NCBI GenBank assembly: GCA_030586155.1
Contig: CP130741.1
Coordinates: 1,606,680 to 1,670,679 of the forward strand
Origin: Eubacteriaceae bacterium ES3
GTDB lineage: Bacteria; Bacillota; Clostridia; Eubacteriales; Eubacteriaceae
Reading direction: 5' to 3'
DNA: 64,000 nucleotides
The notes beneath the pieces are model-generated. The model did not search any database. It saw only the letters and a list, made by a program, of their open reading frames with translations, and had not been told where the DNA came from. A program made the position numbers and the translations under genes. Positions 1 through 64,000 of this stretch are shown here, piece after piece. How positions within the stretch are numbered: position 1 is the first letter of the stretch; the number at the start of each line of letters is the position of its first letter.

Positions 1-12
1 TGAAATGGGGAT

Positions 13-750
13 TTATTCATCTTCTTCTCCTGTCCAGTTATGCCATACAGCCTGGACATCTTCATTGTCATCAAACATATCAATCATTCGATTCATTTTC
101 TTGATTTCATCTGCAGTTTCAAGGCTTACATCAGTAGTAGCGATCATAGCAATCTCTGCCGAAATCAATTCATAACCTGATGCTTTTAAAGCATCGCAAA
201 CCTGACCGAAATCCGCAGGATCAGTTGAGATTTCATAACCTTCATCAGAAGTTTCAAAATCTTCCGCCCCAGCATCCAAAGATTCCATCATTAATGCCTC
301 TTCGTCAACTGTATCGGCTTTTTCGATTAAAATCTGACCTTTTTTTGTAAACAGAAATGAAACACAACCACTGGTTCCAAGATTTCCGCCATTTTTATCA
401 AAGGCATGACGCACGTCACCAGCTGTTCTATTTTTATTATCAGTTAAAGCTTCCACAATGACAGCAACTCCGCCTGGACCATAACCTTCGTAAATAATTT
501 CTTCATAAGTGTCACCCTGCAGTTCACCGGCACCTTTTTTTATTGCCCGCTCAATATTATCATTTGGCATATTGGCGGCCTTTGCTTTTGCTACCGCCTC
601 TTTAAGTTTTGCATTCATATCGGGATCACCGCCACCTTCACGGGCAGCTACCGCAATATATTTAGCAAGCTTAGTAAATATCTGACCACGTTTTGCGTCA
701 GCTTTTCCTTTTTTATGTTTTATAGTCGACCATTTTGAATGTCCTGACAT
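13..750 (-). CDS. yebC: YebC/PmpR family transcription or translation factor
   Basis: A 245-residue protein of the YebC/TACO1 family, recognised from the N-terminal [13 protein letters not shown] block and the later [11 protein letters not shown] segment; full length for the family. Members are cytoplasmic and have been described both as DNA-binding regulators and as factors that help ribosomes through difficult stretches; which applies here cannot be told from sequence. I chose the ATG at 750 because AGGAGG lies 6 bases upstream; an in-frame TTG two codons earlier overlaps the ribosome binding site spacer. It is transcribed from its own promoter just upstream. Downstream gene lies beyond the left edge. 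Confidence 0.95.
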
Positions 751-793
751 CGACAACCTCCTATTTGATTAAAATATTTGTCTACGATGCACC

Positions 794-821
794 ATTATAC
801 CACAATGGTCCTTAATAACAA
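794..821 (-). promoter_or_regulatory. Predicted promoter of yebC
   Basis: On the minus strand TTGTTA (816-821) and TATAAT (794-799) are separated by 16 bases, and the -10 box is preceded by TGG, an extended -10. The site lies between the stop of the alarmone synthetase gene and yebC, so yebC can be transcribed independently. Confidence 0.6.
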
Positions 822-822
822 G

Positions 823-1632
823 TTATTTTTCAACTTCTGATTCGAGGATACTGACCTGTGATTCGAGTTCTTTTCGTAAAAGGATAAGTTGAATGATATC
901 TTCGTGTTTGAAAAGTTCTTCAAAGATTGCTTCATATCGAGCTGCTTTTTCTCCCTGGTTAAGTTTGTAGAGATAACCGATATTCTCCAGAATACTAGAA
1001 ACAGAACTCGATTTCAGGCCAAATAGACGTTGGGCATTTTGAATTTCCCCACGGATCGATGACATTTCCCGGTCTACCTCATTGACAGCTTTAGCAGCGT
1101 TTTGAAGTCTTTTTTGAACTTCATCGGGAATATTTTGTTTATATTTGTAGTTTAAGGAATGCTCAATAATAGACCAGAAATTCATAGCCAGAGTTCTAAT
1201 CTGTATTTCAACCAATACATCCTTGTAACCTGAAACTGAGTAGACAGGATAGCGAATGATTAGGTGAAAACTTTTATAACCACTTGGTTTACTTTCTGTC
1301 AGGTAATCCTTGAACTTGACAATTTCCATATCGCAAGTTTTTCGACTTTTAATATGGTCGACAACTTCATGGATATCTTCCTGAAACTGACACATAATAC
1401 GAATGCCAGCAATATCCTGAATATTTTCTTCAAGGTCATCAAATTCAATACCATAATGATGAATTTTTTCAAGGATACTCGAAACGCTTTTAACCCGCCC
1501 ATAAACGGATTCGATAGGTGAATACTCCCCTATTTTTGCGTATTGTGCTTTTAAACTTGTGAATTTTAGAACAATCTCGTCGACTGCCTGCTGATAAGGA
1601 ATTAAAAATTCCTGCCAATACTTTGTTCCCAA
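823..1632 (-). CDS. Small alarmone synthetase, RelQ/YjbM-like GTP pyrophosphokinase
   Basis: A 269-residue stand-alone (p)ppGpp synthetase. The RelA/SpoT synthetase domain fills most of it: DIAGIRIMCQF, KPSGYKSFHLI and VEIQIRTLAMNFW...EHSLNYKYK are the nucleotide-binding and catalytic blocks of the family. No HD hydrolase, TGS or ACT domain is present, so it is a SAS rather than long RelA/Rel. The expected reaction is pyrophosphate transfer from ATP to GDP or GTP. The C-terminal third is helical and probably mediates oligomerisation, as in RelQ. It starts at TTG with GAGGGTGG upstream. It follows the radical SAM gene by 18 bases and is probably cotranscribed with it. Confidence 0.88.
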   Translation of the reverse strand: MGTKYWQEFLIPYQQAVDEIVLKFTSLKAQYAKIGEYSPIESVYGRVKSVSSILEKIHHYGIEFDDLEENIQDIAGIRIMCQFQEDIHEVVDHIKSRKTCDMEIVKFKDYLTESKPSGYKSFHLIIRYPVYSVSGYKDVLVEIQIRTLAMNFWSIIEHSLNYKYKQNIPDEVQKRLQNAAKAVNEVDREMSSIRGEIQNAQRLFGLKSSSVSSILENIGYLYKLNQGEKAARYEAIFEELFKHEDIIQLILLRKELESQVSILESEVEK

Positions 1633-1650
1633 AAGACCACCCTCTTTATG

Positions 1651-2580
1651 CTAATCAGTTTTTTTATACAAGCGTCCCTGATATCGGTTTTCACTGATCA
1701 TTTCTTTTTCCAGTTCTTCTTTGATTTTCCACCAGCTGGTGTTCCAGTTTGTTATCACTGAATCAGCTGCTGGTGCTCGCCCGATTAAACGTTGAATGAC
1801 AATTTCCTGGTCTAAGTATTCCAGAAAAAGGATTGCCCTGTGAATATACTCATCTTGTGACAATAACTTGACTTTGCCAGCTTGATACCAATTATTTAGT
1901 ACCGTATTACGTTCTATATACAAACTATGACATTTAACAAAATCAGTTTTAAGCTCTGATAGTATGCCTGCCGCTTTAATCACATCGGATTCAGAATCCC
2001 ATGGTAAATCAAGAATCAGGTGAGTACAGGTCTTAAGTCCCCTCGAACTGATTCTTTCAACTGCATCAATATAGTCATTGAGTGTATGGCGCCGATTAAG
2101 TATAGTCAGCGTTTTTTCGTTAACTGTCTGTAGACCCAGTTCTAAAGTAATTTCAATGTTATATTTTTTCCCGATATCAGATAGAAATTCTAATTGTTCT
2201 GTGATGATAGAATCTGGACGGGTTGAAATCGCAATTTCAACAACAGAATCAATAATACTTTCTTCTATCCATCCCTTAAAGTCTGTCAAATTGCAGTGGG
2301 TATTTGTAAAACTCTGGAAATAAGCTATAAATTTATTAGCGTGATAACGTTTACCCATGTATGCAATATTTTGCTCTAATTGCTGGGTCACGGGAAGACT
2401 ATCAGATAAGGTCTCGTTGCCGCCGCCTTTTGCCCCACAATAAATACAACCGCCGGTCCCTTTTGTTCCATCTCGGTTAGGACAGGTTACTGGAATATTA
2501 ATGGGTATCTTATATACTTTTTCGCCATATTTTTCTTTTAACCACTTTGAATAAATATGATATGGTTTTTTTGAATACAT
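1651..2580 (-). CDS. Radical SAM protein, TIGR01212 (YtqA/YhcC) family
   Basis: A 309-residue radical SAM protein with the family's variant cluster motif: Cys33, Cys45 and Cys48 in CPNRDGTKGTGGCIYC, which should hold a 4Fe-4S cluster that cleaves S-adenosylmethionine. The rest (ISTRPDSI, LGLQTVNEKTL, HLILDLPWDS) is the partial TIM barrel. Bacillus YtqA and E. coli YhcC are homologues whose substrates are unsettled. I start it at the ATG at 2580, preceded by AGGATAAGA; an upstream ATG at 2640 would add 20 residues encoded entirely in a strong hairpin with no Shine-Dalgarno sequence, and family members start near the KKPYHIYSKW segment. Confidence 0.88.
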   Translation of the reverse strand: MYSKKPYHIYSKWLKEKYGEKVYKIPINIPVTCPNRDGTKGTGGCIYCGAKGGGNETLSDSLPVTQQLEQNIAYMGKRYHANKFIAYFQSFTNTHCNLTDFKGWIEESIIDSVVEIAISTRPDSIITEQLEFLSDIGKKYNIEITLELGLQTVNEKTLTILNRRHTLNDYIDAVERISSRGLKTCTHLILDLPWDSESDVIKAAGILSELKTDFVKCHSLYIERNTVLNNWYQAGKVKLLSQDEYIHRAILFLEYLDQEIVIQRLIGRAPAADSVITNWNTSWWKIKEELEKEMISENRYQGRLYKKTD

Positions 2581-2601
2581 TCTTATCCTATTCGTATAAA
2601 T

Positions 2602-2637
2602 AGACGAATCGCCATCTAGTGGTGATTCGTCTTTTTT
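2602..2637 (+). terminator. Hairpin between P-loop gene and radical SAM gene
   Basis: GACGAATC and GATTCGTC flank a short loop and extend through CCA/TGG, giving a stem of about 12 pairs. On the plus strand it runs straight into T6, an intrinsic terminator pointing left to right, although no plus-strand gene precedes it. On the minus strand the stem has one A-C mismatch and a poor T tract. Confidence 0.55.
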
Positions 2638-2639
2638 CA

Positions 2640-3053
2640 TTAGTTTATCAGGTTAGTAACACAAGCCGGTAAATCGCTCTCATCCATACTTAAACTTAAA
2701 ATAAATTTAATATTGAGTTTTTCCTGCAGCTTATTAATTCGCTCAATCACGTTACAAACATCGTCAGGTGTCTTGGCGTCAATAATTCGTAACAAATTGT
2801 CCAATACAATCAGCTTAACATCGTAATTTTCAGCGATGAGGCCACTGATAAATCCGAAAAGCTGATCGGTTCCATGTACTTCAAATTCTTCAAGGTTGAT
2901 AAATCTGATTTTCGTATCTACTTTTACTCGGTATTTGTCTCTGTCATTAATAAAAATGATATCCCCATTACAGGTCTCCAACGCATCATTTGCCATGTCA
3001 ATCATTTTTTTTGTTTTGCCGCTACCTTTAGCACCGTATACAAATTCAATCAT
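2640..3053 (-). CDS. Small P-loop NTPase of unknown role
   Basis: A 137-residue protein with a clear Walker A motif near the N terminus (GAKGSGKTKK, residues about 8-17) and a plausible Walker B strand, KLIVLDNLLR, in the middle. No further domain is present; it is shorter than most named P-loop families. I do not recognise a specific family. The ATG at 3053 is preceded by GAGGTG at good distance; an in-frame GTG at 3062 overlaps that site. Its stop codon and the alternative ATG of the radical SAM gene overlap as TAATG, and the gene leads a probable operon with the radical SAM and alarmone synthetase genes. Substrate unknown. Confidence 0.7.
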   Translation of the reverse strand: MIEFVYGAKGSGKTKKMIDMANDALETCNGDIIFINDRDKYRVKVDTKIRFINLEEFEVHGTDQLFGFISGLIAENYDVKLIVLDNLLRIIDAKTPDDVCNVIERINKLQEKLNIKFILSLSMDESDLPACVTNLIN

Positions 3054-3152
3054 TTTAGACACCTCATTTCATTTTGATAAGTTTATTATAAAGGGAACAC
3101 TGAATAATTTCAATCATTTTTAAAGAAATACCTCAATCTTATCGGTCTTTTA

Positions 3153-3161
3153 TGTTATAAT
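3153..3161 (+). promoter_or_regulatory. Extended -10 promoter for the SpoIIE-type phosphatase gene
   Basis: TGTTATAAT, an extended -10 element, lies about 29 bases before the TTG start. No good -35 hexamer stands 17 bases upstream. Confidence 0.45.
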
Positions 3162-3189
3162 ACTTCTAATCTACTGAGGAGGTTTTTAA

Positions 3190-3972
3190 TTGAAAACTAA
3201 CGATTCATATCAGGAACTTGTCAAATTATTTGATAAACAGCTGGAGTTTGCACAGAATCTTCAAAAAAAGATTATCCCTGTTCCTGGCTCGTTTATTTCT
3301 GACGAATATCATTTTTACAGTTATTTAAGACCTTTTCGAAAGGTTGGTGGAGATTTTTACGATTTTCACTTTCTGGATGACGGAAAAATTAGTCTGATCA
3401 TGGCTGATGCGGCCGGTCACGGAATTGATGCCGCAATGATCACAAGCATGATAAAACTTAGTTATTCATATACAATGAAAGATACGAAAATAAACAATTC
3501 CCCCAGCCTGGTTCTCAAACAGATTGAAAATGATATTAATCAGCAGCTGGATAATACTTTTTTTACTGCTATCAGTATTCTACTAGACCCCAAAAGCAGG
3601 ACAATCTTTTATGCAAATGCCGGACATCCGGCTGCAATTCTTATTAAAACGAATCATCATGTTCAGTTGCTGCGTCCAAATTTGCCGATGCTGGGGCTTC
3701 ATCAGTTTCTTAACAGCATGAATTACAATGACCTGCAGGTTAAGTTTACTAAAGGTGATAAGCTACTTCTATTTACAGATGGACTGGTTGACTCGAAAAA
3801 CGCAAACCGAGAGGAATTTGGAATGGACCGTATCAGTAACATAGTTAAAAACGCTTTTGACCACCCTATTAGTCAGATTGGTGGTAATATTATAAATGAA
3901 TGCCAGAAGTTTCGTGGAGAACAGCCATCTTCTGATGATATATGTTTACTAGGTTTGGAAGTCGTCGAATAA
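3190..3972 (+). CDS. SpoIIE-family serine phosphatase (RsbU/RsbP-like)
   Basis: A 260-residue PP2C-type phosphatase of the SpoIIE class. Metal-binding and catalytic landmarks are VGGDFYDF, MADAAGHGIDAAM, YANAGHPAAILI, LLLFTDGLVDS and SSDDICLLGLEV, covering residues about 50-258. Only a short, probably coiled-coil N terminus (residues 1-40) precedes the catalytic domain, so no sensor domain is visible and it is presumably cytoplasmic. Relatives dephosphorylate anti-anti-sigma factors in partner-switching circuits; no anti-sigma or STAS partner is adjacent. It starts at TTG with GAGGAGG upstream. The DegV gene follows by 65 bases. Confidence 0.88.
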   Translation: MKTNDSYQELVKLFDKQLEFAQNLQKKIIPVPGSFISDEYHFYSYLRPFRKVGGDFYDFHFLDDGKISLIMADAAGHGIDAAMITSMIKLSYSYTMKDTKINNSPSLVLKQIENDINQQLDNTFFTAISILLDPKSRTIFYANAGHPAAILIKTNHHVQLLRPNLPMLGLHQFLNSMNYNDLQVKFTKGDKLLLFTDGLVDSKNANREEFGMDRISNIVKNAFDHPISQIGGNIINECQKFRGEQPSSDDICLLGLEVVE

Positions 3973-4037
3973 AAGGCTTTAAAAATTAAGATTTATCTGT
4001 TATACTGAAAAATATTTGTGAACAGAAAGGATTTATT

Positions 4038-4883
4038 TTGAAACCTCGAATTATTTGTGACAGCTCATGTGATTTACCTAAAGATTTTCTAAAAAATGAT
4101 GAAATCGATTTTTCAATAGTACCTCTTACCTTCAATGTAGATGGTAAGGAATATATTGACGATGAAAATCTGGATACTCTGGAATTTCTTAAAGCGATGA
4201 AACATTCTAAGACAGCGACATCTTCAGCTTGTCCTTCGCCAGAGAATTTTGCCAATGAGCTTCGAAAAAACATGGAAAATTATGTCATAACCATGACATC
4301 AGCTTTAAGCGGAACCTATAATAGTGCCCGGATAGCCAAAGATATGGTACTGGAAAAGAATAAAGATATAAAAATTGCCTTATATGATACGCTTTCCACT
4401 TCTCCTGCTATGATTCTAATTGTCATGAAATTAAGAGATTTGATTAAGAGCGGTACTATGGATTTTGAAACCATCGCAAAAAAGATTGATGAGTATCAGA
4501 AAACTCTGGAACTTCGATTTCTTTTGCAGGATTTATCAAATCTTGTTAAAACTGGACGGATGTCTAAGGTTGCAGGCGTAGTAGCTTCAGCTTTATCAAT
4601 TAAACCTATATGCCAGGCAGATGAGCATGGTGAAATTCAATTATCTGAAAAAGTGCGTGGCATTAAAAAGGCTCTTTTTAAAATGGCAGGAATGGTTGAA
4701 GAAAAATTACAGAAGGAATCATCATTTCCAGTTGTGATAACCCATTGCAATAATCTTGAACATGCTCAGACACTCAAGGAATTGTTGGAAGAACGATTTG
4801 GACTTCATGAGATTTATATTTTTCCGATGCATGGCCTGACCACCTATTACGCCAATGATAAGGGCTTAATTATGGCTTATTAA
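4038..4883 (+). CDS. DegV family fatty-acid-binding protein
   Basis: A 281-residue DegV protein, of typical length. The N-terminal CDSSCDLPKD segment, the SALSGTYNSARIA loop in the middle and LSNLVKTGRMSKVAG are characteristic. DegV proteins bind a single fatty acid and in Firmicutes include FakB, which presents the lipid to the kinase FakA; no fakA is next to it, so pairing is unproven. It is soluble, without signal peptide. Translation starts at TTG with AAAGGA upstream. It follows the phosphatase gene and ends before a strong bidirectional terminator. Confidence 0.9.
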   Translation: MKPRIICDSSCDLPKDFLKNDEIDFSIVPLTFNVDGKEYIDDENLDTLEFLKAMKHSKTATSSACPSPENFANELRKNMENYVITMTSALSGTYNSARIAKDMVLEKNKDIKIALYDTLSTSPAMILIVMKLRDLIKSGTMDFETIAKKIDEYQKTLELRFLLQDLSNLVKTGRMSKVAGVVASALSIKPICQADEHGEIQLSEKVRGIKKALFKMAGMVEEKLQKESSFPVVITHCNNLEHAQTLKELLEERFGLHEIYIFPMHGLTTYYANDKGLIMAY

Positions 4884-4916
4884 AAATTTAAATGTAATGA
4901 TAAATATAGGAATTTG

Positions 4917-4957
4917 AAAAGCGTGAACAGCTATTTTCTTAACTGTTCACGCTTTTT
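4917..4957 (+). terminator. Bidirectional intrinsic terminator between degV-type gene and rnhA
   Basis: GCGTGAACAG (4921-4930) pairs with CTGTTCACGC (4943-4952); A4 on the left and T5 on the right let it serve the convergent genes on both strands. Confidence 0.85.
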
Positions 4958-4997
4958 GTTCTGTAGACGAAGTATAAAATTTTCAAATAAGCTCAGA

Positions 4998-5456
4998 CTA
5001 GCCTAAAAATTCGTCCATTGCTTCATTGACCAACTCATCGGCACGGTTATTATAGGGGTTGTCAGAATGTCCTTTTACTTTGTGAAATTCTACATTATGC
5101 TGGTTTACCAAGTCATCTAGAGTCATCCACAGTTCTCGGTTTTTTAAATCGCCGGACTTTCCTCGGCTCCAGTTTTTGGCTTTCCAGCTCCCCACCCAGT
5201 TTTGCAAATAGGCATTAACAACATAGGCAGAATCACTATAGATGTGAACCTGGCATGATTCTTTAAGCATTTTCAAGCCTTCAATAACAGCCAGTAACTC
5301 CATCTGATTATTAGTTGTATTGGTATAAGCTTTTTTGTATTCTTTCTTGGCTTTCTTTTCAGGATAAATCAGGACACCTCCGATGGCGCCCAGATTATCC
5401 CCTTCTTTTCCGTTACCACGACAACCACCATCTGTATAAAGATGAATAACTTTCAT
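4998..5456 (-). CDS. rnhA: Ribonuclease HI
   Basis: A 152-residue RNase H type 1 that cleaves the RNA strand of RNA-DNA hybrids. The acidic catalytic set is visible: Asp9 in LYTDGGCRGN, Glu53 in NNQMELLAV, Asp75 in IYSDSAYVV and Asp140 in NNRADELV, with the conserved GHSDNPYN loop before the last. Length and full domain match the cellular enzyme. It begins 7 bases after leuS with its AGGAG overlapping the leuS stop codon, so the two are surely cotranscribed. A bidirectional terminator lies downstream. Confidence 0.95.
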   Translation of the reverse strand: MKVIHLYTDGGCRGNGKEGDNLGAIGGVLIYPEKKAKKEYKKAYTNTTNNQMELLAVIEGLKMLKESCQVHIYSDSAYVVNAYLQNWVGSWKAKNWSRGKSGDLKNRELWMTLDDLVNQHNVEFHKVKGHSDNPYNNRADELVNEAMDEFLG

Positions 5457-5463
5457 GAAACTC

Positions 5464-7875
5464 CTACTTTACCACAATATTAAATATTCTACCAGGAACA
5501 TAAATCTCTTTAACAACAGTTTTTCCATCGATATGAGTGCGGATATTATTTTGTTCCATAGCAATTGCTTTTGCAGCATCCTTATCGGCATCAACAGGAA
5601 TCTCTATGGTACCTCGGACTTTACCATTAATTTGGACGGCCATTTCAATCACATTATCGATGGTTTTACTTTCATCGTAAGTTGGCCATGGGGCATTGTC
5701 CAGATGACCGTCAGCTCCGATATTAACCCAGATTTCTGAAGTGATATGGGGAGCGACCGGATAAAGTAATTTTAAAAAGGTTTTTAAATCAGCGTGATTG
5801 ATCTGATTTTCTTTATAAAAATCATTAATTAAGGTCATTAGAGCTGCAATTGCAGTATTGTATTTCATTTCTTCATAGTCACTGCTGACCTTTTTAATGG
5901 TTTTATGAATGGCAGTTTCCAGATTTTTGGAATAAGCATCACCATCAATTAGCATATCTTGCAGCTTCCATATTCGATCCATAAAACGACGGCATCCTTT
6001 TGCTCCATTGTCAGACCAAGGGGCAGATTTCTCATAATCGCCAATAAACATGATATAAGTTCTTAAGGTATCAGCACCATATTCGGCAATAATGTCATTA
6101 GGGTTAACAACATTACCTTTAGATTTAGACATTTTTTCGCCGTCATTACCAAGAATCAAACCCTGCGCTGTTCGCTTGGCATAAGGTTCTTTTGTTGGAA
6201 CACAGCCAATATCATATAGAAATTGATGCCAGAAACGAGAATAAAGAAGATGTCTTGTAACATGTTCCATTCCTCCATTATACCAGTCAACCGGCAGCCA
6301 GTATTTAAGCTTTTCTTCTGAAGCAAAGGCTTCATTATTTTTATTATCAAAATATCTCAGGAAATACCAGCTTGAACCCGCCCATTGAGGCATGGTATCA
6401 GTCTCGCGTTTAGCGGCATGACCGCATTGAGGACAGGTGGTTTGATACCATTCAGGAATGTTTGCCAGTGGCGATTCACCAGTATCAGTAGGTTCATAAC
6501 TCTCAACTTTTGGTAGTTCTAAAGGCAATTCATTTTCTGGAACAGGAACCATCCCACAAACCGGACAGTGGACAATGGGAATTGGTTCACCCCAATAACG
6601 TTGACGGTTAAACGCCCAATCCTTCATTTTATAATTAATGGTTTTTTGACCAAGACCCTCTTTCACCAGGTGTTCAATGGTTTTGGAAATTGCGTCTTTT
6701 ACCTGTAAGCCATTTAAAAAACCGGAATTAACCATTTCTCCGGAATCGGTATCGGTATAAGCTGCTTCTGTTACATCTCCACCTTTGATGACTTCGACGA
6801 TGGGAAGGTTGAACTTAGAAGCAAATTCCCAGTCCCGGGTATCATGCCCAGGAACAGCCATGATTGCTCCGGTTCCATAGCCCATCATGACGTAATCGGC
6901 AATGAAAATTGGGATTTCGTGAAGTGTTAATGGGTTGATGGCACGGATTCCTTCGATACAAACCCCAGTTTTCTCCTTAGCAAGTTGTACCCGCTCAAAT
7001 TCAGTTTTTCTTTTAGCCGCTTCCTGATAATCGGTGATGGCTGACATATTTGCAATCTCAGCTGAAAGTGACTGGATTAAAGGATGTTCAGGTGCAATGA
7101 CCATAAATGTAGCGCCAAACAAAGTATCAGGTCGAGTAGTAAAAACCCGTAACGTCTGATTATGGCCGGCTATATTAAAATCAACTTCAGCCCCTACTGA
7201 TTTACCAATCCAGTTTTCCTGCTCCAGGCGGATTCGCGGAAGATAATCAACATCATCCAGGCCACTCAGTAGTTTTTCAGCATAATTACGGATTTTTAAA
7301 AACCAGACATCTTTTTCCAGCTGAACGACTTCACTGCCGCAGCGGTCACAATGGCCATCTCGAAAATCCTCATTTGCCAGAACGACTTTACAGCCATTGC
7401 AGAAGTTAACATAGGTTCGGTCTCTGAAAGCTAGTCCGTGTTTGAACAGTTGTAAAAAGATCCATTGTGTCCATTTATAATAATTGGGATCAGTGGTGTC
7501 AATTTCCTTGTCCCAGTCAAAAGCATAACCGATTCGTTTTAGTTGTTGGGTAAAAACTGCAATATTCTCATCAGTTACCTCACGGGGATGACGTCCAGTT
7601 TGGATAGCATAGTTTTCTGTAGGAAGTCCAAAGGCGTCCCAGCCAATTGGAAACAGCACATTAAATCCTTCCATGCGTCGTTTTCTGGCGATCACTTCAA
7701 GGGATGTGTAAGCCCGAACATGCCCAACATGCAGTCCTACACCCGATGGATATGGAAACTCTACTAGTCCGTAGAATTTTTCTTTCTGCGAATTTTCTTC
7801 CATTCGAAAAGTTTCGTTCTCTTCCCAGTGTTTTTGCCAGTGTTTTTCTATCTTATCATGATCATAATGCGACAT
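5464..7875 (-). CDS. leuS: Leucyl-tRNA synthetase
   Basis: An 803-residue class I aminoacyl-tRNA synthetase that charges tRNA-Leu. The HIGH motif appears as HVGH after PYPSGVGL, the KMSKS loop as EKMSKSKGNVV, and a CP1 editing domain with TRPDTLFGAT and GTGAIMAVPGHD lies between them; a zinc-binding CNGCKV...CDRCG segment is also present. Length is normal for the bacterial enzyme. The ATG at 7875 is chosen because GGAGG lies 4 bases upstream, 12 codons inside the longest reading frame. Promoter and a leader terminator are described separately; no T-box is visible. rnhA follows. Confidence 0.97.
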   Translation of the reverse strand: MSHYDHDKIEKHWQKHWEENETFRMEENSQKEKFYGLVEFPYPSGVGLHVGHVRAYTSLEVIARKRRMEGFNVLFPIGWDAFGLPTENYAIQTGRHPREVTDENIAVFTQQLKRIGYAFDWDKEIDTTDPNYYKWTQWIFLQLFKHGLAFRDRTYVNFCNGCKVVLANEDFRDGHCDRCGSEVVQLEKDVWFLKIRNYAEKLLSGLDDVDYLPRIRLEQENWIGKSVGAEVDFNIAGHNQTLRVFTTRPDTLFGATFMVIAPEHPLIQSLSAEIANMSAITDYQEAAKRKTEFERVQLAKEKTGVCIEGIRAINPLTLHEIPIFIADYVMMGYGTGAIMAVPGHDTRDWEFASKFNLPIVEVIKGGDVTEAAYTDTDSGEMVNSGFLNGLQVKDAISKTIEHLVKEGLGQKTINYKMKDWAFNRQRYWGEPIPIVHCPVCGMVPVPENELPLELPKVESYEPTDTGESPLANIPEWYQTTCPQCGHAAKRETDTMPQWAGSSWYFLRYFDNKNNEAFASEEKLKYWLPVDWYNGGMEHVTRHLLYSRFWHQFLYDIGCVPTKEPYAKRTAQGLILGNDGEKMSKSKGNVVNPNDIIAEYGADTLRTYIMFIGDYEKSAPWSDNGAKGCRRFMDRIWKLQDMLIDGDAYSKNLETAIHKTIKKVSSDYEEMKYNTAIAALMTLINDFYKENQINHADLKTFLKLLYPVAPHITSEIWVNIGADGHLDNAPWPTYDESKTIDNVIEMAVQINGKVRGTIEIPVDADKDAAKAIAMEQNNIRTHIDGKTVVKEIYVPGRIFNIVVK

Positions 7876-7909
7876 ATTTCCTCCAAAGATTATGGTTATA
7901 TTTGACAAC

Positions 7910-7936
7910 AAAAAAATCCGACCCCACGGGACGAAT
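7910..7936 (-). terminator. Intrinsic terminator in the leuS leader
   Basis: On the minus strand ATTCGTCCC and GGGTCGGAT form a hairpin (one mismatch, one G-T) followed by T7. It lies between the leuS promoter and the leuS ribosome binding site, so it could attenuate leuS. The CGTCCC/GGG form resembles T-box terminators, but no T-box sequence fits upstream. Confidence 0.6.
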
Positions 7937-7965
7937 CTTTCTGTCTCCTAATGTTCTTCATCATT

Positions 7966-7994
7966 ATTATAAAGAAGGGGCGCATTGATGTCAA
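7966..7994 (-). promoter_or_regulatory. leuS: Consensus sigma-A promoter of leuS
   Basis: On the minus strand a perfect TTGACA (7989-7994) and perfect TATAAT (7966-7971) are 17 bases apart. The transcript should start near 7959, leaving a leader of about 85 nt. Confidence 0.85.
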
Positions 7995-8037
7995 TGATTT
8001 AGCTTTTTTTTCATATCATGTTAAGGAGGTTTCACGA

Positions 8038-8079
8038 ATGAAAAAACAATCATCATATCACTTTTATGCGTTCTTGTGA
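8038..8079 (+). CDS. 13-codon ORF with strong RBS upstream of the racemase gene
   Basis: ATG at 8038 is preceded by AAGGAGG with an 8-base spacer, an ideal ribosome binding site, yet the frame closes after 13 codons (MKKQSSYHFYAFL). It could be a leader peptide for the racemase gene 80 bases downstream, or the remnant of a decayed gene. There is no codon run typical of amino-acid attenuators. Expression is inferred from the ribosome binding site alone. Confidence 0.35.
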   Translation: MKKQSSYHFYAFL

Positions 8080-8158
8080 TATACTATATCAGAACAAAAA
8101 ATTCAAGAAATGAAGAAGCTTGGATTTTTTTAATGAATCAATTTATGAAAGGAGAGTT

Positions 8159-9271
8159 ATGGTTCCACAATTAAAGATAAATCTTAAAAAAATTTATGAA
8201 AATGCCAAATTGATTGTTGCCAAGGCTAAAACTCAGGGCATATCAGTAACAGCGATAACTAAATTGACAGGTGGTGAGCCAAGAGTTGCTCAAACGTATC
8301 TTGATGCAGGTGTTTCAGCTATCGGAGACTCTAGAATTTTAAACTTACAAAAGATGTCTTCTTTATCATGCGAAAAATGGCTTATACGTTTGCCGGCACC
8401 AGGCGAAGTTAATGAGGTTGTCAGCTTTTCGGATGTCTCTTTAAACAGTGAGATAAAAACCATTAGCCTTCTTAATGAAGCAGCTGTTCGTCAGAATAAA
8501 AAACATAGTATTCTATATATGGTCGATCTCGGTGATTTAAGGGAAGGTTTATTTCTTGGTGATGGCCGCCAAACCTCACCAGAAAATAAAAAGTTGATTG
8601 CCAAAAATTTTGAAAAGCTTTCTCGGGATATAGAAACCATTAAAAAAATGACTAACATAGAAATAAAGGGGTTGGCTACAAACGCTACTTGTGTTGGCGC
8701 TACAATTCCTAACCCTCAAACTTTTGGTGCATTAAAACTGGCTGCTGATAAATTAAAAGAAACTCACAAGTTACCAGTGGAAATTATTTCTGGAGGTAAC
8801 TCGAGTGCTTGGCATCTAGTCAACCAGAAAACGCTCCCAGGTTACATCAATAATCTTCGGCTAGGAGAACTCATTCTTTTAGGGCGTGAAACAGCTTTTG
8901 GAGAAATTTTTTCAGATCTTAATCAGGATGTTTTCACTTTGGAAGCAGAAATTATTGAAATTCAGGAAAAGCCTACTTATCCTTTGGGTGAAATTGGCGT
9001 AAATGCTTTTGGAGAGAAGCCAGTATTTGTTGACAAAGGTATCAGAAGGAGGGCTATTTGTGCACTTGGTCGTCAGGACACGGATACTGATCATATTTTT
9101 CCGTTAGATGATAAAATTCTGGTAGAAGGATCAAGTTCGGATCATCTTGTACTTGATATAACTGATTCAAAATATGCTTATGATATTGGCGATGTTTTAA
9201 GCTTTCGTTGTGATTATTCGGGGGCTTTGCACGCAGCTACCACTGAATATATTAATAAAGTTCTGATTTAG
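8159..9271 (+). CDS. Ornithine/alanine racemase family PLP enzyme
   Basis: A 370-residue fold-type III PLP enzyme close to clostridial ornithine racemase. The probable PLP lysine is in VTAITKLTGG near residue 35; other family blocks are YMVDLGDLREG, IISGGNSS, LGELILLGRETAFGE, LGEIGVNAFG, GRQDTDTD and SSDHLVLD. It should interconvert L and D forms of ornithine or a similar basic amino acid; the substrate is inferred. The ATG at 8159 has AAAGGAG directly upstream; an in-frame TTG at 8120 has no comparable site. It is followed 39 bases later by an Ldh2-family dehydrogenase, suggesting a shared pathway. No aminomutase genes for ornithine degradation are in the window. Confidence 0.82.
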   Translation: MVPQLKINLKKIYENAKLIVAKAKTQGISVTAITKLTGGEPRVAQTYLDAGVSAIGDSRILNLQKMSSLSCEKWLIRLPAPGEVNEVVSFSDVSLNSEIKTISLLNEAAVRQNKKHSILYMVDLGDLREGLFLGDGRQTSPENKKLIAKNFEKLSRDIETIKKMTNIEIKGLATNATCVGATIPNPQTFGALKLAADKLKETHKLPVEIISGGNSSAWHLVNQKTLPGYINNLRLGELILLGRETAFGEIFSDLNQDVFTLEAEIIEIQEKPTYPLGEIGVNAFGEKPVFVDKGIRRRAICALGRQDTDTDHIFPLDDKILVEGSSSDHLVLDITDSKYAYDIGDVLSFRCDYSGALHAATTEYINKVLI

Positions 9272-9310
9272 AAAGATGTATTTTAGTAGATAATAAAAAA
9301 GGAGAAAAAT

Positions 9311-10423
9311 ATGGAAACAAAATATTACATCCCATTTGATATACTTGAGGCGTTTATGACTGATGCTCTAAAAGGAATTGGCGTTCCTGAGGAGGATGCC
9401 AAAATATGTGCAGATATTCTGATTACCTCTGACAAGCGGGGGATTGATTCTCACGGGATTGGGAGATTAAAACCTATTTATTATGACCGGATTAAAAAAG
9501 GTATTCAAAATCCGGTGACTGAGTTTGAAATTGTTAAAGATGTCTGTGCGACCGCTGTCATCGATGGACATGACGGGATGGGACACGTTATTGCTAAAAA
9601 AGCTATGCAAATGGCTATTGATAAAGCTAAAGTTTATGGTATGGGGATGACCGTAGTTAGAAATTCTACACATTACGGTTTTGCCGGCTACTATCCCTTA
9701 ATGGCTATTGAAAATAATATGATTGGAATGACGGGAACCAATGCTCGACCTTCAATTGCACCTACTTTTGGAGTGGAAAACATGCTTGGTACTAATCCGA
9801 TAACCGTTGGTGTTCCCACTGATGAAGCTTTTCCTTTTGTTCTGGATTGCGCTACTTCTGTTTCGCAACGAGGAAAAATTGAAGTTTATGAACGCGAAAA
9901 CAAGCCATTACCTGAGGGTTGGGTAATTGATCGGGATGGAAATAGCCGTACTGATACCAAGCAGATTTTAATTGATTTAGTAGAGGGCAATGCAGCGCTT
10001 ACCCCCCTTGGTGGAATCGGTGAAGAAACTGGTGGATATAAGGGTTATGGTTATGCTACCTTTGTTGAGATTTTATCAGCAGCTCTTCAGGGTGGTTCAT
10101 TTTTAAAAGGCTTGCTTGGATTTGATGCTAATGGGAATGCGCAACCCTATCATTTGGGCCATTTCTTTATTGCTATTAATATTGAAAACTTTATTAAGCC
10201 GGAAGAGTTTAAAAAGATTTCTGGTAATATTCTTCGAGATCTTAGAAATTCTGCTAAAATGCCGGGTCAGGAGCGGATTTATACTGCCGGTGAAAAAGAA
10301 TATGATGCCTGGTGTGAAAGAAAAGATAAAGGAGCCCCAGTTAATGATGCTCTAATTAAGGATATTCTTGATATTAAAGCAGAATTGGGTCTTAGTAATT
10401 ATCAGTTCCCTTTTGAAAAATAA
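9311..10423 (+). CDS. Ldh2/malate dehydrogenase-2 family NAD(P)-dependent oxidoreductase
   Basis: A 370-residue member of the Ldh2 (YlbC, type 2 malate/L-lactate dehydrogenase) family, which is structurally unlike classical lactate dehydrogenase. Landmarks are DKRGIDSHGIGRL, the catalytic-histidine segment RNSTHYGFAGYY, MTGTNARPSIAPTFG and LGTNPITVGVPT. Family members reduce 2-oxo acids, sulfopyruvate, ureidoglycolate or cyclic imines such as piperideine-2-carboxylate, so the substrate is open. Its place behind an ornithine-racemase-like gene makes an amino-acid-derived oxo acid or imine plausible. GGAG lies upstream of the ATG. Its stop codon sits in a palindrome that has been split by the IS1380-family element immediately downstream. 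Confidence 0.85.
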   Translation: METKYYIPFDILEAFMTDALKGIGVPEEDAKICADILITSDKRGIDSHGIGRLKPIYYDRIKKGIQNPVTEFEIVKDVCATAVIDGHDGMGHVIAKKAMQMAIDKAKVYGMGMTVVRNSTHYGFAGYYPLMAIENNMIGMTGTNARPSIAPTFGVENMLGTNPITVGVPTDEAFPFVLDCATSVSQRGKIEVYERENKPLPEGWVIDRDGNSRTDTKQILIDLVEGNAALTPLGGIGEETGGYKGYGYATFVEILSAALQGGSFLKGLLGFDANGNAQPYHLGHFFIAINIENFIKPEEFKKISGNILRDLRNSAKMPGQERIYTAGEKEYDAWCERKDKGAPVNDALIKDILDIKAELGLSNYQFPFEK

Positions 10424-10433
10424 CAATATTAAA
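10417..10433 (+). repeat. Left arm of a palindrome split by the IS1380-family element
   Basis: AAAATAACAATATTAAA at the dehydrogenase stop codon is the exact reverse complement of 12093-12109 on the other side of the insertion. Removing the element and one TTAAA copy restores a continuous 36-base palindrome. Confidence 0.8.
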
Positions 10434-10607
10434 CCTGAATTATTCATCCAGATACAATTAACGGCACATTGTGCCGCATAGATACAGTGTTTTTGATTAT
10501 TTTTGCTTTTCACTAAATAAGTGAAGCTAAGACAATAGAAAAAGAGCTCCAACTTTGTTAAAATTTAAGTGACCAAACCAAAACCAAACAAAGGAGAAAC
10601 TCTTCAT

Positions 10608-11924
10608 ATGTCTAGTTTAGATGCACTTCAGTTAGAAAGCAATAAAAAAATCAAAATAAATTTCGATGGCGGTGATTTATCCTCTGATTCCGGACTGATT
10701 CTGATCAAAGAATTTGCTCATAAATTCAGTTTCCATAAACATGTCAGCAACTTCAAAACTGATGAGAAGACCAGTCGTCAGCATAAGGATGATCAAAACC
10801 TGTGCCAAATGGTATATCAGATCATTGCTGGTTACTTTGAAGATGACGATGCTGATGAATTGACAAATGAACCTGTCTTTACAAACATTCTGGGTAAAAA
10901 AGCACTGGCTTCTCAACCGACTCTGTCAAGATTCTGGAACCGGATGGATGATAAAACGCTGCCAAAATTTGATGCCATCATTAAAGCAATGCGGACATCT
11001 GCTTATAAAATAAAACGTCCAAAACAGGTATTGCTGGATTTGGACTCCACCCTATTGAATACCTATGGAAAACAGGAAGGTGAAGGTTTCAACTATCATT
11101 ACAGGGTACATGGTTATCATCCATTACTTTGTTACGACGGATTAACCGGTGATCTGCTGAAAGCAGATCTCCGTGATGGAACGGACTACAGTTCCACTGG
11201 GGTTGTTGATTTTATGCAACCTCTACTTGATGAATATTTCACGGAGTATCCCGACATAGAGCTGTATTTACGTGGTGACAGCGGGTTTGCAACGCCTGAT
11301 TTGTACAAGCAATGCGAAACCAATGGTGTGTCTTATGCGATCCGTTTAAAAGCGAACAGTGTTTTAAATGACAAAGCGAAACATCTTGATCATGAAATAT
11401 TTGAAGCGATGAAAGAAGATATGTCCCAGTATATTGTCCGCTATGATGAGTTTTATTACAAAGCAGGCAAGTGGGAGTACCCGCGCAGGGTAGTTGTTAA
11501 AGTGGAGAAACCTTGCAATCAGTTCACCATTCAGCATTCCTTCATTGTAACCAATATGGACTTGAAACCTGAAGAAATCCTAAGATACTATCGTAACCGA
11601 GGCACTATGGAGAATTTCATCAAAGAAAGCAAGTCCGGATTTGGCTTCGCTTCTACCGGAAGTAAATCCAAAGTAGTCAATGCCAACCGACTGCAACTGC
11701 ATGTGTTGGCTTATAATCTGTTTAATTGTTTCAGACGATTGGTTCTGCCGAAGAGCATGAAAAAGATGCAGATCGATACCATTCGTTTAAAGCTGCTAAA
11801 AATTGCTTCGAAAATCGTAAAAGCAGCAAGCTATATTTATTTCAAGCTATGTAGCAGTTGTCCCTACAAAGATGAATTTTATAAAACTTTAGAAAATATC
11901 AGACAACTTCCGCAGCTGGAATAA
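10608..11924 (+). CDS. IS1380-family transposase
   Basis: A 438-residue DDE transposase. Candidate catalytic residues are Asp in LLDLDSTLLNT, Asp in YLRGDSGFATPDLY and Glu in RNRGTMENFIKESK, the last being the family's C-terminal signature; the N-terminal DGGDLSSDSGL segment is also typical. The ATG at 10608 lies 11 bases after GGAG; an in-frame GTG at 10569 has no better site. The frame is complete and uninterrupted. It should cut and paste the surrounding element by acting on the 18-bp ends. Confidence 0.93.
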   Translation: MSSLDALQLESNKKIKINFDGGDLSSDSGLILIKEFAHKFSFHKHVSNFKTDEKTSRQHKDDQNLCQMVYQIIAGYFEDDDADELTNEPVFTNILGKKALASQPTLSRFWNRMDDKTLPKFDAIIKAMRTSAYKIKRPKQVLLDLDSTLLNTYGKQEGEGFNYHYRVHGYHPLLCYDGLTGDLLKADLRDGTDYSSTGVVDFMQPLLDEYFTEYPDIELYLRGDSGFATPDLYKQCETNGVSYAIRLKANSVLNDKAKHLDHEIFEAMKEDMSQYIVRYDEFYYKAGKWEYPRRVVVKVEKPCNQFTIQHSFIVTNMDLKPEEILRYYRNRGTMENFIKESKSGFGFASTGSKSKVVNANRLQLHVLAYNLFNCFRRLVLPKSMKKMQIDTIRLKLLKIASKIVKAASYIYFKLCSSCPYKDEFYKTLENIRQLPQLE

Positions 11925-11943
11925 CAGTAACTGATGATCTTTG

Positions 11944-12061
11944 GCAACTTAAAATCTTGAAAATAACATCTACGGGATTCGTCTACCCTTTTTGGGTTGA
12001 AATTCAACCGTCTGTGTATTTAATCCTTGAAAAAGATGTTGTTTCTCGATTTTAAGATTGC
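11944..12061 (+). repeat. Imperfect 28-base inverted repeat inside the IS 3' end
   Basis: The segments 11944-11971 and 12034-12061 match when one is reverse-complemented (both run GCAA, then TTAAAATC, then AACATCT) with a few mismatches. The long hairpin lies between transposase stop and right terminal repeat. It may end transposase transcription or shield it from outside transcripts. Confidence 0.6.
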
Positions 12062-12092
12062 TCATTGCTGGATGAATAATTCAGGTTAAATA

Positions 12093-12109
12093 TTTAATAT
12101 TGTTATTTT
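12093..12109 (+). repeat. Right arm of the palindrome split by the IS1380-family element
   Basis: TTTAATATTGTTATTTT complements 10417-10433 exactly. With its T-rich end the original structure could have been the terminator of the racemase/dehydrogenase operon. Confidence 0.8.
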
Positions 12110-12211
12110 AGAATCATATATTTATTTTCAACCATAATTTAAAAATTAATATCTTTCTGGACTTAAAACATTTATAAGAAATAATAGAGCAAGAACTAAA
12201 CAGTTAAAAAA

Positions 12212-12258
12212 AACAGCCCGAACCAATACTTACAAGATTACAATTGGTTCGGGTTGTT
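12212..12258 (-). terminator. Intrinsic terminator of the rubrerythrin gene, bidirectional
   Basis: AACAGCCCGAACCAAT (12212-12227) pairs over 16 positions with ATTGGTTCGGGTTGTT (12243-12258), with one G-T. A long A run on the left gives the U tract for the minus-strand rubrerythrin transcript. Confidence 0.85.
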
Positions 12259-12327
12259 TTATAGGATTAACTTAGTAAGACACTGCTAAATGCAATTATT
12301 TTTTTGCAGGAATCAGGAATATTGATT

Positions 12328-12924
12328 TTAGTATGTTTCAACAAACAGTTCAAAGTAGGCTTTTGCATGTTTACAGGCCGGACATTCGTCAGGTGCTTCA
12401 GAACCGTCATAAATATATCCACAGTTGCCACACTTCCATTTAACGTCACCAAAACGTTTAAACACACGGTTCAGTTCAAAGTTAGCAGCTAGCTTTAAAT
12501 AACGGGTTTCATGAGCTTTTTCAGCAACGACTACCTGTAACCATGTTTCTGCAATTTCCGGGAAACCTTCTTCCTTAGCAACTTCTGCAAATTTCGGATA
12601 AAGTACATTCCATTCTTCGTTTTCGCCTGAAGCAGAATGCAATAAATTGTTTTTGGTGTCACCAAATGCTACCGGGAATGTAGATGATACAGGTATTTCT
12701 ACCGCTTCACCCATTTTGTATTCATTTGCTGCAATGTGTTTGTAGAATAACTCCCCATGTTCTTTTTCATTATCGGCAGTTTCTGTAAAAATATTGCTGA
12801 TCTGTACATAACCTTCTTTTTTCGCGATTGAGGCAAAATACGTGTAACGCATTCTAGCCTGACATTCTCCGACAAAAGATTCCATCAAGTTTTTCAAGGT
12901 TTGTGTTCCTTCTAATTTACCCAT
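12328..12924 (-). CDS. rbr: Rubrerythrin
   Basis: A 198-residue rubrerythrin that reduces hydrogen peroxide in the cytoplasm of anaerobes. The diiron four-helix domain supplies Glu and His ligands in ESFVGECQARMRY, TADNEKEHGELF and VVVAEKAHETRYL. The C-terminal rubredoxin-like domain holds iron through two CxxC pairs, CGNCGYIYDG and CPACKHA. Length is standard. AAGGAG precedes the ATG. A perfect PerR-type operator lies 19 bases upstream of the start codon, so induction by peroxide is expected. The gene is monocistronic, with its own strong terminator. Confidence 0.97.
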   Translation of the reverse strand: MGKLEGTQTLKNLMESFVGECQARMRYTYFASIAKKEGYVQISNIFTETADNEKEHGELFYKHIAANEYKMGEAVEIPVSSTFPVAFGDTKNNLLHSASGENEEWNVLYPKFAEVAKEEGFPEIAETWLQVVVAEKAHETRYLKLAANFELNRVFKRFGDVKWKCGNCGYIYDGSEAPDECPACKHAKAYFELFVETY

Positions 12925-12942
12925 TTTTACTCCTTATCTCCT

Positions 12943-12957
12943 TTATAATGATTATAA
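12943..12957 (-). promoter_or_regulatory. PerR-box operator upstream of rubrerythrin
   Basis: TTATAATGATTATAA on the plus strand, reading TTATAATCATTATAA toward the gene, matches the Bacillus PerR consensus TTATAATnATTATAA at every defined position. A TATAAT (12966-12971) lies just upstream on the minus strand and may be the -10 box. Peroxide-sensing repression is inferred; no perR gene is in the window. Confidence 0.75.
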
Positions 12958-12997
12958 ACACTTTAATTATACCTGATTTGTGGCATAATTTAAATGG

Positions 12998-14776
12998 TTA
13001 TTTAACATATATTTGTTGAATAAACGAAACCAGTGCTTTGGCTGCTTCAAAAGGGCCATCCTGCTCATAGCCCTGAATGCCTAATTGAGTTCGGAGCATC
13101 CCGATTTGAATTCCCTGTTGGGCCATTTTTTCAAAGGTTTGTTTAGCTATTTTTTCATGCTCTGTTTTTTTCTGAACAGCGCCAAAAGGATTGGCAAAAT
13201 ATGTCGTTGTTAGTCCTACTTCGCCGGTCGTTCCTTTAGCCATTCTTTTACCCTCAGAGAATACAGAATAAGCATTTTCTAAATCATCAAATAATTCGAT
13301 CACTGGGATATCGTCGTCGATCTTTTCATAATTATTAATATAGAAAACATAGTCGACACGTGTAGATTTAGAAATTTCTTCATAGGTCATTTGTGGAACA
13401 ATTACCCTGGCATTAACAATATTTGGGTTCATGAAAATACTGCGATCCATTGTACTGTAAGCATAGCCTGGTTGTAAATCGTCAAGTCGAACAAATGCAC
13501 CAATTTCGGTTCCGACGGCGTTTAATCGTCCTGATTCATCAAAATGGAGAGAGCCCATATCATCAATTAAGATATCAACTTCACAGGCAAGTTCTTTGGG
13601 TAATTTGTTTATTGCTTCCAAAGTTTCAGATTTGCCGGCGCCACTATCGCCTATTAGCATAATATTAATCGATTTTTTACCTCCCACTCGAATCTTGGCA
13701 AATGCTCCATGAACTGGGAGATTACCTTTTTCAATCTGGATTAGATTATGAAGTGTTAGCATCATTTTTTTCATATACCCAAAATAATCCACATCAGCAT
13801 CATGCGGCAATAAACCATAGTATATATCATCCTCTTTAACAACAAAACCCTTCATTTCGTCTTTCTCAAAGAGTGTTTTAGGAAGACCGAAAAAAACTAC
13901 AGAATCAGGTTTTTGCCGTGTAAATTCTTCAGGGGTGGCCAGTTCAAAGAGATTAAAAAGACCTGTTCCCAATGCAAGGAATTCCTTTTGAACATATACT
14001 AAGGACAAAAGGCGTCCAACTTTAACAGGAATTGCAAACCATTCATCAGGATCAAGATAAAAGTTTTTGAGAATTTTTTTTTCTTTAACAGGAAATATTC
14101 CAACTCGTTTACTTGCCTGAGTATAAAAAATAACCGGAGGTTCAAAAATAGCTTCCCATACAAAATTGACCCGATATAAAGATTCGTTTTTGGTTTTAAT
14201 TTCGCGGCTAAATTCAAATTTATCAGCTAAAAATGCGACTTGAGCTCCACTAGGAAGTTGACGGTAAATATTAAAACTTTTACCGGTGACGTTAAAATGA
14301 ATATTTCTGTACAAGTCGAGAATCATTTTTTTAAATGTATCATTATTTGAGGCTAGCGAATGTGCTTTGGAGCGTTTGACTTTTTCGTCTGAACTGTAAG
14401 AATCAGTTTTGACCATAAATCTCTGGACAGATCGCCAATAATTATAAAAGCTTTCCAGAAAGCCTACAAAGAGAGCAGAATATTCATCATAGGATACTTT
14501 TATGTCAAAATATCCGGATTTCATAATTTCTTCCAGGCCATTAATGTTCAGGAGATAAATAAAGTCAAAAAAAGCATCTTCAAGAAACTCACCTTCATCA
14601 GTATAAAAAGGTTCAATGGCGAGAACAAGAGAAGATTTCTTTACTTCTAGTTCGTCGATAAATGTTTTCATAAGATTTCTGAAAAGTGTCGATTTAATAA
14701 TTTGTCCAAATCGGGTAAAATGCAAATCCCCTTTAATCAGAGCGGTTCTTTCCAAATTCGTATTATAGGATTTCAT
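12998..14776 (-). CDS. Large P-loop protein with HPr-kinase/PEPCK-like nucleotide site
   Basis: A 592-residue soluble protein I cannot assign to a named function. Around residues 372-390 it has LIGDSGAGKSETLEAI, which is the P-loop of HPr kinase/phosphorylase (GDSGxGKSET) more than a generic Walker A, followed by a hydrophobic strand ending in DDMGSL that could supply the second acidic motif. The 370 residues before it match nothing I know, and length is about twice that of HPr kinase. The closest folds are HprK and ATP-dependent PEP carboxykinase. AGAGGTGG precedes the ATG. It lies 29 bases downstream of a phosphoglycolate-phosphatase-like gene and is probably cotranscribed with it. Confidence 0.6.
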   Translation of the reverse strand: MKSYNTNLERTALIKGDLHFTRFGQIIKSTLFRNLMKTFIDELEVKKSSLVLAIEPFYTDEGEFLEDAFFDFIYLLNINGLEEIMKSGYFDIKVSYDEYSALFVGFLESFYNYWRSVQRFMVKTDSYSSDEKVKRSKAHSLASNNDTFKKMILDLYRNIHFNVTGKSFNIYRQLPSGAQVAFLADKFEFSREIKTKNESLYRVNFVWEAIFEPPVIFYTQASKRVGIFPVKEKKILKNFYLDPDEWFAIPVKVGRLLSLVYVQKEFLALGTGLFNLFELATPEEFTRQKPDSVVFFGLPKTLFEKDEMKGFVVKEDDIYYGLLPHDADVDYFGYMKKMMLTLHNLIQIEKGNLPVHGAFAKIRVGGKKSINIMLIGDSGAGKSETLEAINKLPKELACEVDILIDDMGSLHFDESGRLNAVGTEIGAFVRLDDLQPGYAYSTMDRSIFMNPNIVNARVIVPQMTYEEISKSTRVDYVFYINNYEKIDDDIPVIELFDDLENAYSVFSEGKRMAKGTTGEVGLTTTYFANPFGAVQKKTEHEKIAKQTFEKMAQQGIQIGMLRTQLGIQGYEQDGPFEAAKALVSFIQQIYVK

Positions 14777-14805
14777 ATGCCACCTCTCTCAAAATTATTT
14801 TTGTT

Positions 14806-15456
14806 TTATAAATTAACAATATCAATTAATTCAGAAATTTGGTCAATCGTGTAAGTTGCTCTTTCTGTTGTTTCATCAGCAGCGCCAAAACCGTATGATA
14901 CCCAAACCGAATCAACTTTTGCAGCTAAAGCGCCGCTAATATCAAAAAGCGTATCACCAACCATTAATACTTCCGATTCATCAGTGATTTGATAATCCGC
15001 GAGAAAATCATTAATCAGTGATTTTTTATCACTGCGGCTTCCATCATTACGAGTTCCATAGATTTTTTCAATAGGAATATCCACCTTAAGATGTCCGAGA
15101 ATTTTTCGTGCTAAGTTCTCATTTTTTGTGGTAGCAACACCAACTTGAAGTCCAAATTCGTTTAATTTGAAGATAGTTTCAGCTACTCCGGGATAAAGAA
15201 TTGATGTATACATCTGACCATTTTCATTATATTCTTCACGATAATATGCATAAGCCTGTTTAGATTCATCAAGGCTATAGCCGAAAACTTTCTGGAAGCT
15301 TTCTAGAATTGGAGGACCAATGAGATCATCAGGATTGAAGATTGGATCTTTGGGAAATCCCATTTTTCTGATGGCATATTCAAAAGAACGGATGACACTG
15401 GTTTTCGAATTGATTAAAGTTCCGTCTAAATCAAATAGTATTGTTTTATACTTCAT
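14806..15456 (-). CDS. HAD hydrolase, phosphoglycolate phosphatase/PpaX-like
   Basis: A 216-residue HAD phosphatase with subclass I cap. Motif I is FDLDGTLINS, motif II VGVATTKNE, the motif III lysine falls in SDKKSLIND, and motif IV is VLMVGDTLFDISGA. Relatives remove phosphate from 2-phosphoglycolate, or pyrophosphate in the case of PpaX, which works with HPr kinase in Bacillus. The next gene encodes a protein with an HPr-kinase-like P-loop, which makes the PpaX comparison worth noting but not proven. The ATG at 15456 has GGGAGG 4 bases upstream; the TTG at 15468 overlaps that site. Confidence 0.85.
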   Translation of the reverse strand: MKYKTILFDLDGTLINSKTSVIRSFEYAIRKMGFPKDPIFNPDDLIGPPILESFQKVFGYSLDESKQAYAYYREEYNENGQMYTSILYPGVAETIFKLNEFGLQVGVATTKNENLARKILGHLKVDIPIEKIYGTRNDGSRSDKKSLINDFLADYQITDESEVLMVGDTLFDISGALAAKVDSVWVSYGFGAADETTERATYTIDQISELIDIVNL

Positions 15457-15629
15457 GAATCCTCCCAAATGTGATTTTTTATAGACTTATATTCATTATA
15501 AACGAGATGTGTTTAGGCAACAAGTTAAAATATTATCCGGTGTATATATTTTATCAGACTTTATTCGCTAATATATTATTCTTGATTCAAGTAGAAAAAT
15601 TGTAACTTCTCTTAATAAAGACAATTTGA

Positions 15630-15658
15630 TTGTTGCTACTCCCCTTCCATGATATAAT
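15630..15658 (+). promoter_or_regulatory. Predicted promoter of lemA
   Basis: TTGTTG (15630-15635) and TATAAT (15653-15658) are 17 bases apart, with TGA before the -10 box. It lies about 48 bases before the lemA start. Confidence 0.65.
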
Positions 15659-15705
15659 GAAAAAAATGTTTTCCAAATTTTGGAAATAAAAAATGGAGGT
15701 TTACT

Positions 15706-16266
15706 ATGTTGATCGGATTGTTTATTGTCCTGGGAATTATTGTAATTTTTCTTATTTGGCTTGTTTCAACACGAAATAGTTTTGTCAAAATTAAAAACCA
15801 GGTTGAAGAAGCTTTTTCCACTATGGATGTTTACCTGAAAAAAAGATATGACCTAATTCCCAATCTGGTAGAAACTGTTAAAGGGTATGCAACCCATGAA
15901 TCAGAAACTTTTCAGAAAGTTACTGCTGCTCGAAATGCTGCTATGAATGCCGGAACCATTGATGAAAAGATTGCAAATGAAAATATGTTGAGTGGTACTC
16001 TAAAGAGTTTATTTGCAGTAGCAGAAGCCTATCCTCAACTACAGGCAAATACTAATTTTTTAGATTTGCAGAATCAATTGCAGACGCTCGAAGGAGAAAT
16101 TGCCAATTCTCGTAAATATTACAATGCTAATGTTCGGGAAATGAATACAAAGGTTGAGATGTTCCCCAGTAATATAGTTGCCGGGATGTTTAATTTCAAA
16201 AAACAGCCTTTCTTTGAAGTTGGCAGCGAAACAGAAAGAGAAAATGTTCAAGTAAAATTTAATTAA
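15706..16266 (+). CDS. lemA: LemA family membrane-anchored protein
   Basis: A 186-residue LemA protein: an N-terminal membrane segment (residues about 2-22, rich in I, V, L) followed by the characteristic FVKIKNQVEEAFSTMDVYLKKRYDLIPNLVETVKG helix region, here cited only by its ends and the YDLIPNLVETV core. The rest is a soluble helical bundle outside or inside the membrane depending on orientation. Family function is poorly defined. GGAGG precedes the ATG. It is followed after 16 bases by a DUF2207 protein, a pairing seen often in bacteria, and both share the promoter upstream. Confidence 0.92.
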   Translation: MLIGLFIVLGIIVIFLIWLVSTRNSFVKIKNQVEEAFSTMDVYLKKRYDLIPNLVETVKGYATHESETFQKVTAARNAAMNAGTIDEKIANENMLSGTLKSLFAVAEAYPQLQANTNFLDLQNQLQTLEGEIANSRKYYNANVREMNTKVEMFPSNIVAGMFNFKKQPFFEVGSETERENVQVKFN

Positions 16267-16282
16267 CGAAAGAGAGAAGCTT

Positions 16283-18199
16283 ATGAAAAAGAAGAGCTTT
16301 CTAATTTTCATCGGGTTCGTCCTTCTGATTGTTTTTCCTGGAAGCGTTAATGCTGCTGAATATTTTGATATTTCCAGTTATGATGTGGTGATGAATGTTT
16401 CCGAAGACCATGCCTACGAAATTGTAGAGACATTAACTGTAGAATATTCTGAACCACGTCATGGTATCTATAGGTATATTCCCTATACCGGAAGTTTCTA
16501 TCGCAATATCAATGGACAGAATGTGGAGACCCGTTATACCGCTAAAATTTCTGATACAGATGTACCAGGTTGGAAATACGAAACTTATACAGAAAACGAC
16601 AATTTTGTTTTTCAGATAGGCGATGGAGATAAGTACATTGACGGGACTCAGATATTTCCGATTCACTTTACCTGGGATCCGGGAGATGACGGGATTGATT
16701 CTATGGATGATGTTTACTACAATATTATTGGTATGCAATGGGATACCAATATTGATAATGCCAGTTTTACAATCACCATGCCAAAAGATTTTGACAGCAA
16801 TCAGATAGAATTTATTACAGGAACTTATGGATCTATTGACACCTCATCAGTAGATTTTACGGTTGATGGTAATACGATTTATGCAAAACTTAATCGTCCA
16901 CTTGCACCCAATGAAGGTGTTACTTTAAATATCCGATTACCTGAGGGCTATTTTGTCGGGGCGTTTACTGGGAGCGAATATCAGCCGATATTTTATATTG
17001 TTACATTACTATCGTTGCTTGCGACAATTATTTTCTGGTTTATTTACGGCCGTGATCTTAAACCGGTTGAGCCAGTGTCGTTTTATCCACCAAGAAATTT
17101 TACTCCATCTCAGATTGGGTATATTATTGACGACGCTGTTGATAAAAAAGACGTGCTTGCTTTAATTATGTATTGGGCGGATAAGGGCTATTTAAAGATC
17201 GAGCAAGTCAGTAAAAAGCGATTTACATTTCATAAGATAAAAGATCTTCCAGCTGACGCACTTGATTTTGAAAGAACTTTTTTTGATGGTATGTTTGATC
17301 ATAAAACTACTTTTTCAACTGCTAAAGTTCCTTCAGATTTCTACGAGACTTATCAGGCTACATTACGTCAGATTACTGATTATTTTAATACTGATGAAAC
17401 GAGGATCTTTACCACTGGTTCGCAAGCTGGATGGTTGCTCACCTCAGTCCTGATGTTTTTCCCGATTATGGCACTGCTTCTCAATGGACTACTCAAAAAT
17501 AGTTATTTTATAGCATTTTGGGAAGGGATGTTCTTTTGGGGTATTTGTGCCGCTTTTACGGTGGTTCCTTTAATTGTTGGTTTACGAATTGTGATCTCGG
17601 CTGTCAGAAAGAGAAAGAGCTCTTCAGCACCAAAAACGACAGCAAAAATTATCGGTGGAGCTGTTATGGCAGGCTTTTTTTCATTAATTGTGATTATTGT
17701 AAATTATGGTTTATTTGAGGTTGATTCGCTAGTATTACCGCTAGTAGCCCTTTTGACGACGTATCTGATTGCTTATTTTAATATTTTCATGCATAAACGA
17801 ACTGAAAATGGTCGTCTCTGGTTTGGTGAAGTTTTAGGATTTAAGAATTTCCTTGACAAAGCTGAAAAAGACCGTATTTTAAAACTTGTTGATGAAAATC
17901 CGGAATATTATTTTAATATTCTTCCCTATGCTTATGTTATGGGAGTTACTGATAAATGGGCAAAGAAATTCGAGTCTATTGAGATAAAAGAACCAAGCTG
18001 GTATTATGGAAATACTACTTATAGTACATTTTCGTCAATCTATTTTACTACAGCACTAATGCACAGTATGAATCATATTTCTTCAGACATGATCGTTACC
18101 CCTAAATCCGGAGATGGCGGATTCGGAGGCGGTGGTTTTTCTGGAGGCGGTGGTTTCTCCGGAGGCGGAGGCGGTGGTGGCGGTGGCGGAAGCTGGTAA
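16283..18199 (+). CDS. DUF2207 membrane protein with glycine-rich tail
   Basis: A 638-residue protein with an N-terminal signal peptide (KKKSFLIFIGFVLLIVF, cleavage likely after VNAAE), an extracellular beta-rich DUF2207 domain (about residues 25-235), a membrane segment near 240, a cytoplasmic domain containing PRNFTPSQIGYIIDDAVDKK, and further membrane helices around 380-410, 455 and 480. The last 30 residues are almost only glycine with Ser, Phe and a final Trp, the usual ending of this family. Role unknown; probably an envelope protein acting with LemA, its cotranscribed neighbour. Confidence 0.88.
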   Translation: MKKKSFLIFIGFVLLIVFPGSVNAAEYFDISSYDVVMNVSEDHAYEIVETLTVEYSEPRHGIYRYIPYTGSFYRNINGQNVETRYTAKISDTDVPGWKYETYTENDNFVFQIGDGDKYIDGTQIFPIHFTWDPGDDGIDSMDDVYYNIIGMQWDTNIDNASFTITMPKDFDSNQIEFITGTYGSIDTSSVDFTVDGNTIYAKLNRPLAPNEGVTLNIRLPEGYFVGAFTGSEYQPIFYIVTLLSLLATIIFWFIYGRDLKPVEPVSFYPPRNFTPSQIGYIIDDAVDKKDVLALIMYWADKGYLKIEQVSKKRFTFHKIKDLPADALDFERTFFDGMFDHKTTFSTAKVPSDFYETYQATLRQITDYFNTDETRIFTTGSQAGWLLTSVLMFFPIMALLLNGLLKNSYFIAFWEGMFFWGICAAFTVVPLIVGLRIVISAVRKRKSSSAPKTTAKIIGGAVMAGFFSLIVIIVNYGLFEVDSLVLPLVALLTTYLIAYFNIFMHKRTENGRLWFGEVLGFKNFLDKAEKDRILKLVDENPEYYFNILPYAYVMGVTDKWAKKFESIEIKEPSWYYGNTTYSTFSSIYFTTALMHSMNHISSDMIVTPKSGDGGFGGGGFSGGGGFSGGGGGGGGGGSW

Positions 18200-18343
18200 G
18201 GCCAACACTCCCGAATTTATAATAGAACAGTTTTTTAAAATGTAAGATTATGTGGAATGATGTCAAACAATCATAATCCGCAGAAGAGTTTTAATCATAG
18301 AAAAGTAAATATGAAGACCTGTTTTTTTATCAGGTTCAAACTA

Positions 18344-18373
18344 AAAAAAGGTCAGAAAAAAATCTGACCTTTT
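18344..18373 (-). terminator. Bidirectional terminator between DUF2207 gene and lepA
   Basis: AAAAGGTCAGA and TCTGACCTTTT pair across a short A-rich loop, with A and T runs on the two sides, so it can end both convergent transcripts. Confidence 0.8.
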
Positions 18374-18378
18374 AATAA

Positions 18379-20184
18379 TTAAGAATCCAGCTTTAGAACA
18401 GCCATAAAAGCTTCCTGAGGGACTTCAACATTCCCTACCTGGCGCATTCGCTTCTTCCCTTCCTTCTGTTTTTCCAAAAGTTTTCGTTTTCTCGAGATAT
18501 CCCCACCATAGCATTTGGCTAATACATCTTTTCGCATAGCTCGAATAGTTTCACGAGCAATGACTTTTGTTCCAATAGCCGCCTGAACGGGAATTTCAAA
18601 CATTTGCCGCGGAATTTCTTCTTTCAGTTTCTTGGCAATACCCCGACCACGAATAGCTGCTTTTTCGCGATGCACAATAAATGATAGGGCATCTACCAGT
18701 TCACCATTTAATAAAATATCGAGTTTAACCAGATCTGAAGGCCGATATTCCTTGATTTCATAATCAAAGGAAGCATACCCGCGTGTTCGTGATTTTAAAG
18801 CATCAAAAAAATCGTAAATTATTTCGTTGAGTGGCAGTTCATATTTAAGCATTACTCGGCTTTCCTCAACATAATCCATAGTAATATAGACGCCACGTCG
18901 TTCCTGGCAGAGTTCCATAACGGCGCCGAGATAGTCGGATGGGACCATGATACTAGCATTTACAATTGGTTCTTCCATCGCTTTAATTTCCACAGGGTCG
19001 GGTAAATTTGTAGGGTTGTCAACCCACATTTCAGTACCATCTGTTTTGATGACTTTGTAAATTACACTAGGCGCTGTGGTTACAAGATCAAGTGAGAACT
19101 CTCTTTCAAGTCTTTCCTGGATAATTTCCATGTGGAGCAGACCTAGAAATCCGCAACGAAAACCAAAACCGAGGGCAATTGATGTTTCTGCTTCGTATAG
19201 CAGAGAAGCATCATTTAATTGAAGTTTAGCCAGTGCTTCTTTTAAATCTTCATATCTAGATCCGTCTGCCGGATAAATCCCGCAAAATACCATAGATGTA
19301 ACTTTCTTATAGCCAGGTAGTGCAGTAGTAGCAGGATTTTGCGCATCTGTGATGGTATCACCAACACGAGTGTCTCTGACATTTTTAATACTTGCATTGA
19401 CATAACCTACGTCCCCGGCGATTAACTCATCTGTGGGCAAAAGACCTTTGGCAAAAACACCGACTTCATCAACTTCAAAGTCCTTACCAACTGCCATCAT
19501 ACGGATTTTCATACCCTTTTTAATGGTTCCGGAAACAACCCTTATGGAAGCAATAACGCCTCGATACTGATCATAATATGAGTCAAAGATTAATGCCTGA
19601 AGAACACCGTTTGGATCGCCTGTTGGTGGTGGAATATGCTTGACAATTGCCTCAAGGACGTCATGAATATTCAAGCCGGCTTTAGCAGAAATAAGTGGTG
19701 CATCCTGAGCTTCAATTCCGATCACATGTTCAATTTCATCTTTAACACGTTCAGGATCAGCACTCTGTAGGTCGATTTTATTGATCACCGGAACGATTTC
19801 CAGATCGTTATCCAGTGCTAAATAAACATTGGCAATGGTTTGGGCTTCAATCCCCTGTGATCCATCGACTACAAGTAGTGCTCCTTCACAGGCAGCCAGA
19901 CTACGGGAGACTTCATAAGTAAAATCAACGTGTCCAGGCGTATCAATTAAATTTAAAATATATTCTTCACCATCATCGGCATGATAAATTAAACGGACGG
20001 CCTGTAGTTTAATAGTAATGCCCCGTTCTCGTTCAATATCCATATTATCAAGAAATTGTTCTGACATATCACGTTTGCTGAGCAATCCTGTATCTTCGAT
20101 CAGGCGATCAGCTAGGGTGGATTTTCCGTGATCAATATGTGCGATAATGGAGAAATTTCGTGTATGTAATTGCTTATCTGACAA
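18379..20184 (-). CDS. lepA: Elongation factor 4 (LepA)
   Basis: A 601-residue translational GTPase, standard length. The G1 motif is [15 protein letters not shown]2 lies in RERGITIK, G3 is DTPGHVDF and G4 is INKIDL. The C-terminal LepA-specific domain contains [20 protein letters not shown], the basic stretch that reaches into the ribosomal peptidyl-transferase region. LepA binds stalled or assembling ribosomes; its exact role is debated. Translation starts at TTG with AAGGAG upstream. It is divergent from rpsT, as part of the widespread comEC-holA-rpsT-lepA neighbourhood of Firmicutes, here lacking the gpr/spoIIP genes found between them in Bacillus. Confidence 0.97.
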
Positions 20185-20285
20185 CTTAAACTCCTTGTTT
20201 ATAAAAAATTTTATAGTATGATATGAATAGACACATCATTAGACTTGTATTTTATCAATAAAAAAAAAATTTGTCACGTTTTTTC

Positions 20286-20314
20286 TTGATAAATCTATTT
20301 AAATATGTTAGTAT
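20286..20314 (+). promoter_or_regulatory. rpsT: Predicted promoter of rpsT
   Basis: TTGATA (20286-20291) and TAGTAT (20309-20314) are separated by 17 bases, about 35 bases before the rpsT start. Confidence 0.6.
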
Positions 20315-20348
20315 TGTGATGTTATAAATAAATGAGGGGGGTGAACCC

Positions 20349-20615
20349 ATGGCTAATATTAAATCAGCGATGAAGAGAGCTAAAACTAACGAAATCAGTC
20401 GTCTGCGAAACAAAATGGTTAAGACAAACTTAAAAACGACTGTCAAAGGTTTTGAAACTGCAGTAACAGAAGGATCTGTTGAAGATGCGCAGGAAGCATA
20501 TCGTTTAGCTGCTAAAAAGTTGGATAAAGCCGTTGCTAAAGGCGTAATCCATAAAAACGCAGCAGCACGCAAAAAAAGTGCTTTGGCAAAAAAATTAAAC
20601 ACAATGAATGCTTAG
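20349..20615 (+). CDS. rpsT: 30S ribosomal protein S20
   Basis: An 88-residue S20, highly basic and helical, opening with ANIKSAMKRAKTNE and ending in the lysine/alanine-rich GVIHKNAAARKKSALAKKLN segment; both are diagnostic. It binds 16S rRNA near the base of the body of the small subunit. The start is ATG after GAGGGGGG. It is transcribed alone and divergently from lepA, and a hairpin with a T8 tract follows. Confidence 0.97.
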   Translation: MANIKSAMKRAKTNEISRLRNKMVKTNLKTTVKGFETAVTEGSVEDAQEAYRLAAKKLDKAVAKGVIHKNAAARKKSALAKKLNTMNA

Positions 20616-20656
20616 TCCTCATTTATATATTCCCAAACCCGTGTCTCGTGGTTATT

Positions 20657-20687
20657 AAAATGCACTCACTCAGGTGCATTTTTTTTG
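20657..20687 (+). terminator. Intrinsic terminator of rpsT
   Basis: AAAATGCAC (20657-20665) pairs with GTGCATTTT (20674-20682) and continues into a T run. Confidence 0.85.
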
Positions 20688-20689
20688 TG

Positions 20690-20746
20690 AAAAATGAAGC
20701 CCGCGACGAGTGTAGCGTAGCGAAACGAGTGTGCGGCAACATTTTT
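20690..20746. repeat. GC-rich hairpin with internal direct repeats
   Basis: AAAAATG and CATTTTT enclose GC-rich arms (GCCCGCG and GTGCGGC). Inside are two copies of ACGAGTGT (20706-20713 and 20725-20732) separated by AGCGTAGCGA. The block is strikingly GC-rich next to AT-rich flanks, and codes for nothing visible. It looks like a dispersed palindromic repeat, but only one copy is seen here. Confidence 0.55.
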
Positions 20747-20843
20747 CTCCACTATAAATTCAATAAATTACCATAACATACTAAACTAGCTTAAACATTT
20801 AAATTTAATGCTATTTCTATACCTAGCAAAGCTTTCGACAACT

Positions 20844-21854
20844 TCACATCTTCAAAATAAATAATTCCAAAGCCATATTTTGTTCAATCTCCCCTGTTTT
20901 CATTTGATAATCATAATCTGCGCCAGTTGAAAGCAATTCGAGCAGCTGATTAACAGAATATTTTCGGGCATTTTTTAGAATTTTATTAACAACATAAACC
21001 GAGATTTTCATTTCCTTTGCAATGAGATTAGGTTTTTTTAATTTTTGACCGTATGCCTTGACTTGGATAAGCTGTCTAATTTGTCGAAGTAAAAGGCTAA
21101 AAACACCAAAAGGTGATTCTCCTTCAAGATAGAATTGCCCCAGCATTAATAAAGCGTTTCCTTTATCTCCTGACATTGCATAGTCAATTAGTCGAAAAAT
21201 ACCTTCTTCAATTGATTCTGGTAGAACCTGTAACAGATCATCTTGAGTGAAAAGGTCTTTTTCACCTATGAAATCACATAATTGATCAATAAAGTGATCA
21301 ATACTCTCGAGTGTTGCTGCTTCATTTGTTAAATACATGGAACGATCAATAAAACTTTCCATAATATTTTTTTCCATTTTTTTCTTTTTACTTTTTAGTT
21401 TATCACTAATCCAATCATTTAACTCAGTTTGATTTAATTTTGAAAAATCGGCAATTGTTGCATATTTTTCAAAGGATTTAAAAATTTTTTTACGTTTATC
21501 AGGTTTTTCCCAATGAATAATCAATATTGTTGAGTCTAATGGTTTTTCAATATAGTTTAACAATAATTCGCTATTTTTAGAAGAAATTTTACTAATATCC
21601 AAAGAATTTTGAAGGATAATTACCCGCCTATCACTTAAAAGCGGCAGAGTTTCACAATTTGCAATAACCTCAGAAAAATCGATAGTCTTTTCTGAGTAAA
21701 CAGTAATATTGACTCCTTCCATACCGACAGAAATAGCGGACTTAATAATTTTTTGTTCGATGATTTCGGAAAGATATTTTTCAGTACCTGTAAAAAGGTA
21801 TACTGGATCTAATTTATTTGTTTTTATATTCTGCAATATATTTTTATAGTTCAT
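20844..21854 (-). CDS. holA: DNA polymerase III delta subunit
   Basis: A 336-residue HolA/YqeN protein, the clamp-loader subunit that opens the beta clamp. Evidence is the N-terminal DPVYLFTGTEKYLSE, LLSDRRVIILQ and the C-terminal SPFGVFSLLLRQIRQL and ISVYVVNKILKNARK blocks, together with length and neighbours. As usual for delta, the nucleotide-binding loop is degenerate. GGAG precedes the ATG. It follows comEC by 9 bases and is convergent with rpsT, the standard Firmicute arrangement. Confidence 0.93.
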   Translation of the reverse strand: MNYKNILQNIKTNKLDPVYLFTGTEKYLSEIIEQKIIKSAISVGMEGVNITVYSEKTIDFSEVIANCETLPLLSDRRVIILQNSLDISKISSKNSELLLNYIEKPLDSTILIIHWEKPDKRKKIFKSFEKYATIADFSKLNQTELNDWISDKLKSKKKKMEKNIMESFIDRSMYLTNEAATLESIDHFIDQLCDFIGEKDLFTQDDLLQVLPESIEEGIFRLIDYAMSGDKGNALLMLGQFYLEGESPFGVFSLLLRQIRQLIQVKAYGQKLKKPNLIAKEMKISVYVVNKILKNARKYSVNQLLELLSTGADYDYQMKTGEIEQNMALELFILKM

Positions 21855-21863
21855 GGGTATCTC

Positions 21864-24212
21864 CTAATTAAGAAAAGTTTTTGTACGAATCCATTTACCA
21901 TTGCTGTTAATTATAATTGCTCCGTTTAAATCAGTTCGTAGAATTGTTATTTCTTCTTGCAGGTAAAGGCTAAGAACTGACTGATCCGGATGACCGTACA
22001 TATTGTTTTCGCCAACAGAAATGACCGCTAGCTCAGGAGCAATTGTTTCAATGAATTCTCGGCTTGAGGATGTTTCACTACCGTGATGTGGGACCTTCAG
22101 GACTTGAATATCTAAATCATTAAAACGTTCTTTTAAATCTTTCATGATCGCTACTTCAGATTCTTTTTCGATATCACCACAAAATAGATAGTTTACATTT
22201 TTATATGACAACATGAAAACGAGCGAAGCATTATTTTGTTCAGCATCGTCTAAAGGTTGGGTTTTCCCTTCAGGCCATAAGACTTCAATACGTACACCAT
22301 CGTCACTTTCAATGATCGATCCCTTTTTTAACTGAGACACAGAAACTGTTTTTTGATTAAATAGTTCCTGATTATTAGCATTTATACTTAGCATTAACTG
22401 TTCAATAGAAAAATCATCTGTAATCAACTCTTCTATTCCTTGCTGATGGTCGGCATGATTGTGAGAAATCAGTGCAAAATTTAAGGAAGAAATACCGAGA
22501 GTTCGAAAAGCTGGATAAAGGACACGATCAGAAATCCGGTTTTCCCGTTCGAATAGGTAACCACCCCCGTCAATAAGATAGTGATAATGATGTGGAGTGG
22601 TTATTAGAATGCTGTCCCCCTGCCCTACATCTAGAACAATAACTTCTAAATTGCCGGGAATAAAAAATTTTACGGCGTATATCGTAAGAAATAAGCAATA
22701 ACACAGCGGCATAAATTTTCTAAAAAAATATCCGTTAAAATAACCAGCAGCTAAGAAACCGGTGATAATCAGCAATAAAACTAAAATTAAATCAAAACTA
22801 GCATTTTTAACAGCTAAGAATGATAACTTATCAGACATGGCATTAATTGCTTCTGTTGAGATAATCAGTGAATCGCCCAAAAAGGAAGTTGGTATCACAA
22901 TAAAAGGAATCAACGGTGGACAGATAAAGCTAGTGAAAAGAAATATGAAACCGCAGATTACGAATAGACCGACTAGAGGGATGATTATTAGGTTAGCAAG
23001 AAATGAGATGCCATTAAAAGTACCAAAATGAGCTATTATAATTGGAACTGTTATTATAAATACCGAAATACTTAGAATAAAACTTTCTAAAATTGGACTG
23101 TTTATAGGTTTTTCCCGAAGACGTATTTTATTGCTAAAGCGTTTTGCCTGATAATTTAATGGTTCATTAAAAAGTATAATTCCAAGAACAGCACTCATTG
23201 ACAATTGAAAGCCAGCCTGAAATAACTGCGCTGGCCAGATTAGGAGTATAATGATGCCTGAAAGATACAAATTATTTAACAGATCTTTTTCAATAAATAA
23301 GCCTTTTCCAATCAAAAGAATCATCAGCATTAGAGATGCTCTAATGACTGAGGCTGAAAAACCTGTCAGGATGCAATAAACCAGCAAAAATGGAGATAGT
23401 ATAACAAACCATAAATTTTCTCTGATTTTAAGTATTTTAAGTACACCAGTAACAAGTAGTGCCAGAAATCCGATATGTAGTCCTGATACCGCTAAAATGT
23501 GAGATATCCCAATATTTTGGAAACTGGTCTTGATAGTTTCGTCGATGCTTTTATCTCCAAGCAAAATTCCTTTTAGTAACTCTGCAACAGAGGGATTAAA
23601 ATAGGCATTAATTCGCGTTTCTAAAGCCTTGCGAAAAATAGCAATTTTTTCTTGGAAAGTGATTTCACTACCGAAAATAGTAAGATTGTCCTGATAATAA
23701 ACCAGCCCGTCAATTCGTTTTGATTTAAGGTAAAGTGAATAATCAAACCCACCAGGATTTCTGACAGCGTCTATTTTCTGAAGTTCACCATCAAAGGAAA
23801 TTAGATCTCCGGGTAGCAGGTCTTTTAATGCAGCTAGATTGTTGTCATAACTATTGACAAGGAAAATCATGTCTGATGAGTTACTGTTAATACTATTAAC
23901 TTTGAACACGAAGCTTACTTGATTTTCTTCAATTTCAGGTACAGTAATAATTTTACCTGAAAAACTGCTTTTCTGATCAAAAATGTGATCCAACTTATTA
24001 TTAGAAGTAAAGGCTGAGGTTGAGATCATAATTCCTGTCAGATAGATAATCAGAACAAAAACTACTTGCTTGGGCGTGACAGATGGGATAAAAAAAGGAG
24101 CAATAATTAATGGTAGCAACAACAATACGATTATTAGAATCGAAAATTGCTGGTAAGTTAAAATTATTGAAAGGCTAAGAAATAAAAAGCCCCAAAACAA
24201 AGGTCTTTTCAT
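21864..24212 (-). CDS. comEC: ComEC/Rec2 DNA uptake channel protein
   Basis: A 782-residue integral membrane protein for passage of single-stranded DNA across the membrane. The first 60 residues hold paired membrane helices, then a soluble OB-like DUF4131 domain, then the polytopic competence domain (core ISHILAVSGLHIGFL, about residue 230), and from about residue 530 a metallo-beta-lactamase domain with VLDVGQGDSILI, ISHNHADHQQG and KVPHHGSETSSS. All parts are present, so the gene appears functional. AGGTG precedes the ATG. It lies 15 bases after a metallo-hydrolase gene and 9 before holA. Confidence 0.95.
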   Translation of the reverse strand: MKRPLFWGFLFLSLSIILTYQQFSILIIVLLLLPLIIAPFFIPSVTPKQVVFVLIIYLTGIMISTSAFTSNNKLDHIFDQKSSFSGKIITVPEIEENQVSFVFKVNSINSNSSDMIFLVNSYDNNLAALKDLLPGDLISFDGELQKIDAVRNPGGFDYSLYLKSKRIDGLVYYQDNLTIFGSEITFQEKIAIFRKALETRINAYFNPSVAELLKGILLGDKSIDETIKTSFQNIGISHILAVSGLHIGFLALLVTGVLKILKIRENLWFVILSPFLLVYCILTGFSASVIRASLMLMILLIGKGLFIEKDLLNNLYLSGIIILLIWPAQLFQAGFQLSMSAVLGIILFNEPLNYQAKRFSNKIRLREKPINSPILESFILSISVFIITVPIIIAHFGTFNGISFLANLIIIPLVGLFVICGFIFLFTSFICPPLIPFIVIPTSFLGDSLIISTEAINAMSDKLSFLAVKNASFDLILVLLLIITGFLAAGYFNGYFFRKFMPLCYCLFLTIYAVKFFIPGNLEVIVLDVGQGDSILITTPHHYHYLIDGGGYLFERENRISDRVLYPAFRTLGISSLNFALISHNHADHQQGIEELITDDFSIEQLMLSINANNQELFNQKTVSVSQLKKGSIIESDDGVRIEVLWPEGKTQPLDDAEQNNASLVFMLSYKNVNYLFCGDIEKESEVAIMKDLKERFNDLDIQVLKVPHHGSETSSSREFIETIAPELAVISVGENNMYGHPDQSVLSLYLQEEITILRTDLNGAIIINSNGKWIRTKTFLN

Positions 24213-24227
24213 GAGTCACCTGGCTTT

Positions 24228-24938
24228 TCAGATAAGAATTGTTTTGCCGATTTCTGCTGTTTTAAGTGGTCCGTTAAAAAGAGTTTCACCTTTTTTTTGG
24301 TAATCCCAAGGATCGCTATAGGGATCGAAATGGGTTAGAATAAGTTTGTTAACCTCAGCTTTGTTGCCAAGTTCGCAAGCTTGTTTAACACAGCAGTGGA
24401 TTAGTGATTCTGTATCTTTCAGAAATGCAGAATCAATCAATAAAGCATCAGCACCTTTGGAAAAATCAATCAATGATTCCGTATATGCAGTATCACCAGT
24501 ATAAACAAAGCTCTTTTCAGGAGTCTGAATTTTAATGGCGTAATCCAAAACCGGATGTTTCATCTCTTTGAACCGGATGGTTATGTCATCTATTTCAATC
24601 ATTAGAGTTTCAGATAAATGTTTAATTTGAAATATATTCTTATAATATAATGAAGCTGCTTCGAGCGGAGGTTCAGAAGGAGCATAAATTGGCAATTTAA
24701 GACCCTTGTTTTGTAGTGCGTATCTTAAAACATATAGGTCTGAAAAATGATCAGGATGAAGATGTGAAAGGATAATCATATCAATTTTATCAACTGAAAT
24801 ATACTTTTGTAAATTGGCGAGTGTTCCATTTCCAAAGTCTAAAATGATTCGATAATCATTTATTGTCAGCAAATATCCGGAACATGCTCCACCCGGGCCA
24901 GGAAAAGGACCGGTATTTCCGAGTACGGTTAATTTCAT
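24228..24938 (-). CDS. MBL-fold metallo-hydrolase, YhfI/RNase Z-like
   Basis: A 236-residue metallo-beta-lactamase-fold hydrolase with the dinuclear metal motif LSHLHPDHFSD near residue 62, further ligands in VYTGDTAYTE and the final TH in LILTHFDPYSD. The N terminus LTVLGNTGPFPGPGG is shared with the YhfI and RNase Z-like branch; a tRNA 3'-end role is possible but the protein lacks the flexible arm of true RNase Z as far as I can see. The second of two adjacent ATGs (24938) has the better spacing from GAGG. It heads a probable operon with comEC and holA. Confidence 0.8.
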   Translation of the reverse strand: MKLTVLGNTGPFPGPGGACSGYLLTINDYRIILDFGNGTLANLQKYISVDKIDMIILSHLHPDHFSDLYVLRYALQNKGLKLPIYAPSEPPLEAASLYYKNIFQIKHLSETLMIEIDDITIRFKEMKHPVLDYAIKIQTPEKSFVYTGDTAYTESLIDFSKGADALLIDSAFLKDTESLIHCCVKQACELGNKAEVNKLILTHFDPYSDPWDYQKKGETLFNGPLKTAEIGKTILI

Positions 24939-25018
24939 CATTCGACCTCTTTTCAAAATAAACTATTTCTATTATACACTGAAAAATTGATGATCATACA
25001 GATTTTTTAATCGTTTTT

Positions 25019-25027
25019 TGATATAAT
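25019..25027 (+). promoter_or_regulatory. Extended -10 promoter of the pyrophosphatase gene
   Basis: TGATATAAT, an extended -10 element, lies about 30 bases before the start codon; no convincing -35 box. Confidence 0.45.
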
Positions 25028-25056
25028 GATTAAAATTTGTAAGTCAGGAGGTTATG

Positions 25057-26679
25057 ATGACTCAAAAAATTCATGTGTTTGGACACCGTAATCCGGATAC
25101 TGATTCGCTCTGTTCAGCTATTGCCTATGCTAATTTAAAAAATTTGATGGGATTTGATAATGTTTTTCCTGCGCGCTTGGGGCCAGTTAATAAAGAAACA
25201 CAGTTTGTTCTTGATTATTTTAAGGTAGACGCACCGGAGCTGATTAATGATGTTAAACCACAGGTTTCAGATCTGATTTTGAGTGATTTTTCAATGGTCT
25301 CCGAGAATGATTCAATATCTGAAGCCATTTCGGTTATTTTAGAACAACCTGGGCGCTCGGTGCCCGTAGTTGATGAACACAAAAAACTGATTGGTATGCT
25401 TTCGTTGTCCGATATCATCCACACGTTTACTAGTGCATTTTCAAAAACTGTCTTACGAGACAATAAAACGCCTTATGTTAATCTTATTAAACTATTAAAT
25501 GCAGATGTAATTGGAGAACTGCCTGACCAGATAGTTTCTGGTTCAGTTTATACAATAACTGAAATAGAAAATAATCAAAAACTTAATCGTCAGGATATTA
25601 TAGTTACTGTAGGAGCAAAAGAATATCTTGATAAGGCCTTTAAAACTGAAGCTGGCGTTATTATTTGTTCAAGTACCGATAAAAAGATTTTGGATCCATT
25701 GCCGGACTATCCGAAAGGTGTTATATTTTTTGTTGACCTGGGACCTTTTGAAGTCATTAGGTTATTATCCCAAGGGATTCCCATAAAAAATTATTACCAG
25801 AAGAAACAGCTGGAATACTTTATGACATATGAGACGATAGATGATGTAAAAAAGAATATGTTAACTTCTGTTCATGAACGATTCCCTGTCGCTAATGAAG
25901 AAGGTGAAGTCGTTGCGATTATTTCCAAAAGTCATTTAGTTGATTTTAACCGAAAAAAAGTTATACTTGTAGACCATAATGAAAGAAGTCAGTCTATAAT
26001 TGGGATAAACGAAGCAGAAATCATCGAAGTGATTGATCATCACCGTATTGCTGATATTCAAACTGCTTCCCCACTCTATTTGCGAATTGAACCAGTTGGA
26101 TGTACTAGTACGATCGTTTATAAGGTTTATCAGGAAAATGAAGTTTCTATTCCGGATAAAATTGCAGGTTTGATGCTTAGCGCAATAATTTCTGATACGC
26201 TGCTCTTTAATTCCCCTACTTGTACCAACCAAGATAAAGAAGCAGCTATTCAACTGGCAAAACAGCTAAAACTTGATTTAAACGAATATGGAAAAAAAAT
26301 GCTGATTGCGGGAAGTAATCTGGATACAATGTCGCCTAGTGAAATTCTTAGTACAGACCAGAAAATATTTACTATGGGTTCTTATAAAATTTCAATTTCA
26401 CAGATCAACACAGGTGATTTTAGGGGGATTTATAAAAAACTTGATGCTGTTCTTGGTGAAATGAATGATTTAGGCAACCGAGAAAACATGGATCTTTGTC
26501 TCTTAATGGTTACTGATATTATTTTGGGCGGGACTGAACTGATCATTGCCGGTCAAGAAAAGAGACTTGCACAATTAGCTTTTGATTTTTCTCCAAATGA
26601 ATACAGTAAGTTTTTTAATGGCGTGTTCTCCAGGAAAAAACAGATTGTTCCCCCTTTAATGAATGCATCCGCTATATAA
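25057..26679 (+). CDS. CBS-domain manganese-dependent inorganic pyrophosphatase (family II)
   Basis: A 540-residue DHH-family pyrophosphatase with an inserted regulatory part. Catalytic motifs are GHRNPDTDSLCSA at the N terminus, EVIDHHRIAD, EPVGCTSTIV and ISDTLLFNSPT. Between about residues 70 and 300 lie a CBS motif, a DRTGG-type domain and a second CBS motif, the arrangement of CBS-PPases that adenine nucleotides regulate. It hydrolyses pyrophosphate in the cytoplasm with Mn or Co. Two ATGs follow AGGAGG; the second (25057) has the better spacing. A lipoprotein gene follows by 10 bases and probably shares the transcript. Confidence 0.93.
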   Translation: MTQKIHVFGHRNPDTDSLCSAIAYANLKNLMGFDNVFPARLGPVNKETQFVLDYFKVDAPELINDVKPQVSDLILSDFSMVSENDSISEAISVILEQPGRSVPVVDEHKKLIGMLSLSDIIHTFTSAFSKTVLRDNKTPYVNLIKLLNADVIGELPDQIVSGSVYTITEIENNQKLNRQDIIVTVGAKEYLDKAFKTEAGVIICSSTDKKILDPLPDYPKGVIFFVDLGPFEVIRLLSQGIPIKNYYQKKQLEYFMTYETIDDVKKNMLTSVHERFPVANEEGEVVAIISKSHLVDFNRKKVILVDHNERSQSIIGINEAEIIEVIDHHRIADIQTASPLYLRIEPVGCTSTIVYKVYQENEVSIPDKIAGLMLSAIISDTLLFNSPTCTNQDKEAAIQLAKQLKLDLNEYGKKMLIAGSNLDTMSPSEILSTDQKIFTMGSYKISISQINTGDFRGIYKKLDAVLGEMNDLGNRENMDLCLLMVTDIILGGTELIIAGQEKRLAQLAFDFSPNEYSKFFNGVFSRKKQIVPPLMNASAI

Positions 26680-26689
26680 GGAGGATCAT

Positions 26690-27496
26690 GTGAAAATCTT
26701 TCGACTTATATTAGTGGTCGTAGTAATCAGTTCTATTTGTTTGACGGGATGTCAGGAGAATGAGATTATCAATGATCCGGAAACAGGAGAAATAACAACT
26801 GATGAATCCTCTGATTTTCAGGATGGTGAATATCAGGCAGCAACCAGACATTTTGATGAGAGAGGTTATGGGCAAGTGATTACATTGTCTATCCGAGACG
26901 GAATCATTACGGTTGTTAAATTCAATGAAATCAATTTGGATGGTGAAAATCGATTATGGATTGAAGGACCTGAAACCACATGGGATGAACTCACACCTTT
27001 AAATCTGGATTCTTTGTATTTTAAATTATACAGTGACCTACTGTTAAATCAGCGGTCATCCCAGGTCAATGCTATATCGGGAGCGACTCAAACCAGCAGG
27101 ACTTTTATATTATTAGCTCAATTTGCACTGAATCAATCAATTGCTGGAAACACCGAGACAACTTATCTTGACACCACAAATACTTATGTTGTTTACAGCT
27201 CAAATGATGCTGAGAATTTTCAGGGAGTGATGACAGCAACTTATTCAGGGGAAACTTTATCAAGTTTATATTATGATGAAATTAGTACAGTTACAGGTGA
27301 ATTAAAGTCACAGTCAAATGATATAAATCCGAATATGGATTATTCACTTCTATTTCGTTCATTTACAGAAATTACCTTAGAAAATCAGAATCTAAATAGC
27401 ATTTTTAATGGTGAAAATATAGGAGGATCTGAAAAAAAATATGAGGAATGTTTAAACCAGCTTCAGTTAATCCGAGTTAATTTTATTGCACCATAA
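26690..27496 (+). CDS. FMN-binding domain lipoprotein
   Basis: A 268-residue exported lipoprotein starting at GTG (26690) behind AAGGAGG that overlaps the preceding stop codon. The signal peptide ends in the lipobox LTGC (Cys18-20 region), so it is anchored to the outer membrane face. Residues about 45-150 resemble the FMN_bind domain: DGEYQAATRHFDERGYG at the front and AISGATQTSRTF as the likely flavinylation-type SGAT(Q) motif, which differs from the strict D-x-x-SGAT-S/T form. The C-terminal half is not recognised. It may carry covalently bound FMN in extracellular electron transfer. The upstream gene is a pyrophosphatase. Confidence 0.7.
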   Translation: MKIFRLILVVVVISSICLTGCQENEIINDPETGEITTDESSDFQDGEYQAATRHFDERGYGQVITLSIRDGIITVVKFNEINLDGENRLWIEGPETTWDELTPLNLDSLYFKLYSDLLLNQRSSQVNAISGATQTSRTFILLAQFALNQSIAGNTETTYLDTTNTYVVYSSNDAENFQGVMTATYSGETLSSLYYDEISTVTGELKSQSNDINPNMDYSLLFRSFTEITLENQNLNSIFNGENIGGSEKKYEECLNQLQLIRVNFIAP

Positions 27497-27529
27497 ATAT
27501 AATTTAAATTATTTTATTTCAACACAGCC

Positions 27530-27557
27530 TTGACAAATCAATGATAAATGTTATACT
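27530..27557 (+). promoter_or_regulatory. Predicted promoter of the XRE regulator
   Basis: Perfect TTGACA (27530-27535) and TATACT (27552-27557) separated by 16 bases, about 44 bases before the gene. Confidence 0.7.
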
Positions 27558-27600
27558 GAATTACAATTATTTTAGTGTTAAAGAAGGTGAATAAACAGTC

Positions 27601-27984
27601 ATGGAAAATAACACATTTGGTACTCGGTTGAAAGCTTTAAGGATTTCAAAGCGTTTAACTCAGGAAAGTTTCGCAAATCTCTTTTATCTCAACAAAAGCT
27701 CTATTTCAAAATATGAAAAAGATAAAAATCTACCTGAGAATTTGCTTTTAGTTAAAATTGCTGATTATTTTGAAGTTTCCGTAGATTATTTGCTTTGCCG
27801 AACTGATCAACCTAAGCTTCTTCCAAGCAATCCTAAACCACCAACTTGTGAAGAGTTTTTGGAAACTTACATCTTTTCAGAAGAAGAAAAAGATGCATTC
27901 ACTTCATATTTTTCATTTCCGGAGACATTTAAACAGGAAGTGCTCGATTTTATCAGTTTTAAAAGTACAAATAATAAGACTTGA
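27601..27984 (+). CDS. XRE-family helix-turn-helix regulator
   Basis: A 127-residue protein with an N-terminal HTH_XRE domain, residues about 7-62 (FGTRLKALRISKRLTQE through KSSISKYEKDKNLPE to VDYLLCR). The C-terminal 60 residues are acidic and helical and have no recognisable domain. It resembles chromosomal SinR/phage-repressor-like regulators, but no prophage or partner toxin is adjacent. It has its own promoter and ends in a terminator shared with the convergent rex gene. Target genes cannot be deduced. Confidence 0.85.
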   Translation: MENNTFGTRLKALRISKRLTQESFANLFYLNKSSISKYEKDKNLPENLLLVKIADYFEVSVDYLLCRTDQPKLLPSNPKPPTCEEFLETYIFSEEEKDAFTSYFSFPETFKQEVLDFISFKSTNNKT

Positions 27985-27990
27985 AAGCAT

Positions 27991-28019
27991 AAAAAGAAGA
28001 ACCGAGAAGGTTCTTTTTT
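27991..28019 (+). terminator. Shared terminator between XRE gene and rex
   Basis: AAGAACC and GGTTCTT form a short stem with A and T runs on the two sides. It overlaps the rex stop codon. Confidence 0.75.
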
Positions 28020-28680
28020 AGTCTGAATTTAAATCATCATTTGAAAATTTGTAATCTTTTAGTCGATATGTCAGGGTAAAAAGGCTATCAGTAATATTTA
28101 CATTTTCTACCTCTACTCCTTTTGGTACTTCTAAATCCATAGGACTGAAATTTAAAATCCCCTGAATGCCATAACTGGTAATTTGATTTGCGATTTGTTG
28201 CCCCACTTCTCTTGGGACACAGAGAATGCAGATATCAATTATGTTTTGGGTGACAAAGTCCTCAAGTTCATCCATATGCTTGACAACAACACTGCCAACA
28301 ACAGTTCCAATTCGCAGTGGATCGACATCAAAGACACCTTTTAAAATAATCCCTTCACGTCGAAAGCGTTCATAATTTGCAATGGCGTGGCCCATGTTAC
28401 CAGCACCGATGATAATACAATTGTATTCAAAATCTAAGCCTAAAATGTCTTTTATTGCATTTCGGAGTTCGCATACATTATACCCATAACCTTGTTGACC
28501 GTAACCACCGAAAGAATTTAAATCCTGCCGAATTTGTGAAGCTGTGAGCCCCATTAGACTAGCAAGTTCCCGTGATGATATTTTTTCTATTTCATTTAAC
28601 TGTAGATCGGTTAAATATTGATAATATTTAGGTAGCCGTTTTACAACAGTCATTGATACTTTTTTCGAGAAACGATGCAT
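28018..28680 (-). CDS. rex: Redox-sensing transcriptional repressor Rex
   Basis: A 220-residue Rex, typical length. The N-terminal winged helix (residues about 10-80) has KRLPKYYQYL and ISSRELASLMGLTASQIRQDL; the Rossmann domain has IIIGAGNMGHAIANY; the C-terminal swap helix follows NFSPMDLEVP. Rex senses the NADH/NAD ratio and represses fermentation and energy-metabolism genes. No clear Rex operator (TTGTTAA-type palindrome) is in the window, so its targets are elsewhere. It is divergent from the ABC-F gene. Confidence 0.96.
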   Translation of the reverse strand: MHRFSKKVSMTVVKRLPKYYQYLTDLQLNEIEKISSRELASLMGLTASQIRQDLNSFGGYGQQGYGYNVCELRNAIKDILGLDFEYNCIIIGAGNMGHAIANYERFRREGIILKGVFDVDPLRIGTVVGSVVVKHMDELEDFVTQNIIDICILCVPREVGQQIANQITSYGIQGILNFSPMDLEVPKGVEVENVNITDSLFTLTYRLKDYKFSNDDLNSD

Positions 28681-28820
28681 AAGTTAACTTTCCCTTTCAT
28701 TTAGATAGCTAATCTATTATATCAATCCGTTGAAATTACGTCAAATATAGATTTCATTTTTTGACTATTTTTGATAAAATAGAAAAGAAGACACTTTTAA
28801 ATTTGAAATCAGGTGAATTT

Positions 28821-30755
28821 ATGATCATAAATATAGAGAATTTACATTTTAGTTATGGCATCTCAGAAATCTTTAGTACACTCAACTTAACAATTAACGA
28901 AAATGAACAAATAGGTTTAATCGGTCAGAATGGAACTGGAAAATCTACTTTTTTAAAATTACTAACTGGAACATTAGTTCCCGATTCAGGAAGCATCTCC
29001 AAGAAAAAGCTTCTGAATATAGGCTATCTTGCTCAAGAACCTGATATAATTGAAGGGTTAACTTTATATGAGGTTTTTTATTCTGTTTTTAAGCCCCTTC
29101 AGGAAATGGAGCAAAGAATTACTCAATTAGGAGAAGCAATTGCAAATTCAACGGGTGAAAAGCAGGAAAAATTAATACAGGAATTTGGTGAACTCCAGGA
29201 TCAGTTTTCAGAGCAAAAGGGATATGAATACCCAAGTCGAATCAGGGGTGTTGCAAATGGGTTGAACTTCTCTGAAGATGATCTAATGAAGACATTTGCT
29301 CAACTAAGTGGGGGCCAGAAAACACGTGCCTGTCTTGGCAAACTATTGTTGCAGGAGCCGGAGCTATTACTTCTTGATGAGCCAACAAACTATCTAGATA
29401 TAGATACACTTCAATGGCTGGAACAGTATTTAAATGCATATAATGGCACTTTTATTATTATTTCTCATGATCGCTATTTTCTCGACAAGGTATGTCATAG
29501 CATTTTTGAAGTATCAAAAAATGGAATCCAGGTTTTTCAAGGCAATTACACTGATTATGCCGTAAAAAAAAGACAACAGCTAATTGAGCAGGATCACCAA
29601 TATACCCAACAATTAAAAGAAATCAAACAGCAACAAGCGATTATTGACCGTTTTCGACAATACAATTCTATTAAAAGCTCGAAAAGAGCTTCTAGTAGAG
29701 AGAAGGCGTTGCAAAAGATTGAATTATTGGATAAAGTTGAAACAGCAAAAGTAAGCCATTTTAACTTTAAGCCTAGAATAAAAAGCGGCAATGATGTCTT
29801 AAAAGTTGAGAATATAAAAAAATCTTTTGCTCAGAAACTCTTATTTCAAAATATTGATTTTGAAATTCACGCTGGGGATAAAATTGGCATAATAGGTCCT
29901 AATGGGATTGGAAAAACAACGCTTTTAAAAATGTTACTGAATCAGACATCAGCGGATTCTGGAACGATTAAATTTGGTCATAAGGTTTACTCCGGCTATT
30001 TTGACCAGGAGCATAACATGCTAAATGCGTTTCAAAACGATAGCTTATTAGATGCAATCTGGGATGTTGATTCCAAACTGACAGAAGGCGAAATAAGAAA
30101 TATTTTAGCTGCTTTTCTTTTTCAGGGAGAAGATGTTTTTAAAACAATTAGTACATTATCCGGAGGAGAAAAAGCAAGAGTCTTATTAGCACGTCTGATG
30201 ATTTCTCAGGCAAATTTTCTATTAATGGATGAACCTACCAACCATATTGATATGGATACAAAGGAAATACTCGAAAATGCACTCATTCAGTATGAAGGTA
30301 CACTCTTATTTATTTCGCATGATCGCTATTTTATTAATCGGATAGCCAATAAAGTTTTTTTATTTACCGAGAATGGAATTGAGGTTTATTTAGGAAATTA
30401 TGATGATTATGTAAAGCATCAGACGGAAGCTGCTGAAAGGTTGGCATTAGAAGAGCAGGAACAAATAATAACGCCGACTAAAACTCAGTTAAAAAATGAT
30501 CGCAGGAAACTGAAAGAAGAAGAAACTAGACTTCGGCAACTCAAAAAAAATATTCGGGCAATTGAAGATAAACTGATAAATCTTGAAGAAGAAATTAAGT
30601 CAATTGAGTTAGTAATGTGCGATCCATCATTTTACGATGATCAGCAGAATGTTAATGCAACCAGCCAATTATACGAATTAAAGAAAAAAGAATTGGAAAA
30701 TCTAACGGATGAATGGGAAAATGCTCTATTGCATTTGGAGACCCTTGAATCATAA
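28821..30755 (+). CDS. ABC-F family ATPase, YdiF/Uup-like
   Basis: A 644-residue soluble protein with two ABC ATPase domains. Walker A motifs are GLIGQNGTGKSTFLK and GIIGPNGIGKTTLLK; signatures are LSGGQKTRACLG and LSGGEKARVLLA; Walker B segments are LLLLDEPTNYLD and FLLMDEPTNHID. Between the halves is the P-site-tRNA-interaction linker (HQYTQQLKEIKQQQAII onward), and after residue about 550 a long coiled-coil C terminus. ABC-F proteins act on ribosomes, as translation factors or antibiotic protection proteins; coiled-coil tail and length fit the housekeeping YdiF/Uup group. The ATG at 28821 has AGGTG upstream; an in-frame start 20 codons earlier has none. A 77-residue gene follows. Confidence 0.93.
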   Translation: MIINIENLHFSYGISEIFSTLNLTINENEQIGLIGQNGTGKSTFLKLLTGTLVPDSGSISKKKLLNIGYLAQEPDIIEGLTLYEVFYSVFKPLQEMEQRITQLGEAIANSTGEKQEKLIQEFGELQDQFSEQKGYEYPSRIRGVANGLNFSEDDLMKTFAQLSGGQKTRACLGKLLLQEPELLLLDEPTNYLDIDTLQWLEQYLNAYNGTFIIISHDRYFLDKVCHSIFEVSKNGIQVFQGNYTDYAVKKRQQLIEQDHQYTQQLKEIKQQQAIIDRFRQYNSIKSSKRASSREKALQKIELLDKVETAKVSHFNFKPRIKSGNDVLKVENIKKSFAQKLLFQNIDFEIHAGDKIGIIGPNGIGKTTLLKMLLNQTSADSGTIKFGHKVYSGYFDQEHNMLNAFQNDSLLDAIWDVDSKLTEGEIRNILAAFLFQGEDVFKTISTLSGGEKARVLLARLMISQANFLLMDEPTNHIDMDTKEILENALIQYEGTLLFISHDRYFINRIANKVFLFTENGIEVYLGNYDDYVKHQTEAAERLALEEQEQIITPTKTQLKNDRRKLKEEETRLRQLKKNIRAIEDKLINLEEEIKSIELVMCDPSFYDDQQNVNATSQLYELKKKELENLTDEWENALLHLETLES

Positions 30756-30770
30756 ATTATGGAGGTAATG

Positions 30771-31004
30771 ATGGAATTAACAAATGATGAAAAAAATGTC
30801 TTAAACAGCGTATTTGATGGAGTTAAAAGTACTACTAGAAATACAATGCTGATGGCTCTTTACGCCGCAAAACCAGCAGATGATGGTTCTGTGGATGCAC
30901 AGGCTATCATTAATCTGATTAATGGCTTGATTATTAAGATGTCGGAATTAGAACAGCCTGAAATGGAAGAACTTTTTGCTGGCATTCCTTATGATGTAAA
31001 ATAA
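30771..31004 (+). CDS. Small uncharacterised helical protein
   Basis: A 77-residue acidic, mostly helical protein starting MELTNDEKNVLNS. No known domain is recognised. The second of two adjacent ATGs is chosen, 5 bases after GGAGG. It begins 15 bases after the ABC-F gene and is presumably cotranscribed with it. There are no membrane segments, cysteine motifs or signal peptide. Confidence 0.6.
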   Translation: MELTNDEKNVLNSVFDGVKSTTRNTMLMALYAAKPADDGSVDAQAIINLINGLIIKMSELEQPEMEELFAGIPYDVK

Positions 31005-31366
31005 AAAAAGCATCTTTATAAAGCGCTTAGTCACCTAACAAATGTAGACTGGTAATTTTTGAATGATTAGACGCATTTCAGGAATTGATTTAATTACTTA
31101 GCTTTTGTTTGAACAGAAAAAAATATGTTTGATAACTCAGATTTTTATTCTTATAATTAATAAATCACCTTTTCTTACTTTAGTAGAGTGAAAGCCGCTC
31201 AATTGTAGTAGGAAGAGGTGATTTTTCGTTATTGCTTTTGATAGCTAAAAAAATGCTTAGTTATTGTAAAATAAATGTAAGCGTCAAATACAAACCACAT
31301 AGAAAAGAAGCTCGACATATGAGATAATGATAAAAATCATCTCGCAAGTCGAACTTCTTTATTGGT
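31005..31366. other. Intergenic stretch with hairpin and IS66 left end
   Basis: No gene seen. The first 150 bases are AT-rich without recognisable signals apart from a CTTTATAAAG palindrome; then comes an 18-bp-stem hairpin (31162-31226), and from 31277 the left end of the IS66-family element. Confidence 0.6.
31162..31226 (+). terminator. Long hairpin with T tract, probable terminator
   Basis: AAATCACCTTTTCTTACT (31162-31179) pairs along all 18 positions with AGTAGGAAGAGGTGATTT (31207-31224), using two G-T pairs on the plus strand. A 27-base loop can fold further. T5 ends the structure, which fits a terminator for the ABC-F operon, or a structured small RNA. Confidence 0.55.
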
Positions 31367-33022
31367 TTATTGATGCTGATTAGTTTGGGCCAAGGACTGG
31401 CGGCAGATCTCGGGCAGCTGATCGGACCAGGGAAGAAAAGGTTCCAGTGCGACCTCGTCATCGCAGTTTATATCCGGCAGACGTTCAAAGAGAAATTTGA
31501 GATATTCATAAGGGTTGAGCTCATTAAGTTTGGCACTCTGGATCAGGCTGAAGGCAGTGGCGGAAGCTTTGGCACCATTGGCTGTTTTACAGAAAAGAAA
31601 GTTTTTTCTGGCCACAACAAAAGGCTTGATCTGTTGTTCGGCAATGTTGGTGGAAAGTTCACATTGGCCGTCAAGCAAAATGTTTTCCAGTACAGTCTGG
31701 TGTTTGAGACTGTAGTTGAGCGCTTTTCCAAAGGCGCTTTTGGGAAGGGTATTCTGCGACATTAATTTTACCCATGCGAAATAAGCTGTCATCAGCGGTT
31801 TAAGCTCTTTTTCCCGTCGCTCCTTACGCTCTTTCGGGGTCAGGTCTTCTTTTAACAGCGCTTTCTCAAAGACAAACATTTCACCTATCATCTGAACGGC
31901 CTGCCAGGCTTCGGTTTCGGTTTTTATAGTCCCTTTTGGCAATGCTTTTAGCGCATCAGTGTATTGACGTCTGGCATGGGCAAAGCAGCAGACCCGGGTA
32001 ATATCGGTTACGCTGTTATAGCCGTCATAACCGTCCGTTTGAAGGATTCCTTTGAAATTTTCAAGGAAATTTTTGGGGTGTTTGCCACTCCGGGACGGCT
32101 GATATTCAAACAACGCCATGGGTTTTCCGTATTTCCCGGGACGATACAGCCACATATAGGCCTTGCTGGTACAGGCTTCCCCATCTTTAGTCAGAACTTT
32201 CAGTGATGTCTCATCAGCCATCAGAAAGCTTTCTTTTTCCAGATGTTTTTTCATCAGCCGGTAGAGGGGTTCAAGGTAACGCTCACTGCCTTTGATGATC
32301 CAGTTGGACATCGTCGCGCGGGACAGTTCAATGCCAAAGTGTTTAAAGGTCTGCTCCTGCCGGTAAAGAGGCAGGGCTGCCGCAAATTTCTGGTATAGAA
32401 TATAAGCAAGCAGACTTGGCGAAACAAAGCTGCCCGAAATAACCGGATTGGGCGCTTTAGCTGTAATAATCGGCGTTTTGATCTCATGATCCTGACAGTG
32501 TCGGCAGGCATACACTTTTCTGACATGTTCCACCCGCACCACTTTGGCGGGAATCACTTTGAGCTCCTGGCGCACTTCCTCCTTCATCTGATGCAGTGAA
32601 TGGTCACACACAGGGCATACTTTCTCATCTTCATTAAGATCATAAACAATGCGTTCAACCGGCAGATCATCAAAAGAATCCCGGTTCAGTCCCCGCTTTT
32701 TACGGCGGTGGGTAGCCACTTCGATGGATGGTTCTTCCTGCTCAGGGCGTTTCGTCACCTCCGGCTCATTAAAAAAAGAGATCTGGTTTTCAATTATGAC
32801 AGTGTCAGCGGATTTGCCGAAGCGCTTCTGGGCATTCAGACGCAACTGTTCTTCGTACCATTTAATTTTTGCCTGCGCTTCTTCAAGTTCTGAATTCAGC
32901 CGAGTGTTTTCACTCTGAAGTTCAGTGATGACAGATAAAAAATCCAGTGCCGGATCTTGTGTTTCTGTTTCTGTTAAACTGTTTTCTTTACCCATCTGAT
33001 GCTTATACCGCTTTCCTGTCAT
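31367..33022 (-). CDS. tnpC: IS66-family transposase TnpC
   Basis: A 551-residue DDE transposase. The order is an N-terminal leucine-zipper-like coiled coil (SENTRLNSELEEAQAKIKW), a zinc-binding CPVCDHSL...CRHCQD segment, then the catalytic domain with LMADETSLKVL, LQTDGYDGYNS and CFAHARRQY, and the final glutamate in LSTNIAEQQIKPFV. Length is normal. The ATG at 33022 lies 6 bases after GGAG; a TTG four codons earlier overlaps that site. It depends on TnpA and TnpB encoded upstream. Confidence 0.96.
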   Translation of the reverse strand: MTGKRYKHQMGKENSLTETETQDPALDFLSVITELQSENTRLNSELEEAQAKIKWYEEQLRLNAQKRFGKSADTVIIENQISFFNEPEVTKRPEQEEPSIEVATHRRKKRGLNRDSFDDLPVERIVYDLNEDEKVCPVCDHSLHQMKEEVRQELKVIPAKVVRVEHVRKVYACRHCQDHEIKTPIITAKAPNPVISGSFVSPSLLAYILYQKFAAALPLYRQEQTFKHFGIELSRATMSNWIIKGSERYLEPLYRLMKKHLEKESFLMADETSLKVLTKDGEACTSKAYMWLYRPGKYGKPMALFEYQPSRSGKHPKNFLENFKGILQTDGYDGYNSVTDITRVCCFAHARRQYTDALKALPKGTIKTETEAWQAVQMIGEMFVFEKALLKEDLTPKERKERREKELKPLMTAYFAWVKLMSQNTLPKSAFGKALNYSLKHQTVLENILLDGQCELSTNIAEQQIKPFVVARKNFLFCKTANGAKASATAFSLIQSAKLNELNPYEYLKFLFERLPDINCDDEVALEPFLPWSDQLPEICRQSLAQTNQHQ

Positions 33023-33121
33023 TATCCACTCCAATTACTTATGATTGGCATAATATCGCCGTTTTATGATGCTATTATACCATAGATCAGCTGACAAAAA
33101 AAGCTTTTTCAACCTTATTTT

Positions 33122-33478
33122 TCAGATTAAAATCCGCTGTTTCACTGGCGGATGCGCCTGTTTTTCATCAAGGGTCAGTCCATCCAGCAACCACCGGAAA
33201 CTTCTTTCAGTCACAACAATGGAAGGGGCGCCACTTTTTTCCGGCCACTGGAAACAGCCGTTTTCCAGACGTTTATAATGAATCCAGAAGCCGGTCTGAT
33301 CCCATACCAGGATTTTAATCAGATTCCTGCGTTTATTGCAGAATGCAAACAGGTGCATGGAAAAGGGATCTTCTTTCAGAACTTCCCTGACAATCAGGGA
33401 CAGTCCATCGATACTTTTTCTGAGATCGGTGGCTCCCAGAGCTATATGCACATTTCCGGAGTTGAGGCCTGTCAACAT
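33122..33478 (-). CDS. tnpB: IS66 accessory protein TnpB (Orf2)
   Basis: A 118-residue IS66 Orf2 protein. The family pattern is clear: VHIALGATDLRKSIDGLS near the start, MHLFAFCNKRRNLIKILVWD in the middle and GFWIHYKRLENGCFQWP after it. It is required for transposition of IS66 elements but its biochemical action is unknown. It follows tnpA by 3 bases. Confidence 0.95.
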   Translation of the reverse strand: MLTGLNSGNVHIALGATDLRKSIDGLSLIVREVLKEDPFSMHLFAFCNKRRNLIKILVWDQTGFWIHYKRLENGCFQWPEKSGAPSIVVTERSFRWLLDGLTLDEKQAHPPVKQRILI

Positions 33479-33481
33479 GGA

Positions 33482-33841
33482 TCAGGCCTTTCTGATTGCG
33501 CTAATTATATTTGTAAGATGATTCTCTGAAAATTCAGGCGGTATCATAACAACCACATCTGAAATCCGGATTTCTATTACTTTTGGGGTTCCAGATAAAG
33601 GTTTTTTAAATGATATTTCCGGCGCAATAACAATTCCGGCAAAGTTGACTGTTTCTTCGGCAAACTCCTGGGGTTCCAGATCATTTAGATCCCGGTTTGC
33701 TTTGCTGATTCTCAGTTTCCAGTATCGGAATGCACTCAAAGCAAGATTATTCTTTTCGCACCACTGCCGCTGCGTCAGTCCACTTGCCAATTGTGCTTTG
33801 ATCCGCTCTTCCCAGAGTATCCGATTTTCACTTTTCTCCAT
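33482..33841 (-). CDS. tnpA: IS66 accessory protein TnpA (Orf1)
   Basis: A 119-residue IS66 Orf1 protein with an N-terminal helix-turn-helix (WEERIKAQLASGLTQRQWCE, then SAFRYWKLRI) that probably binds the element ends. It is the first gene of the element's operon, with GGAAGG upstream of the ATG. The second half is beta-rich and unassigned. Confidence 0.9.
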   Translation of the reverse strand: MEKSENRILWEERIKAQLASGLTQRQWCEKNNLALSAFRYWKLRISKANRDLNDLEPQEFAEETVNFAGIVIAPEISFKKPLSGTPKVIEIRISDVVVMIPPEFSENHLTNIISAIRKA

Positions 33842-33956
33842 AAAAAATACAATCCTTCCTTTAATAGTTTGAAAGAATTGTATCAGTTTTTTTATTTGGT
33901 TGGTATGTGGTCTGTAATTGACGCTTACAAATAAATTAACAATCTTGAAAAAAATT

Positions 33957-33982
33957 AAAAAACCCCGTTAGGGGTTTTTTAA
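33957..33982 (-). terminator. Intrinsic terminator of groESL
   Basis: A6CCCC and GGGGT6 enclose a 4-base loop; symmetrical, so it works in both directions. It lies directly after the groL stop codon. Confidence 0.85.
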
Positions 33983-35629
<1,647 letters not shown>

Positions 35630-35632
35630 TTA

Positions 35633-35917
35633 TTATTCTACGATTGCTAAGATATCTGATTGACGAATAATCAAAAATTCTTCATTACCAATTTTAACTT
35701 CATTACCTGAATATTTTGAATAAATTATTTCGTCATCAACTTTAACGTCCAGTGGAACTTTTTTTCCATCGACAATTTCACCTGATCCAACTGCAATTAC
35801 AGTACCCTGCTGGGGTTTTTCCTGAGCAGAACCCGGTAATACGATTCCACTTGATGTTTTAACTTCTTCTTCTTTTACCTTTACGACTACTTTGTCACCT
35901 AATGGTCTTAAACTCAT
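35633..35917 (-). CDS. groS: Co-chaperonin GroES
   Basis: A 94-residue GroES, with LRPLGDKVVVKV at the start, the mobile loop SSGIVLPGSAQEKPQ and YSKYSGNEVKIG toward the end. The ATG at 35917 lies 5 bases after GGAGG; an in-frame start four codons upstream is inside that site. First gene of the heat-shock operon. Confidence 0.97.
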   Translation of the reverse strand: MSLRPLGDKVVVKVKEEEVKTSSGIVLPGSAQEKPQQGTVIAVGSGEIVDGKKVPLDVKVDDEIIYSKYSGNEVKIGNEEFLIIRQSDILAIVE

Positions 35918-35940
35918 TTTTTCCTCCATTAAAATATTTC

Positions 35941-35954
35941 AGGTACTAGTACCT
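35941..35954 (-). repeat. 14-bp perfect palindrome in the groES leader
   Basis: AGGTACTAGTACCT lies between the CIRCE operator and the groS ribosome binding site. It may form a small mRNA hairpin or be a protein site; no known regulator is recognised. Confidence 0.45.
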
Positions 35955-35967
35955 TTTATATATTTTA

Positions 35968-35994
35968 TTAGCACTCATTATCTATGAGTGCTAA
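35968..35994 (-). promoter_or_regulatory. CIRCE operator (HrcA) of groESL
   Basis: TTAGCACTC and GAGTGCTAA with the standard 9-base spacer, a perfect CIRCE element. It lies just downstream of the groESL -10 box, so HrcA binding should block transcription. hrcA itself is not in the window. Confidence 0.97.
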
Positions 35995-35998
35995 TAGT

Positions 35999-36027
35999 AT
36001 TTTAAATGATTTGTAAAATGATTGCAA
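35999..36027 (-). promoter_or_regulatory. Promoter of groESL
   Basis: On the minus strand TTGCAA (36022-36027) and TAAAAT (35999-36004) are 17 bases apart, directly upstream of CIRCE. Confidence 0.7.
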
Positions 36028-36126
36028 GAGATTTTTTTGCTTTTTCGGGGAGCTATCAATATTTAAGATTGTTTTAAAGTTTAATAAATGATAAACACTT
36101 TAAATAATAGTACAAACTTTTTATGA

Positions 36127-37137
36127 TTAACGTGTTCCAATTTTCAGACCAGGGATACCATTTAGATTTATATCACTGATAGCGCCATTAATGTAATTAT
36201 AATATGCCATAGATCCTATCATGGCAGCATTATCAGTACATAAAATTGGTTTGGGATAATATAGCTGAAAACCATTGTTAGAAACCGCAGCAGTCATTTT
36301 TTCACGAAGTTGTGTATTACATGATACACCTCCAGCTAAAGCAATCTTTTTGATACCTTCATTTTTGGCTGCCATTATTGTTTTTTCAACTAAGACCTCA
36401 ACAACTGCCGCTTGAAAACTTGCGGCTACATCATTAATTGAATAAGTAATATTTTTCATTTTACATTGATTCAAGTAATTTAAGACAGCTGATTTCAAAC
36501 CGCTAAAACTAAAATCAAGAGAATTTTTCTCTAGCATAACACGCGGAAATGCAACAGCAGTTTGATCCCCTTCTTTTGCAGCCAGGTCGATGGCTGGGCC
36601 TCCCGGATAGCCAAGCCCCAGTACTCGAGCTACCTTGTCAAAGGCTTCGCCAGCGGCATCATCACGTGTTTTACCAAGCACATCAAAGGTTTGATAGTCT
36701 CTCACCATGACTAGGTGAGAGTGTCCACCGGATACAACTAAAGTAAGAAATGGTGGTTCCAGTTCTGGAAATTCAAGAAAATTGGCTGCAATATGACCTT
36801 CAATATGGTGAACTCCGATTAATGGAAGTTTTAAACTGTAAGCTATGGCTTTTGCTGTTGACAGGCCGATAAGTAAGGCACCTATCAGTCCAGGACCGTT
36901 TGTTACGGCAACAGCATCAATCTGATTAAATTTTAAATTACTCTCTTTCAAAGCTTCTTCGATAATTATCGGTAACTTTTTGATGTGATTGCGTGAAGCT
37001 ATTTCAGGAACGACGCCACCATATTTTTGATGAATATCGATTTGTGAGTAGATTCTGTTAGAAAGTATTGTTCGCCCATTTTCTACAATGGCTGCTGATG
37101 TTTCATCACAGGATGTTTCAATACTAAGTATTTTCAT
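36127..37137 (-). CDS. tsaD: tRNA threonylcarbamoyltransferase TsaD
   Basis: A 336-residue TsaD (YgjD/Gcp), which with TsaB and TsaE transfers threonylcarbamoyl to A37 of ANN-decoding tRNAs. The ASKHA fold shows in [13 protein letters not shown], metal-binding [20 protein letters not shown] and [12 protein letters not shown]. Length is standard. Its start overlaps the upstream DUF1461 gene by 14 bases, so translation is coupled. It is the last gene of the tsaB-rimI-DUF1461-tsaD operon. Confidence 0.97.
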
Positions 37138-37837
37138 TTTTACCTCTTTTTTGATTTTGATATATGAAAAGGCCGGTTAGGGACAGTGTTCCAATCATAA
37201 AAACACTGATATTTATTATTATTCGTCTTATTAAAGCAATAAAAAATGGCTCTGGTACGATACTAATGAGTAAATCTTTTGAGGGATCCATTACCCACAG
37301 TTCATTAGAAAAGAACAGCTGATGGAATTTTATAAAACTGCTTTGAAAATCTAACATAAAGAAAATACCAATTAGACCAAATAAGACAATATAAAATATG
37401 GAACCGCCAAATATGCTAAAGATAATTTGTTTTGGCTCTATTTTCATAAGATAAAACAAACACAGCAACATCAGAATTATCGAAAAATCACGAATCGCCA
37501 ATACCGTCTGATAAAGGTGTCTAACATCATCCATGTGGGTAATTTCTTTTTCATTGAAAAGATGATTTTTTTCAGTTACATTTTTCGCATCTGGGAGAGC
37601 AAGTCTAGCTATTATATCGAAATCTTCCCGTTCATTGTTCAAGTAGGCAATAATTTCTGTTATAACATAATCAATATCAGGTGGATATATTCCAGTGTTT
37701 TCGATCACATCGTTTTTAACCATTTGATCCATATAGAAGTACTTATCAGATACCAGCATTTCGATCATTGAAACAAAAATAAAAAACGGGAATATTATTC
37801 CCAAAATAATTGATGCCAGCTTCTTTTTAGTTATCAA
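37124..37837 (-). CDS. TIGR01906/DUF1461 integral membrane protein
   Basis: A 237-residue membrane protein of the DUF1461 group. Membrane helices lie near residues 8-27, 115-132, 138-160 and 203-225, with an extracytoplasmic loop between the first two that contains [16 protein letters not shown], the family hallmark. Function unknown. It is wedged between rimI (overlap 11 bases) and tsaD (overlap 14 bases), so it is expressed with the tRNA-modification genes, although nothing in its sequence suggests tRNA work. Confidence 0.82.
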
Positions 37838-38267
37838 GTTTATACCTCCACATGATCAAGCCGTGTTGATTTTGCCCATAGTAATGATAGCGGATACCTT
37901 CCTGAAGAAAAAGATTTTTCTTATAAAAAGAAATAGCAGATAAATTATCTTCTCTAACTTCTAATGTCATTTTGTTGCACCCTTCCTGAACTGCCATAGA
38001 ACAGAGTTTATTTAAGATCATTTCGCCAATTCCACATCTTCGATAAGGTTTTAAAATACCGATGTTGGTAATCTGGGCCTCATCGATAACCCGCCAGTAA
38101 CCGCCAAAACCAATAATTTTTCCTTCATTTTCAGCCACTATATATGTTGCAAGAATATTATGTAGTTCGTTTTGATAGGATTCTCGAGTCCAGTTATGAT
38201 TAAAACAGTCTTTATCAACATCAAAAACTCCGCCTATATCATTGGCTACCATTTTTCTTACTAGCAT
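37827..38267 (-). CDS. rimI: Ribosomal-protein-alanine N-acetyltransferase RimI
   Basis: A 146-residue GNAT acetyltransferase. The acetyl-CoA loop is LKPYRRCGIGEMILNKL and the C-terminal NLSAISFYKKNLF is the usual RimI ending. It should acetylate the N-terminal alanine of ribosomal protein S18 or related proteins. It overlaps tsaB by 7 bases and the DUF1461 gene by 11, in the common tsaB-rimI-tsaD order. Confidence 0.92.
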   Translation of the reverse strand: MLVRKMVANDIGGVFDVDKDCFNHNWTRESYQNELHNILATYIVAENEGKIIGFGGYWRVIDEAQITNIGILKPYRRCGIGEMILNKLCSMAVQEGCNKMTLEVREDNLSAISFYKKNLFLQEGIRYHYYGQNQHGLIMWRYKLDN

Positions 38268-38947
38268 CGCTTTTCCTCGGCATAAGATGGCCTTATGTAG
38301 ACGGGTTCAAGGTGTCGATAGTCTTCAAATTTTTCGTTTATTGCTTTTTTTAGAACGAGCTGAGCGGCTGAAGAAGCGCGGTTCATATTGATATGATTCT
38401 CGACGCGAATTATTTGCTTACAGGAATCTTTCAGGCGTTCATAAAACCGGGGCAATCCATCTCCAAGAAAATAAACAGAGCGCTCAAGTTCATTAATCTT
38501 CTCGATTAATTCTTCGACATCCAAAACAGAATCCGTTAAATAAGTCTTTAACTCACCAGCTTCAAAATAATATATACCAGTATAAACCTGATCTCTTTGA
38601 GCATCCAAAATTGGACAGATATAACCAGCTGTTGTTGGAATATTCATTGCCAGGCTTTCTAGTGTTGATACACCAACTAAGGGTTTATCTAATGCCTGTG
38701 CAAAACCTTTTGCAGTAGCCATCCCGATACGGAGCCCGGTAAAAGAACCTGGACCGTGAACAATCCCGAAAACGTCAATATCGGCAAGTTCAAGTCCGCT
38801 ATCAGATAAAAGATGATCAATGGACGACATCAATTTTTCAGAGTGTTTCTTCTGATGATTGATTATCATTTCTCCGACAAGTTTTTCTTCATTAATAATG
38901 GCTACCGATGCCACAATGGTCGATGTATCAATTGCTAATATATTCAT
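38261..38947 (-). CDS. tsaB: tRNA threonylcarbamoyladenosine complex subunit TsaB
   Basis: A 228-residue TsaB (YeaZ), the partner that activates TsaD. Recognised from NILAIDTSTIVASVAI and IVHGPGSFTGLRIGMATAKG; the metal-binding histidines of TsaD are absent, as usual. It leads the operon. tsaE, the third component, normally sits upstream, but here the next gene is a GH3 glycosidase, so tsaE must be elsewhere. Confidence 0.95.
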   Translation of the reverse strand: MNILAIDTSTIVASVAIINEEKLVGEMIINHQKKHSEKLMSSIDHLLSDSGLELADIDVFGIVHGPGSFTGLRIGMATAKGFAQALDKPLVGVSTLESLAMNIPTTAGYICPILDAQRDQVYTGIYYFEAGELKTYLTDSVLDVEELIEKINELERSVYFLGDGLPRFYERLKDSCKQIIRVENHINMNRASSAAQLVLKKAINEKFEDYRHLEPVYIRPSYAEEKRC

Positions 38948-38990
38948 TATTCTTCCTTTACTATGCCAAAATAAATTTTAGAATCAGGAT

Positions 38991-41579
38991 TTATTTTTTC
39001 TTCAGTGATTTAAATTCTTTTTCAATTTCATATAATTTTTCATCAGAAAAAAATTCGTCAGGAACAAGTTTTTGTGCTTTATCAAAGGTAATACCCAAAT
39101 TTATAGCCATTTGGAGATATTCGCTGTTTAAAACAACCTCATCAAAGTGCCGTCTGATGATTTCCATTGCGTCATCATCAGCAACAATGTCTTTGACTTT
39201 TGAATAGATGGTGAGTTCCTTATCTTTTCCGCCGAAAAGCTGACTGAAAAATCCCTTTTTATCATTTTCATTTTCAATTAGTGCGTCAAAACTGAGGTTT
39301 TCGAGTGAGCTGTCAGAATTTGCCAGATTGATAATCTTTTCGATACTTTTTTCAGTGAACAAACCTTTTGAAAATTCGATCAGTTTTCGAAGTGGTGTGC
39401 CTTTTAACATAGTCATAAAAAACTGGTCATTTTTATTTAAACTATCTCCCAGGTATTCATTGAAACCAAGCATTAGAACATCAAGAATCCTTTGTCCTCG
39501 CTCAGTTTTCTCGAAATCACTTAAATAGGAATATTGATTAATATATGGAATCATTTCCTCTTGAATTTCGATAGCATATACTACTGGAAGGTTGCGGCTG
39601 GAGTTGCCAATATAGATTTCGTGTTTCCCAGACTCAAATTCCCACTGCTGATTTGTCGCACTATAATATGAGAAGTCACTTATATTTAGATCAAAGTTAA
39701 CTTCCATAGTTGAACCAGATTTAAGAAATACCTTTTTAAATGCTTTTAATTCCCTAACTGGTCGAATAATGGTCGTATCTGATTTACCAACATACAATTG
39801 TATGGTTTCTTTTCCGTCTGATTCACCGAAATTTTTAACTGTACAAGTTACTTGAAGTGTGTCATCTTTCTTTATAGATAGTTGAGGTATTTTATTTTTT
39901 TCAATTGAAAAGTTTGTATAACTTAAACCAAATCCAAACGGAAATCGTACATTTATTTTCTTATAATCATAATATCGGTAACCAACAAAAATACTTTCTC
40001 CGTATATTACTTCATTCTGAAGCCCAGGGAAATTAATATAGGCAGGGGTATCCTGTAATTTCATTGGTATTGTCTCAGCTAGTTTTCCGGAAAAATTTGT
40101 ATGTCCAAAAAGAAGTTCAGCTAATGCAGAACCACCAGCCTGGCCGGCTAAAAATGTTTCGACAATTCCTTTTACTCGGTTTTCCCAGGAACAATCAATA
40201 ATTCCACCGTTAGAGAGGATTACTACAGTATTTTTCTGAATTTCCGTAACAGCTTTTAAAAGATTGTACTGCTTTTGAGGCAATTTAAGATCTGTTCGAT
40301 CAAATCCTTCTGATTCCTCCTCGTCTGGTAGTCCAACAAACAATAGTACGAGATCCATATTTTTGGCAAGTTCTACAGCTTGTTCCTGCAAAAAAATCTG
40401 TTCAGTCACATTGTTGTTAATATAGCCTTGACTTGGAAAAACAGAGAAATCCTCACCAGCAATATGTTTAATCCGTTCGTAAGGAGAATCGATATGAGTT
40501 GCATTTACTCTTGAACTGCCGGCTCCCTGAAAACGAGGATCAAAAGCCTGGCTGCCAATTACACCTATTTTCCTTACCTTATCTTTCTTAATGGGTAAAA
40601 TGGAGTCCTGATTTTTTAATAGGACTATACTTTCAACTGCTGCTTCTTTTGCTAACTCATGATGATTTCTAAAATCAATAGAGGAAACGTAAGGATAACT
40701 TTTACGATTTTCACGAGCTTCAAAGGAGAACCGAATTAATCTCTCTACCATTTCATTCAGAATAGTAATCCGAAGCTTACCATCTTTTATTCGATTAAAA
40801 ATCTTCTGATCGTTAATCCCGCCATTTCCAGGCATTTCAAGATCCATCCCGGCAACAACTCCGCTAACTCGATCGTATACTGCTCCCCAGTCAGACATGA
40901 CAATGCCTTTAAATCCCCATTCATTCCGCAGAATTCTTGTTAAAAAACGATGGGACTGGGATACAAATTTACCGTTTATGCTATTGTAAGAACACATTAT
41001 TGCCATCGGTTTTGATTCTTTTAAAACCAGTTCAAAAGGCTTAAGGTAAATTTCTCTAAGAGCCCGGATATCAATTTTTTCATCAACTGTCATACGCCGG
41101 GTTTCCTGATTGTTAGCAAGGTAGTGTTTTATAGTGGAACCAACTCCGACGGACTGAGCTCCCTTAACAAAACTTAAACCTAGTTTGCCAGATAAAAAAG
41201 GATCTTCCGAAAAGTACTCAAAGTTTCGACCACAAAGTGGAGATCTTTTAATATTTATTCCAGGACCTAGAATCAAATCAACTTCCATTGACCTTGCTTC
41301 CAGTCCGATTGTCTCTCCTATTTTTTCCAATAATTGCAAATCCCAGGAGCAGGCAGAGAGAACGGCAGGAGGAAAACAAGTTGCTGGTTTGGCTTCAGGT
41401 ATTCCAAGTTCTGGTGAGATGATCTCAACTCGCATACCATGCGGTCCATCAGCCATCTGAACCGCTTCAATTCCGTATTTGGGAAAACTTTCTGTTTCCC
41501 ATTCTGTTTTACCGGAACACAAAGCAACCATCTCTTCCAGATTCATCGCTCTTCTGATCTTTTTGACTAAACCATCCTC
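38991..41579 (-). CDS. Glycoside hydrolase family 3 beta-glucosidase-like
   Basis: An 862-residue GH3 enzyme without signal peptide, so cytoplasmic. The TIM barrel carries the nucleophile aspartate in GIVMSDWGAVYDR, preceded by IKHYLANNQETRR; a middle alpha/beta sandwich has IGVIGSQAFDPRFQGAGSSR; a fibronectin-III-like domain with FGFGLSYTNFS follows. The last about 170 residues, beyond the FnIII domain, are charged, helical and not part of minimal GH3. Probable beta-glucosidase, substrate undefined. The ATG at 41579 has AGGAAGG upstream; an earlier GTG has none. proC lies 94 bases upstream. Confidence 0.9.
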   Translation of the reverse strand, partial: EDGLVKKIRRAMNLEEMVALCSGKTEWETESFPKYGIEAVQMADGPHGMRVEIISPELGIPEAKPATCFPPAVLSACSWDLQLLEKIGETIGLEARSMEVDLILGPGINIKRSPLCGRNFEYFSEDPFLSGKLGLSFVKGAQSVGVGSTIKHYLANNQETRRMTVDEKIDIRALREIYLKPFELVLKESKPMAIMCSYNSINGKFVSQSHRFLTRILRNEWGFKGIVMSDWGAVYDRVSGVVAGMDLEMPGNGGINDQKIFNRIKDGKLRITILNEMVERLIRFSFEARENRKSYPYVSSIDFRNHHELAKEAAVESIVLLKNQDSILPIKKDKVRKIGVIGSQAFDPRFQGAGSSRVNATHIDSPYERIKHIAGEDFSVFPSQGYINNNVTEQIFLQEQAVELAKNMDLVLLFVGLPDEEESEGFDRTDLKLPQKQYNLLKAVTEIQKNTVVILSNGGIIDCSWENRVKGIVETFLAGQAGGSALAELLFGHTNFSGKLAETIPMKLQDTPAYINFPGLQNEVIYGESIFVGYRYYDYKKINVRFPFGFGLSYTNFSIEKNKIPQLSIKKDDTLQVTCTVKNFGESDGKETIQLYVGKSDTTIIRPVRELKAFKKVFLKSGSTMEVNFDLNISDFSYYSATNQQWEFESGKHEIYIGNSSRNLPVVYAIEIQEEMIPYINQYSYLSDFEKTERGQRILDVLMLGFNEYLGDSLNKNDQFFMTMLKGTPLRKLIEFSKGLFTEKSIEKIINLANSDSSLENLSFDALIENENDKKGFFSQLFGGKDKELTIYSKVKDIVADDDAMEIIRRHFDEVVLNSEYLQMAINLGITFDKAQKLVPDEFFSDEKLYEIEKEFKSLKKK

Positions 41580-41673
41580 CATATCAATTATCCTTCCTGG
41601 TCTAAAATCCATAGATATTCGCACTAGAACTATTAACTATTTAATTGGTATTCTCGCTGGTGAAGTATACTTG

Positions 41674-42477
41674 TTATTTTTTACCCATTGACAGCGATTT
41701 TTTGGCGCAAGCATCGACTGCTGAAATGACAGCATCACGAAACCCTTTTTCTTCAAGTTTGATTACAGCTTCAATGGTCGTTCCACCAGGTGTGCAAATT
41801 TGATCTTTGAGTTTGGCCGGATGCTCTCCAGATTCCAAAACAAGTTTTGCTGCCCCCAAAACAGCTTGAGCAGATAGTCGATAAGCCTGATCCCGGGGAA
41901 AGCCGTGAAGTACTCCACCATCTGCCATAGCTTCGATGAGTAACATTGTATAAGCAGGTGCGGAACTGGCTATTGCTGGTACGACATCCATTAGGGCCTC
42001 ACTAATGACCTCAGCTTTGCCAAAACTTCTAAAAATTTCAATTACATCTTCTAGTTCTTCTTTAGAAATTTTATCATCTGGGCAAAGTGTTGAATCTGAT
42101 TCGCCAACGAAAGCTGGCGTGCTGGGTTGAGTTCTGACAACTTTTATTTTTTCGCCAAGCATTCCTTTTATATCTGAAAAACTGACCCCAACCGCAATAG
42201 AAATAATAATAACAGAATCTTTTATATCAGCTTTAATTTCTTCCATTACTTTTGCGTATAAGTAAGGCTTTACAGCCAGTACAAGATAATCTGAAGACTT
42301 AGCAACTTCCTGATTTGAAGAAACCGTTTTAATGCCACATTTATCTTCTATAGCTGCTCTTGCAGACTCACTGGGATCATAACATAAAATGTTTTCTTTC
42401 TGATAGAGTCCCGAAGCAATAATCCCGCCTACCATTGCTGTTGCCATATTACCACAACCAATAAATCCTATATTCAT
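41674..42477 (-). CDS. proC: Pyrroline-5-carboxylate reductase
   Basis: A 267-residue ProC that reduces pyrroline-5-carboxylate to proline with NAD(P)H. The Rossmann motif IGFIGCGNMATAMVGGI is at the N terminus; VRTQPSTPAFVGESDS and the C-terminal DQICTPGGTTIEAV are catalytic-domain signatures. Length is standard. GAGG precedes the ATG. It lies downstream of the purine operon, separated from it by a terminator. Confidence 0.96.
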   Translation of the reverse strand: MNIGFIGCGNMATAMVGGIIASGLYQKENILCYDPSESARAAIEDKCGIKTVSSNQEVAKSSDYLVLAVKPYLYAKVMEEIKADIKDSVIIISIAVGVSFSDIKGMLGEKIKVVRTQPSTPAFVGESDSTLCPDDKISKEELEDVIEIFRSFGKAEVISEALMDVVPAIASSAPAYTMLLIEAMADGGVLHGFPRDQAYRLSAQAVLGAAKLVLESGEHPAKLKDQICTPGGTTIEAVIKLEEKGFRDAVISAVDACAKKSLSMGKK

Positions 42478-42545
42478 CTTATCCTCTTCTTTCGTTTCCA
42501 GTTATTATTATTTTACGCCAATTTTCTTAACTAAAAATGTAGACT

Positions 42546-42587
42546 AAAAATCCTCTTATACATTTCAAGAGAAATGATAAGAGGATC
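42546..42587 (-). terminator. Intrinsic terminator of the purine operon
   Basis: On the minus strand GATCCTCTTAT and ATAAGAGGATT pair, with GAAAT/ATTTC extending the stem, and T5 follows. It sits 12 bases after the purD stop codon. Confidence 0.8.
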
Positions 42588-42598
42588 AGAAAATCACC

Positions 42599-43852
42599 TC
42601 ATATTTTTGCAATATCATGACGATATTGCACGCCATCAAAGGAAATTTTAGTAATGTTATTATAAACCGTTTGTCGGGCTGCTTCAATCGTTTCTCCGAG
42701 TGCTGTAATACAGAGAACGCGCCCTCCATTAGTCAGAAGTTTGCCATCCACTAGACTTGTTCCGGCATGAAAAACAATACAGTCTTCAACCGCTTCTATT
42801 CCTGTGATGAGCTTCCCTGTGTCATAATCTCCAGGGTAACCTCCGGATGCTAGCACTACACAAACTGCTGAATCCTTTTTCCAACAAATTGGGAAATCTG
42901 ACAGTTTACCATCAATTACAGCTTCCATAATCTCATATAAGTCGGATTCAAGTCGCATTAAAACGGATTGGGTTTCCGGGTCACCAAAGCGGACATTAAA
43001 TTCAAGGACTTTTGGTTTACCATTCTCTATCATTAATCCAATAAATAAAATTCCTTTGAATTCCATTTCATCTTTGATAAAACCTTCAATAATGGGGTTA
43101 AGAATTTCGTCTTGGATGCGTAAATTGAGTGTTTCATCATCAAATAAAATATTTGGAGAATATGTGCCCATCCCTCCAGTGTTTAAACCTTCATCATTAT
43201 CAAATGCCCGTTTATAATCCTGAGCGCTTTCCATTGGAATGATAGTTTTCCCGTCTACAAAGCATAGCATCGATGCTTCACGACCGGTTAAAAATTCTTC
43301 AATAACTATTTTATTGGCTGCATCTCCAAAGACCCGTTCTTTCATCATCATCTCGATGCCTTCTCTTGCTGCACTTTCATTTTCAACGATTAAAACGCCT
43401 TTTCCAGCTGCCAGACCATCGGCCTTTATAACCATAGGATAACCAAAGATTCCCAAATCATTTATAATTGTATCATAATCAGTGTATTCTTTATAAGCTG
43501 CTGTCGGGATCTCATGTCGCATTAGGAATTCTTTGGTAAATGCTTTGCTGCCTTCAAACTGTGAACACATTTTATTTGGTCCAAAGACTCGTAATCCGGC
43601 TTTTTCAAAAGTATCGACCATTCCCATTACAAGCGGAACTTCTGGCCCGACTACTGTTAAATCAATCTTATTTTCTAAGGCAAAGTTCAGGCAACCATCT
43701 ATATCAGTAACAGAAAGGTTAACACATTCAGCCAACTCGGCTATGCCACCATTCCCAGGTGCAGCAAAAATCTTATCTACATGCTTACTTTGTGACAATT
43801 TCCAGGTGATTGCGTGTTCACGACCACCAGAACCAATAATTAATACCTTCAT
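42599..43852 (-). CDS. purD: Phosphoribosylamine-glycine ligase
   Basis: A 417-residue GAR synthetase, second step of purine synthesis, joining glycine to phosphoribosylamine with ATP. KVLIIGSGGREHAITWKL opens the protein; the ATP-grasp domain has VIKADGLAAGKGVLIV and the GARS signature FNVRFGDPETQS. Length is normal. It is the last gene of the operon, 20 bases after purH. Confidence 0.97.
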   Translation of the reverse strand: MKVLIIGSGGREHAITWKLSQSKHVDKIFAAPGNGGIAELAECVNLSVTDIDGCLNFALENKIDLTVVGPEVPLVMGMVDTFEKAGLRVFGPNKMCSQFEGSKAFTKEFLMRHEIPTAAYKEYTDYDTIINDLGIFGYPMVIKADGLAAGKGVLIVENESAAREGIEMMMKERVFGDAANKIVIEEFLTGREASMLCFVDGKTIIPMESAQDYKRAFDNDEGLNTGGMGTYSPNILFDDETLNLRIQDEILNPIIEGFIKDEMEFKGILFIGLMIENGKPKVLEFNVRFGDPETQSVLMRLESDLYEIMEAVIDGKLSDFPICWKKDSAVCVVLASGGYPGDYDTGKLITGIEAVEDCIVFHAGTSLVDGKLLTNGGRVLCITALGETIEAARQTVYNNITKISFDGVQYRHDIAKI

Positions 43853-43872
43853 TTTATCTCCTTTGGAAACTC

Positions 43873-45405
43873 TTAAGAATGCTTGAAATGGCGCATTCCT
43901 GTAAACACCATAGCAATTCCTGCCTCATTACAAGCTTTAATGGAATCTTCGTCACGACCTGCCCCACCAGGTTGAATAATAGCGGTGATTCCAGCAGAGG
44001 CAGCAGCTTTTACGCAATCGTCAAAGGGAAAAAAAGCATCAGAAGCCATAACAGCTCCTTTGACTTGCTCGCCAGCCTGGCGGATAGCATTTTCAAGTGC
44101 GCCAATCCGGTTCACCTGGCCTGGGCCATTGGCAATTAAGCACTTGTCCTTGGCAAGACTGATGGCATTTGATTTGGTGTTTTTTACAGCTTTCCAGGCA
44201 AACATAAGGTCATCCATCTCAGACTGGCTCGGTTCACGCAAGGTCACAACTGTTATTTCATCAACAAGTTTGGTATCTCGTTCCTGAACTAGAAGTCCGC
44301 CCAATACCTTTTTAACTTCATATCCAGGTTCGTTGCTGGTAATATCAGCGAGTTCTAAAATACGAAGATTATTTTTTTGTGTGAAGACCTGCAATGCTTC
44401 ATCGGTATAAGAAGGTGCAACTATTACTTCTAAAAAGGTTTTGATCATTTCCTTAGCCGTCTCACCGTCTATTGATCGATTTGATACTACAATTCCTCCA
44501 AAAATAGAGACTGGATCAGCATCATGAGCTTTACGATAAGCAGTATAAATGCTTTCATCACTGGCAATTCCGCAAGGATTTGCATGTTTTACTGCAACAA
44601 TGGTTGGAATTTCTCCATATTCTTTTAAAATTTCAAGTGCGCCATTAGTATCATTAATGTTATTATATGATAATTCTTTCCCCTGTATTTGTTTAGCCAT
44701 TGTAAGAGCGCCTTTTACAGGAACTATTTCTCTATAAAAAGCAGCTTTTTGATGGGGATTTTCTCCATATCTTAGATCCTGAACCTTCTCAAATGTCATT
44801 GTGATTGTATCAGAAAGCTTATCTTCGTCCAATCTTTTGCGCAAATAATCTGAAATCATCGTATCATAATTCGCAGTTGTTTCAAATACTTTTAACGCAA
44901 GACGATATCGGGTAGCTAAACTCGTTTTGCCTTGATTTTTGAGCTCTTCAAGAACGAGCTGATAATCATTAGGGTCAATAATTACTGTGACATCATTAAA
45001 ATTTTTCGCTGCAGATCGAAGCATAGTAGGACCACCAATATCGATATTTTCAATGGCTTCTTCGAAAGCTACACTTTCTTTTAAAATGGTGTTTTTAAAA
45101 GGATAAAGGTTAATGATAAGTAAATCAATGGGGGTGATTTCAAGTTCCAACATCTGTCTCTGATGTTCTTTATTATCACGAATACCTAAGATACCGCCAT
45201 GTATTTTCGGATGTAAAGTTTTTACCCGGCCATCCAGACATTCTGGAAATCCTGTAACATCTGACACTGCTATAACTTTTAAGCCGGCTTCAGACAAAAC
45301 TTTTAAAGTTCCACCCGTGGAAAGAATATCAAAACCCATTGCTTCCAGTTTTTTGGCAAACTCGACGATACCCGTCTTATCCGATACACTTATTAATGCT
45401 CTCAT
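43873..45405 (-). CDS. purH: AICAR transformylase/IMP cyclohydrolase
   Basis: A 510-residue bifunctional enzyme for the last two steps to IMP. The N-terminal MGS-like cyclohydrolase domain includes [13 protein letters not shown] and STGGTLKVL; the transformylase domain has [19 protein letters not shown] and [12 protein letters not shown] with the catalytic Lys-His pair. The end is TGMRHFKH, the conserved C terminus. GGAGG precedes the ATG. It uses 10-formyl-tetrahydrofolate, as does PurN. Confidence 0.97.
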
Positions 45406-45447
45406 TTTTCCTCCTGATCTTCCACTTATTTTTAGTTAGCTGATTCT

Positions 45448-46074
45448 TTAAATCTTTTCTTTGAGTTTAACGGTTCGGCCTGAAATCGTCAAACGATTTT
45501 CACAAAAGTTTCTTACTGCTTCCGGTAGTAGTTCATGTTCGAGCATTAATACTTTTTTTTGAATTGACTCCGGGTTATCTTTTTCATCTATAACCACTGA
45601 TTTTTGAGCAATAATAGGACCACCATCAGGCACTTCATTTACAAAATGTACTGTTGCTCCCGTAAGCTTAACTCCATATTCGATTACCGCATTATGGACA
45701 TTCATGCCATAATATCCTTTTCCGCAAAAAGATGGTATAAGTGCAGGATGGACATTAATGATTGCATTCTCAAAGGCTTTTACAAAGTATGGTGTAATAA
45801 TTTTCATGTAACCAGCAAGAACAACTAGTTCTACACCATGATTTTGAAGTATTTTTACCAGTTCCTTATCATAGCTTTCCTGGTCAGAAAAGTTTGAGGG
45901 ATCTAAAAAAATGGCCTCGATTCCAGCTTTTTTTCCGCGCTCAAGCCCAAAGGCATCTTTTTTGTTGGAAATTACAAGAACAATTTCTCCAGATTTCTGA
46001 TGAATTTTATCAATTATTGCCTGAAAATTTGTTCCACCTCCGGAAACTAAAACGGCAATTTTTTTTAAAGACAT
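45448..46074 (-). CDS. purN: Phosphoribosylglycinamide formyltransferase
   Basis: A 208-residue GAR transformylase of the 10-formyl-THF-dependent type. [16 protein letters not shown] starts the Rossmann fold; the active-site Asn-His-Asp set is in [13 protein letters not shown] and [16 protein letters not shown]. No formate-dependent PurT is in the cluster. It overlaps purM by 10 bases. Confidence 0.96.
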
Positions 46075-47093
46075 ATTTTTTGTTCCCCAGATATGATTTC
46101 ACCTAAAACTACAGGTTTTTCGCCGTTTGCTTTGAGTGTTTCAATAATAGTATCTGCTTTGTCAGACGCTGCTGCAAGAACGAGACCAATTCCCATATTA
46201 AAAGTAGCATACATGGACTCATCTGTAATTTCACCAGATTTTTGGATATAATCAAAAATTGGCAATGGCTTAATTGCCTGGACATTAATTTTTGCACATA
46301 AACCGTCTGGGATCATTCGTGGAATGTTTTCATAAAAACCACCACCTGTAACATGACACATCCCACTTATTGCTCCAGTGTCCAATAGATTTTTGACTGA
46401 CTTAACATAAATCCGAGTTGGTGTTAATAAGGCTTCGCCCAATTTCATTCCCAGCTCATCTACATATGAGTGAACATCGAGTTTTAAATCATTAAGGAGA
46501 ACTTTTCGAACCAGTGAAAACCCATTACTATGAACTCCAGAAGAAGGAAGGCCAATAAGAATATCTGTCTCTTTTATCTTTTGACCAGTTATTATTTTTT
46601 CTTTTTCAACAACGCCAACAGCAAAGCCAGCGAGATCATATTCATCTTCATCGTACATACCTGGCATTTCTGCAGTTTCTCCACCAATTAATGCCATATC
46701 TCCCTGAATACAACCTTCACTGATACCTTTAACAATAGCAGCTATTTTTTCAGGATAATTTTTTCCACATGCAATGTAATCAAGAAAAAAAAGTGGGGCT
46801 GCTCCCTGGCACAATATATCATTTACACACATGGCAACACAATCAATTCCTATTGTGTCGTGTTTATCCATCATGAAAGCTAGTTTAAGTTTTGTTCCAA
46901 CTCCATCTGTTCCAGATACCAGTACTGGCTTCTGATAGCCTTCAGGCAGTTCAAATAAACCACCAAAACCACCTAAATGGGAGAGAACCTGTTTATTAAA
47001 GGTTCTCTGTACATCATCTTTCATCAATTTTACTGATTCATAACCAGCTTCAACATCTACACCAGCTGAGCGGTAAGCTTGAGTTTTATCCAT
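46065..47093 (-). CDS. purM: Phosphoribosylformylglycinamidine cyclo-ligase
   Basis: A 342-residue AIR synthetase. Signatures are the ATP-binding [34 protein letters not shown] and [12 protein letters not shown], followed by [14 protein letters not shown]. The ATG at 47093 lies behind GGAGAG; an ATG seven codons earlier lacks one. It overlaps purN and follows purF closely. Confidence 0.97.
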
Positions 47094-47106
47094 AATCTCT
47101 CCATTC

Positions 47107-48495
47107 CTATTCATTTGACTTTAGCACTGGAACTTCCATTGGATACTCGCCATCAAAGCATGCCCGACAGAAAGTAGTTCGTCCACCTACGGATTCTGTA
47201 AGTCCTTCAAGTGAGATATAAGCTAATGTATCGGCTTCCAGAATTTGTCTAATTTCTTCAACTGATTTTTTAGCGCCGATCAGGTACTTTCGTCTTGGGG
47301 TATCAATTCCAAAATGACATGTATGAGAAACTGGAGGACTAGTCACTCTAAAATGAACTTCTTTGGCACCAGCTTGTCTAAGAATGGCGACAAGCCTTTT
47401 TGAAGTTGTTCCACGAACAATAGAATCGTCAATGATAACAACTCGTTTACCTTCAATTGTATCTCGCAATGGATTGAGTTTAATACGCACACCTTCTTCA
47501 CGAAGTTGTTGATTAGGTTGGATGAAGGTTCGACCTATGTATTTGTTTTTTATCAGGCCGACACCATAGGGTATTCCAGACGCTTCCGCGTAACCAATCG
47601 CAGCAGGAACTCCTGAATCTGGGACACCAATCACAATATCAGCTTCGACAGGACTTTCTTTGGCAAGTATTTCCCCAGCTTTATGTCGAGCAGCATAAAC
47701 GCTGGTTTCATCCATGATTGAGTCCGGTCGGGCAAAATAAATCTGTTCAAAAATACATGCTTTTTTCTTAACCCAATTGTTTTGTCCATAACTTGTTAAG
47801 CCATTATCGTCAATCACAATGATTTCTCCTGGTTCAATATCACGAACCAGCTCAGCACCGATAGCATCTAAGGCACAACTTTCAGATGCCAGAAAATAGT
47901 CATCGTCTTTTTTACCAAGACATAAAGGTCTTAAACCAAATGGATCTCTAATTCCAACGAGCTTATCGCCAACAGTAATAACAACTGCATAGGCCCCTTT
48001 AAGGATTTCCACCATTCGCTGAATAGCTTCAATCATACCATGTCTAAGACCTCTAGCCAGGATATTGACCATTACTTCAGTGTCAATTGTCGTTTGAAAA
48101 ACAACGCCGGAATCTTCCAGCATATTTCTTAAAGCACCATCATTTATCAGATTACCATTATGTGCAAGAGCAATCTGTCCGCTGCTATGATTTACGGTCA
48201 ATGGTTGAGCATTAGTGACGCCGTCTTCACCAGATGTAGAGTAACGTACATGACCAATACCGATATTTCCTTTTAATTGTTTAAGGACATCTCCTTTAAA
48301 CACATCAGAAACCAGTCCCACATCTTTATGAGACTGGATTTTTCCTTCTTTATTAACAGAAATTCCAGCACTTTCCTGACCACGGTGCTGAAGTGCATAC
48401 AAGCCATAATACAGGTAAGATGAACAATTATGTTTGTTTGAACTCAGGTAAGCCCCCATGATTCCGCATTCATCATGAAATTTATCATTTATCAT
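47107..48495 (-). CDS. purF: Amidophosphoribosyltransferase
   Basis: A 462-residue PurF, first committed step, making phosphoribosylamine from PRPP and glutamine. The catalytic cysteine is Cys10 in [11 protein letters not shown], so a 9-residue propeptide should be cleaved as in Bacillus. The PRPP loop is [17 protein letters not shown]. Cysteines in [11 protein letters not shown] and [13 protein letters not shown] fit the 4Fe-4S cluster of the Bacillus-type enzyme, which is oxygen-sensitive. Confidence 0.97.
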
Positions 48496-48509
48496 TAGTT
48501 TTTTTTCCT

Positions 48510-49217
48510 TTAGCGCTCTATACGTTTGAGCATTTCTTCATAAGCTTCTTCAATGTTACCAAGGTCTCGTCGGAATCTATCCTTATCCAGTTTTTCACCA
48601 GTCTTAACGTCCCAAAATCGACAAGTGTCTGGAGAAATTTCATCAGCTAAAACAATTTCGCCATCGTTTGTTTTTCCAAATTCAATTTTAAAATCAATGA
48701 GGTTAATGCCTTTTTCGAGGAAATATGCAATTAAAATATCATTAATCTTAAAAGTCATTTCACGAATTACTTCTATTTCCTCTTTAGTTGCTAACTTCAT
48801 TGCAATAGCATGATAATCGTTGATAACAGGATCACCATAATCATCATTTTTATAACAGAATTCAAAAATTGGAGATTCAAGTTTTTGACCTTCTGTCAGT
48901 CCAAGTCTTTTGCAGATCGACCCCGCTGCAGTGTTTCGGATAATTACTTCCAGGGGGAAAATGGTTACAGCTTTAACTACTTGCTCTTTATCTGATAAAA
49001 GTTTAATAAAATGTGTTTTGATGCCTTCTTCTTCGAGCATTGTGAAAATTACAGCAGTCATTTTATTATTAATAATTCCTTTACCGCCGATACTTCCCTT
49101 TTTTTCACCATTAAATGCTGTTGCGTCATCTTTATATTCTATAATGAATTCGTCAGGATGATCGGTTTTAAATACTTTTTTAGCTTTTCCTTCATAAAGT
49201 TGTTCTAATTTTTCCAT
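48510..49217 (-). CDS. purC: SAICAR synthetase
   Basis: A 235-residue PurC that couples CAIR with aspartate. [28 protein letters not shown] and [26 protein letters not shown]-type segments are present, the last cited by [14 protein letters not shown]. Standard length. It lies between purE and purF with short gaps in the operon. Confidence 0.97.
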
Positions 49218-49234
49218 TCTGTTCTCTCTTTCTT

Positions 49235-49729
49235 TTACAGGATTCCCTGGATTTTCTCGTTTTTAGCGATTACTTCATCATTTAGAAGAATTTTATATGC
49301 TTTCATTTTTTCGCGAATTTCTGGATATTTAATAGATAGCATTTGAGCTGCCAGTATTCCAGCATTTTCAGCTCCATTGACAGCAACCGTTGCAACTGGT
49401 ACGCCAGAAGGCATTTGAACAATGGACAGCAAGGAATCTAATCCACCCTGAAATGATGTCTGAATTGGTATTCCGATGACTGGGAGTGGTGTGATACCTG
49501 CAATGACGCCGGGCAGGTGTGCGGCTTTTCCGGCAGCGGCAATAAACAGTTCAATTCCATTTTCCTCTGCAGTCTCAGCGTAATTAAAAATCTTTTTAGG
49601 ATTTCGATGTGCTGAAATTACCTGGACATCAAACTCTACTCCAAATCGTTCTAAAGCAATTAGACATTTTTTTACGACATCAAAATCTGAGTCGCTACCC
49701 ATAATAACAGCTACTTTTGGTGTTTTCAT
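49235..49729 (-). CDS. purE: 5-(carboxyamino)imidazole ribonucleotide mutase / AIR carboxylase
   Basis: A 164-residue PurE with [15 protein letters not shown] at the N terminus, [11 protein letters not shown] carrying the active-site histidine and [15 protein letters not shown] in the middle. Class I PurE isomerises N5-CAIR made by PurK; class II carboxylates AIR directly. No purK is next to it or elsewhere in the window, so class II action or a distant purK are both possible. Confidence 0.95.
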
Positions 49730-49817
49730 TTTTACTCCTCTTAATTCTAATTTCTACCTATACTTGATGATAGTATAGTGTCTTGCCAATTGAATACAAA
49801 TTACTCTTATAAACTAA

Positions 49818-52800
49818 TTATTTAAAATATGAAACGCCTGCTTCAAATATTTTCTGATCAGTTAAGCCAGGGATATTTTTATAAAGTCCAATCCCAACTC
49901 GCTCAGAATGGCCCATCTTACCTAAAATTCGACCATCAATACTGGTAATTCCTTCCACAGCAAAAGCAGAACCATTTGGATTGAAAGCTCCTTGCATGGT
50001 TGCATTGCCGTCTTGATCAACATATTGTGTCGCAATTTGTCCATTTTGAATTAATTCTTTTAGAACTTCATCACTGGCCACGAAACGGCCTTCTCCATGA
50101 GACATAGGTATTCGGTAAATATCGCCTACCTGGGTATTTGCCAGCCATGGTGAGAGATTAGAAGCAATCCGCGTCATAGGAATAGTAGATACATGACGAT
50201 TAATTGTATTATAAGTTAGAGTAGGCATATTTTCCTTAAGTTCACAAATTTCGCCGTACGGAACCAAGCCGAGTTTAATTAAAGCCTGGAAGCCGTTACA
50301 GATACCCAGCATTAGACCATCACGATTTTTAATAAGATTCATGACTTCGTCCATCATCTGCGGATTTCGGAATACCGACGCAATAAATTTACCCGAACCA
50401 TTTGGCTGATCACCAGCACTAAAGCCCCCAGGGATCATAATTATCTGTGATGTTTTAATAAGTTCTGACATTTCATCGATGGAGCTTTTTATTTGTTCAA
50501 TGGTCTGATTTTTAAAGATCGCAGTTACTGGTTTGGCCCCAGCTCTTTCAAATGCCTTTACTGTGTCATACTCGCAATTTGTTCCCGGAAAAACAGGTAT
50601 AAAGACCTGCGGCTGACCAGTTTTAATTTTTGAAGAAATTGTGACTCCCTTTTTATAAGAAAGGGTTTCAACTTTCTGGTCAAGATCAATTTTTTCAGGG
50701 TATACTTCACTTAATGGAGCTTCCCATGTTTTAATCAGGTCAGCAATTTTAATTGTTTCTTTATTAAAGCGAATTTCAGCAGATTCAGTTGTTTTTCCAA
50801 TTAATTGAGCGCCTTTTATCTGTTTTTCTGATTCAATCAGAATACTTCCGTAAGACTTTTCGAATATTTCGTTTAAAGATAATTCTGGTGAAATTTCGAC
50901 ACCAATGCTATTTCCTGCACTCATTTTAAAGATGGCTTCAGCCAGCCCTCCCCCGCCAATGACCTTTGCACTAATAATAGAAGCAGACTTGATTTCATCC
51001 TCAATGATTTCATACATTAATTTAAGCTTATTGAGATCTGGAATTAAATCAGTGTCAGTTGGGCATTTAAAGAGCTGTACAATTGTGTTGGGTTTTTTAA
51101 ATTCGCTGCTGATGATTTGACTTACATTTGATGGGACTACTGCAAAAGAAATCAGTGTTGGTGGAACAGATAGTTCGCCAAAGCTTCCAGACATACTATC
51201 TTTACCGCCAATTGCTGGTGTTTCGAATGCTTTTTGAGCTTCATGAGCGCCAAGTAGAGCGGCGAAAGGTCGTCCCCATTTCACAGGTTCGTTTCCCAAT
51301 CGTTCAAAATACTCCTGAAAACTCAAGCGAGCTTTCTTATATTCTCCACCCATGGCGACTATTTTTGAAAGTGATTCGATCACTGCCATCATTCCACCAA
51401 GATAAGGGCTTTTCTTGGCAATTTCCGGATTATAGCCGAAACTCATGATACTGCAGGTTGTGGTGTCTCCATGTTCGACAGGAATTTTAGCAACCATTCC
51501 ATCCATTGGGGAGAGTTGATTTTTTCCACCAAAAGGCATGACAACTGTACCAGCTCCTATAGTTGAATCAAACATCTCAACCATACCCTTCTGACTTGTA
51601 ATATTTAAGTCGCTTAGTAGTCCTTCAAATTGAATTGTAAAATTTTTCTCGTTAGACGGGGTAGTGCCCATCGGACCAATTGCTTCAACAGATATATCTA
51701 TAAATTGATCAGCACCGTTTGTTTCCAGAAAATTTCTTGAAATATTTAGAATCTCCTGTCCTTGCCAGTTCATGATTAAACGACCGGTATCTGTAACGTT
51801 AGCTACAGGAGTCACTTCAAGATTTTCCAGATTTCCAAGTTCAATAAATTTTTCGACGTTGATTTTATCGACTACTACTGCCATTCGTTCTTGAGATTCT
51901 GAAATTGCCAGCTCCGTTCCATCCAGACCATCGTATTTTTTGGGTACTTTGTCTAAGTCAATGAGCAAACTATCAGCGAGTTCACCAATAGCTACAGATA
52001 CCCCACCGGCACCAAAATCATTACAGCGCTTGATCATTGCAGCAAGATTTTTATTCCTGAACAATCGTTGGATCTTTCGTTCTTCAACTGGATTACCTTT
52101 TTGTACCTCAGCGCCACTATCTAAGATAGATTCTTCCGTGTGAGCTTTTGAGGATCCAGTAGCTCCACCACAGCCGTCTCGTCCGGTTCGTCCGCCAACA
52201 AGCAAAATTACATCACCAGGTAAAGGTTTTTCACGAATTACATTTTCTTTTGGTGCAGCGGCAATTACAGCACCAACTTCCATTCGTTTAGCTAAAAATC
52301 CTGGATCATAAATTTCAGTAACCTGTCCAGTTGCCAGACCTATCTGGTTACCATAAGAACTGTAACCGGCTGCCGCTTCTTTGCAGATTTTCAATTGTGG
52401 AAGTTTGCCGGGCATGGTGTCTTTTACTGAAACACGGGGGTCCCAGGCTCCTGTAACTCGCATCGCCTGATAAACATAGCTTCTCCCTGATAATGGATCT
52501 CGAATGGCGCCACCTAAACAGGTTGCTGCACCGCCGAAAGGTTCGATTTCTGTTGGATGATTATGCGTTTCATTTTTAAACATCAGAAGCCAATCTTCGT
52601 TGACGCCATCATGATCAACTTCTATATTGATACTACAGGCATTAATCTCTTCTGATTCGTCAAGATCCTGGAGTACTCCACGTTTTTTAAGCACTTTTGT
52701 ACCCATTACAGCGAGATCCATTAAACACATAGGTTTTTGTTTTTCAGTCCCATAAAGGTCTTCTCGATCATTGAGATAAGCGGTATATGCTCTTTTCATT

Positions 52801-53540
52801 TCCTGCGAGATTTTGTCTTCTCCCTGAAAAACAACACTCTCAATTTGAGTATTGAAAGTTGTGTGGCGACAATGGTCAGACCAGTAAGTATCAATTACTT
52901 TTAATTCAGTAATTGTCGGATTGCGTTTTTCCTCATCACGAAAATAATTCTGGACAAAAGCAATATCATCTTTTGTCATTGCATAACCTTCTTCAAGTCT
53001 GTATTTTTCAAGGTCAGCTTCATTAAAATCAACAAATCCGGAAATTACACCAATTCTTTCTGGTAAACGAACGTTCTCATTTAAAGTTATGTATGGTTCC
53101 AGGGCGGCTTCTTGAGAATCAACCGGATTGATGAAATACGCTTTAATGCTATTAAATTCTTCTTGAGAGAGATCACCTATTAGTATAACGATTTTTGCAA
53201 CTTTTACCAGAACCTGTACTCCAGCTACAATTTGAATACATTGAATCGCTGAATCTGCATGCTGGTCGTATTGACCAGGAAGATAAGAAATACCGAAGAT
53301 TTGAGATGATTCTTCGGTTTTAATCTGATCTTCAAATACTGAATCAACATTCGCCTCTGAGAGGATCTTATTGACAACTTCATTCATCTGATCTTCAGTT
53401 AAACCTTCCACATCATAACGATATAGGATTCTTGAAGACTGTAATGATTTAATATTAAGCAGATTCTGAACAGTATTTGTCAGTGCACCTGCTTCAACGT
53501 CAAAATTATCTTTTTTTTCTACAAAAATTCGTTTGATCAA
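49818..53540 (-). CDS. purL: Fused phosphoribosylformylglycinamidine synthase (PurL with glutaminase)
   Basis: A 1240-residue single-chain FGAM synthase. Order: N-terminal PurS-like region, linker with YWSDHCRHTTFNT near residue 210, two AIR-synthetase-like halves (MFKNETHNHPTEIEPFGGA in the first, PFAALLGAHEAQKAF and PAIGGKDSMSGSFGE in the second) and a class I glutamine amidotransferase from about residue 980 (FPGTNCEYDT, IPGGFSAGDQ, catalytic Cys in LGICNGFQAL, final SHGEGRF). Separate purS and purQ are therefore not needed. This long form occurs in Proteobacteria and many Clostridia. The start is TTG after AAAGGTGG. It heads the operon. Confidence 0.96.
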   Translation of the reverse strand: MIKRIFVEKKDNFDVEAGALTNTVQNLLNIKSLQSSRILYRYDVEGLTEDQMNEVVNKILSEANVDSVFEDQIKTEESSQIFGISYLPGQYDQHADSAIQCIQIVAGVQVLVKVAKIVILIGDLSQEEFNSIKAYFINPVDSQEAALEPYITLNENVRLPERIGVISGFVDFNEADLEKYRLEEGYAMTKDDIAFVQNYFRDEEKRNPTITELKVIDTYWSDHCRHTTFNTQIESVVFQGEDKISQEMKRAYTAYLNDREDLYGTEKQKPMCLMDLAVMGTKVLKKRGVLQDLDESEEINACSINIEVDHDGVNEDWLLMFKNETHNHPTEIEPFGGAATCLGGAIRDPLSGRSYVYQAMRVTGAWDPRVSVKDTMPGKLPQLKICKEAAAGYSSYGNQIGLATGQVTEIYDPGFLAKRMEVGAVIAAAPKENVIREKPLPGDVILLVGGRTGRDGCGGATGSSKAHTEESILDSGAEVQKGNPVEERKIQRLFRNKNLAAMIKRCNDFGAGGVSVAIGELADSLLIDLDKVPKKYDGLDGTELAISESQERMAVVVDKINVEKFIELGNLENLEVTPVANVTDTGRLIMNWQGQEILNISRNFLETNGADQFIDISVEAIGPMGTTPSNEKNFTIQFEGLLSDLNITSQKGMVEMFDSTIGAGTVVMPFGGKNQLSPMDGMVAKIPVEHGDTTTCSIMSFGYNPEIAKKSPYLGGMMAVIESLSKIVAMGGEYKKARLSFQEYFERLGNEPVKWGRPFAALLGAHEAQKAFETPAIGGKDSMSGSFGELSVPPTLISFAVVPSNVSQIISSEFKKPNTIVQLFKCPTDTDLIPDLNKLKLMYEIIEDEIKSASIISAKVIGGGGLAEAIFKMSAGNSIGVEISPELSLNEIFEKSYGSILIESEKQIKGAQLIGKTTESAEIRFNKETIKIADLIKTWEAPLSEVYPEKIDLDQKVETLSYKKGVTISSKIKTGQPQVFIPVFPGTNCEYDTVKAFERAGAKPVTAIFKNQTIEQIKSSIDEMSELIKTSQIIMIPGGFSAGDQPNGSGKFIASVFRNPQMMDEVMNLIKNRDGLMLGICNGFQALIKLGLVPYGEICELKENMPTLTYNTINRHVSTIPMTRIASNLSPWLANTQVGDIYRIPMSHGEGRFVASDEVLKELIQNGQIATQYVDQDGNATMQGAFNPNGSAFAVEGITSIDGRILGKMGHSERVGIGLYKNIPGLTDQKIFEAGVSYFK

Positions 53541-53570
53541 AACTTTTCCACCTTTAAATTTGATAAATCT

Positions 53571-53599
53571 ATTTTACTATTTCCGAACGTTTATTTCAA
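53571..53599 (-). promoter_or_regulatory. Promoter of the purine operon
   Basis: On the minus strand TTGAAA (53594-53599) and TAAAAT (53571-53576) are 17 bases apart. The spacer contains one CGAAC half-site of the inverted repeat, so a bound repressor would block polymerase. Confidence 0.75.
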
Positions 53600-53618
53600 T
53601 AGTTTTTAAAACGTTCGG
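53583..53618. promoter_or_regulatory. PurBox-like inverted repeat upstream of purL
   Basis: CCGAACGTT (53583-53591) and its exact complement AACGTTCGG (53610-53618) are separated by 18 bases. Each matches the Bacillus PurR PurBox core (CCGAAC followed by A/T or similar), and inverted PurBox pairs about this far apart are the PurR operator. No purine riboswitch is visible in the short leader. A PurR-like repressor is inferred, not encoded in this window. An RNA hairpin is the alternative. Confidence 0.65.
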
Positions 53619-53741
53619 ATTATTTTATTAAATCATCAATAAAAGTATTTAATGAATAAGTTTTGTTTGTTTAAATTTTCCTTTTCTTTGCATTTTAAAG
53701 TAAAATTAGTTATGATAAGAATAAAAACGAGGGTTGAAACA

Positions 53742-54422
53742 ATGAAAATATATCATCTACACCACAGCGGCTTTTTGATTCAATTTGAAGATAAAACACT
53801 CATTTTTGATGCATTCACACATATTCCGCAACAGTTGTTGAGAAAGGGAATTCCTCATTATTTTTTTGTTTCCCATCAACACAGCGATCATTATACTCAA
53901 GAAATACATATGACAGATCGTGTTTATAAACCAGTTTTTATCCTAAGTGATGATATTTCGCCCGTGCCGGGCAGTCATATGATCAGCCCATATCAACACC
54001 TCTCTTTAGGTGGTATGGATATTAGAACATTTGGTTCAACAGATCGTGGCGTCTCATTTTATGTATCAACAAATAGTCATCACATTTTCCACGCAGGAGA
54101 TTTGAACTGGTGGGACTGGAATCCGCAGAAAAAACATCACTTGGATCTTGTTCAGGAGGAAGCAGACTTTAAAAGGGAAATTAATCGCTTAAAAGATTTA
54201 CCAATGGAAATAGCTTTTATACCAGTTGATCCTCGACTTGAAGATTCATTTTATAAAGCCGGTAAATACTTTAATGATCATTTTAAGCCAAAGGTTTTAA
54301 TTCCGATGCATTTCAGAGATGATTTTTCGATTATAAAACAATTTAAAGAAAAAATTGGAGAAAGCAATACGATTATTCCAGATTTTCAACACCGAAATAT
54401 GTTAATTGATATAAAAAAATAA
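53742..54422 (+). CDS. MBL-fold metallo-hydrolase, UlaG/YycJ-like
   Basis: A 226-residue metallo-beta-lactamase-fold protein. The metal motif is FVSHQHSDHYTQE, further ligands come from HIFHAGDLNWWDW and the final histidine from LIPMHFRDD. YHLHHSGFLIQFEDKTLIFD at the start is typical of the UlaG-like branch. Substrate unknown. The ATG at 53742 has GAGGG upstream; the longer frame starting at 53652 has a low-complexity Phe/Lys N terminus and no ribosome binding site. It is divergent from purL. Confidence 0.78.
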   Translation: MKIYHLHHSGFLIQFEDKTLIFDAFTHIPQQLLRKGIPHYFFVSHQHSDHYTQEIHMTDRVYKPVFILSDDISPVPGSHMISPYQHLSLGGMDIRTFGSTDRGVSFYVSTNSHHIFHAGDLNWWDWNPQKKHHLDLVQEEADFKREINRLKDLPMEIAFIPVDPRLEDSFYKAGKYFNDHFKPKVLIPMHFRDDFSIIKQFKEKIGESNTIIPDFQHRNMLIDIKK

Positions 54423-54441
54423 ACACCTGAAAGGTGTTTAT
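54418..54441 (+). terminator. Terminator after the metallo-hydrolase gene
   Basis: TAAACACCT and AGGTGTTTA pair around GAA, with A-rich and T-rich edges. It may also serve the convergent comFB. Confidence 0.65.
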
Positions 54442-54475
54442 AAAAAATTTGTATTTATTAAAGAAACTGATATTT

Positions 54476-54736
54476 TTAGTGGCCGGGATTCTTTGAGACA
54501 ATTTTTATGGCTGTTTCAATGGCGGATATTACATCCGCCTTTGCTTTCATTTTTGCTTCATCTACCTTCCCATATAAAAAACCTTTATGCATTACAAAAT
54601 AAGCGGGCTTGAGGTGATTTAAAGCATACGCTTTCATGTCTTCGGTACAACGATTACATTTGCAAATATTCTCATAAGCGGTTAACATTTCAGGCAGCAG
54701 TTCATCAACAACATCTTCCATATAATTTTTAATCAT
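54476..54736 (-). CDS. comFB: ComFB-like late competence protein
   Basis: An 86-residue ComFB domain protein: KNYMEDVVDELLPEM at the start, ICKCNRCTEDMKAYALNHLKPAY in the middle with CKCNRC as a probable metal- or nucleotide-related cluster. In Bacillus comFB lies in the comF operon; related domains in cyanobacteria bind cyclic-di-AMP or other cyclic dinucleotides. comFA and comFC are not nearby. GGAG precedes the ATG. It is transcribed alone. Confidence 0.85.
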   Translation of the reverse strand: MIKNYMEDVVDELLPEMLTAYENICKCNRCTEDMKAYALNHLKPAYFVMHKGFLYGKVDEAKMKAKADVISAIETAIKIVSKNPGH

Positions 54737-54843
54737 TAGTTACTCCTTTATTTACACGCCAATATCACAATAGAAATTATACACTGAAATACTTATTGAT
54801 ACAAGTTTATTACCGGTCTTTAAGTTATCTTGTAAAGATTAGA

Positions 54844-54873
54844 TTGCATAAAATTTTATGTATGTGATAAAAT
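54844..54873 (+). promoter_or_regulatory. Predicted promoter of the YbaK-type gene
   Basis: TTGCAT (54844-54849) and TAAAAT (54868-54873) are 18 bases apart, 26 bases before the start codon. Confidence 0.6.
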
Positions 54874-54898
54874 ATGATCAAAATATTAGGAGTTAAAA

Positions 54899-55369
54899 AT
54901 GTCTACTGAGAAAGTCAGAAATTATTTAAAAGAATGGAATCTGGATCATCGTGTTCGAGAATTTGAAAGCTCGAGTGCAACTGTTTTACTGGCAGCACAA
55001 GCATTAAAGTGTGAACCTGAACGGATTGCAAAAACGTTAGCTTTCATGGTTGATGGAGATCCTATTTTAGTTGTTGTCGCTGGAGATGCTCGGATTGACA
55101 ATAAGAAATTCAAGTTATGTTTTTCCAGTAAACCAAAGATGTTGAGTCATGAACAGACTGAAAGTTTTGTTGGGCATAAAGTTGGTGGTGTATGTCCTTT
55201 TGCAGTAAATGAAAATATTAGGATTTTTCTTGATAAATCTCTTAAACGTTTTGAAAGTGTCTTCCCCGCCTGCGGAAGCTCTAATTCCGCGATTGAATTA
55301 AGTATTTTGGAGCTTGAAAATACTTCGAATTATATTGAGTGGATTGACGTTGCTAAGGACTGGTCATGA
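54899..55369 (+). CDS. YbaK/EbsC-family aminoacyl-tRNA deacylase
   Basis: A 156-residue trans-editing deacylase that hydrolyses mischarged tRNA, such as Cys-tRNA-Pro or related errors. Family blocks are ERIAKTLAFMVDG with the catalytic lysine, GGVCPFAV and FPACGSSNSAIELS. Exact specificity (YbaK, ProXp or other) cannot be set by eye. The protein is stand-alone, with its own promoter and RBS (AGGAG), and is convergent with the DsrE-like gene. Confidence 0.9.
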   Translation: MSTEKVRNYLKEWNLDHRVREFESSSATVLLAAQALKCEPERIAKTLAFMVDGDPILVVVAGDARIDNKKFKLCFSSKPKMLSHEQTESFVGHKVGGVCPFAVNENIRIFLDKSLKRFESVFPACGSSNSAIELSILELENTSNYIEWIDVAKDWS

Positions 55370-55380
55370 TTATCTTGCCC

Positions 55381-55719
55381 TTAAAGCGTCATAATTTCAT
55401 ATCCATTTTTTAAAAATGATGTAAATGAAGGGTGCCCTTTCATATCTCCTAGAATTGGGATTCCCGTTTTCTCATTAACTGATAATACTTTGAAGTTTGT
55501 CGAACAGGCTTTACAGATACCAGCAATATAATTTTTTTCTTTTACTTCCAAATAAAGCTTATTGTTGGAATTTTCTAGTGTTTCAATAAGTTTAACTGCT
55601 TCACCTTCAACTACAATTTCTGTATGAATTCCTTTTGTGTTCATATCTAGTGTATTTAGCAAGACATGCTGCATACACATCGGATTACCATTAAAAGTAA
55701 AAATGACTATTTTCTTCAT
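55381..55719 (-). CDS. DsrE-like small protein
   Basis: A 112-residue protein resembling the DsrE/YchN fold: an N-terminal strand-turn KIVIFTFNGNPMCMQH, an EIVVEGEAVKL segment in the middle and a cysteine pair in GICKACSTNF at the usual place of the sulfur-carrying cysteine. Likely cytoplasmic and oligomeric. Sulfur relay is a family property; here it is not shown, and no tus or dsr genes are near. A GGAAG close to the ATG is a modest ribosome binding site. Confidence 0.65.
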   Translation of the reverse strand: MKKIVIFTFNGNPMCMQHVLLNTLDMNTKGIHTEIVVEGEAVKLIETLENSNNKLYLEVKEKNYIAGICKACSTNFKVLSVNEKTGIPILGDMKGHPSFTSFLKNGYEIMTL

Positions 55720-55828
55720 TCTTCCGCATAACTGTTTAAAACAGCTATCCTCCTTTACTTATTGTTATTGACTATATACCCAAATTTTCAATAATTACAC
55801 ATTTATAGTCTCTATATCACTGGATCTC

Positions 55829-55857
55829 TCGACAAATGCCGATTCATTTGGTATACT
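55829..55857 (+). promoter_or_regulatory. Predicted promoter of the LOG-family gene
   Basis: TCGACA (55829-55834) and TATACT (55852-55857) are 17 bases apart; TGG precedes the -10 box. Confidence 0.6.
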
Positions 55858-55895
55858 TTCTTTTATTTGCAAAATTTTAGTTTAGGAGGTGTTAG

Positions 55896-56486
55896 ATGAA
55901 AAGAATATGTGTTTATTCAGGTTCAAATCTGGGACTTCGGCCTGAATACAAAAAAGTCACCAACCAACTCGGTGACATTTTTATTCAACATAATCTTGAA
56001 CTTGTTTATGGTGGATCAAGTATTGGGTTAATGGGGGAAATTGCAGACACAATACTTGAGAACAACGGCAAGGTCACTGGCGTCGTTCCTGTCAGTCTTT
56101 TTCCGGATAAAGTAATCAGTACAAAACTGACGCGATTAATAGAAGTAAAAGATATGCATGAACGGAAGAAAACAATGTCAGATCTTTCAGATGGATTTAT
56201 AGCCATACCTGGAGGAATTGGAACTTTTGAAGAATTATTCGAGGTTTTTAGCTGGGCACAATTAGGTATCCATCATAAACCCATCGGTATTTTGAATATA
56301 GCTAATTTTTTTGGTCCTTTTATTGATTTGATTAATTCAATAACTGAAGAAGGTTTTATGAAGGCTTCTAGTAAAAAACTTTTAACTATTTCTGACGATC
56401 CGGAAATCCTATTACAGGAGATGATTAATTATGTCCCACCTGTTTTAGAAGATAAATGGGACCTGCCAAAAGAATCTGCTGTATAA
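55896..56486 (+). CDS. LOG-family nucleoside 5'-monophosphate phosphoribohydrolase
   Basis: A 196-residue TIGR00730 Rossmann protein, related to plant LOG and Bacillus YvdD. The signatures are VYGGSSIGLMG and PGGIGTFEELFEVFSWAQLG, the PGGxGT..E catalytic motif, with RKKTMSDLSDGFI before it. The enzymes release a base and ribose 5-phosphate from nucleotides such as AMP. AGGAGG precedes the ATG. A lipoprotein gene follows by 25 bases. Confidence 0.92.
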   Translation: MKRICVYSGSNLGLRPEYKKVTNQLGDIFIQHNLELVYGGSSIGLMGEIADTILENNGKVTGVVPVSLFPDKVISTKLTRLIEVKDMHERKKTMSDLSDGFIAIPGGIGTFEELFEVFSWAQLGIHHKPIGILNIANFFGPFIDLINSITEEGFMKASSKKLLTISDDPEILLQEMINYVPPVLEDKWDLPKESAV

Positions 56487-56511
56487 AAAATGATTTGAAA
56501 GAGGTGAATTC

Positions 56512-56937
56512 ATGAAACAAAAGATTTTGATATCCATTTTTCTAATGATTTTAGTTGTAAATCTAGTCGGTTGTAGTACTGAAAGTGATTCAGATTATTT
56601 TGATTTAGAATCGACTATTCGCTATGAATTAATGATTGGACTAAATGATTCGACAACTGGAACGCAAATTATTGAAACAGAAGATGCTATTGATGCTGTT
56701 AAAAAAAATATACTCAATCACGCTGACGGCTTGACTATGACTGTTTCTAATGGCAGTTATTATGTTGGTGCGTTACTGGTAGATGAAACAACTTTAAATT
56801 GTATCATTTATAACAGTGATGATGCTTCGATTCGCAAAATAGTCGATGAAATTAATGAGGAGATGAATTTGCCTGTGCTAGTTGCAAAATCATCAAGTGA
56901 CTATCAGCTAGTTTCTCCAGATAGTTCTGTACAATAA
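56512..56937 (+). CDS. Small lipoprotein of unknown function
   Basis: A 141-residue exported protein with a signal peptide (KQKILISIFLMILVVN) ending in the lipobox LVGC, so it is lipid-anchored outside the cell. The mature part is acidic and shows no domain I recognise. GAGGTG precedes the ATG. It follows the LOG-family gene in the same direction and ends in a strong bidirectional terminator, so the pair is likely an operon. Confidence 0.7.
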   Translation: MKQKILISIFLMILVVNLVGCSTESDSDYFDLESTIRYELMIGLNDSTTGTQIIETEDAIDAVKKNILNHADGLTMTVSNGSYYVGALLVDETTLNCIIYNSDDASIRKIVDEINEEMNLPVLVAKSSSDYQLVSPDSSVQ

Positions 56938-56939
56938 AT

Positions 56940-56979
56940 AAAAACGCAATCACCCATTTACAGGATGATTGCGTTTTTT
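56940..56979 (+). terminator. Bidirectional terminator between lipoprotein and yjfB-like gene
   Basis: AAAAACGCAATCA and TGATTGCGTTTTT form a 13-bp stem flanked by A and T runs. Confidence 0.85.
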
Positions 56980-56988
56980 AATTTTACA

Positions 56989-57189
56989 TTATACTGAAAT
57001 ATCCAGCAGCTGACCAATATTTGGGTCAGGTGGTACTGATGCAGCCGAAGACATACTCTCTTCAACCATATCGATCATTTCAGTCATTTGTGCTTCACCG
57101 CTACTCATAGCCATTTTCATTACCGAAAGATTTGCTTGCTGAGAAACTGCGATTTGACTCATTCCCATTGATAATGCGGCAATATCCAT
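56989..57189 (-). CDS. YjfB-like putative motility protein
   Basis: A 66-residue protein matching the YjfB putative motility family: MDIAALSMGMSQIAVSQQAN at the N terminus, methionine- and alanine-rich helix, and proline-bearing C terminus. In Bacillus yjfB belongs to the sigma-D (flagellar) regulon; function is unknown. GGAGG precedes the ATG. It lies 46 bases after the HExxH membrane protein, and the cyclic-di-GMP protein is upstream of that, which suits a motility or biofilm context. No flagellar genes are in the window. Confidence 0.75.
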   Translation of the reverse strand: MDIAALSMGMSQIAVSQQANLSVMKMAMSSGEAQMTEMIDMVEESMSSAASVPPDPNIGQLLDISV

Positions 57190-57235
57190 GATAGACCTCC
57201 TTTCATCTTCCTGCTGTAAATTATGCTTATATATA

Positions 57236-58030
57236 TTATCGGCTAATAATCTTAAAAAATAAGCTTAAGAGATATGAAAACAAAGAAAATAAAACAGAAA
57301 GCATCAATATAAGACTTATTAAAAGGTTGTATTTGATTATTTTAAAATCAAGCATATAATCTCCCAGTCCGAAAATATTTAAAAGAAAAAAAATTGCCAA
57401 AATAATTACTAGTCCTTGAAAGGCTCCTTTAATGTCGGCAAAACTCAATGACATATGTCTTGATATGCTGATAGCTATAAATAAAAACAGATAAAAAGGA
57501 AGCATTTTGAAATGTTCAAGTGTAAAAATTGTCGTTAAGAACTCAAATTGGAGTTTAATGATTTCGGAAATGATTATTTGAAAGGGCGTTGATGTTGTTA
57601 TAAGCTGTTGTAAACCGTTTATGTATATTATAAAGCCATCTGGAATAAAGCAATACACTAAAAGACTAATTGCCAACGAACCGCCGAATATTGGAGCAAT
57701 ACCAATAAAGAAATTTCCACATTGCTGATAGATATTTTTCGAATTGTAAGAATGATTGACATAGCCCATTATTCCTTGCGCATCAGGCTTTTGAAAGAAC
57801 TTAACTTCCTTGATTTGATGGCAAAATATTTTTGCTGTCAAAGCATGGCTTAATTCATGTATAGGTATACCAATTATGCCAGTTACTAATAGCGCATTCT
57901 TGCCAAATGAGTGTAAAATATTTTTATTTGTCTGATGTTCTAGAATGCCCAGTAATAATCCAAAGAATATAATTGGGCCAAAATAGCAGACCAATTCAGC
58001 ACCAGTCGTAAATAATAGTTGTGTGATCAT
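57236..58030 (-). CDS. M50-like membrane metalloprotease-type protein
   Basis: A 264-residue membrane protein with about six hydrophobic segments. GIPIHELSHALTAKIF near residue 57 is an HExxH zinc motif inside a hydrophobic helix, as in site-2 (M50) proteases; a later GIAPIFGGS could take the place of the second M50 motif, although the expected aspartate is not obvious. It may therefore be a protease or a non-catalytic relative. It lies 29 bases after the GGDEF-EAL gene on the same strand and precedes the yjfB-like gene. Substrate unknown. Confidence 0.65.
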   Translation of the reverse strand: MITQLLFTTGAELVCYFGPIIFFGLLLGILEHQTNKNILHSFGKNALLVTGIIGIPIHELSHALTAKIFCHQIKEVKFFQKPDAQGIMGYVNHSYNSKNIYQQCGNFFIGIAPIFGGSLAISLLVYCFIPDGFIIYINGLQQLITTSTPFQIIISEIIKLQFEFLTTIFTLEHFKMLPFYLFLFIAISISRHMSLSFADIKGAFQGLVIILAIFFLLNIFGLGDYMLDFKIIKYNLLISLILMLSVLFSLFSYLLSLFFKIISR

Positions 58031-58059
58031 TCAATCCCCATTTTATTAATATTAGATTT

Positions 58060-60465
58060 TTAAGAACGTTTTTTTTCCAGAACAGCTAAAAGCTCATTTT
58101 CAGGTACTGGCTTGGAAAAATAATAACCTTGAATAAAATCACATTCAAGTTTTTCTAAGATCTCAAGTTGCTCTTTGGTTTCCACTCCTTCAACAACAAT
58201 TTTCAAACCAATGCTTTTGGCAATTTGCGTTACGTTATCAACAATCTGGTATGATACAGGATTAAAAGCAATGTCGTCAATAAAAGATTTGTCCAGTTTT
58301 ACGGTAGTTATTGGTAATATTTTTAAATAAGTAAGAGAAGAAAAACCAGTTCCAAAGTCATCTAAAGCAATACTGATTTGTTTTTCACGCAAAAATAATA
58401 GTTTCTGATTAGCGATCTCAAGAGAATTCATCAAAACTGATTCGGTGATTTCCAGTTCAAGGTTATTAGGCTTAACTTTGGTATTTTCCAACATTTCTAT
58501 GATTAATGCTTCAAAACTTTCATCCAGTAATTGTATTGCAGAGATGTTTACTGCAATACAATAGTCGGTATTGTTCAAGTCATTAAAACGGGTGATGAAT
58601 CGACAGGATTCAATTAGAATCCATTTGCCCAGTTCTAGAATTAAATTGGACTCTTCTGCAATCTTAATAAATTCCATCGGAGATATGAATCCCCAAACTT
58701 TGTGTTTCCATCTTGCCAAGGCTTCAAAGCCCTCAAAGCGTTTGGCTGTTATGGAGAACTTAGGTTGAAAATAGAGACTTAATTCATTATTTGCAAGAGC
58801 AGCTTTTAAGTCTTGCTCAAGAATTGCTTTTCTTTGCATTTCTTTATTCATCGATGGATCAAAGACCATATAATTATTTTTTCCATTGGCCTTCACTTGA
58901 TTCATAGCTACTTCTGCTTTAACAAGCATCGTTTCAAAGTTATTTTCAACTACTGAGTTACTAAACTCACTAAGCTCATCAGTGTTAGAATCAGTGTAAG
59001 AAATTCCAATACTAACACTGGCAATGACACTTTGATTACTTATTTGAAATGGCTTTTTAAATGCTTCAATTAAAAATTTTGAAAATATATCAACATCTTC
59101 TTTCAAAAATTTGTTCTCTTTGCAGATTACGAATTCATCCCCTCCAATACGATAAACGGAGTAATCCAATTTATTTTCAATTAAGGATTCCAAGGTTTTT
59201 GCAATTTGAAATAACAGGGCATCTCCCATACGATGACCAAATAAATTATTGATATATTTCAGATTATCAACATCAATATAATATAAAACCGAAAGATAAT
59301 TTGTACTATCAGCTTCTGTCAATGCATGATACTTCTGATAAAAATAAGATCTATTAGCGAGTTTAGTAATTGGGTCATAATAAGCTGCAGTTCTTAAATT
59401 TTCCTGGTTATCGATTATTTGATGAACCATGGATTTCATCGAATTTTGAAGAACTTCAATTTCACGACTTGATGGCTTTGTTAAAGAATCCAAAGAATTA
59501 TAATTACCCTCTGAGACAGTTTTCATCATTTCAGAAATTCCATTAATGGGGGTTGTAATATTCCTTTTTAACCATTTTTGTGAGACCAAATAAAAAATCG
59601 AAATTAAAATAAGTCCAAAAATAATAATCGCTAACATAATCTGATTTCTAATGTGAAAAATAGAAGCCATTGATTTTCCGACAAATAAGGCTCCTACTGT
59701 TTGAGCATTATAGTTTTTAATTGGAATATAACCTACCAGATAAGGGTCATCTAAAATTTCTGTTTTGCCAAAATATTCCTCTCCATTGTGATAAAGAATA
59801 TTATAAATATCTGGATCTAACTCAGTGCCGCTAAGACTGACGTTATTCTGAGTAATGGTTGTCACCATTCTAATATTATCTGCAAAGATAGTTGCATCTA
59901 AAGACGAAGTATTTTTAATATAATCCACAATTTTTTCCTGGTCTATTGGCATTCCAATTGTAACCAGATATTGCGAACTAGCATCAATTCCTTCAAAGCG
60001 TTGCTGACTAAAAAGATATAGTCCATCTTTTGAATTGCCGTCTATCCAGCTGACAATTTGATAATTCTGTTTGGTCAAATCATTAGAAGTCATTAACAGA
60101 ACATCAGGTGGGCACATCACATTCTCATAAAACAGCAAGTTATCTTTCTTTATTTCAAAAAAAGCAAAGTCATCATTATATTCATAGCTTGTATAACTTG
60201 ATATTTCGTTATATGCATCATCAGGAGAATTACTGTTTAAAATTTGTCCAATGTTCTCGGATGCATTTTTTATTTTTTCATTATTTTCAGAAACCACGAT
60301 TTTTTCAAAATAATGAACACCTGTTTGAATTTGTTTTTCAACCTCATTTTCATAGATTGAAAAGAATATATAAATTGCCATTGCACAACCAAAAACAATA
60401 ACACAAAGGATAATACTAAGAATGAAGTAATTTAATCTATTTTGAATCGTCTTTTTTTCTTTCAT
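58060..60465 (-). CDS. Membrane GGDEF-EAL cyclic-di-GMP protein
   Basis: An 801-residue signalling protein. A membrane helix (about 12-35), an extracellular Cache-like sensor to about residue 275, a second helix (275-298), then HAMP, GGDEF and EAL. The cyclase site is intact (YRIGGDEFVICKEN) but the RxxD inhibitory site before it is absent. The EAL domain has GFEALARWKHK, LDDFGTGFSSL, KLDKSFID and VVEGVETKEQ, so phosphodiesterase residues are also present. Net activity cannot be predicted. The second of two start codons, ATG at 60465, follows GGGGG. It precedes the HExxH and yjfB-like genes. Confidence 0.92.
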   Translation of the reverse strand: MKEKKTIQNRLNYFILSIILCVIVFGCAMAIYIFFSIYENEVEKQIQTGVHYFEKIVVSENNEKIKNASENIGQILNSNSPDDAYNEISSYTSYEYNDDFAFFEIKKDNLLFYENVMCPPDVLLMTSNDLTKQNYQIVSWIDGNSKDGLYLFSQQRFEGIDASSQYLVTIGMPIDQEKIVDYIKNTSSLDATIFADNIRMVTTITQNNVSLSGTELDPDIYNILYHNGEEYFGKTEILDDPYLVGYIPIKNYNAQTVGALFVGKSMASIFHIRNQIMLAIIIFGLILISIFYLVSQKWLKRNITTPINGISEMMKTVSEGNYNSLDSLTKPSSREIEVLQNSMKSMVHQIIDNQENLRTAAYYDPITKLANRSYFYQKYHALTEADSTNYLSVLYYIDVDNLKYINNLFGHRMGDALLFQIAKTLESLIENKLDYSVYRIGGDEFVICKENKFLKEDVDIFSKFLIEAFKKPFQISNQSVIASVSIGISYTDSNTDELSEFSNSVVENNFETMLVKAEVAMNQVKANGKNNYMVFDPSMNKEMQRKAILEQDLKAALANNELSLYFQPKFSITAKRFEGFEALARWKHKVWGFISPMEFIKIAEESNLILELGKWILIESCRFITRFNDLNNTDYCIAVNISAIQLLDESFEALIIEMLENTKVKPNNLELEITESVLMNSLEIANQKLLFLREKQISIALDDFGTGFSSLTYLKILPITTVKLDKSFIDDIAFNPVSYQIVDNVTQIAKSIGLKIVVEGVETKEQLEILEKLECDFIQGYYFSKPVPENELLAVLEKKRS

Positions 60466-60632
60466 CACTACCCCCTGTGTTGAGATATAATCTTAGTATA
60501 TTATATCTATTATAATTATCCCGAGCAATATAAAAATAAAAGGTTATATAATATGAAAGTAGGTAATAGTAATAAAATTAGCAGAAATTTTAATAAAATA
60601 CTAATATTAAATGAGATTAAATTTGCTCTTTA

Positions 60633-60641
60633 TGGTATAAT
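60633..60641 (+). promoter_or_regulatory. Extended -10 promoter of the MFS gene
   Basis: TGGTATAAT, an extended -10 box, lies 28 bases before the TTG start; the -35 region is weak. The about 200 bases between the divergent cyclic-di-GMP and MFS genes hold nothing else recognisable. Confidence 0.5.
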
Positions 60642-60669
60642 TTAGTCATTATAAACCGAGGAGGAGATT

Positions 60670-61851
60670 TTGAAAACAAATAGTATTAAATTAGCAATCT
60701 TATCAATATCCGCACTTTGTATGATATCGATGACAGCTTCTGCAGTTTTAGCTGATATTCAAGCACATTTTTCTGGTACTGCCCCTTCATTGGTGCAGAT
60801 GATTCTAACTATTCCACCATTACTTGGGGTCGTTTTTGCCTTTGCTTCTGGCCCCCTATCGATGAAAATTCCAAAGCGTAAGATAATCATTTTTGGTCTT
60901 ATTTCGGGCTTTACTGGTGGAGCTTTCGCTTTTCTTTTTGGCGGATTCAGCATTTATATTTTATTATTTTCCAGTTTATTGATTGGTATCGCTCAAGGAA
61001 TTAATTCGACTATGTCTATGGCATTGATAGCTGATTATTTTAAGGGTGATGAAAGTGGTGCCATGATGGGACTACAATCTGCATTTGTTAATGGTGGTGG
61101 TATGGTCTTAGCTTTTCTTGCTGGAATGCTAGCCGGTATTCAATGGAATTATTCTTATCTGGTGTATTTATTTTTTATTCCGGTTATGATTATTATCATA
61201 AAAACGCTTCCAAAGGAGGATCCTGTTCATCCGCACCATATCGATGAAATGGGGAGTGCAGGTAAACTTAATGGGACGGTGTTTTTTACGGCATTTGTTT
61301 TCTTTTTTTTCGGAGTATTTCAGTTTGTGTTTCAGGCTAATATAGCTTCTGTCGTCGTTGAGAATAGCTTTGGTAATGCGTCTACAGTGGGATTGATTAA
61401 TACTGTCTTCTCAGGCGCGGGGATGCTGACAGGTATTCTTTTTGGCTTAATACAAAGAATTTTCAAAAAACAAACACTTCCCTTTGCACTACTAGTTATA
61501 GGAATTGGGATGGGATTAGTTGCTTTCGGTGGAAACCTTCCAATTTTATTTGTTGCAGCTGCATGTGGCGGCTTTGCAATTGCTTCAATTATGCCTTCTG
61601 GGACATTCATAGCGGCAAATGCAGTTACACCAAAACTTTGTGCAACAGCAATCGCAATTGTCACTGCTTCAGTTAATCTTGGTATGTTTCTTTCCCCTCT
61701 TATTATAAACCCAATCGCTAGCCAGTTTGGAACTAACAGTTTAAATGCAAAATATATGATTGCTTCAGTCGGATTATTGGTGCTTTCACTTGTGGCTTTT
61801 GTTGGTTTCAATCTACTCAATCGGATGAAAGAGTCTGTCACAAAGAATTAA
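60670..61851 (+). CDS. Major facilitator superfamily transporter
   Basis: A 393-residue membrane protein with about 12 helices, typical of MFS. The loop between helices 2 and 3 (ASGPLSMKIPKRKIIIFG) carries a weak version of the MFS motif A. Substrate unknown. Translation starts at TTG behind GAGGAG. It is a single gene, divergent from the cyclic-di-GMP gene, and ends in a long hairpin before the convergent UroD-family gene. Confidence 0.88.
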   Translation: MKTNSIKLAILSISALCMISMTASAVLADIQAHFSGTAPSLVQMILTIPPLLGVVFAFASGPLSMKIPKRKIIIFGLISGFTGGAFAFLFGGFSIYILLFSSLLIGIAQGINSTMSMALIADYFKGDESGAMMGLQSAFVNGGGMVLAFLAGMLAGIQWNYSYLVYLFFIPVMIIIIKTLPKEDPVHPHHIDEMGSAGKLNGTVFFTAFVFFFFGVFQFVFQANIASVVVENSFGNASTVGLINTVFSGAGMLTGILFGLIQRIFKKQTLPFALLVIGIGMGLVAFGGNLPILFVAAACGGFAIASIMPSGTFIAANAVTPKLCATAIAIVTASVNLGMFLSPLIINPIASQFGTNSLNAKYMIASVGLLVLSLVAFVGFNLLNRMKESVTKN

Positions 61852-61891
61852 CTAGATATATTATTTAAAAGAATCTACGAATTTAAATGAA

Positions 61892-61946
61892 AAGGCAAAC
61901 ATTTCAAAATAGGTTTTCCTATGTTTAAAATGTTTGCCTTATTTTT
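61892..61946 (+). terminator. Long terminator between MFS and UroD-family genes
   Basis: AAGGCAAACATTT and AAATGTTTGCCTT pair, and AAATAGG/CCTAT extend the stem toward a TTTT loop; T5 follows on the plus strand. Confidence 0.8.
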
Positions 61947-61956
61947 ACCAGTCCTT

Positions 61957-62940
61957 TTAAAACAATTCCTTGCTCATTTGATCAATTTCTTTATTTACTG
62001 CATCATATACTCCTGGGAATAAGGATTCTGGTCCCCCCATGACCAGGCAGGGAATGTAATAAAGTTTTCCACATTCTTTACAAGCCCGATCTACATTCAG
62101 TTTTATTTCTTCTTGGGTCCAGTTGGGTTTATCAAGTTTGCCATTATCGATATCGCCCATAAATGAAATTTTTCCACCAAATTCTTTTACTAAATCTGGC
62201 ACATTATTAGTAGACATACAGCCCTGCCAGATATCCAGTCCCATCTCTATCATTGAAGGTACAAAAGTTGCTGCATAACTATCACAATGATGAACAATGA
62301 CTTCAACTCCATTTTCTTTGTAATAGCCATAAATTTTTTTATATGCGGGCTCAATAAATTCAGCAAACATCTCAGGCGAAATAAACGTTGATTTTTGTGT
62401 TCCCCAATCATCATGGTGAAACAATGCATCTGGATGTAAATATTTAATTGACTCTTTAGCAAAATTAATTTCGTATTCAACTAAATAATCAATTAATTCA
62501 TGTAGCGCTTCAGGTTCTTCGTAGAAAGCCATTAAAGCATTTTCCATCCCCATCAGATAATGCAGTTGTTCAAATATCCCGGTAAAATAGCAAGAAGTGA
62601 CAAATTTTTCACTGCGATCAATGGCGTTAGCATGTTGAATAGCTGCTTCCCAAGCCTCTTGCGGTCTCTCTAGTGAAGGCATCTTAACCTGTTCTTTCCA
62701 CTTTGTAATATCTTTCAATACAATGTGTTCTTCATCATGAACTGGGAATGGACCCGGTTGTCCCTCAAGCCATTGTATAGTAACCCCCCAACCATTTTTA
62801 CCTATTGAACCGGGGCCTGCAATTCCAAAATCGAGAATCGGCGCTTCCATAATTAAATCCAGAAATTCGTACTGTTTTACAAATCTATCCGGATTACCAC
62901 CATTAATTGTTTCCAGTAAGTTCTGCCTAATTGATAACAT
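61957..62940 (-). CDS. UroD-family protein (MtaA-like methyltransferase or uroporphyrinogen decarboxylase)
   Basis: A 327-residue TIM-barrel protein of the UROD/MtaA superfamily. VIVHHCDSYAATF contains the His-x-Cys zinc pair of the methylcobalamin methyltransferases, and a later Cys lies in YIPCLVMGGPESLFPG; the arginine/aspartate porphyrin-binding residues of true HemE are not evident. Anaerobes, acetogens in particular, carry many such genes that move methyl groups from corrinoid proteins. No corrinoid protein or MtaB-like partner is adjacent. GGAGG precedes the ATG at 62940; an in-frame start 13 codons earlier has none. It lies downstream of the PPDK-like gene. Confidence 0.75.
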   Translation of the reverse strand: MLSIRQNLLETINGGNPDRFVKQYEFLDLIMEAPILDFGIAGPGSIGKNGWGVTIQWLEGQPGPFPVHDEEHIVLKDITKWKEQVKMPSLERPQEAWEAAIQHANAIDRSEKFVTSCYFTGIFEQLHYLMGMENALMAFYEEPEALHELIDYLVEYEINFAKESIKYLHPDALFHHDDWGTQKSTFISPEMFAEFIEPAYKKIYGYYKENGVEVIVHHCDSYAATFVPSMIEMGLDIWQGCMSTNNVPDLVKEFGGKISFMGDIDNGKLDKPNWTQEEIKLNVDRACKECGKLYYIPCLVMGGPESLFPGVYDAVNKEIDQMSKELF

Positions 62941-63074
62941 CTTAGCCTCCATGTATTGGAAATTAGAATATGCGCGCATTTATTTCATTTATAGTCTAAC
63001 ACGAATGAAAACGATGGTCAATTTAAATTTGTATATATTTAATATTTACGAATAGATTTTTTCATAGATAAACT

Positions 63075-64000
63075 TTATTCTTCGCGAATTCCAATTGAAT
63101 AGATACCCCGATAAATATTACCTAGATTTCCATCAATTGAAATAGGTTCACAGGAACGGAAAACAAAGTCGTTAATTCGACACACATTATTTTGGTCATC
63201 TACGATAAGTCCACGACATTGAACAATACATACTTTGCCGATACTAACGGCTGTTACAGCTGCATGAGATGTTACCCCTCCTTTAGCTGTAATTAACCCA
63301 TCACAGGAAAAGATAAGCGGAATATCGTCTGGAACGGTGTCTGGTCTGATCAATATTACTGGCCTGTTACTTTTAAATGATCTGATTCTATTTATATCAT
63401 CAAGATCAAAAGCCAGATATCCGGAAAGTACTTCGTGACTCATTCCAATCCCATGCCCTACGAGTTCCATTTCTTGCGGTGATGGAATAAAGTAGCTTAC
63501 GGACTCTTTTTTTCTGATTTTCTGGTTTCTTGTTTGTAGAATATATAAATCTTTGGGATTTTCAGATTCAAAAGTAAATTCAATTTCCTGGTGAACATAA
63601 CCGTACTGATTAATTAAACGGTTTGCATACTCTGCTAGTTGTTTGAAAATTTCGGGGAATCGACTTTCAAGAGAAAAAGTCCCTTCTTTATAATGGTTTC
63701 TTTGTGCTTCACTAATTGGTAATGTACTTACCAGCCCTGAAACAACATCCTCTCCTTGAGAGCATAGCGAAAAATCACCATATAAATTTACACCAGGTTC
63801 ATCGGAAAAGGGACTGCTGGTAAAAACTACACCTGTACCAGAATTAACCGATTGATTACCCATAACCATTTGCTGAACAATTACAGCAGTTCCCCAGTCA
63901 TCTGCAATTTGCAGGTGATTGCGATAGGATTTAGCACTTTCTGAAGACCAGGATTCAAGAACGGCAGAAATTGCTTGTTTGAGTTGAATAAATGGGTCAT
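63075..64000 (-). CDS. PPDK/PEP-synthase-like protein, 5' end beyond window
   Basis: The reading frame stays open to the right edge; the visible 308 codons start at DPFIQLKQAI. They resemble pyruvate phosphate dikinase: GTAVIVQQMVMGNQS belongs to the ATP-grasp domain, LYILQTRNQKI closes it, and IRPDTVPDDIP...GLITAKGGVTSHAAVTA is the swivelling phosphohistidine domain with its catalytic histidine. The protein then ends after SIDGNLGNIYRG, without the about 350-residue PEP/pyruvate barrel. It may be a half-PPDK or a different phosphotransferase of this family. The UroD-family gene lies 134 bases downstream. Confidence 0.82.
   Translation of the reverse strand, partial: DPFIQLKQAISAVLESWSSESAKSYRNHLQIADDWGTAVIVQQMVMGNQSVNSGTGVVFTSSPFSDEPGVNLYGDFSLCSQGEDVVSGLVSTLPISEAQRNHYKEGTFSLESRFPEIFKQLAEYANRLINQYGYVHQEIEFTFESENPKDLYILQTRNQKIRKKESVSYFIPSPQEMELVGHGIGMSHEVLSGYLAFDLDDINRIRSFKSNRPVILIRPDTVPDDIPLIFSCDGLITAKGGVTSHAAVTAVSIGKVCIVQCRGLIVDDQNNVCRINDFVFRSCEPISIDGNLGNIYRGIYSIGIREE

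Follow-up and report, generated by a model that had tools for sequence, protein, structure and literature searches.

The 592-amino-acid protein (KPL) encoded next to a HAD-superfamily gene in Eubacteriaceae bacterium ES3 is probably (at a probability of about 0.6) a catalytically active member of the PEPCK/HprK superfamily, performing phosphoenolpyruvate carboxykinase (PEPCK)-type chemistry on a small carboxylic acid, and not an HPr kinase (HprK). This reading is based on homology, on the fold of the predicted model and on residue conservation, from which we infer activity, nucleotide, metal and substrate. The window analysed is the whole stretch of 64,000 nucleotides of contig CP130741.1 (positions 1,606,680 to 1,670,679, forward strand); the features discussed below, in window coordinates, are:

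12328..12924, minus strand: rubrerythrin gene, downstream of KPL
12998..14776, minus strand: KPL, predicted PEPCK fold with an HprK-type P-loop (ORF, model, structure search, profiles, alignments)
13406..13414, minus strand: N455-A-R457, with Arg457 in the alignment column of E. coli PEPCK Arg333
13478..13510, minus strand: T423-E-I-G-A-F-V-R-L-D-D433 block
13553..13564, minus strand: Walker B-like D405-D406-M407-G408, aligned to the DD of HprK and GTP-PEPCK
13622..13651, minus strand: P-loop GDSGAGKSET, residues 376-385
13706..13717, minus strand: P354-V-H356-G357, with His356 in the alignment column of E. coli PEPCK His232 and matched to the HG of HprK
13754..13786, minus strand: Y331-F-G-Y-M-K-K337...T341 motif, aligned to E. 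coli PEPCK Tyr207-Gly209-Lys212-Lys213
13787..14224, minus strand: PEPCK-like N-terminal domain, residues ~185-330 (structure search, alignment)
14225..14776, minus strand: N-terminal extension, mostly helical, residues 1-184, without a confident fold match
14806..15456, minus strand: HAD-superfamily protein with DLDGT and GDTLFD motifs, 216 aa from ATG

The ORF check of the window returned KPL as the earlier note had described it, a P-loop protein of 592 residues with an ATG start and GDSGAGKSET at residues 376-385. It is not a chance ORF, since it is conserved in relatives (61-91% identity in those of its own family, 33-41% further out) and its motif blocks are kept throughout: five blocks, GKSE and DDMG among them, are present in 79/79 sequences, a set including the window's own sequence and some identical pairs. 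Two misread ORF rows (L115, L128) were corrected for these motif and conservation counts and for the E. coli-led alignment used below. Predicted promoter-like sites (18 between 12200 and 15800, versus 13.0, sd 3.8, in shuffles) and terminator-like sites (1 versus 2.5 over the same interval) were uninformative.

The structure model of KPL (pLDDT 82.5, pTM 0.83; residues 512-532, which carry conserved blocks, are of low confidence) was searched against known structures. The best 50 Foldseek matches listed were all ATP- or GTP-PEPCKs (best E 1e-16, TM-scores ~0.37-0.48), as were the best 50 listed by VIA (best Z 21.0, rmsd 3.4, 357 residues aligned, model residues 194-592); HprK was not among these best 50 VIA matches, and may still match further down. 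Two matches reached E 0.001 or better in the viral structure library, both giant-virus PEPCKs. Residues ~185-592 are predicted from the model to form a two-domain PEPCK fold. The claim that the first 370 residues are unfamiliar is therefore only partly true: residues 1 to ~180 gave no confident match with Foldseek or VIA, and residues ~185-370 lie within the PEPCK-like span. Modelled alone with AlphaFold2, the N-terminal domain reached pLDDT 72.3 and a best Foldseek E of 2.0; a likeness to the HemAT sensor domain (best VIA Z 4.2, 121 aligned, rmsd 4.0, 71 chains compared) was discarded as a common helical arrangement. This helical N-terminus, in which Arg172-Gln173 is invariant among 27 representatives (KPL sequences under 70% identity), is probably, as a guess, a regulatory, oligomerisation or capping addition.

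At the sequence level, the KPL core resembles DUF4914, HprK and PEPCK. With a KPL profile that included the two misread rows, the lowest E-value of the four profiles compared was obtained with DUF4914 (PF16260; 2.5e-9), followed by HprK (1.4e-6 over 172 columns, P-loop domain), ATP-PEPCK (5.6e-6, core) and GTP-PEPCK (1.1e-4 before motif filtering of the comparison set, 2.4e-4 after). The sequence shared by ATP-PEPCK and HprK is slight (E 0.0046), and ATP- and GTP-PEPCK matched each other at 2.4e-4 before filtering and 0.016 after. The KPL core thus scores better against ATP-PEPCK and HprK than those two score against each other, which makes KPL a sequence bridge between them. The comparison sets were chosen by motif (26 of 31 HprK loci, 28 of 30 PEPCK loci and 12 of 16 GTP-PEPCK loci kept; three of the four GTP-PEPCK loci dropped had the lowest scores of the 16, i.e. 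divergent GTP-PEPCKs), so that the filtering motif is present in every member by construction.

The E. coli-led PEPCK set matched the KPL profile at E 3.8e-8 over 332 columns; in global mode there was no match to PEPCK (E 0.62). The alignment maps E. coli Y207, G209, K212 and K213 to Y331, G333, K336 and K337 of KPL, and H232, S250, K254, T255 and R333 to H356, S378, K382, S383 and R457; all these KPL residues are identical in 27/27 representatives, except S378 (S in 22, T in 5). Tyr207, Gly209, Lys212, Lys213, His232 and Arg333 are substrate or metal positions of the E. coli enzyme. Asp268/Asp269 and Lys288 of E. coli PEPCK fall in a shifted stretch of the alignment, and the invariant D405-D406 of KPL aligns elsewhere; Asp406 is consequently assigned from the alignments with HprK and GTP-PEPCK. 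By eye Arg430 resembles Lys288, which the E. coli-led alignment instead puts at Val421. No KPL position was assigned to E. coli Arg65; R224, also invariant, lies near it and out of register. YxGxxKK is present in 79/79 KPL sequences and, in the motif-chosen sets, in 28/28 ATP-PEPCK and 0/26 HprK sequences; it occurs in 0/12 DUF4914 sequences.

Plain membership of PEPCK_ATP was not accepted, because both the cut-off and the loop motif fail: the window KPL scores 16.1 bits against PF01293 (gathering cut-off 26.5), and the PEPCK loop GLSGTGKT occurs in 0/79 KPL sequences. A Lentilactobacillus relative barely passes the cut-off (26.9 bits), the Pfam PEPCK_ATP model matches below E 0.001 in 5/22 KPL proteins, and a Limosilactobacillus fermentum relative carries the public annotation phosphoenolpyruvate carboxykinase. 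For the window KPL, PEPCK_ATP (E 0.0049) is closely followed by ABC_tran (E 0.0083); among 22 KPL members, NCBIfam models of a PEPCK subfamily matched six (best 7.1e-5) and of an ABC transporter ATPase (LivF) three (best 5.5e-5), and the window KPL is below the cut-off of every Pfam and NCBIfam model. A phmmer search of the PDB with the single sequence gave two matches within the E limit used, both USP14 (best E 0.025, residues 211-258, chance-like) and none PEPCK; with a 22-row KPL profile, 23 matches fell within E 1, of which most were P-loop matches of the ABC type or other types, two were HprK (E 0.88 and 0.99) and none was a PEPCK.

The description of KPL as HPr-kinase-like is right for the P-loop and its domain and does not extend to the whole protein. 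GKSE is present in 79/79 sequences and the exact HprK form GxSGxGKSE in 66/79, the GDSGAGKSE of the window KPL conforming to it. ExRGxG after the P-loop, the HprK signature, occurs in 0/79 KPL versus 26/26 HprK sequences, and the HprK Pfam model PF07475 gave no KPL match at E up to 1. An enlarged HprK was rejected, since signature and Pfam match are absent, a PEPCK fold is predicted and the PEPCK substrate and metal positions are kept.

In the proposed mechanism, the KPL P-loop (Lys382, Ser383) would hold a nucleotide; Lys337, His356 and Asp406 would hold a divalent metal; and Tyr331, Gly333, Lys336, Arg457 and perhaps Arg224 would hold an oxaloacetate- or PEP-like carboxylic acid. The phosphoryl group would pass between the nucleotide and this acid, at an enolate or hydroxyl of the latter. 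In Acetobacterium and Eubacterium, the HAD enzyme may, at a guess, clear a phosphorylated product or by-product of KPL.

The HAD ORF lies directly upstream of KPL on the same strand, as had been noted, with a 29-bp gap. It starts either at a TTG (14806..15468) or at the ATG (14806..15456), the latter preceded by a Shine-Dalgarno-like GGGAGG stretch. From the short gap, the two genes are probably co-transcribed in Acetobacterium/Eubacterium. The earlier label of PpaX-like survives at the level of the superfamily (102.8 bits against HAD_2 of Pfam, cut-off 23.8) and not as a specific name: the protein scores 84.4 bits with the PpaX NCBIfam equivalog (cut-off 218) and 86.7 bits with that of phosphoglycolate phosphatase (cut-off 225), and because both cut-offs are missed with near-equal scores, neither the Gph nor the PpaX name is earned. 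In Bacillus, PpaX is encoded together with HprK; our literature search returned nothing on that association. The pairing with KPL was found in 20 of the 22 KPL-bearing genomes of the window's lineage (41 searched, own included), and at 19/79 distinct loci, only in Acetobacterium/Eubacterium kin; these loci represent 81 KPLs that differ from one another over the last 300 residues, minus two with short upstream sequence, a different set from the 79 sequences of the motif counts. The kinase/phosphatase pair suggested by the earlier note thus has a true neighbour in this lineage, but the pairing is absent at 59/79 distinct loci, so that loss in relatives, which that note had named as telling against the pair, is part of what was found.

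Of the 398 genomes of the phylum that were sampled, 25, ES3 included, gave a KPL match covering 507 or more of the 581 profile positions. Relatives of KPL occur patchily across diverse Firmicutes and in some archaea; plasmid records gave one match and phage records none. No gene common to the KPL neighbourhoods was seen across the family and no substrate was inferred from them: in Erysipelotrichia a STAS/HATPase/sigma factor/signal peptidase row often precedes KPL, in the f44 genomes MBL, CmpB and Lrp/AsnC genes lie close by, in the f60 genomes a TatD DNase gene and an ABC transporter gene do so, and elsewhere KPL stands beside varied genes. The rubrerythrin gene is probably not part of KPL function; it also follows KPL at three loci without the HAD gene (L035, L055, L091). 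No ATP- or GTP-PEPCK match was detected in the ES3 genome, G429 is likewise listed without ATP-PEPCK, and in the L051, L052 and L053 genomes the sole PEPCK_ATP match coincides with KPL in position and reading frame (judged by coordinate conversion for L051 and L053). An ordinary PEPCK accompanies KPL in three genomes, of the ATP type in G477 and G509 and of the GTP type in G552. As regards KPL as a stand-in for a missing PEPCK, ES3 fits and these three genomes count against it.

Among the other explanations, we consider it rather unlikely that KPL, on a retained PEPCK fold, phosphorylates a small molecule unlike oxaloacetate/PEP without decarboxylating it. Such an enzyme would accord with the sub-threshold scores of the window KPL in both model libraries, with its coexistence with PEPCK in three genomes, with the unplaced Arg65 equivalent and with the invariant R172, Q173, E384, E387, D432 and D433, for which no PEPCK counterpart was established here; however, the oxaloacetate-contacting residues of the E. 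coli enzyme are retained wherever the alignment places them. More doubtful still is that KPL is an HprK-like protein kinase (or kinase/phosphorylase) whose target is HPr or some other protein and which the HAD enzyme opposes as phosphatase. The profile match of the P-loop domain to HprK, the GKSE loop and upstream histidine common to both, and the adjoining HAD gene in Acetobacterium/Eubacterium kin all speak for it, whereas the missing ExRGxG, the retention of a PEPCK-like substrate domain with its residues and the many loci lacking the HAD gene speak against it, as does the ordinary HprK encoded elsewhere in the ES3 genome, where the ORFs listed in its surroundings include no HAD.

That KPL is a PEPCK homologue without catalysis, or with a regulatory role alone, is very improbable: it has no known activity, carries an additional N-terminal domain and is patchily distributed, but P-loop, DD, HG, KK and N455/R457 are kept in 27/27 representatives, one of them archaeal, with variation in the P-loop restricted to S378 (replaced by T) and to G379 and A380, which vary once each. 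At odds short of even, KPL and DUF4914 could constitute an undescribed third branch of the superfamily, with a GKSE loop on a PEPCK body. This branch would be a living intermediate between carboxykinase and protein kinase and would have its own carboxylic-acid substrate, the acetogen HAD enzyme removing the phosphorylated product or by-product of KPL. No description of the KPL family appeared in the titles and abstract openings covered by the literature search, and no mention of the name DUF4914 was found in the literature searched. PEPCK and HprK have already been placed in one group, according to the available part of PMC1079889. As a sequence bridge, KPL offers a way to study the divergence between a metabolic enzyme and a protein kinase; and with one relative named PEPCK and ES3 without a PEPCK match, metabolic models could hold a wrong or missing reaction.

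Compared with known systems, the KPL model shares its fold over residues ~185-592 with the PEPCKs of the ATP type (PF01293) and GTP type (PF00821), at 10-17% identity in the structural alignments listed, and the NAR block of KPL is resembled by N[AS]RF in 12/12 motif-chosen GTP-PEPCKs; KPL differs from both in its HprK-type GDSGAGKSE loop and its ~180-residue N-terminal extension. With HprK it has in common the GxSGxGKSE P-loop, the HG histidine before it and the DD after it; unlike HprK (~306-354 residues in our set, versus 592) it has a PEPCK-like substrate domain, and lacks ExRGxG and a PF07475 match. The HAD neighbour shares the HAD_2 domain and the DxDGT and GDxxxD motifs with the Gph and PpaX phosphatases, below the curated cut-offs of both. 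DUF4914 differs from KPL in lacking YxGxxKK, and the window KPL scores 13.7 bits against its Pfam model (cut-off 25.7); as in KPL, GKSE is found in 12/12 DUF4914 sequences, and the two have in common the blocks AKKG (12/12), NPRV (10/12) and E.GWF.R (12/12).

The 592-residue P-loop protein (KPL, a name also used for its homologue family) is encoded in a single-contig genome of 3.39 Mb, between a HAD-superfamily phosphatase ORF (the HAD gene), which ends 29 bp upstream, and a rubrerythrin gene:

14806-15456, minus strand, HAD gene
12998..14776, minus strand, KPL ORF, 592 residues, GDSGAGKSET at residues 376-385
12328-12924, rubrerythrin gene, 73 bp downstream of KPL

The earlier note had proposed setting a predicted structure against HPr kinase/phosphorylase (HprK) and phosphoenolpyruvate carboxykinase (PEPCK). 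Using the AlphaFold2 model of KPL (22-row alignment, pLDDT 82.5, pTM 0.83, residues 512-532 poorly predicted), the best 50 Foldseek rows against the PDB were all PEPCK (best E 1e-16), with TM-scores of only ~0.37-0.48. The best VIA-align match was a Thermus PEPCK (Z 21.0, rmsd 3.4, 357 residues aligned), and nearly all of the 50 best rows spanned KPL residues ~183-592. Based on these matches, the predicted architecture of KPL is a PEPCK body of two domains, preceded by an N-terminal, mostly helical extension of ~180 residues. Folded alone (pLDDT 72.3), the extension gave no convincing match in Foldseek or VIA. The first 370 residues had been described as unfamiliar; this holds for the first ~180, but the chain from ~183 on falls inside the PEPCK-like span.

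The window's KPL reached the cut-off of no Pfam or NCBIfam model; the lowest E-values below it belonged to PEPCK models, with ABC_tran (Pfam) close behind. Pfam matched PEPCK_ATP in 5/22 family members and DUF4914, an uncharacterised family, in 2/22 (E below 0.001), and NCBIfam matched a PEPCK subfamily in six and an ABC ATPase in three of the same 22. Plain sequence searches of PDB chains with KPL had no PEPCK among the matches. Profile-profile E-values of the KPL core (residue 185 on), which give a rough order only, being single comparisons with two misread rows in the KPL profile, were lowest of four for DUF4914 (2.5e-9), followed by HprK (1.4e-6, 172 columns), ATP-PEPCK (5.6e-6, 277 columns) and GTP-PEPCK (2.4e-4); the comparison pairs gave 0.0046 (ATP-PEPCK and HprK) and 0.016 (ATP- and GTP-PEPCK; 2.4e-4 before the sets were filtered). 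Corrected KPL rows aligned locally with an E. coli-led PEPCK set (E 3.8e-8, 332 columns); global mode gave nothing. The ~620-aa DUF4914 proteins (loci L131-L134 and L093-L104) have GKSE in common with KPL and are marked by AKKG and E.GWF.R blocks; the family was above cut-off in 13/196 sampled class genomes.

KPL was found in 22 of the 41 close relatives searched: 19/19 of the genus (own genome included), 3/6 from the rest of the family and 0/16 from the rest of the order. In one MAG of the genus (L015/L028) an in-frame TAG breaks the KPL gene, through either sequencing error or decay. In the class sample 22/391 genomes matched, one only over 75 residues; in the phylum sample the profile had matches in 45/398, which covered at least 507 of its 581 positions in 25 genomes and were confined to the P-loop surroundings or, once, to the C-terminus in the other 20. 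DUF4914 proteins are present at 4 of the 6 weak-match loci examined. Carriers include Acetobacterium species, Eubacterium callanderi, Thomasclavelia, Faecalibacillus and a Lentilactobacillus, and a Limosilactobacillus fermentum plasmid carries a relative annotated as phosphoenolpyruvate carboxykinase. An archaeal MAG titled Candidatus Methanovirga procula (L052) carries KPL too, as one of 5/99 genomes in its family (L237-L242; one copy is a split gene); a single contaminated contig is therefore unlikely, and this distribution suggests transfer between bacteria and methanogens.

The HAD protein passed HAD_2 (Pfam) and contains DLDGT and GDTLFD. Its description as PpaX-like is not specific: the PpaX and phosphoglycolate phosphatase models scored nearly equally, both far under cut-off. 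Its closest solved relatives were two putative HAD phosphatases and a 6f2x chain (103-110 bits); 6f2x (103 bits), itself HAD-like, carries a kinase's name, Protein Tyrosine Kinase A. The pairing with KPL, also claimed earlier, stood among close relatives (HAD directly upstream in 20/22 KPL-bearing genomes) but not beyond: among the 79 distinct loci with enough upstream sequence, a similar HAD adjoins KPL at 19 (the window's included), lies near a KPL gene broken by a stop at one, and is absent at 59, of which one (L091) is in the window's family and 58 are outside. In a quick tree the HAD-linked KPLs group in a 22-row set, which also holds L035 (without HAD). From these counts and this grouping, the pair appears to be a genuine operon limited to its lineage and no general requirement of KPL.

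Rubrerythrin also follows KPL in L035, L055 and L091, all without HAD, and is thus the steadier neighbour. A LemA-like (by inspection) and DUF2207 pair (15706-18199) diverges from the HAD-KPL unit, and the clusters of this pair are found again next to KPL in loci of Acetobacterium and Eubacterium. In Erysipelotrichia loci (L037, L041, L045, L047, L049 and others; L037 proteins identified by Pfam, the rest by BLASTP cluster), KPL follows a row of PBP5-like carboxypeptidase, STAS protein, HATPase, sigma factor and signal peptidase genes resembling the sporulation sigF operon. Elsewhere the window holds two transposase genes (10569-11924 and 31367-33034; DDE_Tnp_1_4 and IS66 type) and, adjoined by other purine genes, a 1240-aa protein that unites AIRS_C, FGAR-AT linker and GATase_5 domains in one chain (49818-53540), an enzyme that is split in many Bacillota.

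In the local alignment, E. coli PEPCK Tyr207, Gly209, Lys212, Lys213, His232, Ser250, Lys254, Thr255 and Arg333 correspond to KPL Tyr331, Gly333, Lys336, Lys337, His356, Ser378, Lys382, Ser383 and Arg457, all identical in the 27 representatives (KPLs under 70% identity) except Ser378 (22 S, 5 T). The exact roles of the mapped E. coli residues we take to be in metal and oxaloacetate binding; PEPCK structure entries are titled with mutants Y207F, G209S, G209N, K212I, K213S, S250A, K254S, R65Q and D269N. Arg65 itself was unaligned, the invariant KPL Arg224 lying near it, out of register, in the N-domain alignment. E. coli Asp268/269 and Lys288 fell in a shifted stretch of the E. coli-led alignment; by the HprK and GTP-PEPCK alignments, KPL Asp406 would be the Asp269 equivalent.

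Since the kept residues include handlers of PEP/oxaloacetate and of nucleotide, we favour small-acid chemistry over a protein target, which we consider improbable. KPL would perform PEPCK-type small-acid chemistry with a probability of roughly 0.6, and oxaloacetate itself as the substrate is about half as probable. ATP- and GTP-PEPCK models had no match in the window's genome, which has a normal HprK at C1:911845, between UvrC-like and PHP-like genes (by ORF inspection); the ORFs listed around this HprK include no HAD. An ordinary PEPCK coexists with KPL in three sampled genomes (G477, G509, G552), which suggests that the substrate or role of KPL may not be exactly that of PEPCK; this coexistence favours action on another small molecule, a doubtful reading, less remote than a protein target.

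PMC1079889 already places PEPCK and HprK in one kinase group, so the superfamily is known; our literature search found no description of a family with KPL's combination of features, and no mention of DUF4914 by name. By its sequence, KPL is of mixed motif character (79 KPL sequences, some identical; HprK and PEPCK sets preselected by their own P-loop motif). The earlier reading as HPr-kinase-like keeps the loop and the profile match to HprK, but the predicted PEPCK fold and one motif speak against it: KPL resembles HprK in GKSE (79/79 KPL, 26/26 HprK) and differs from it in ExRGxG (0/79 KPL, 26/26 HprK). It resembles ATP-PEPCK in YxGxxKK (79/79 KPL, 28/28 ATP-PEPCK, 0/26 HprK), whereas GKSE is present in 0/28 ATP-PEPCK and 0/12 GTP-PEPCK; DUF4914 shares GKSE with KPL (12/12) but not YxGxxKK (0/12).
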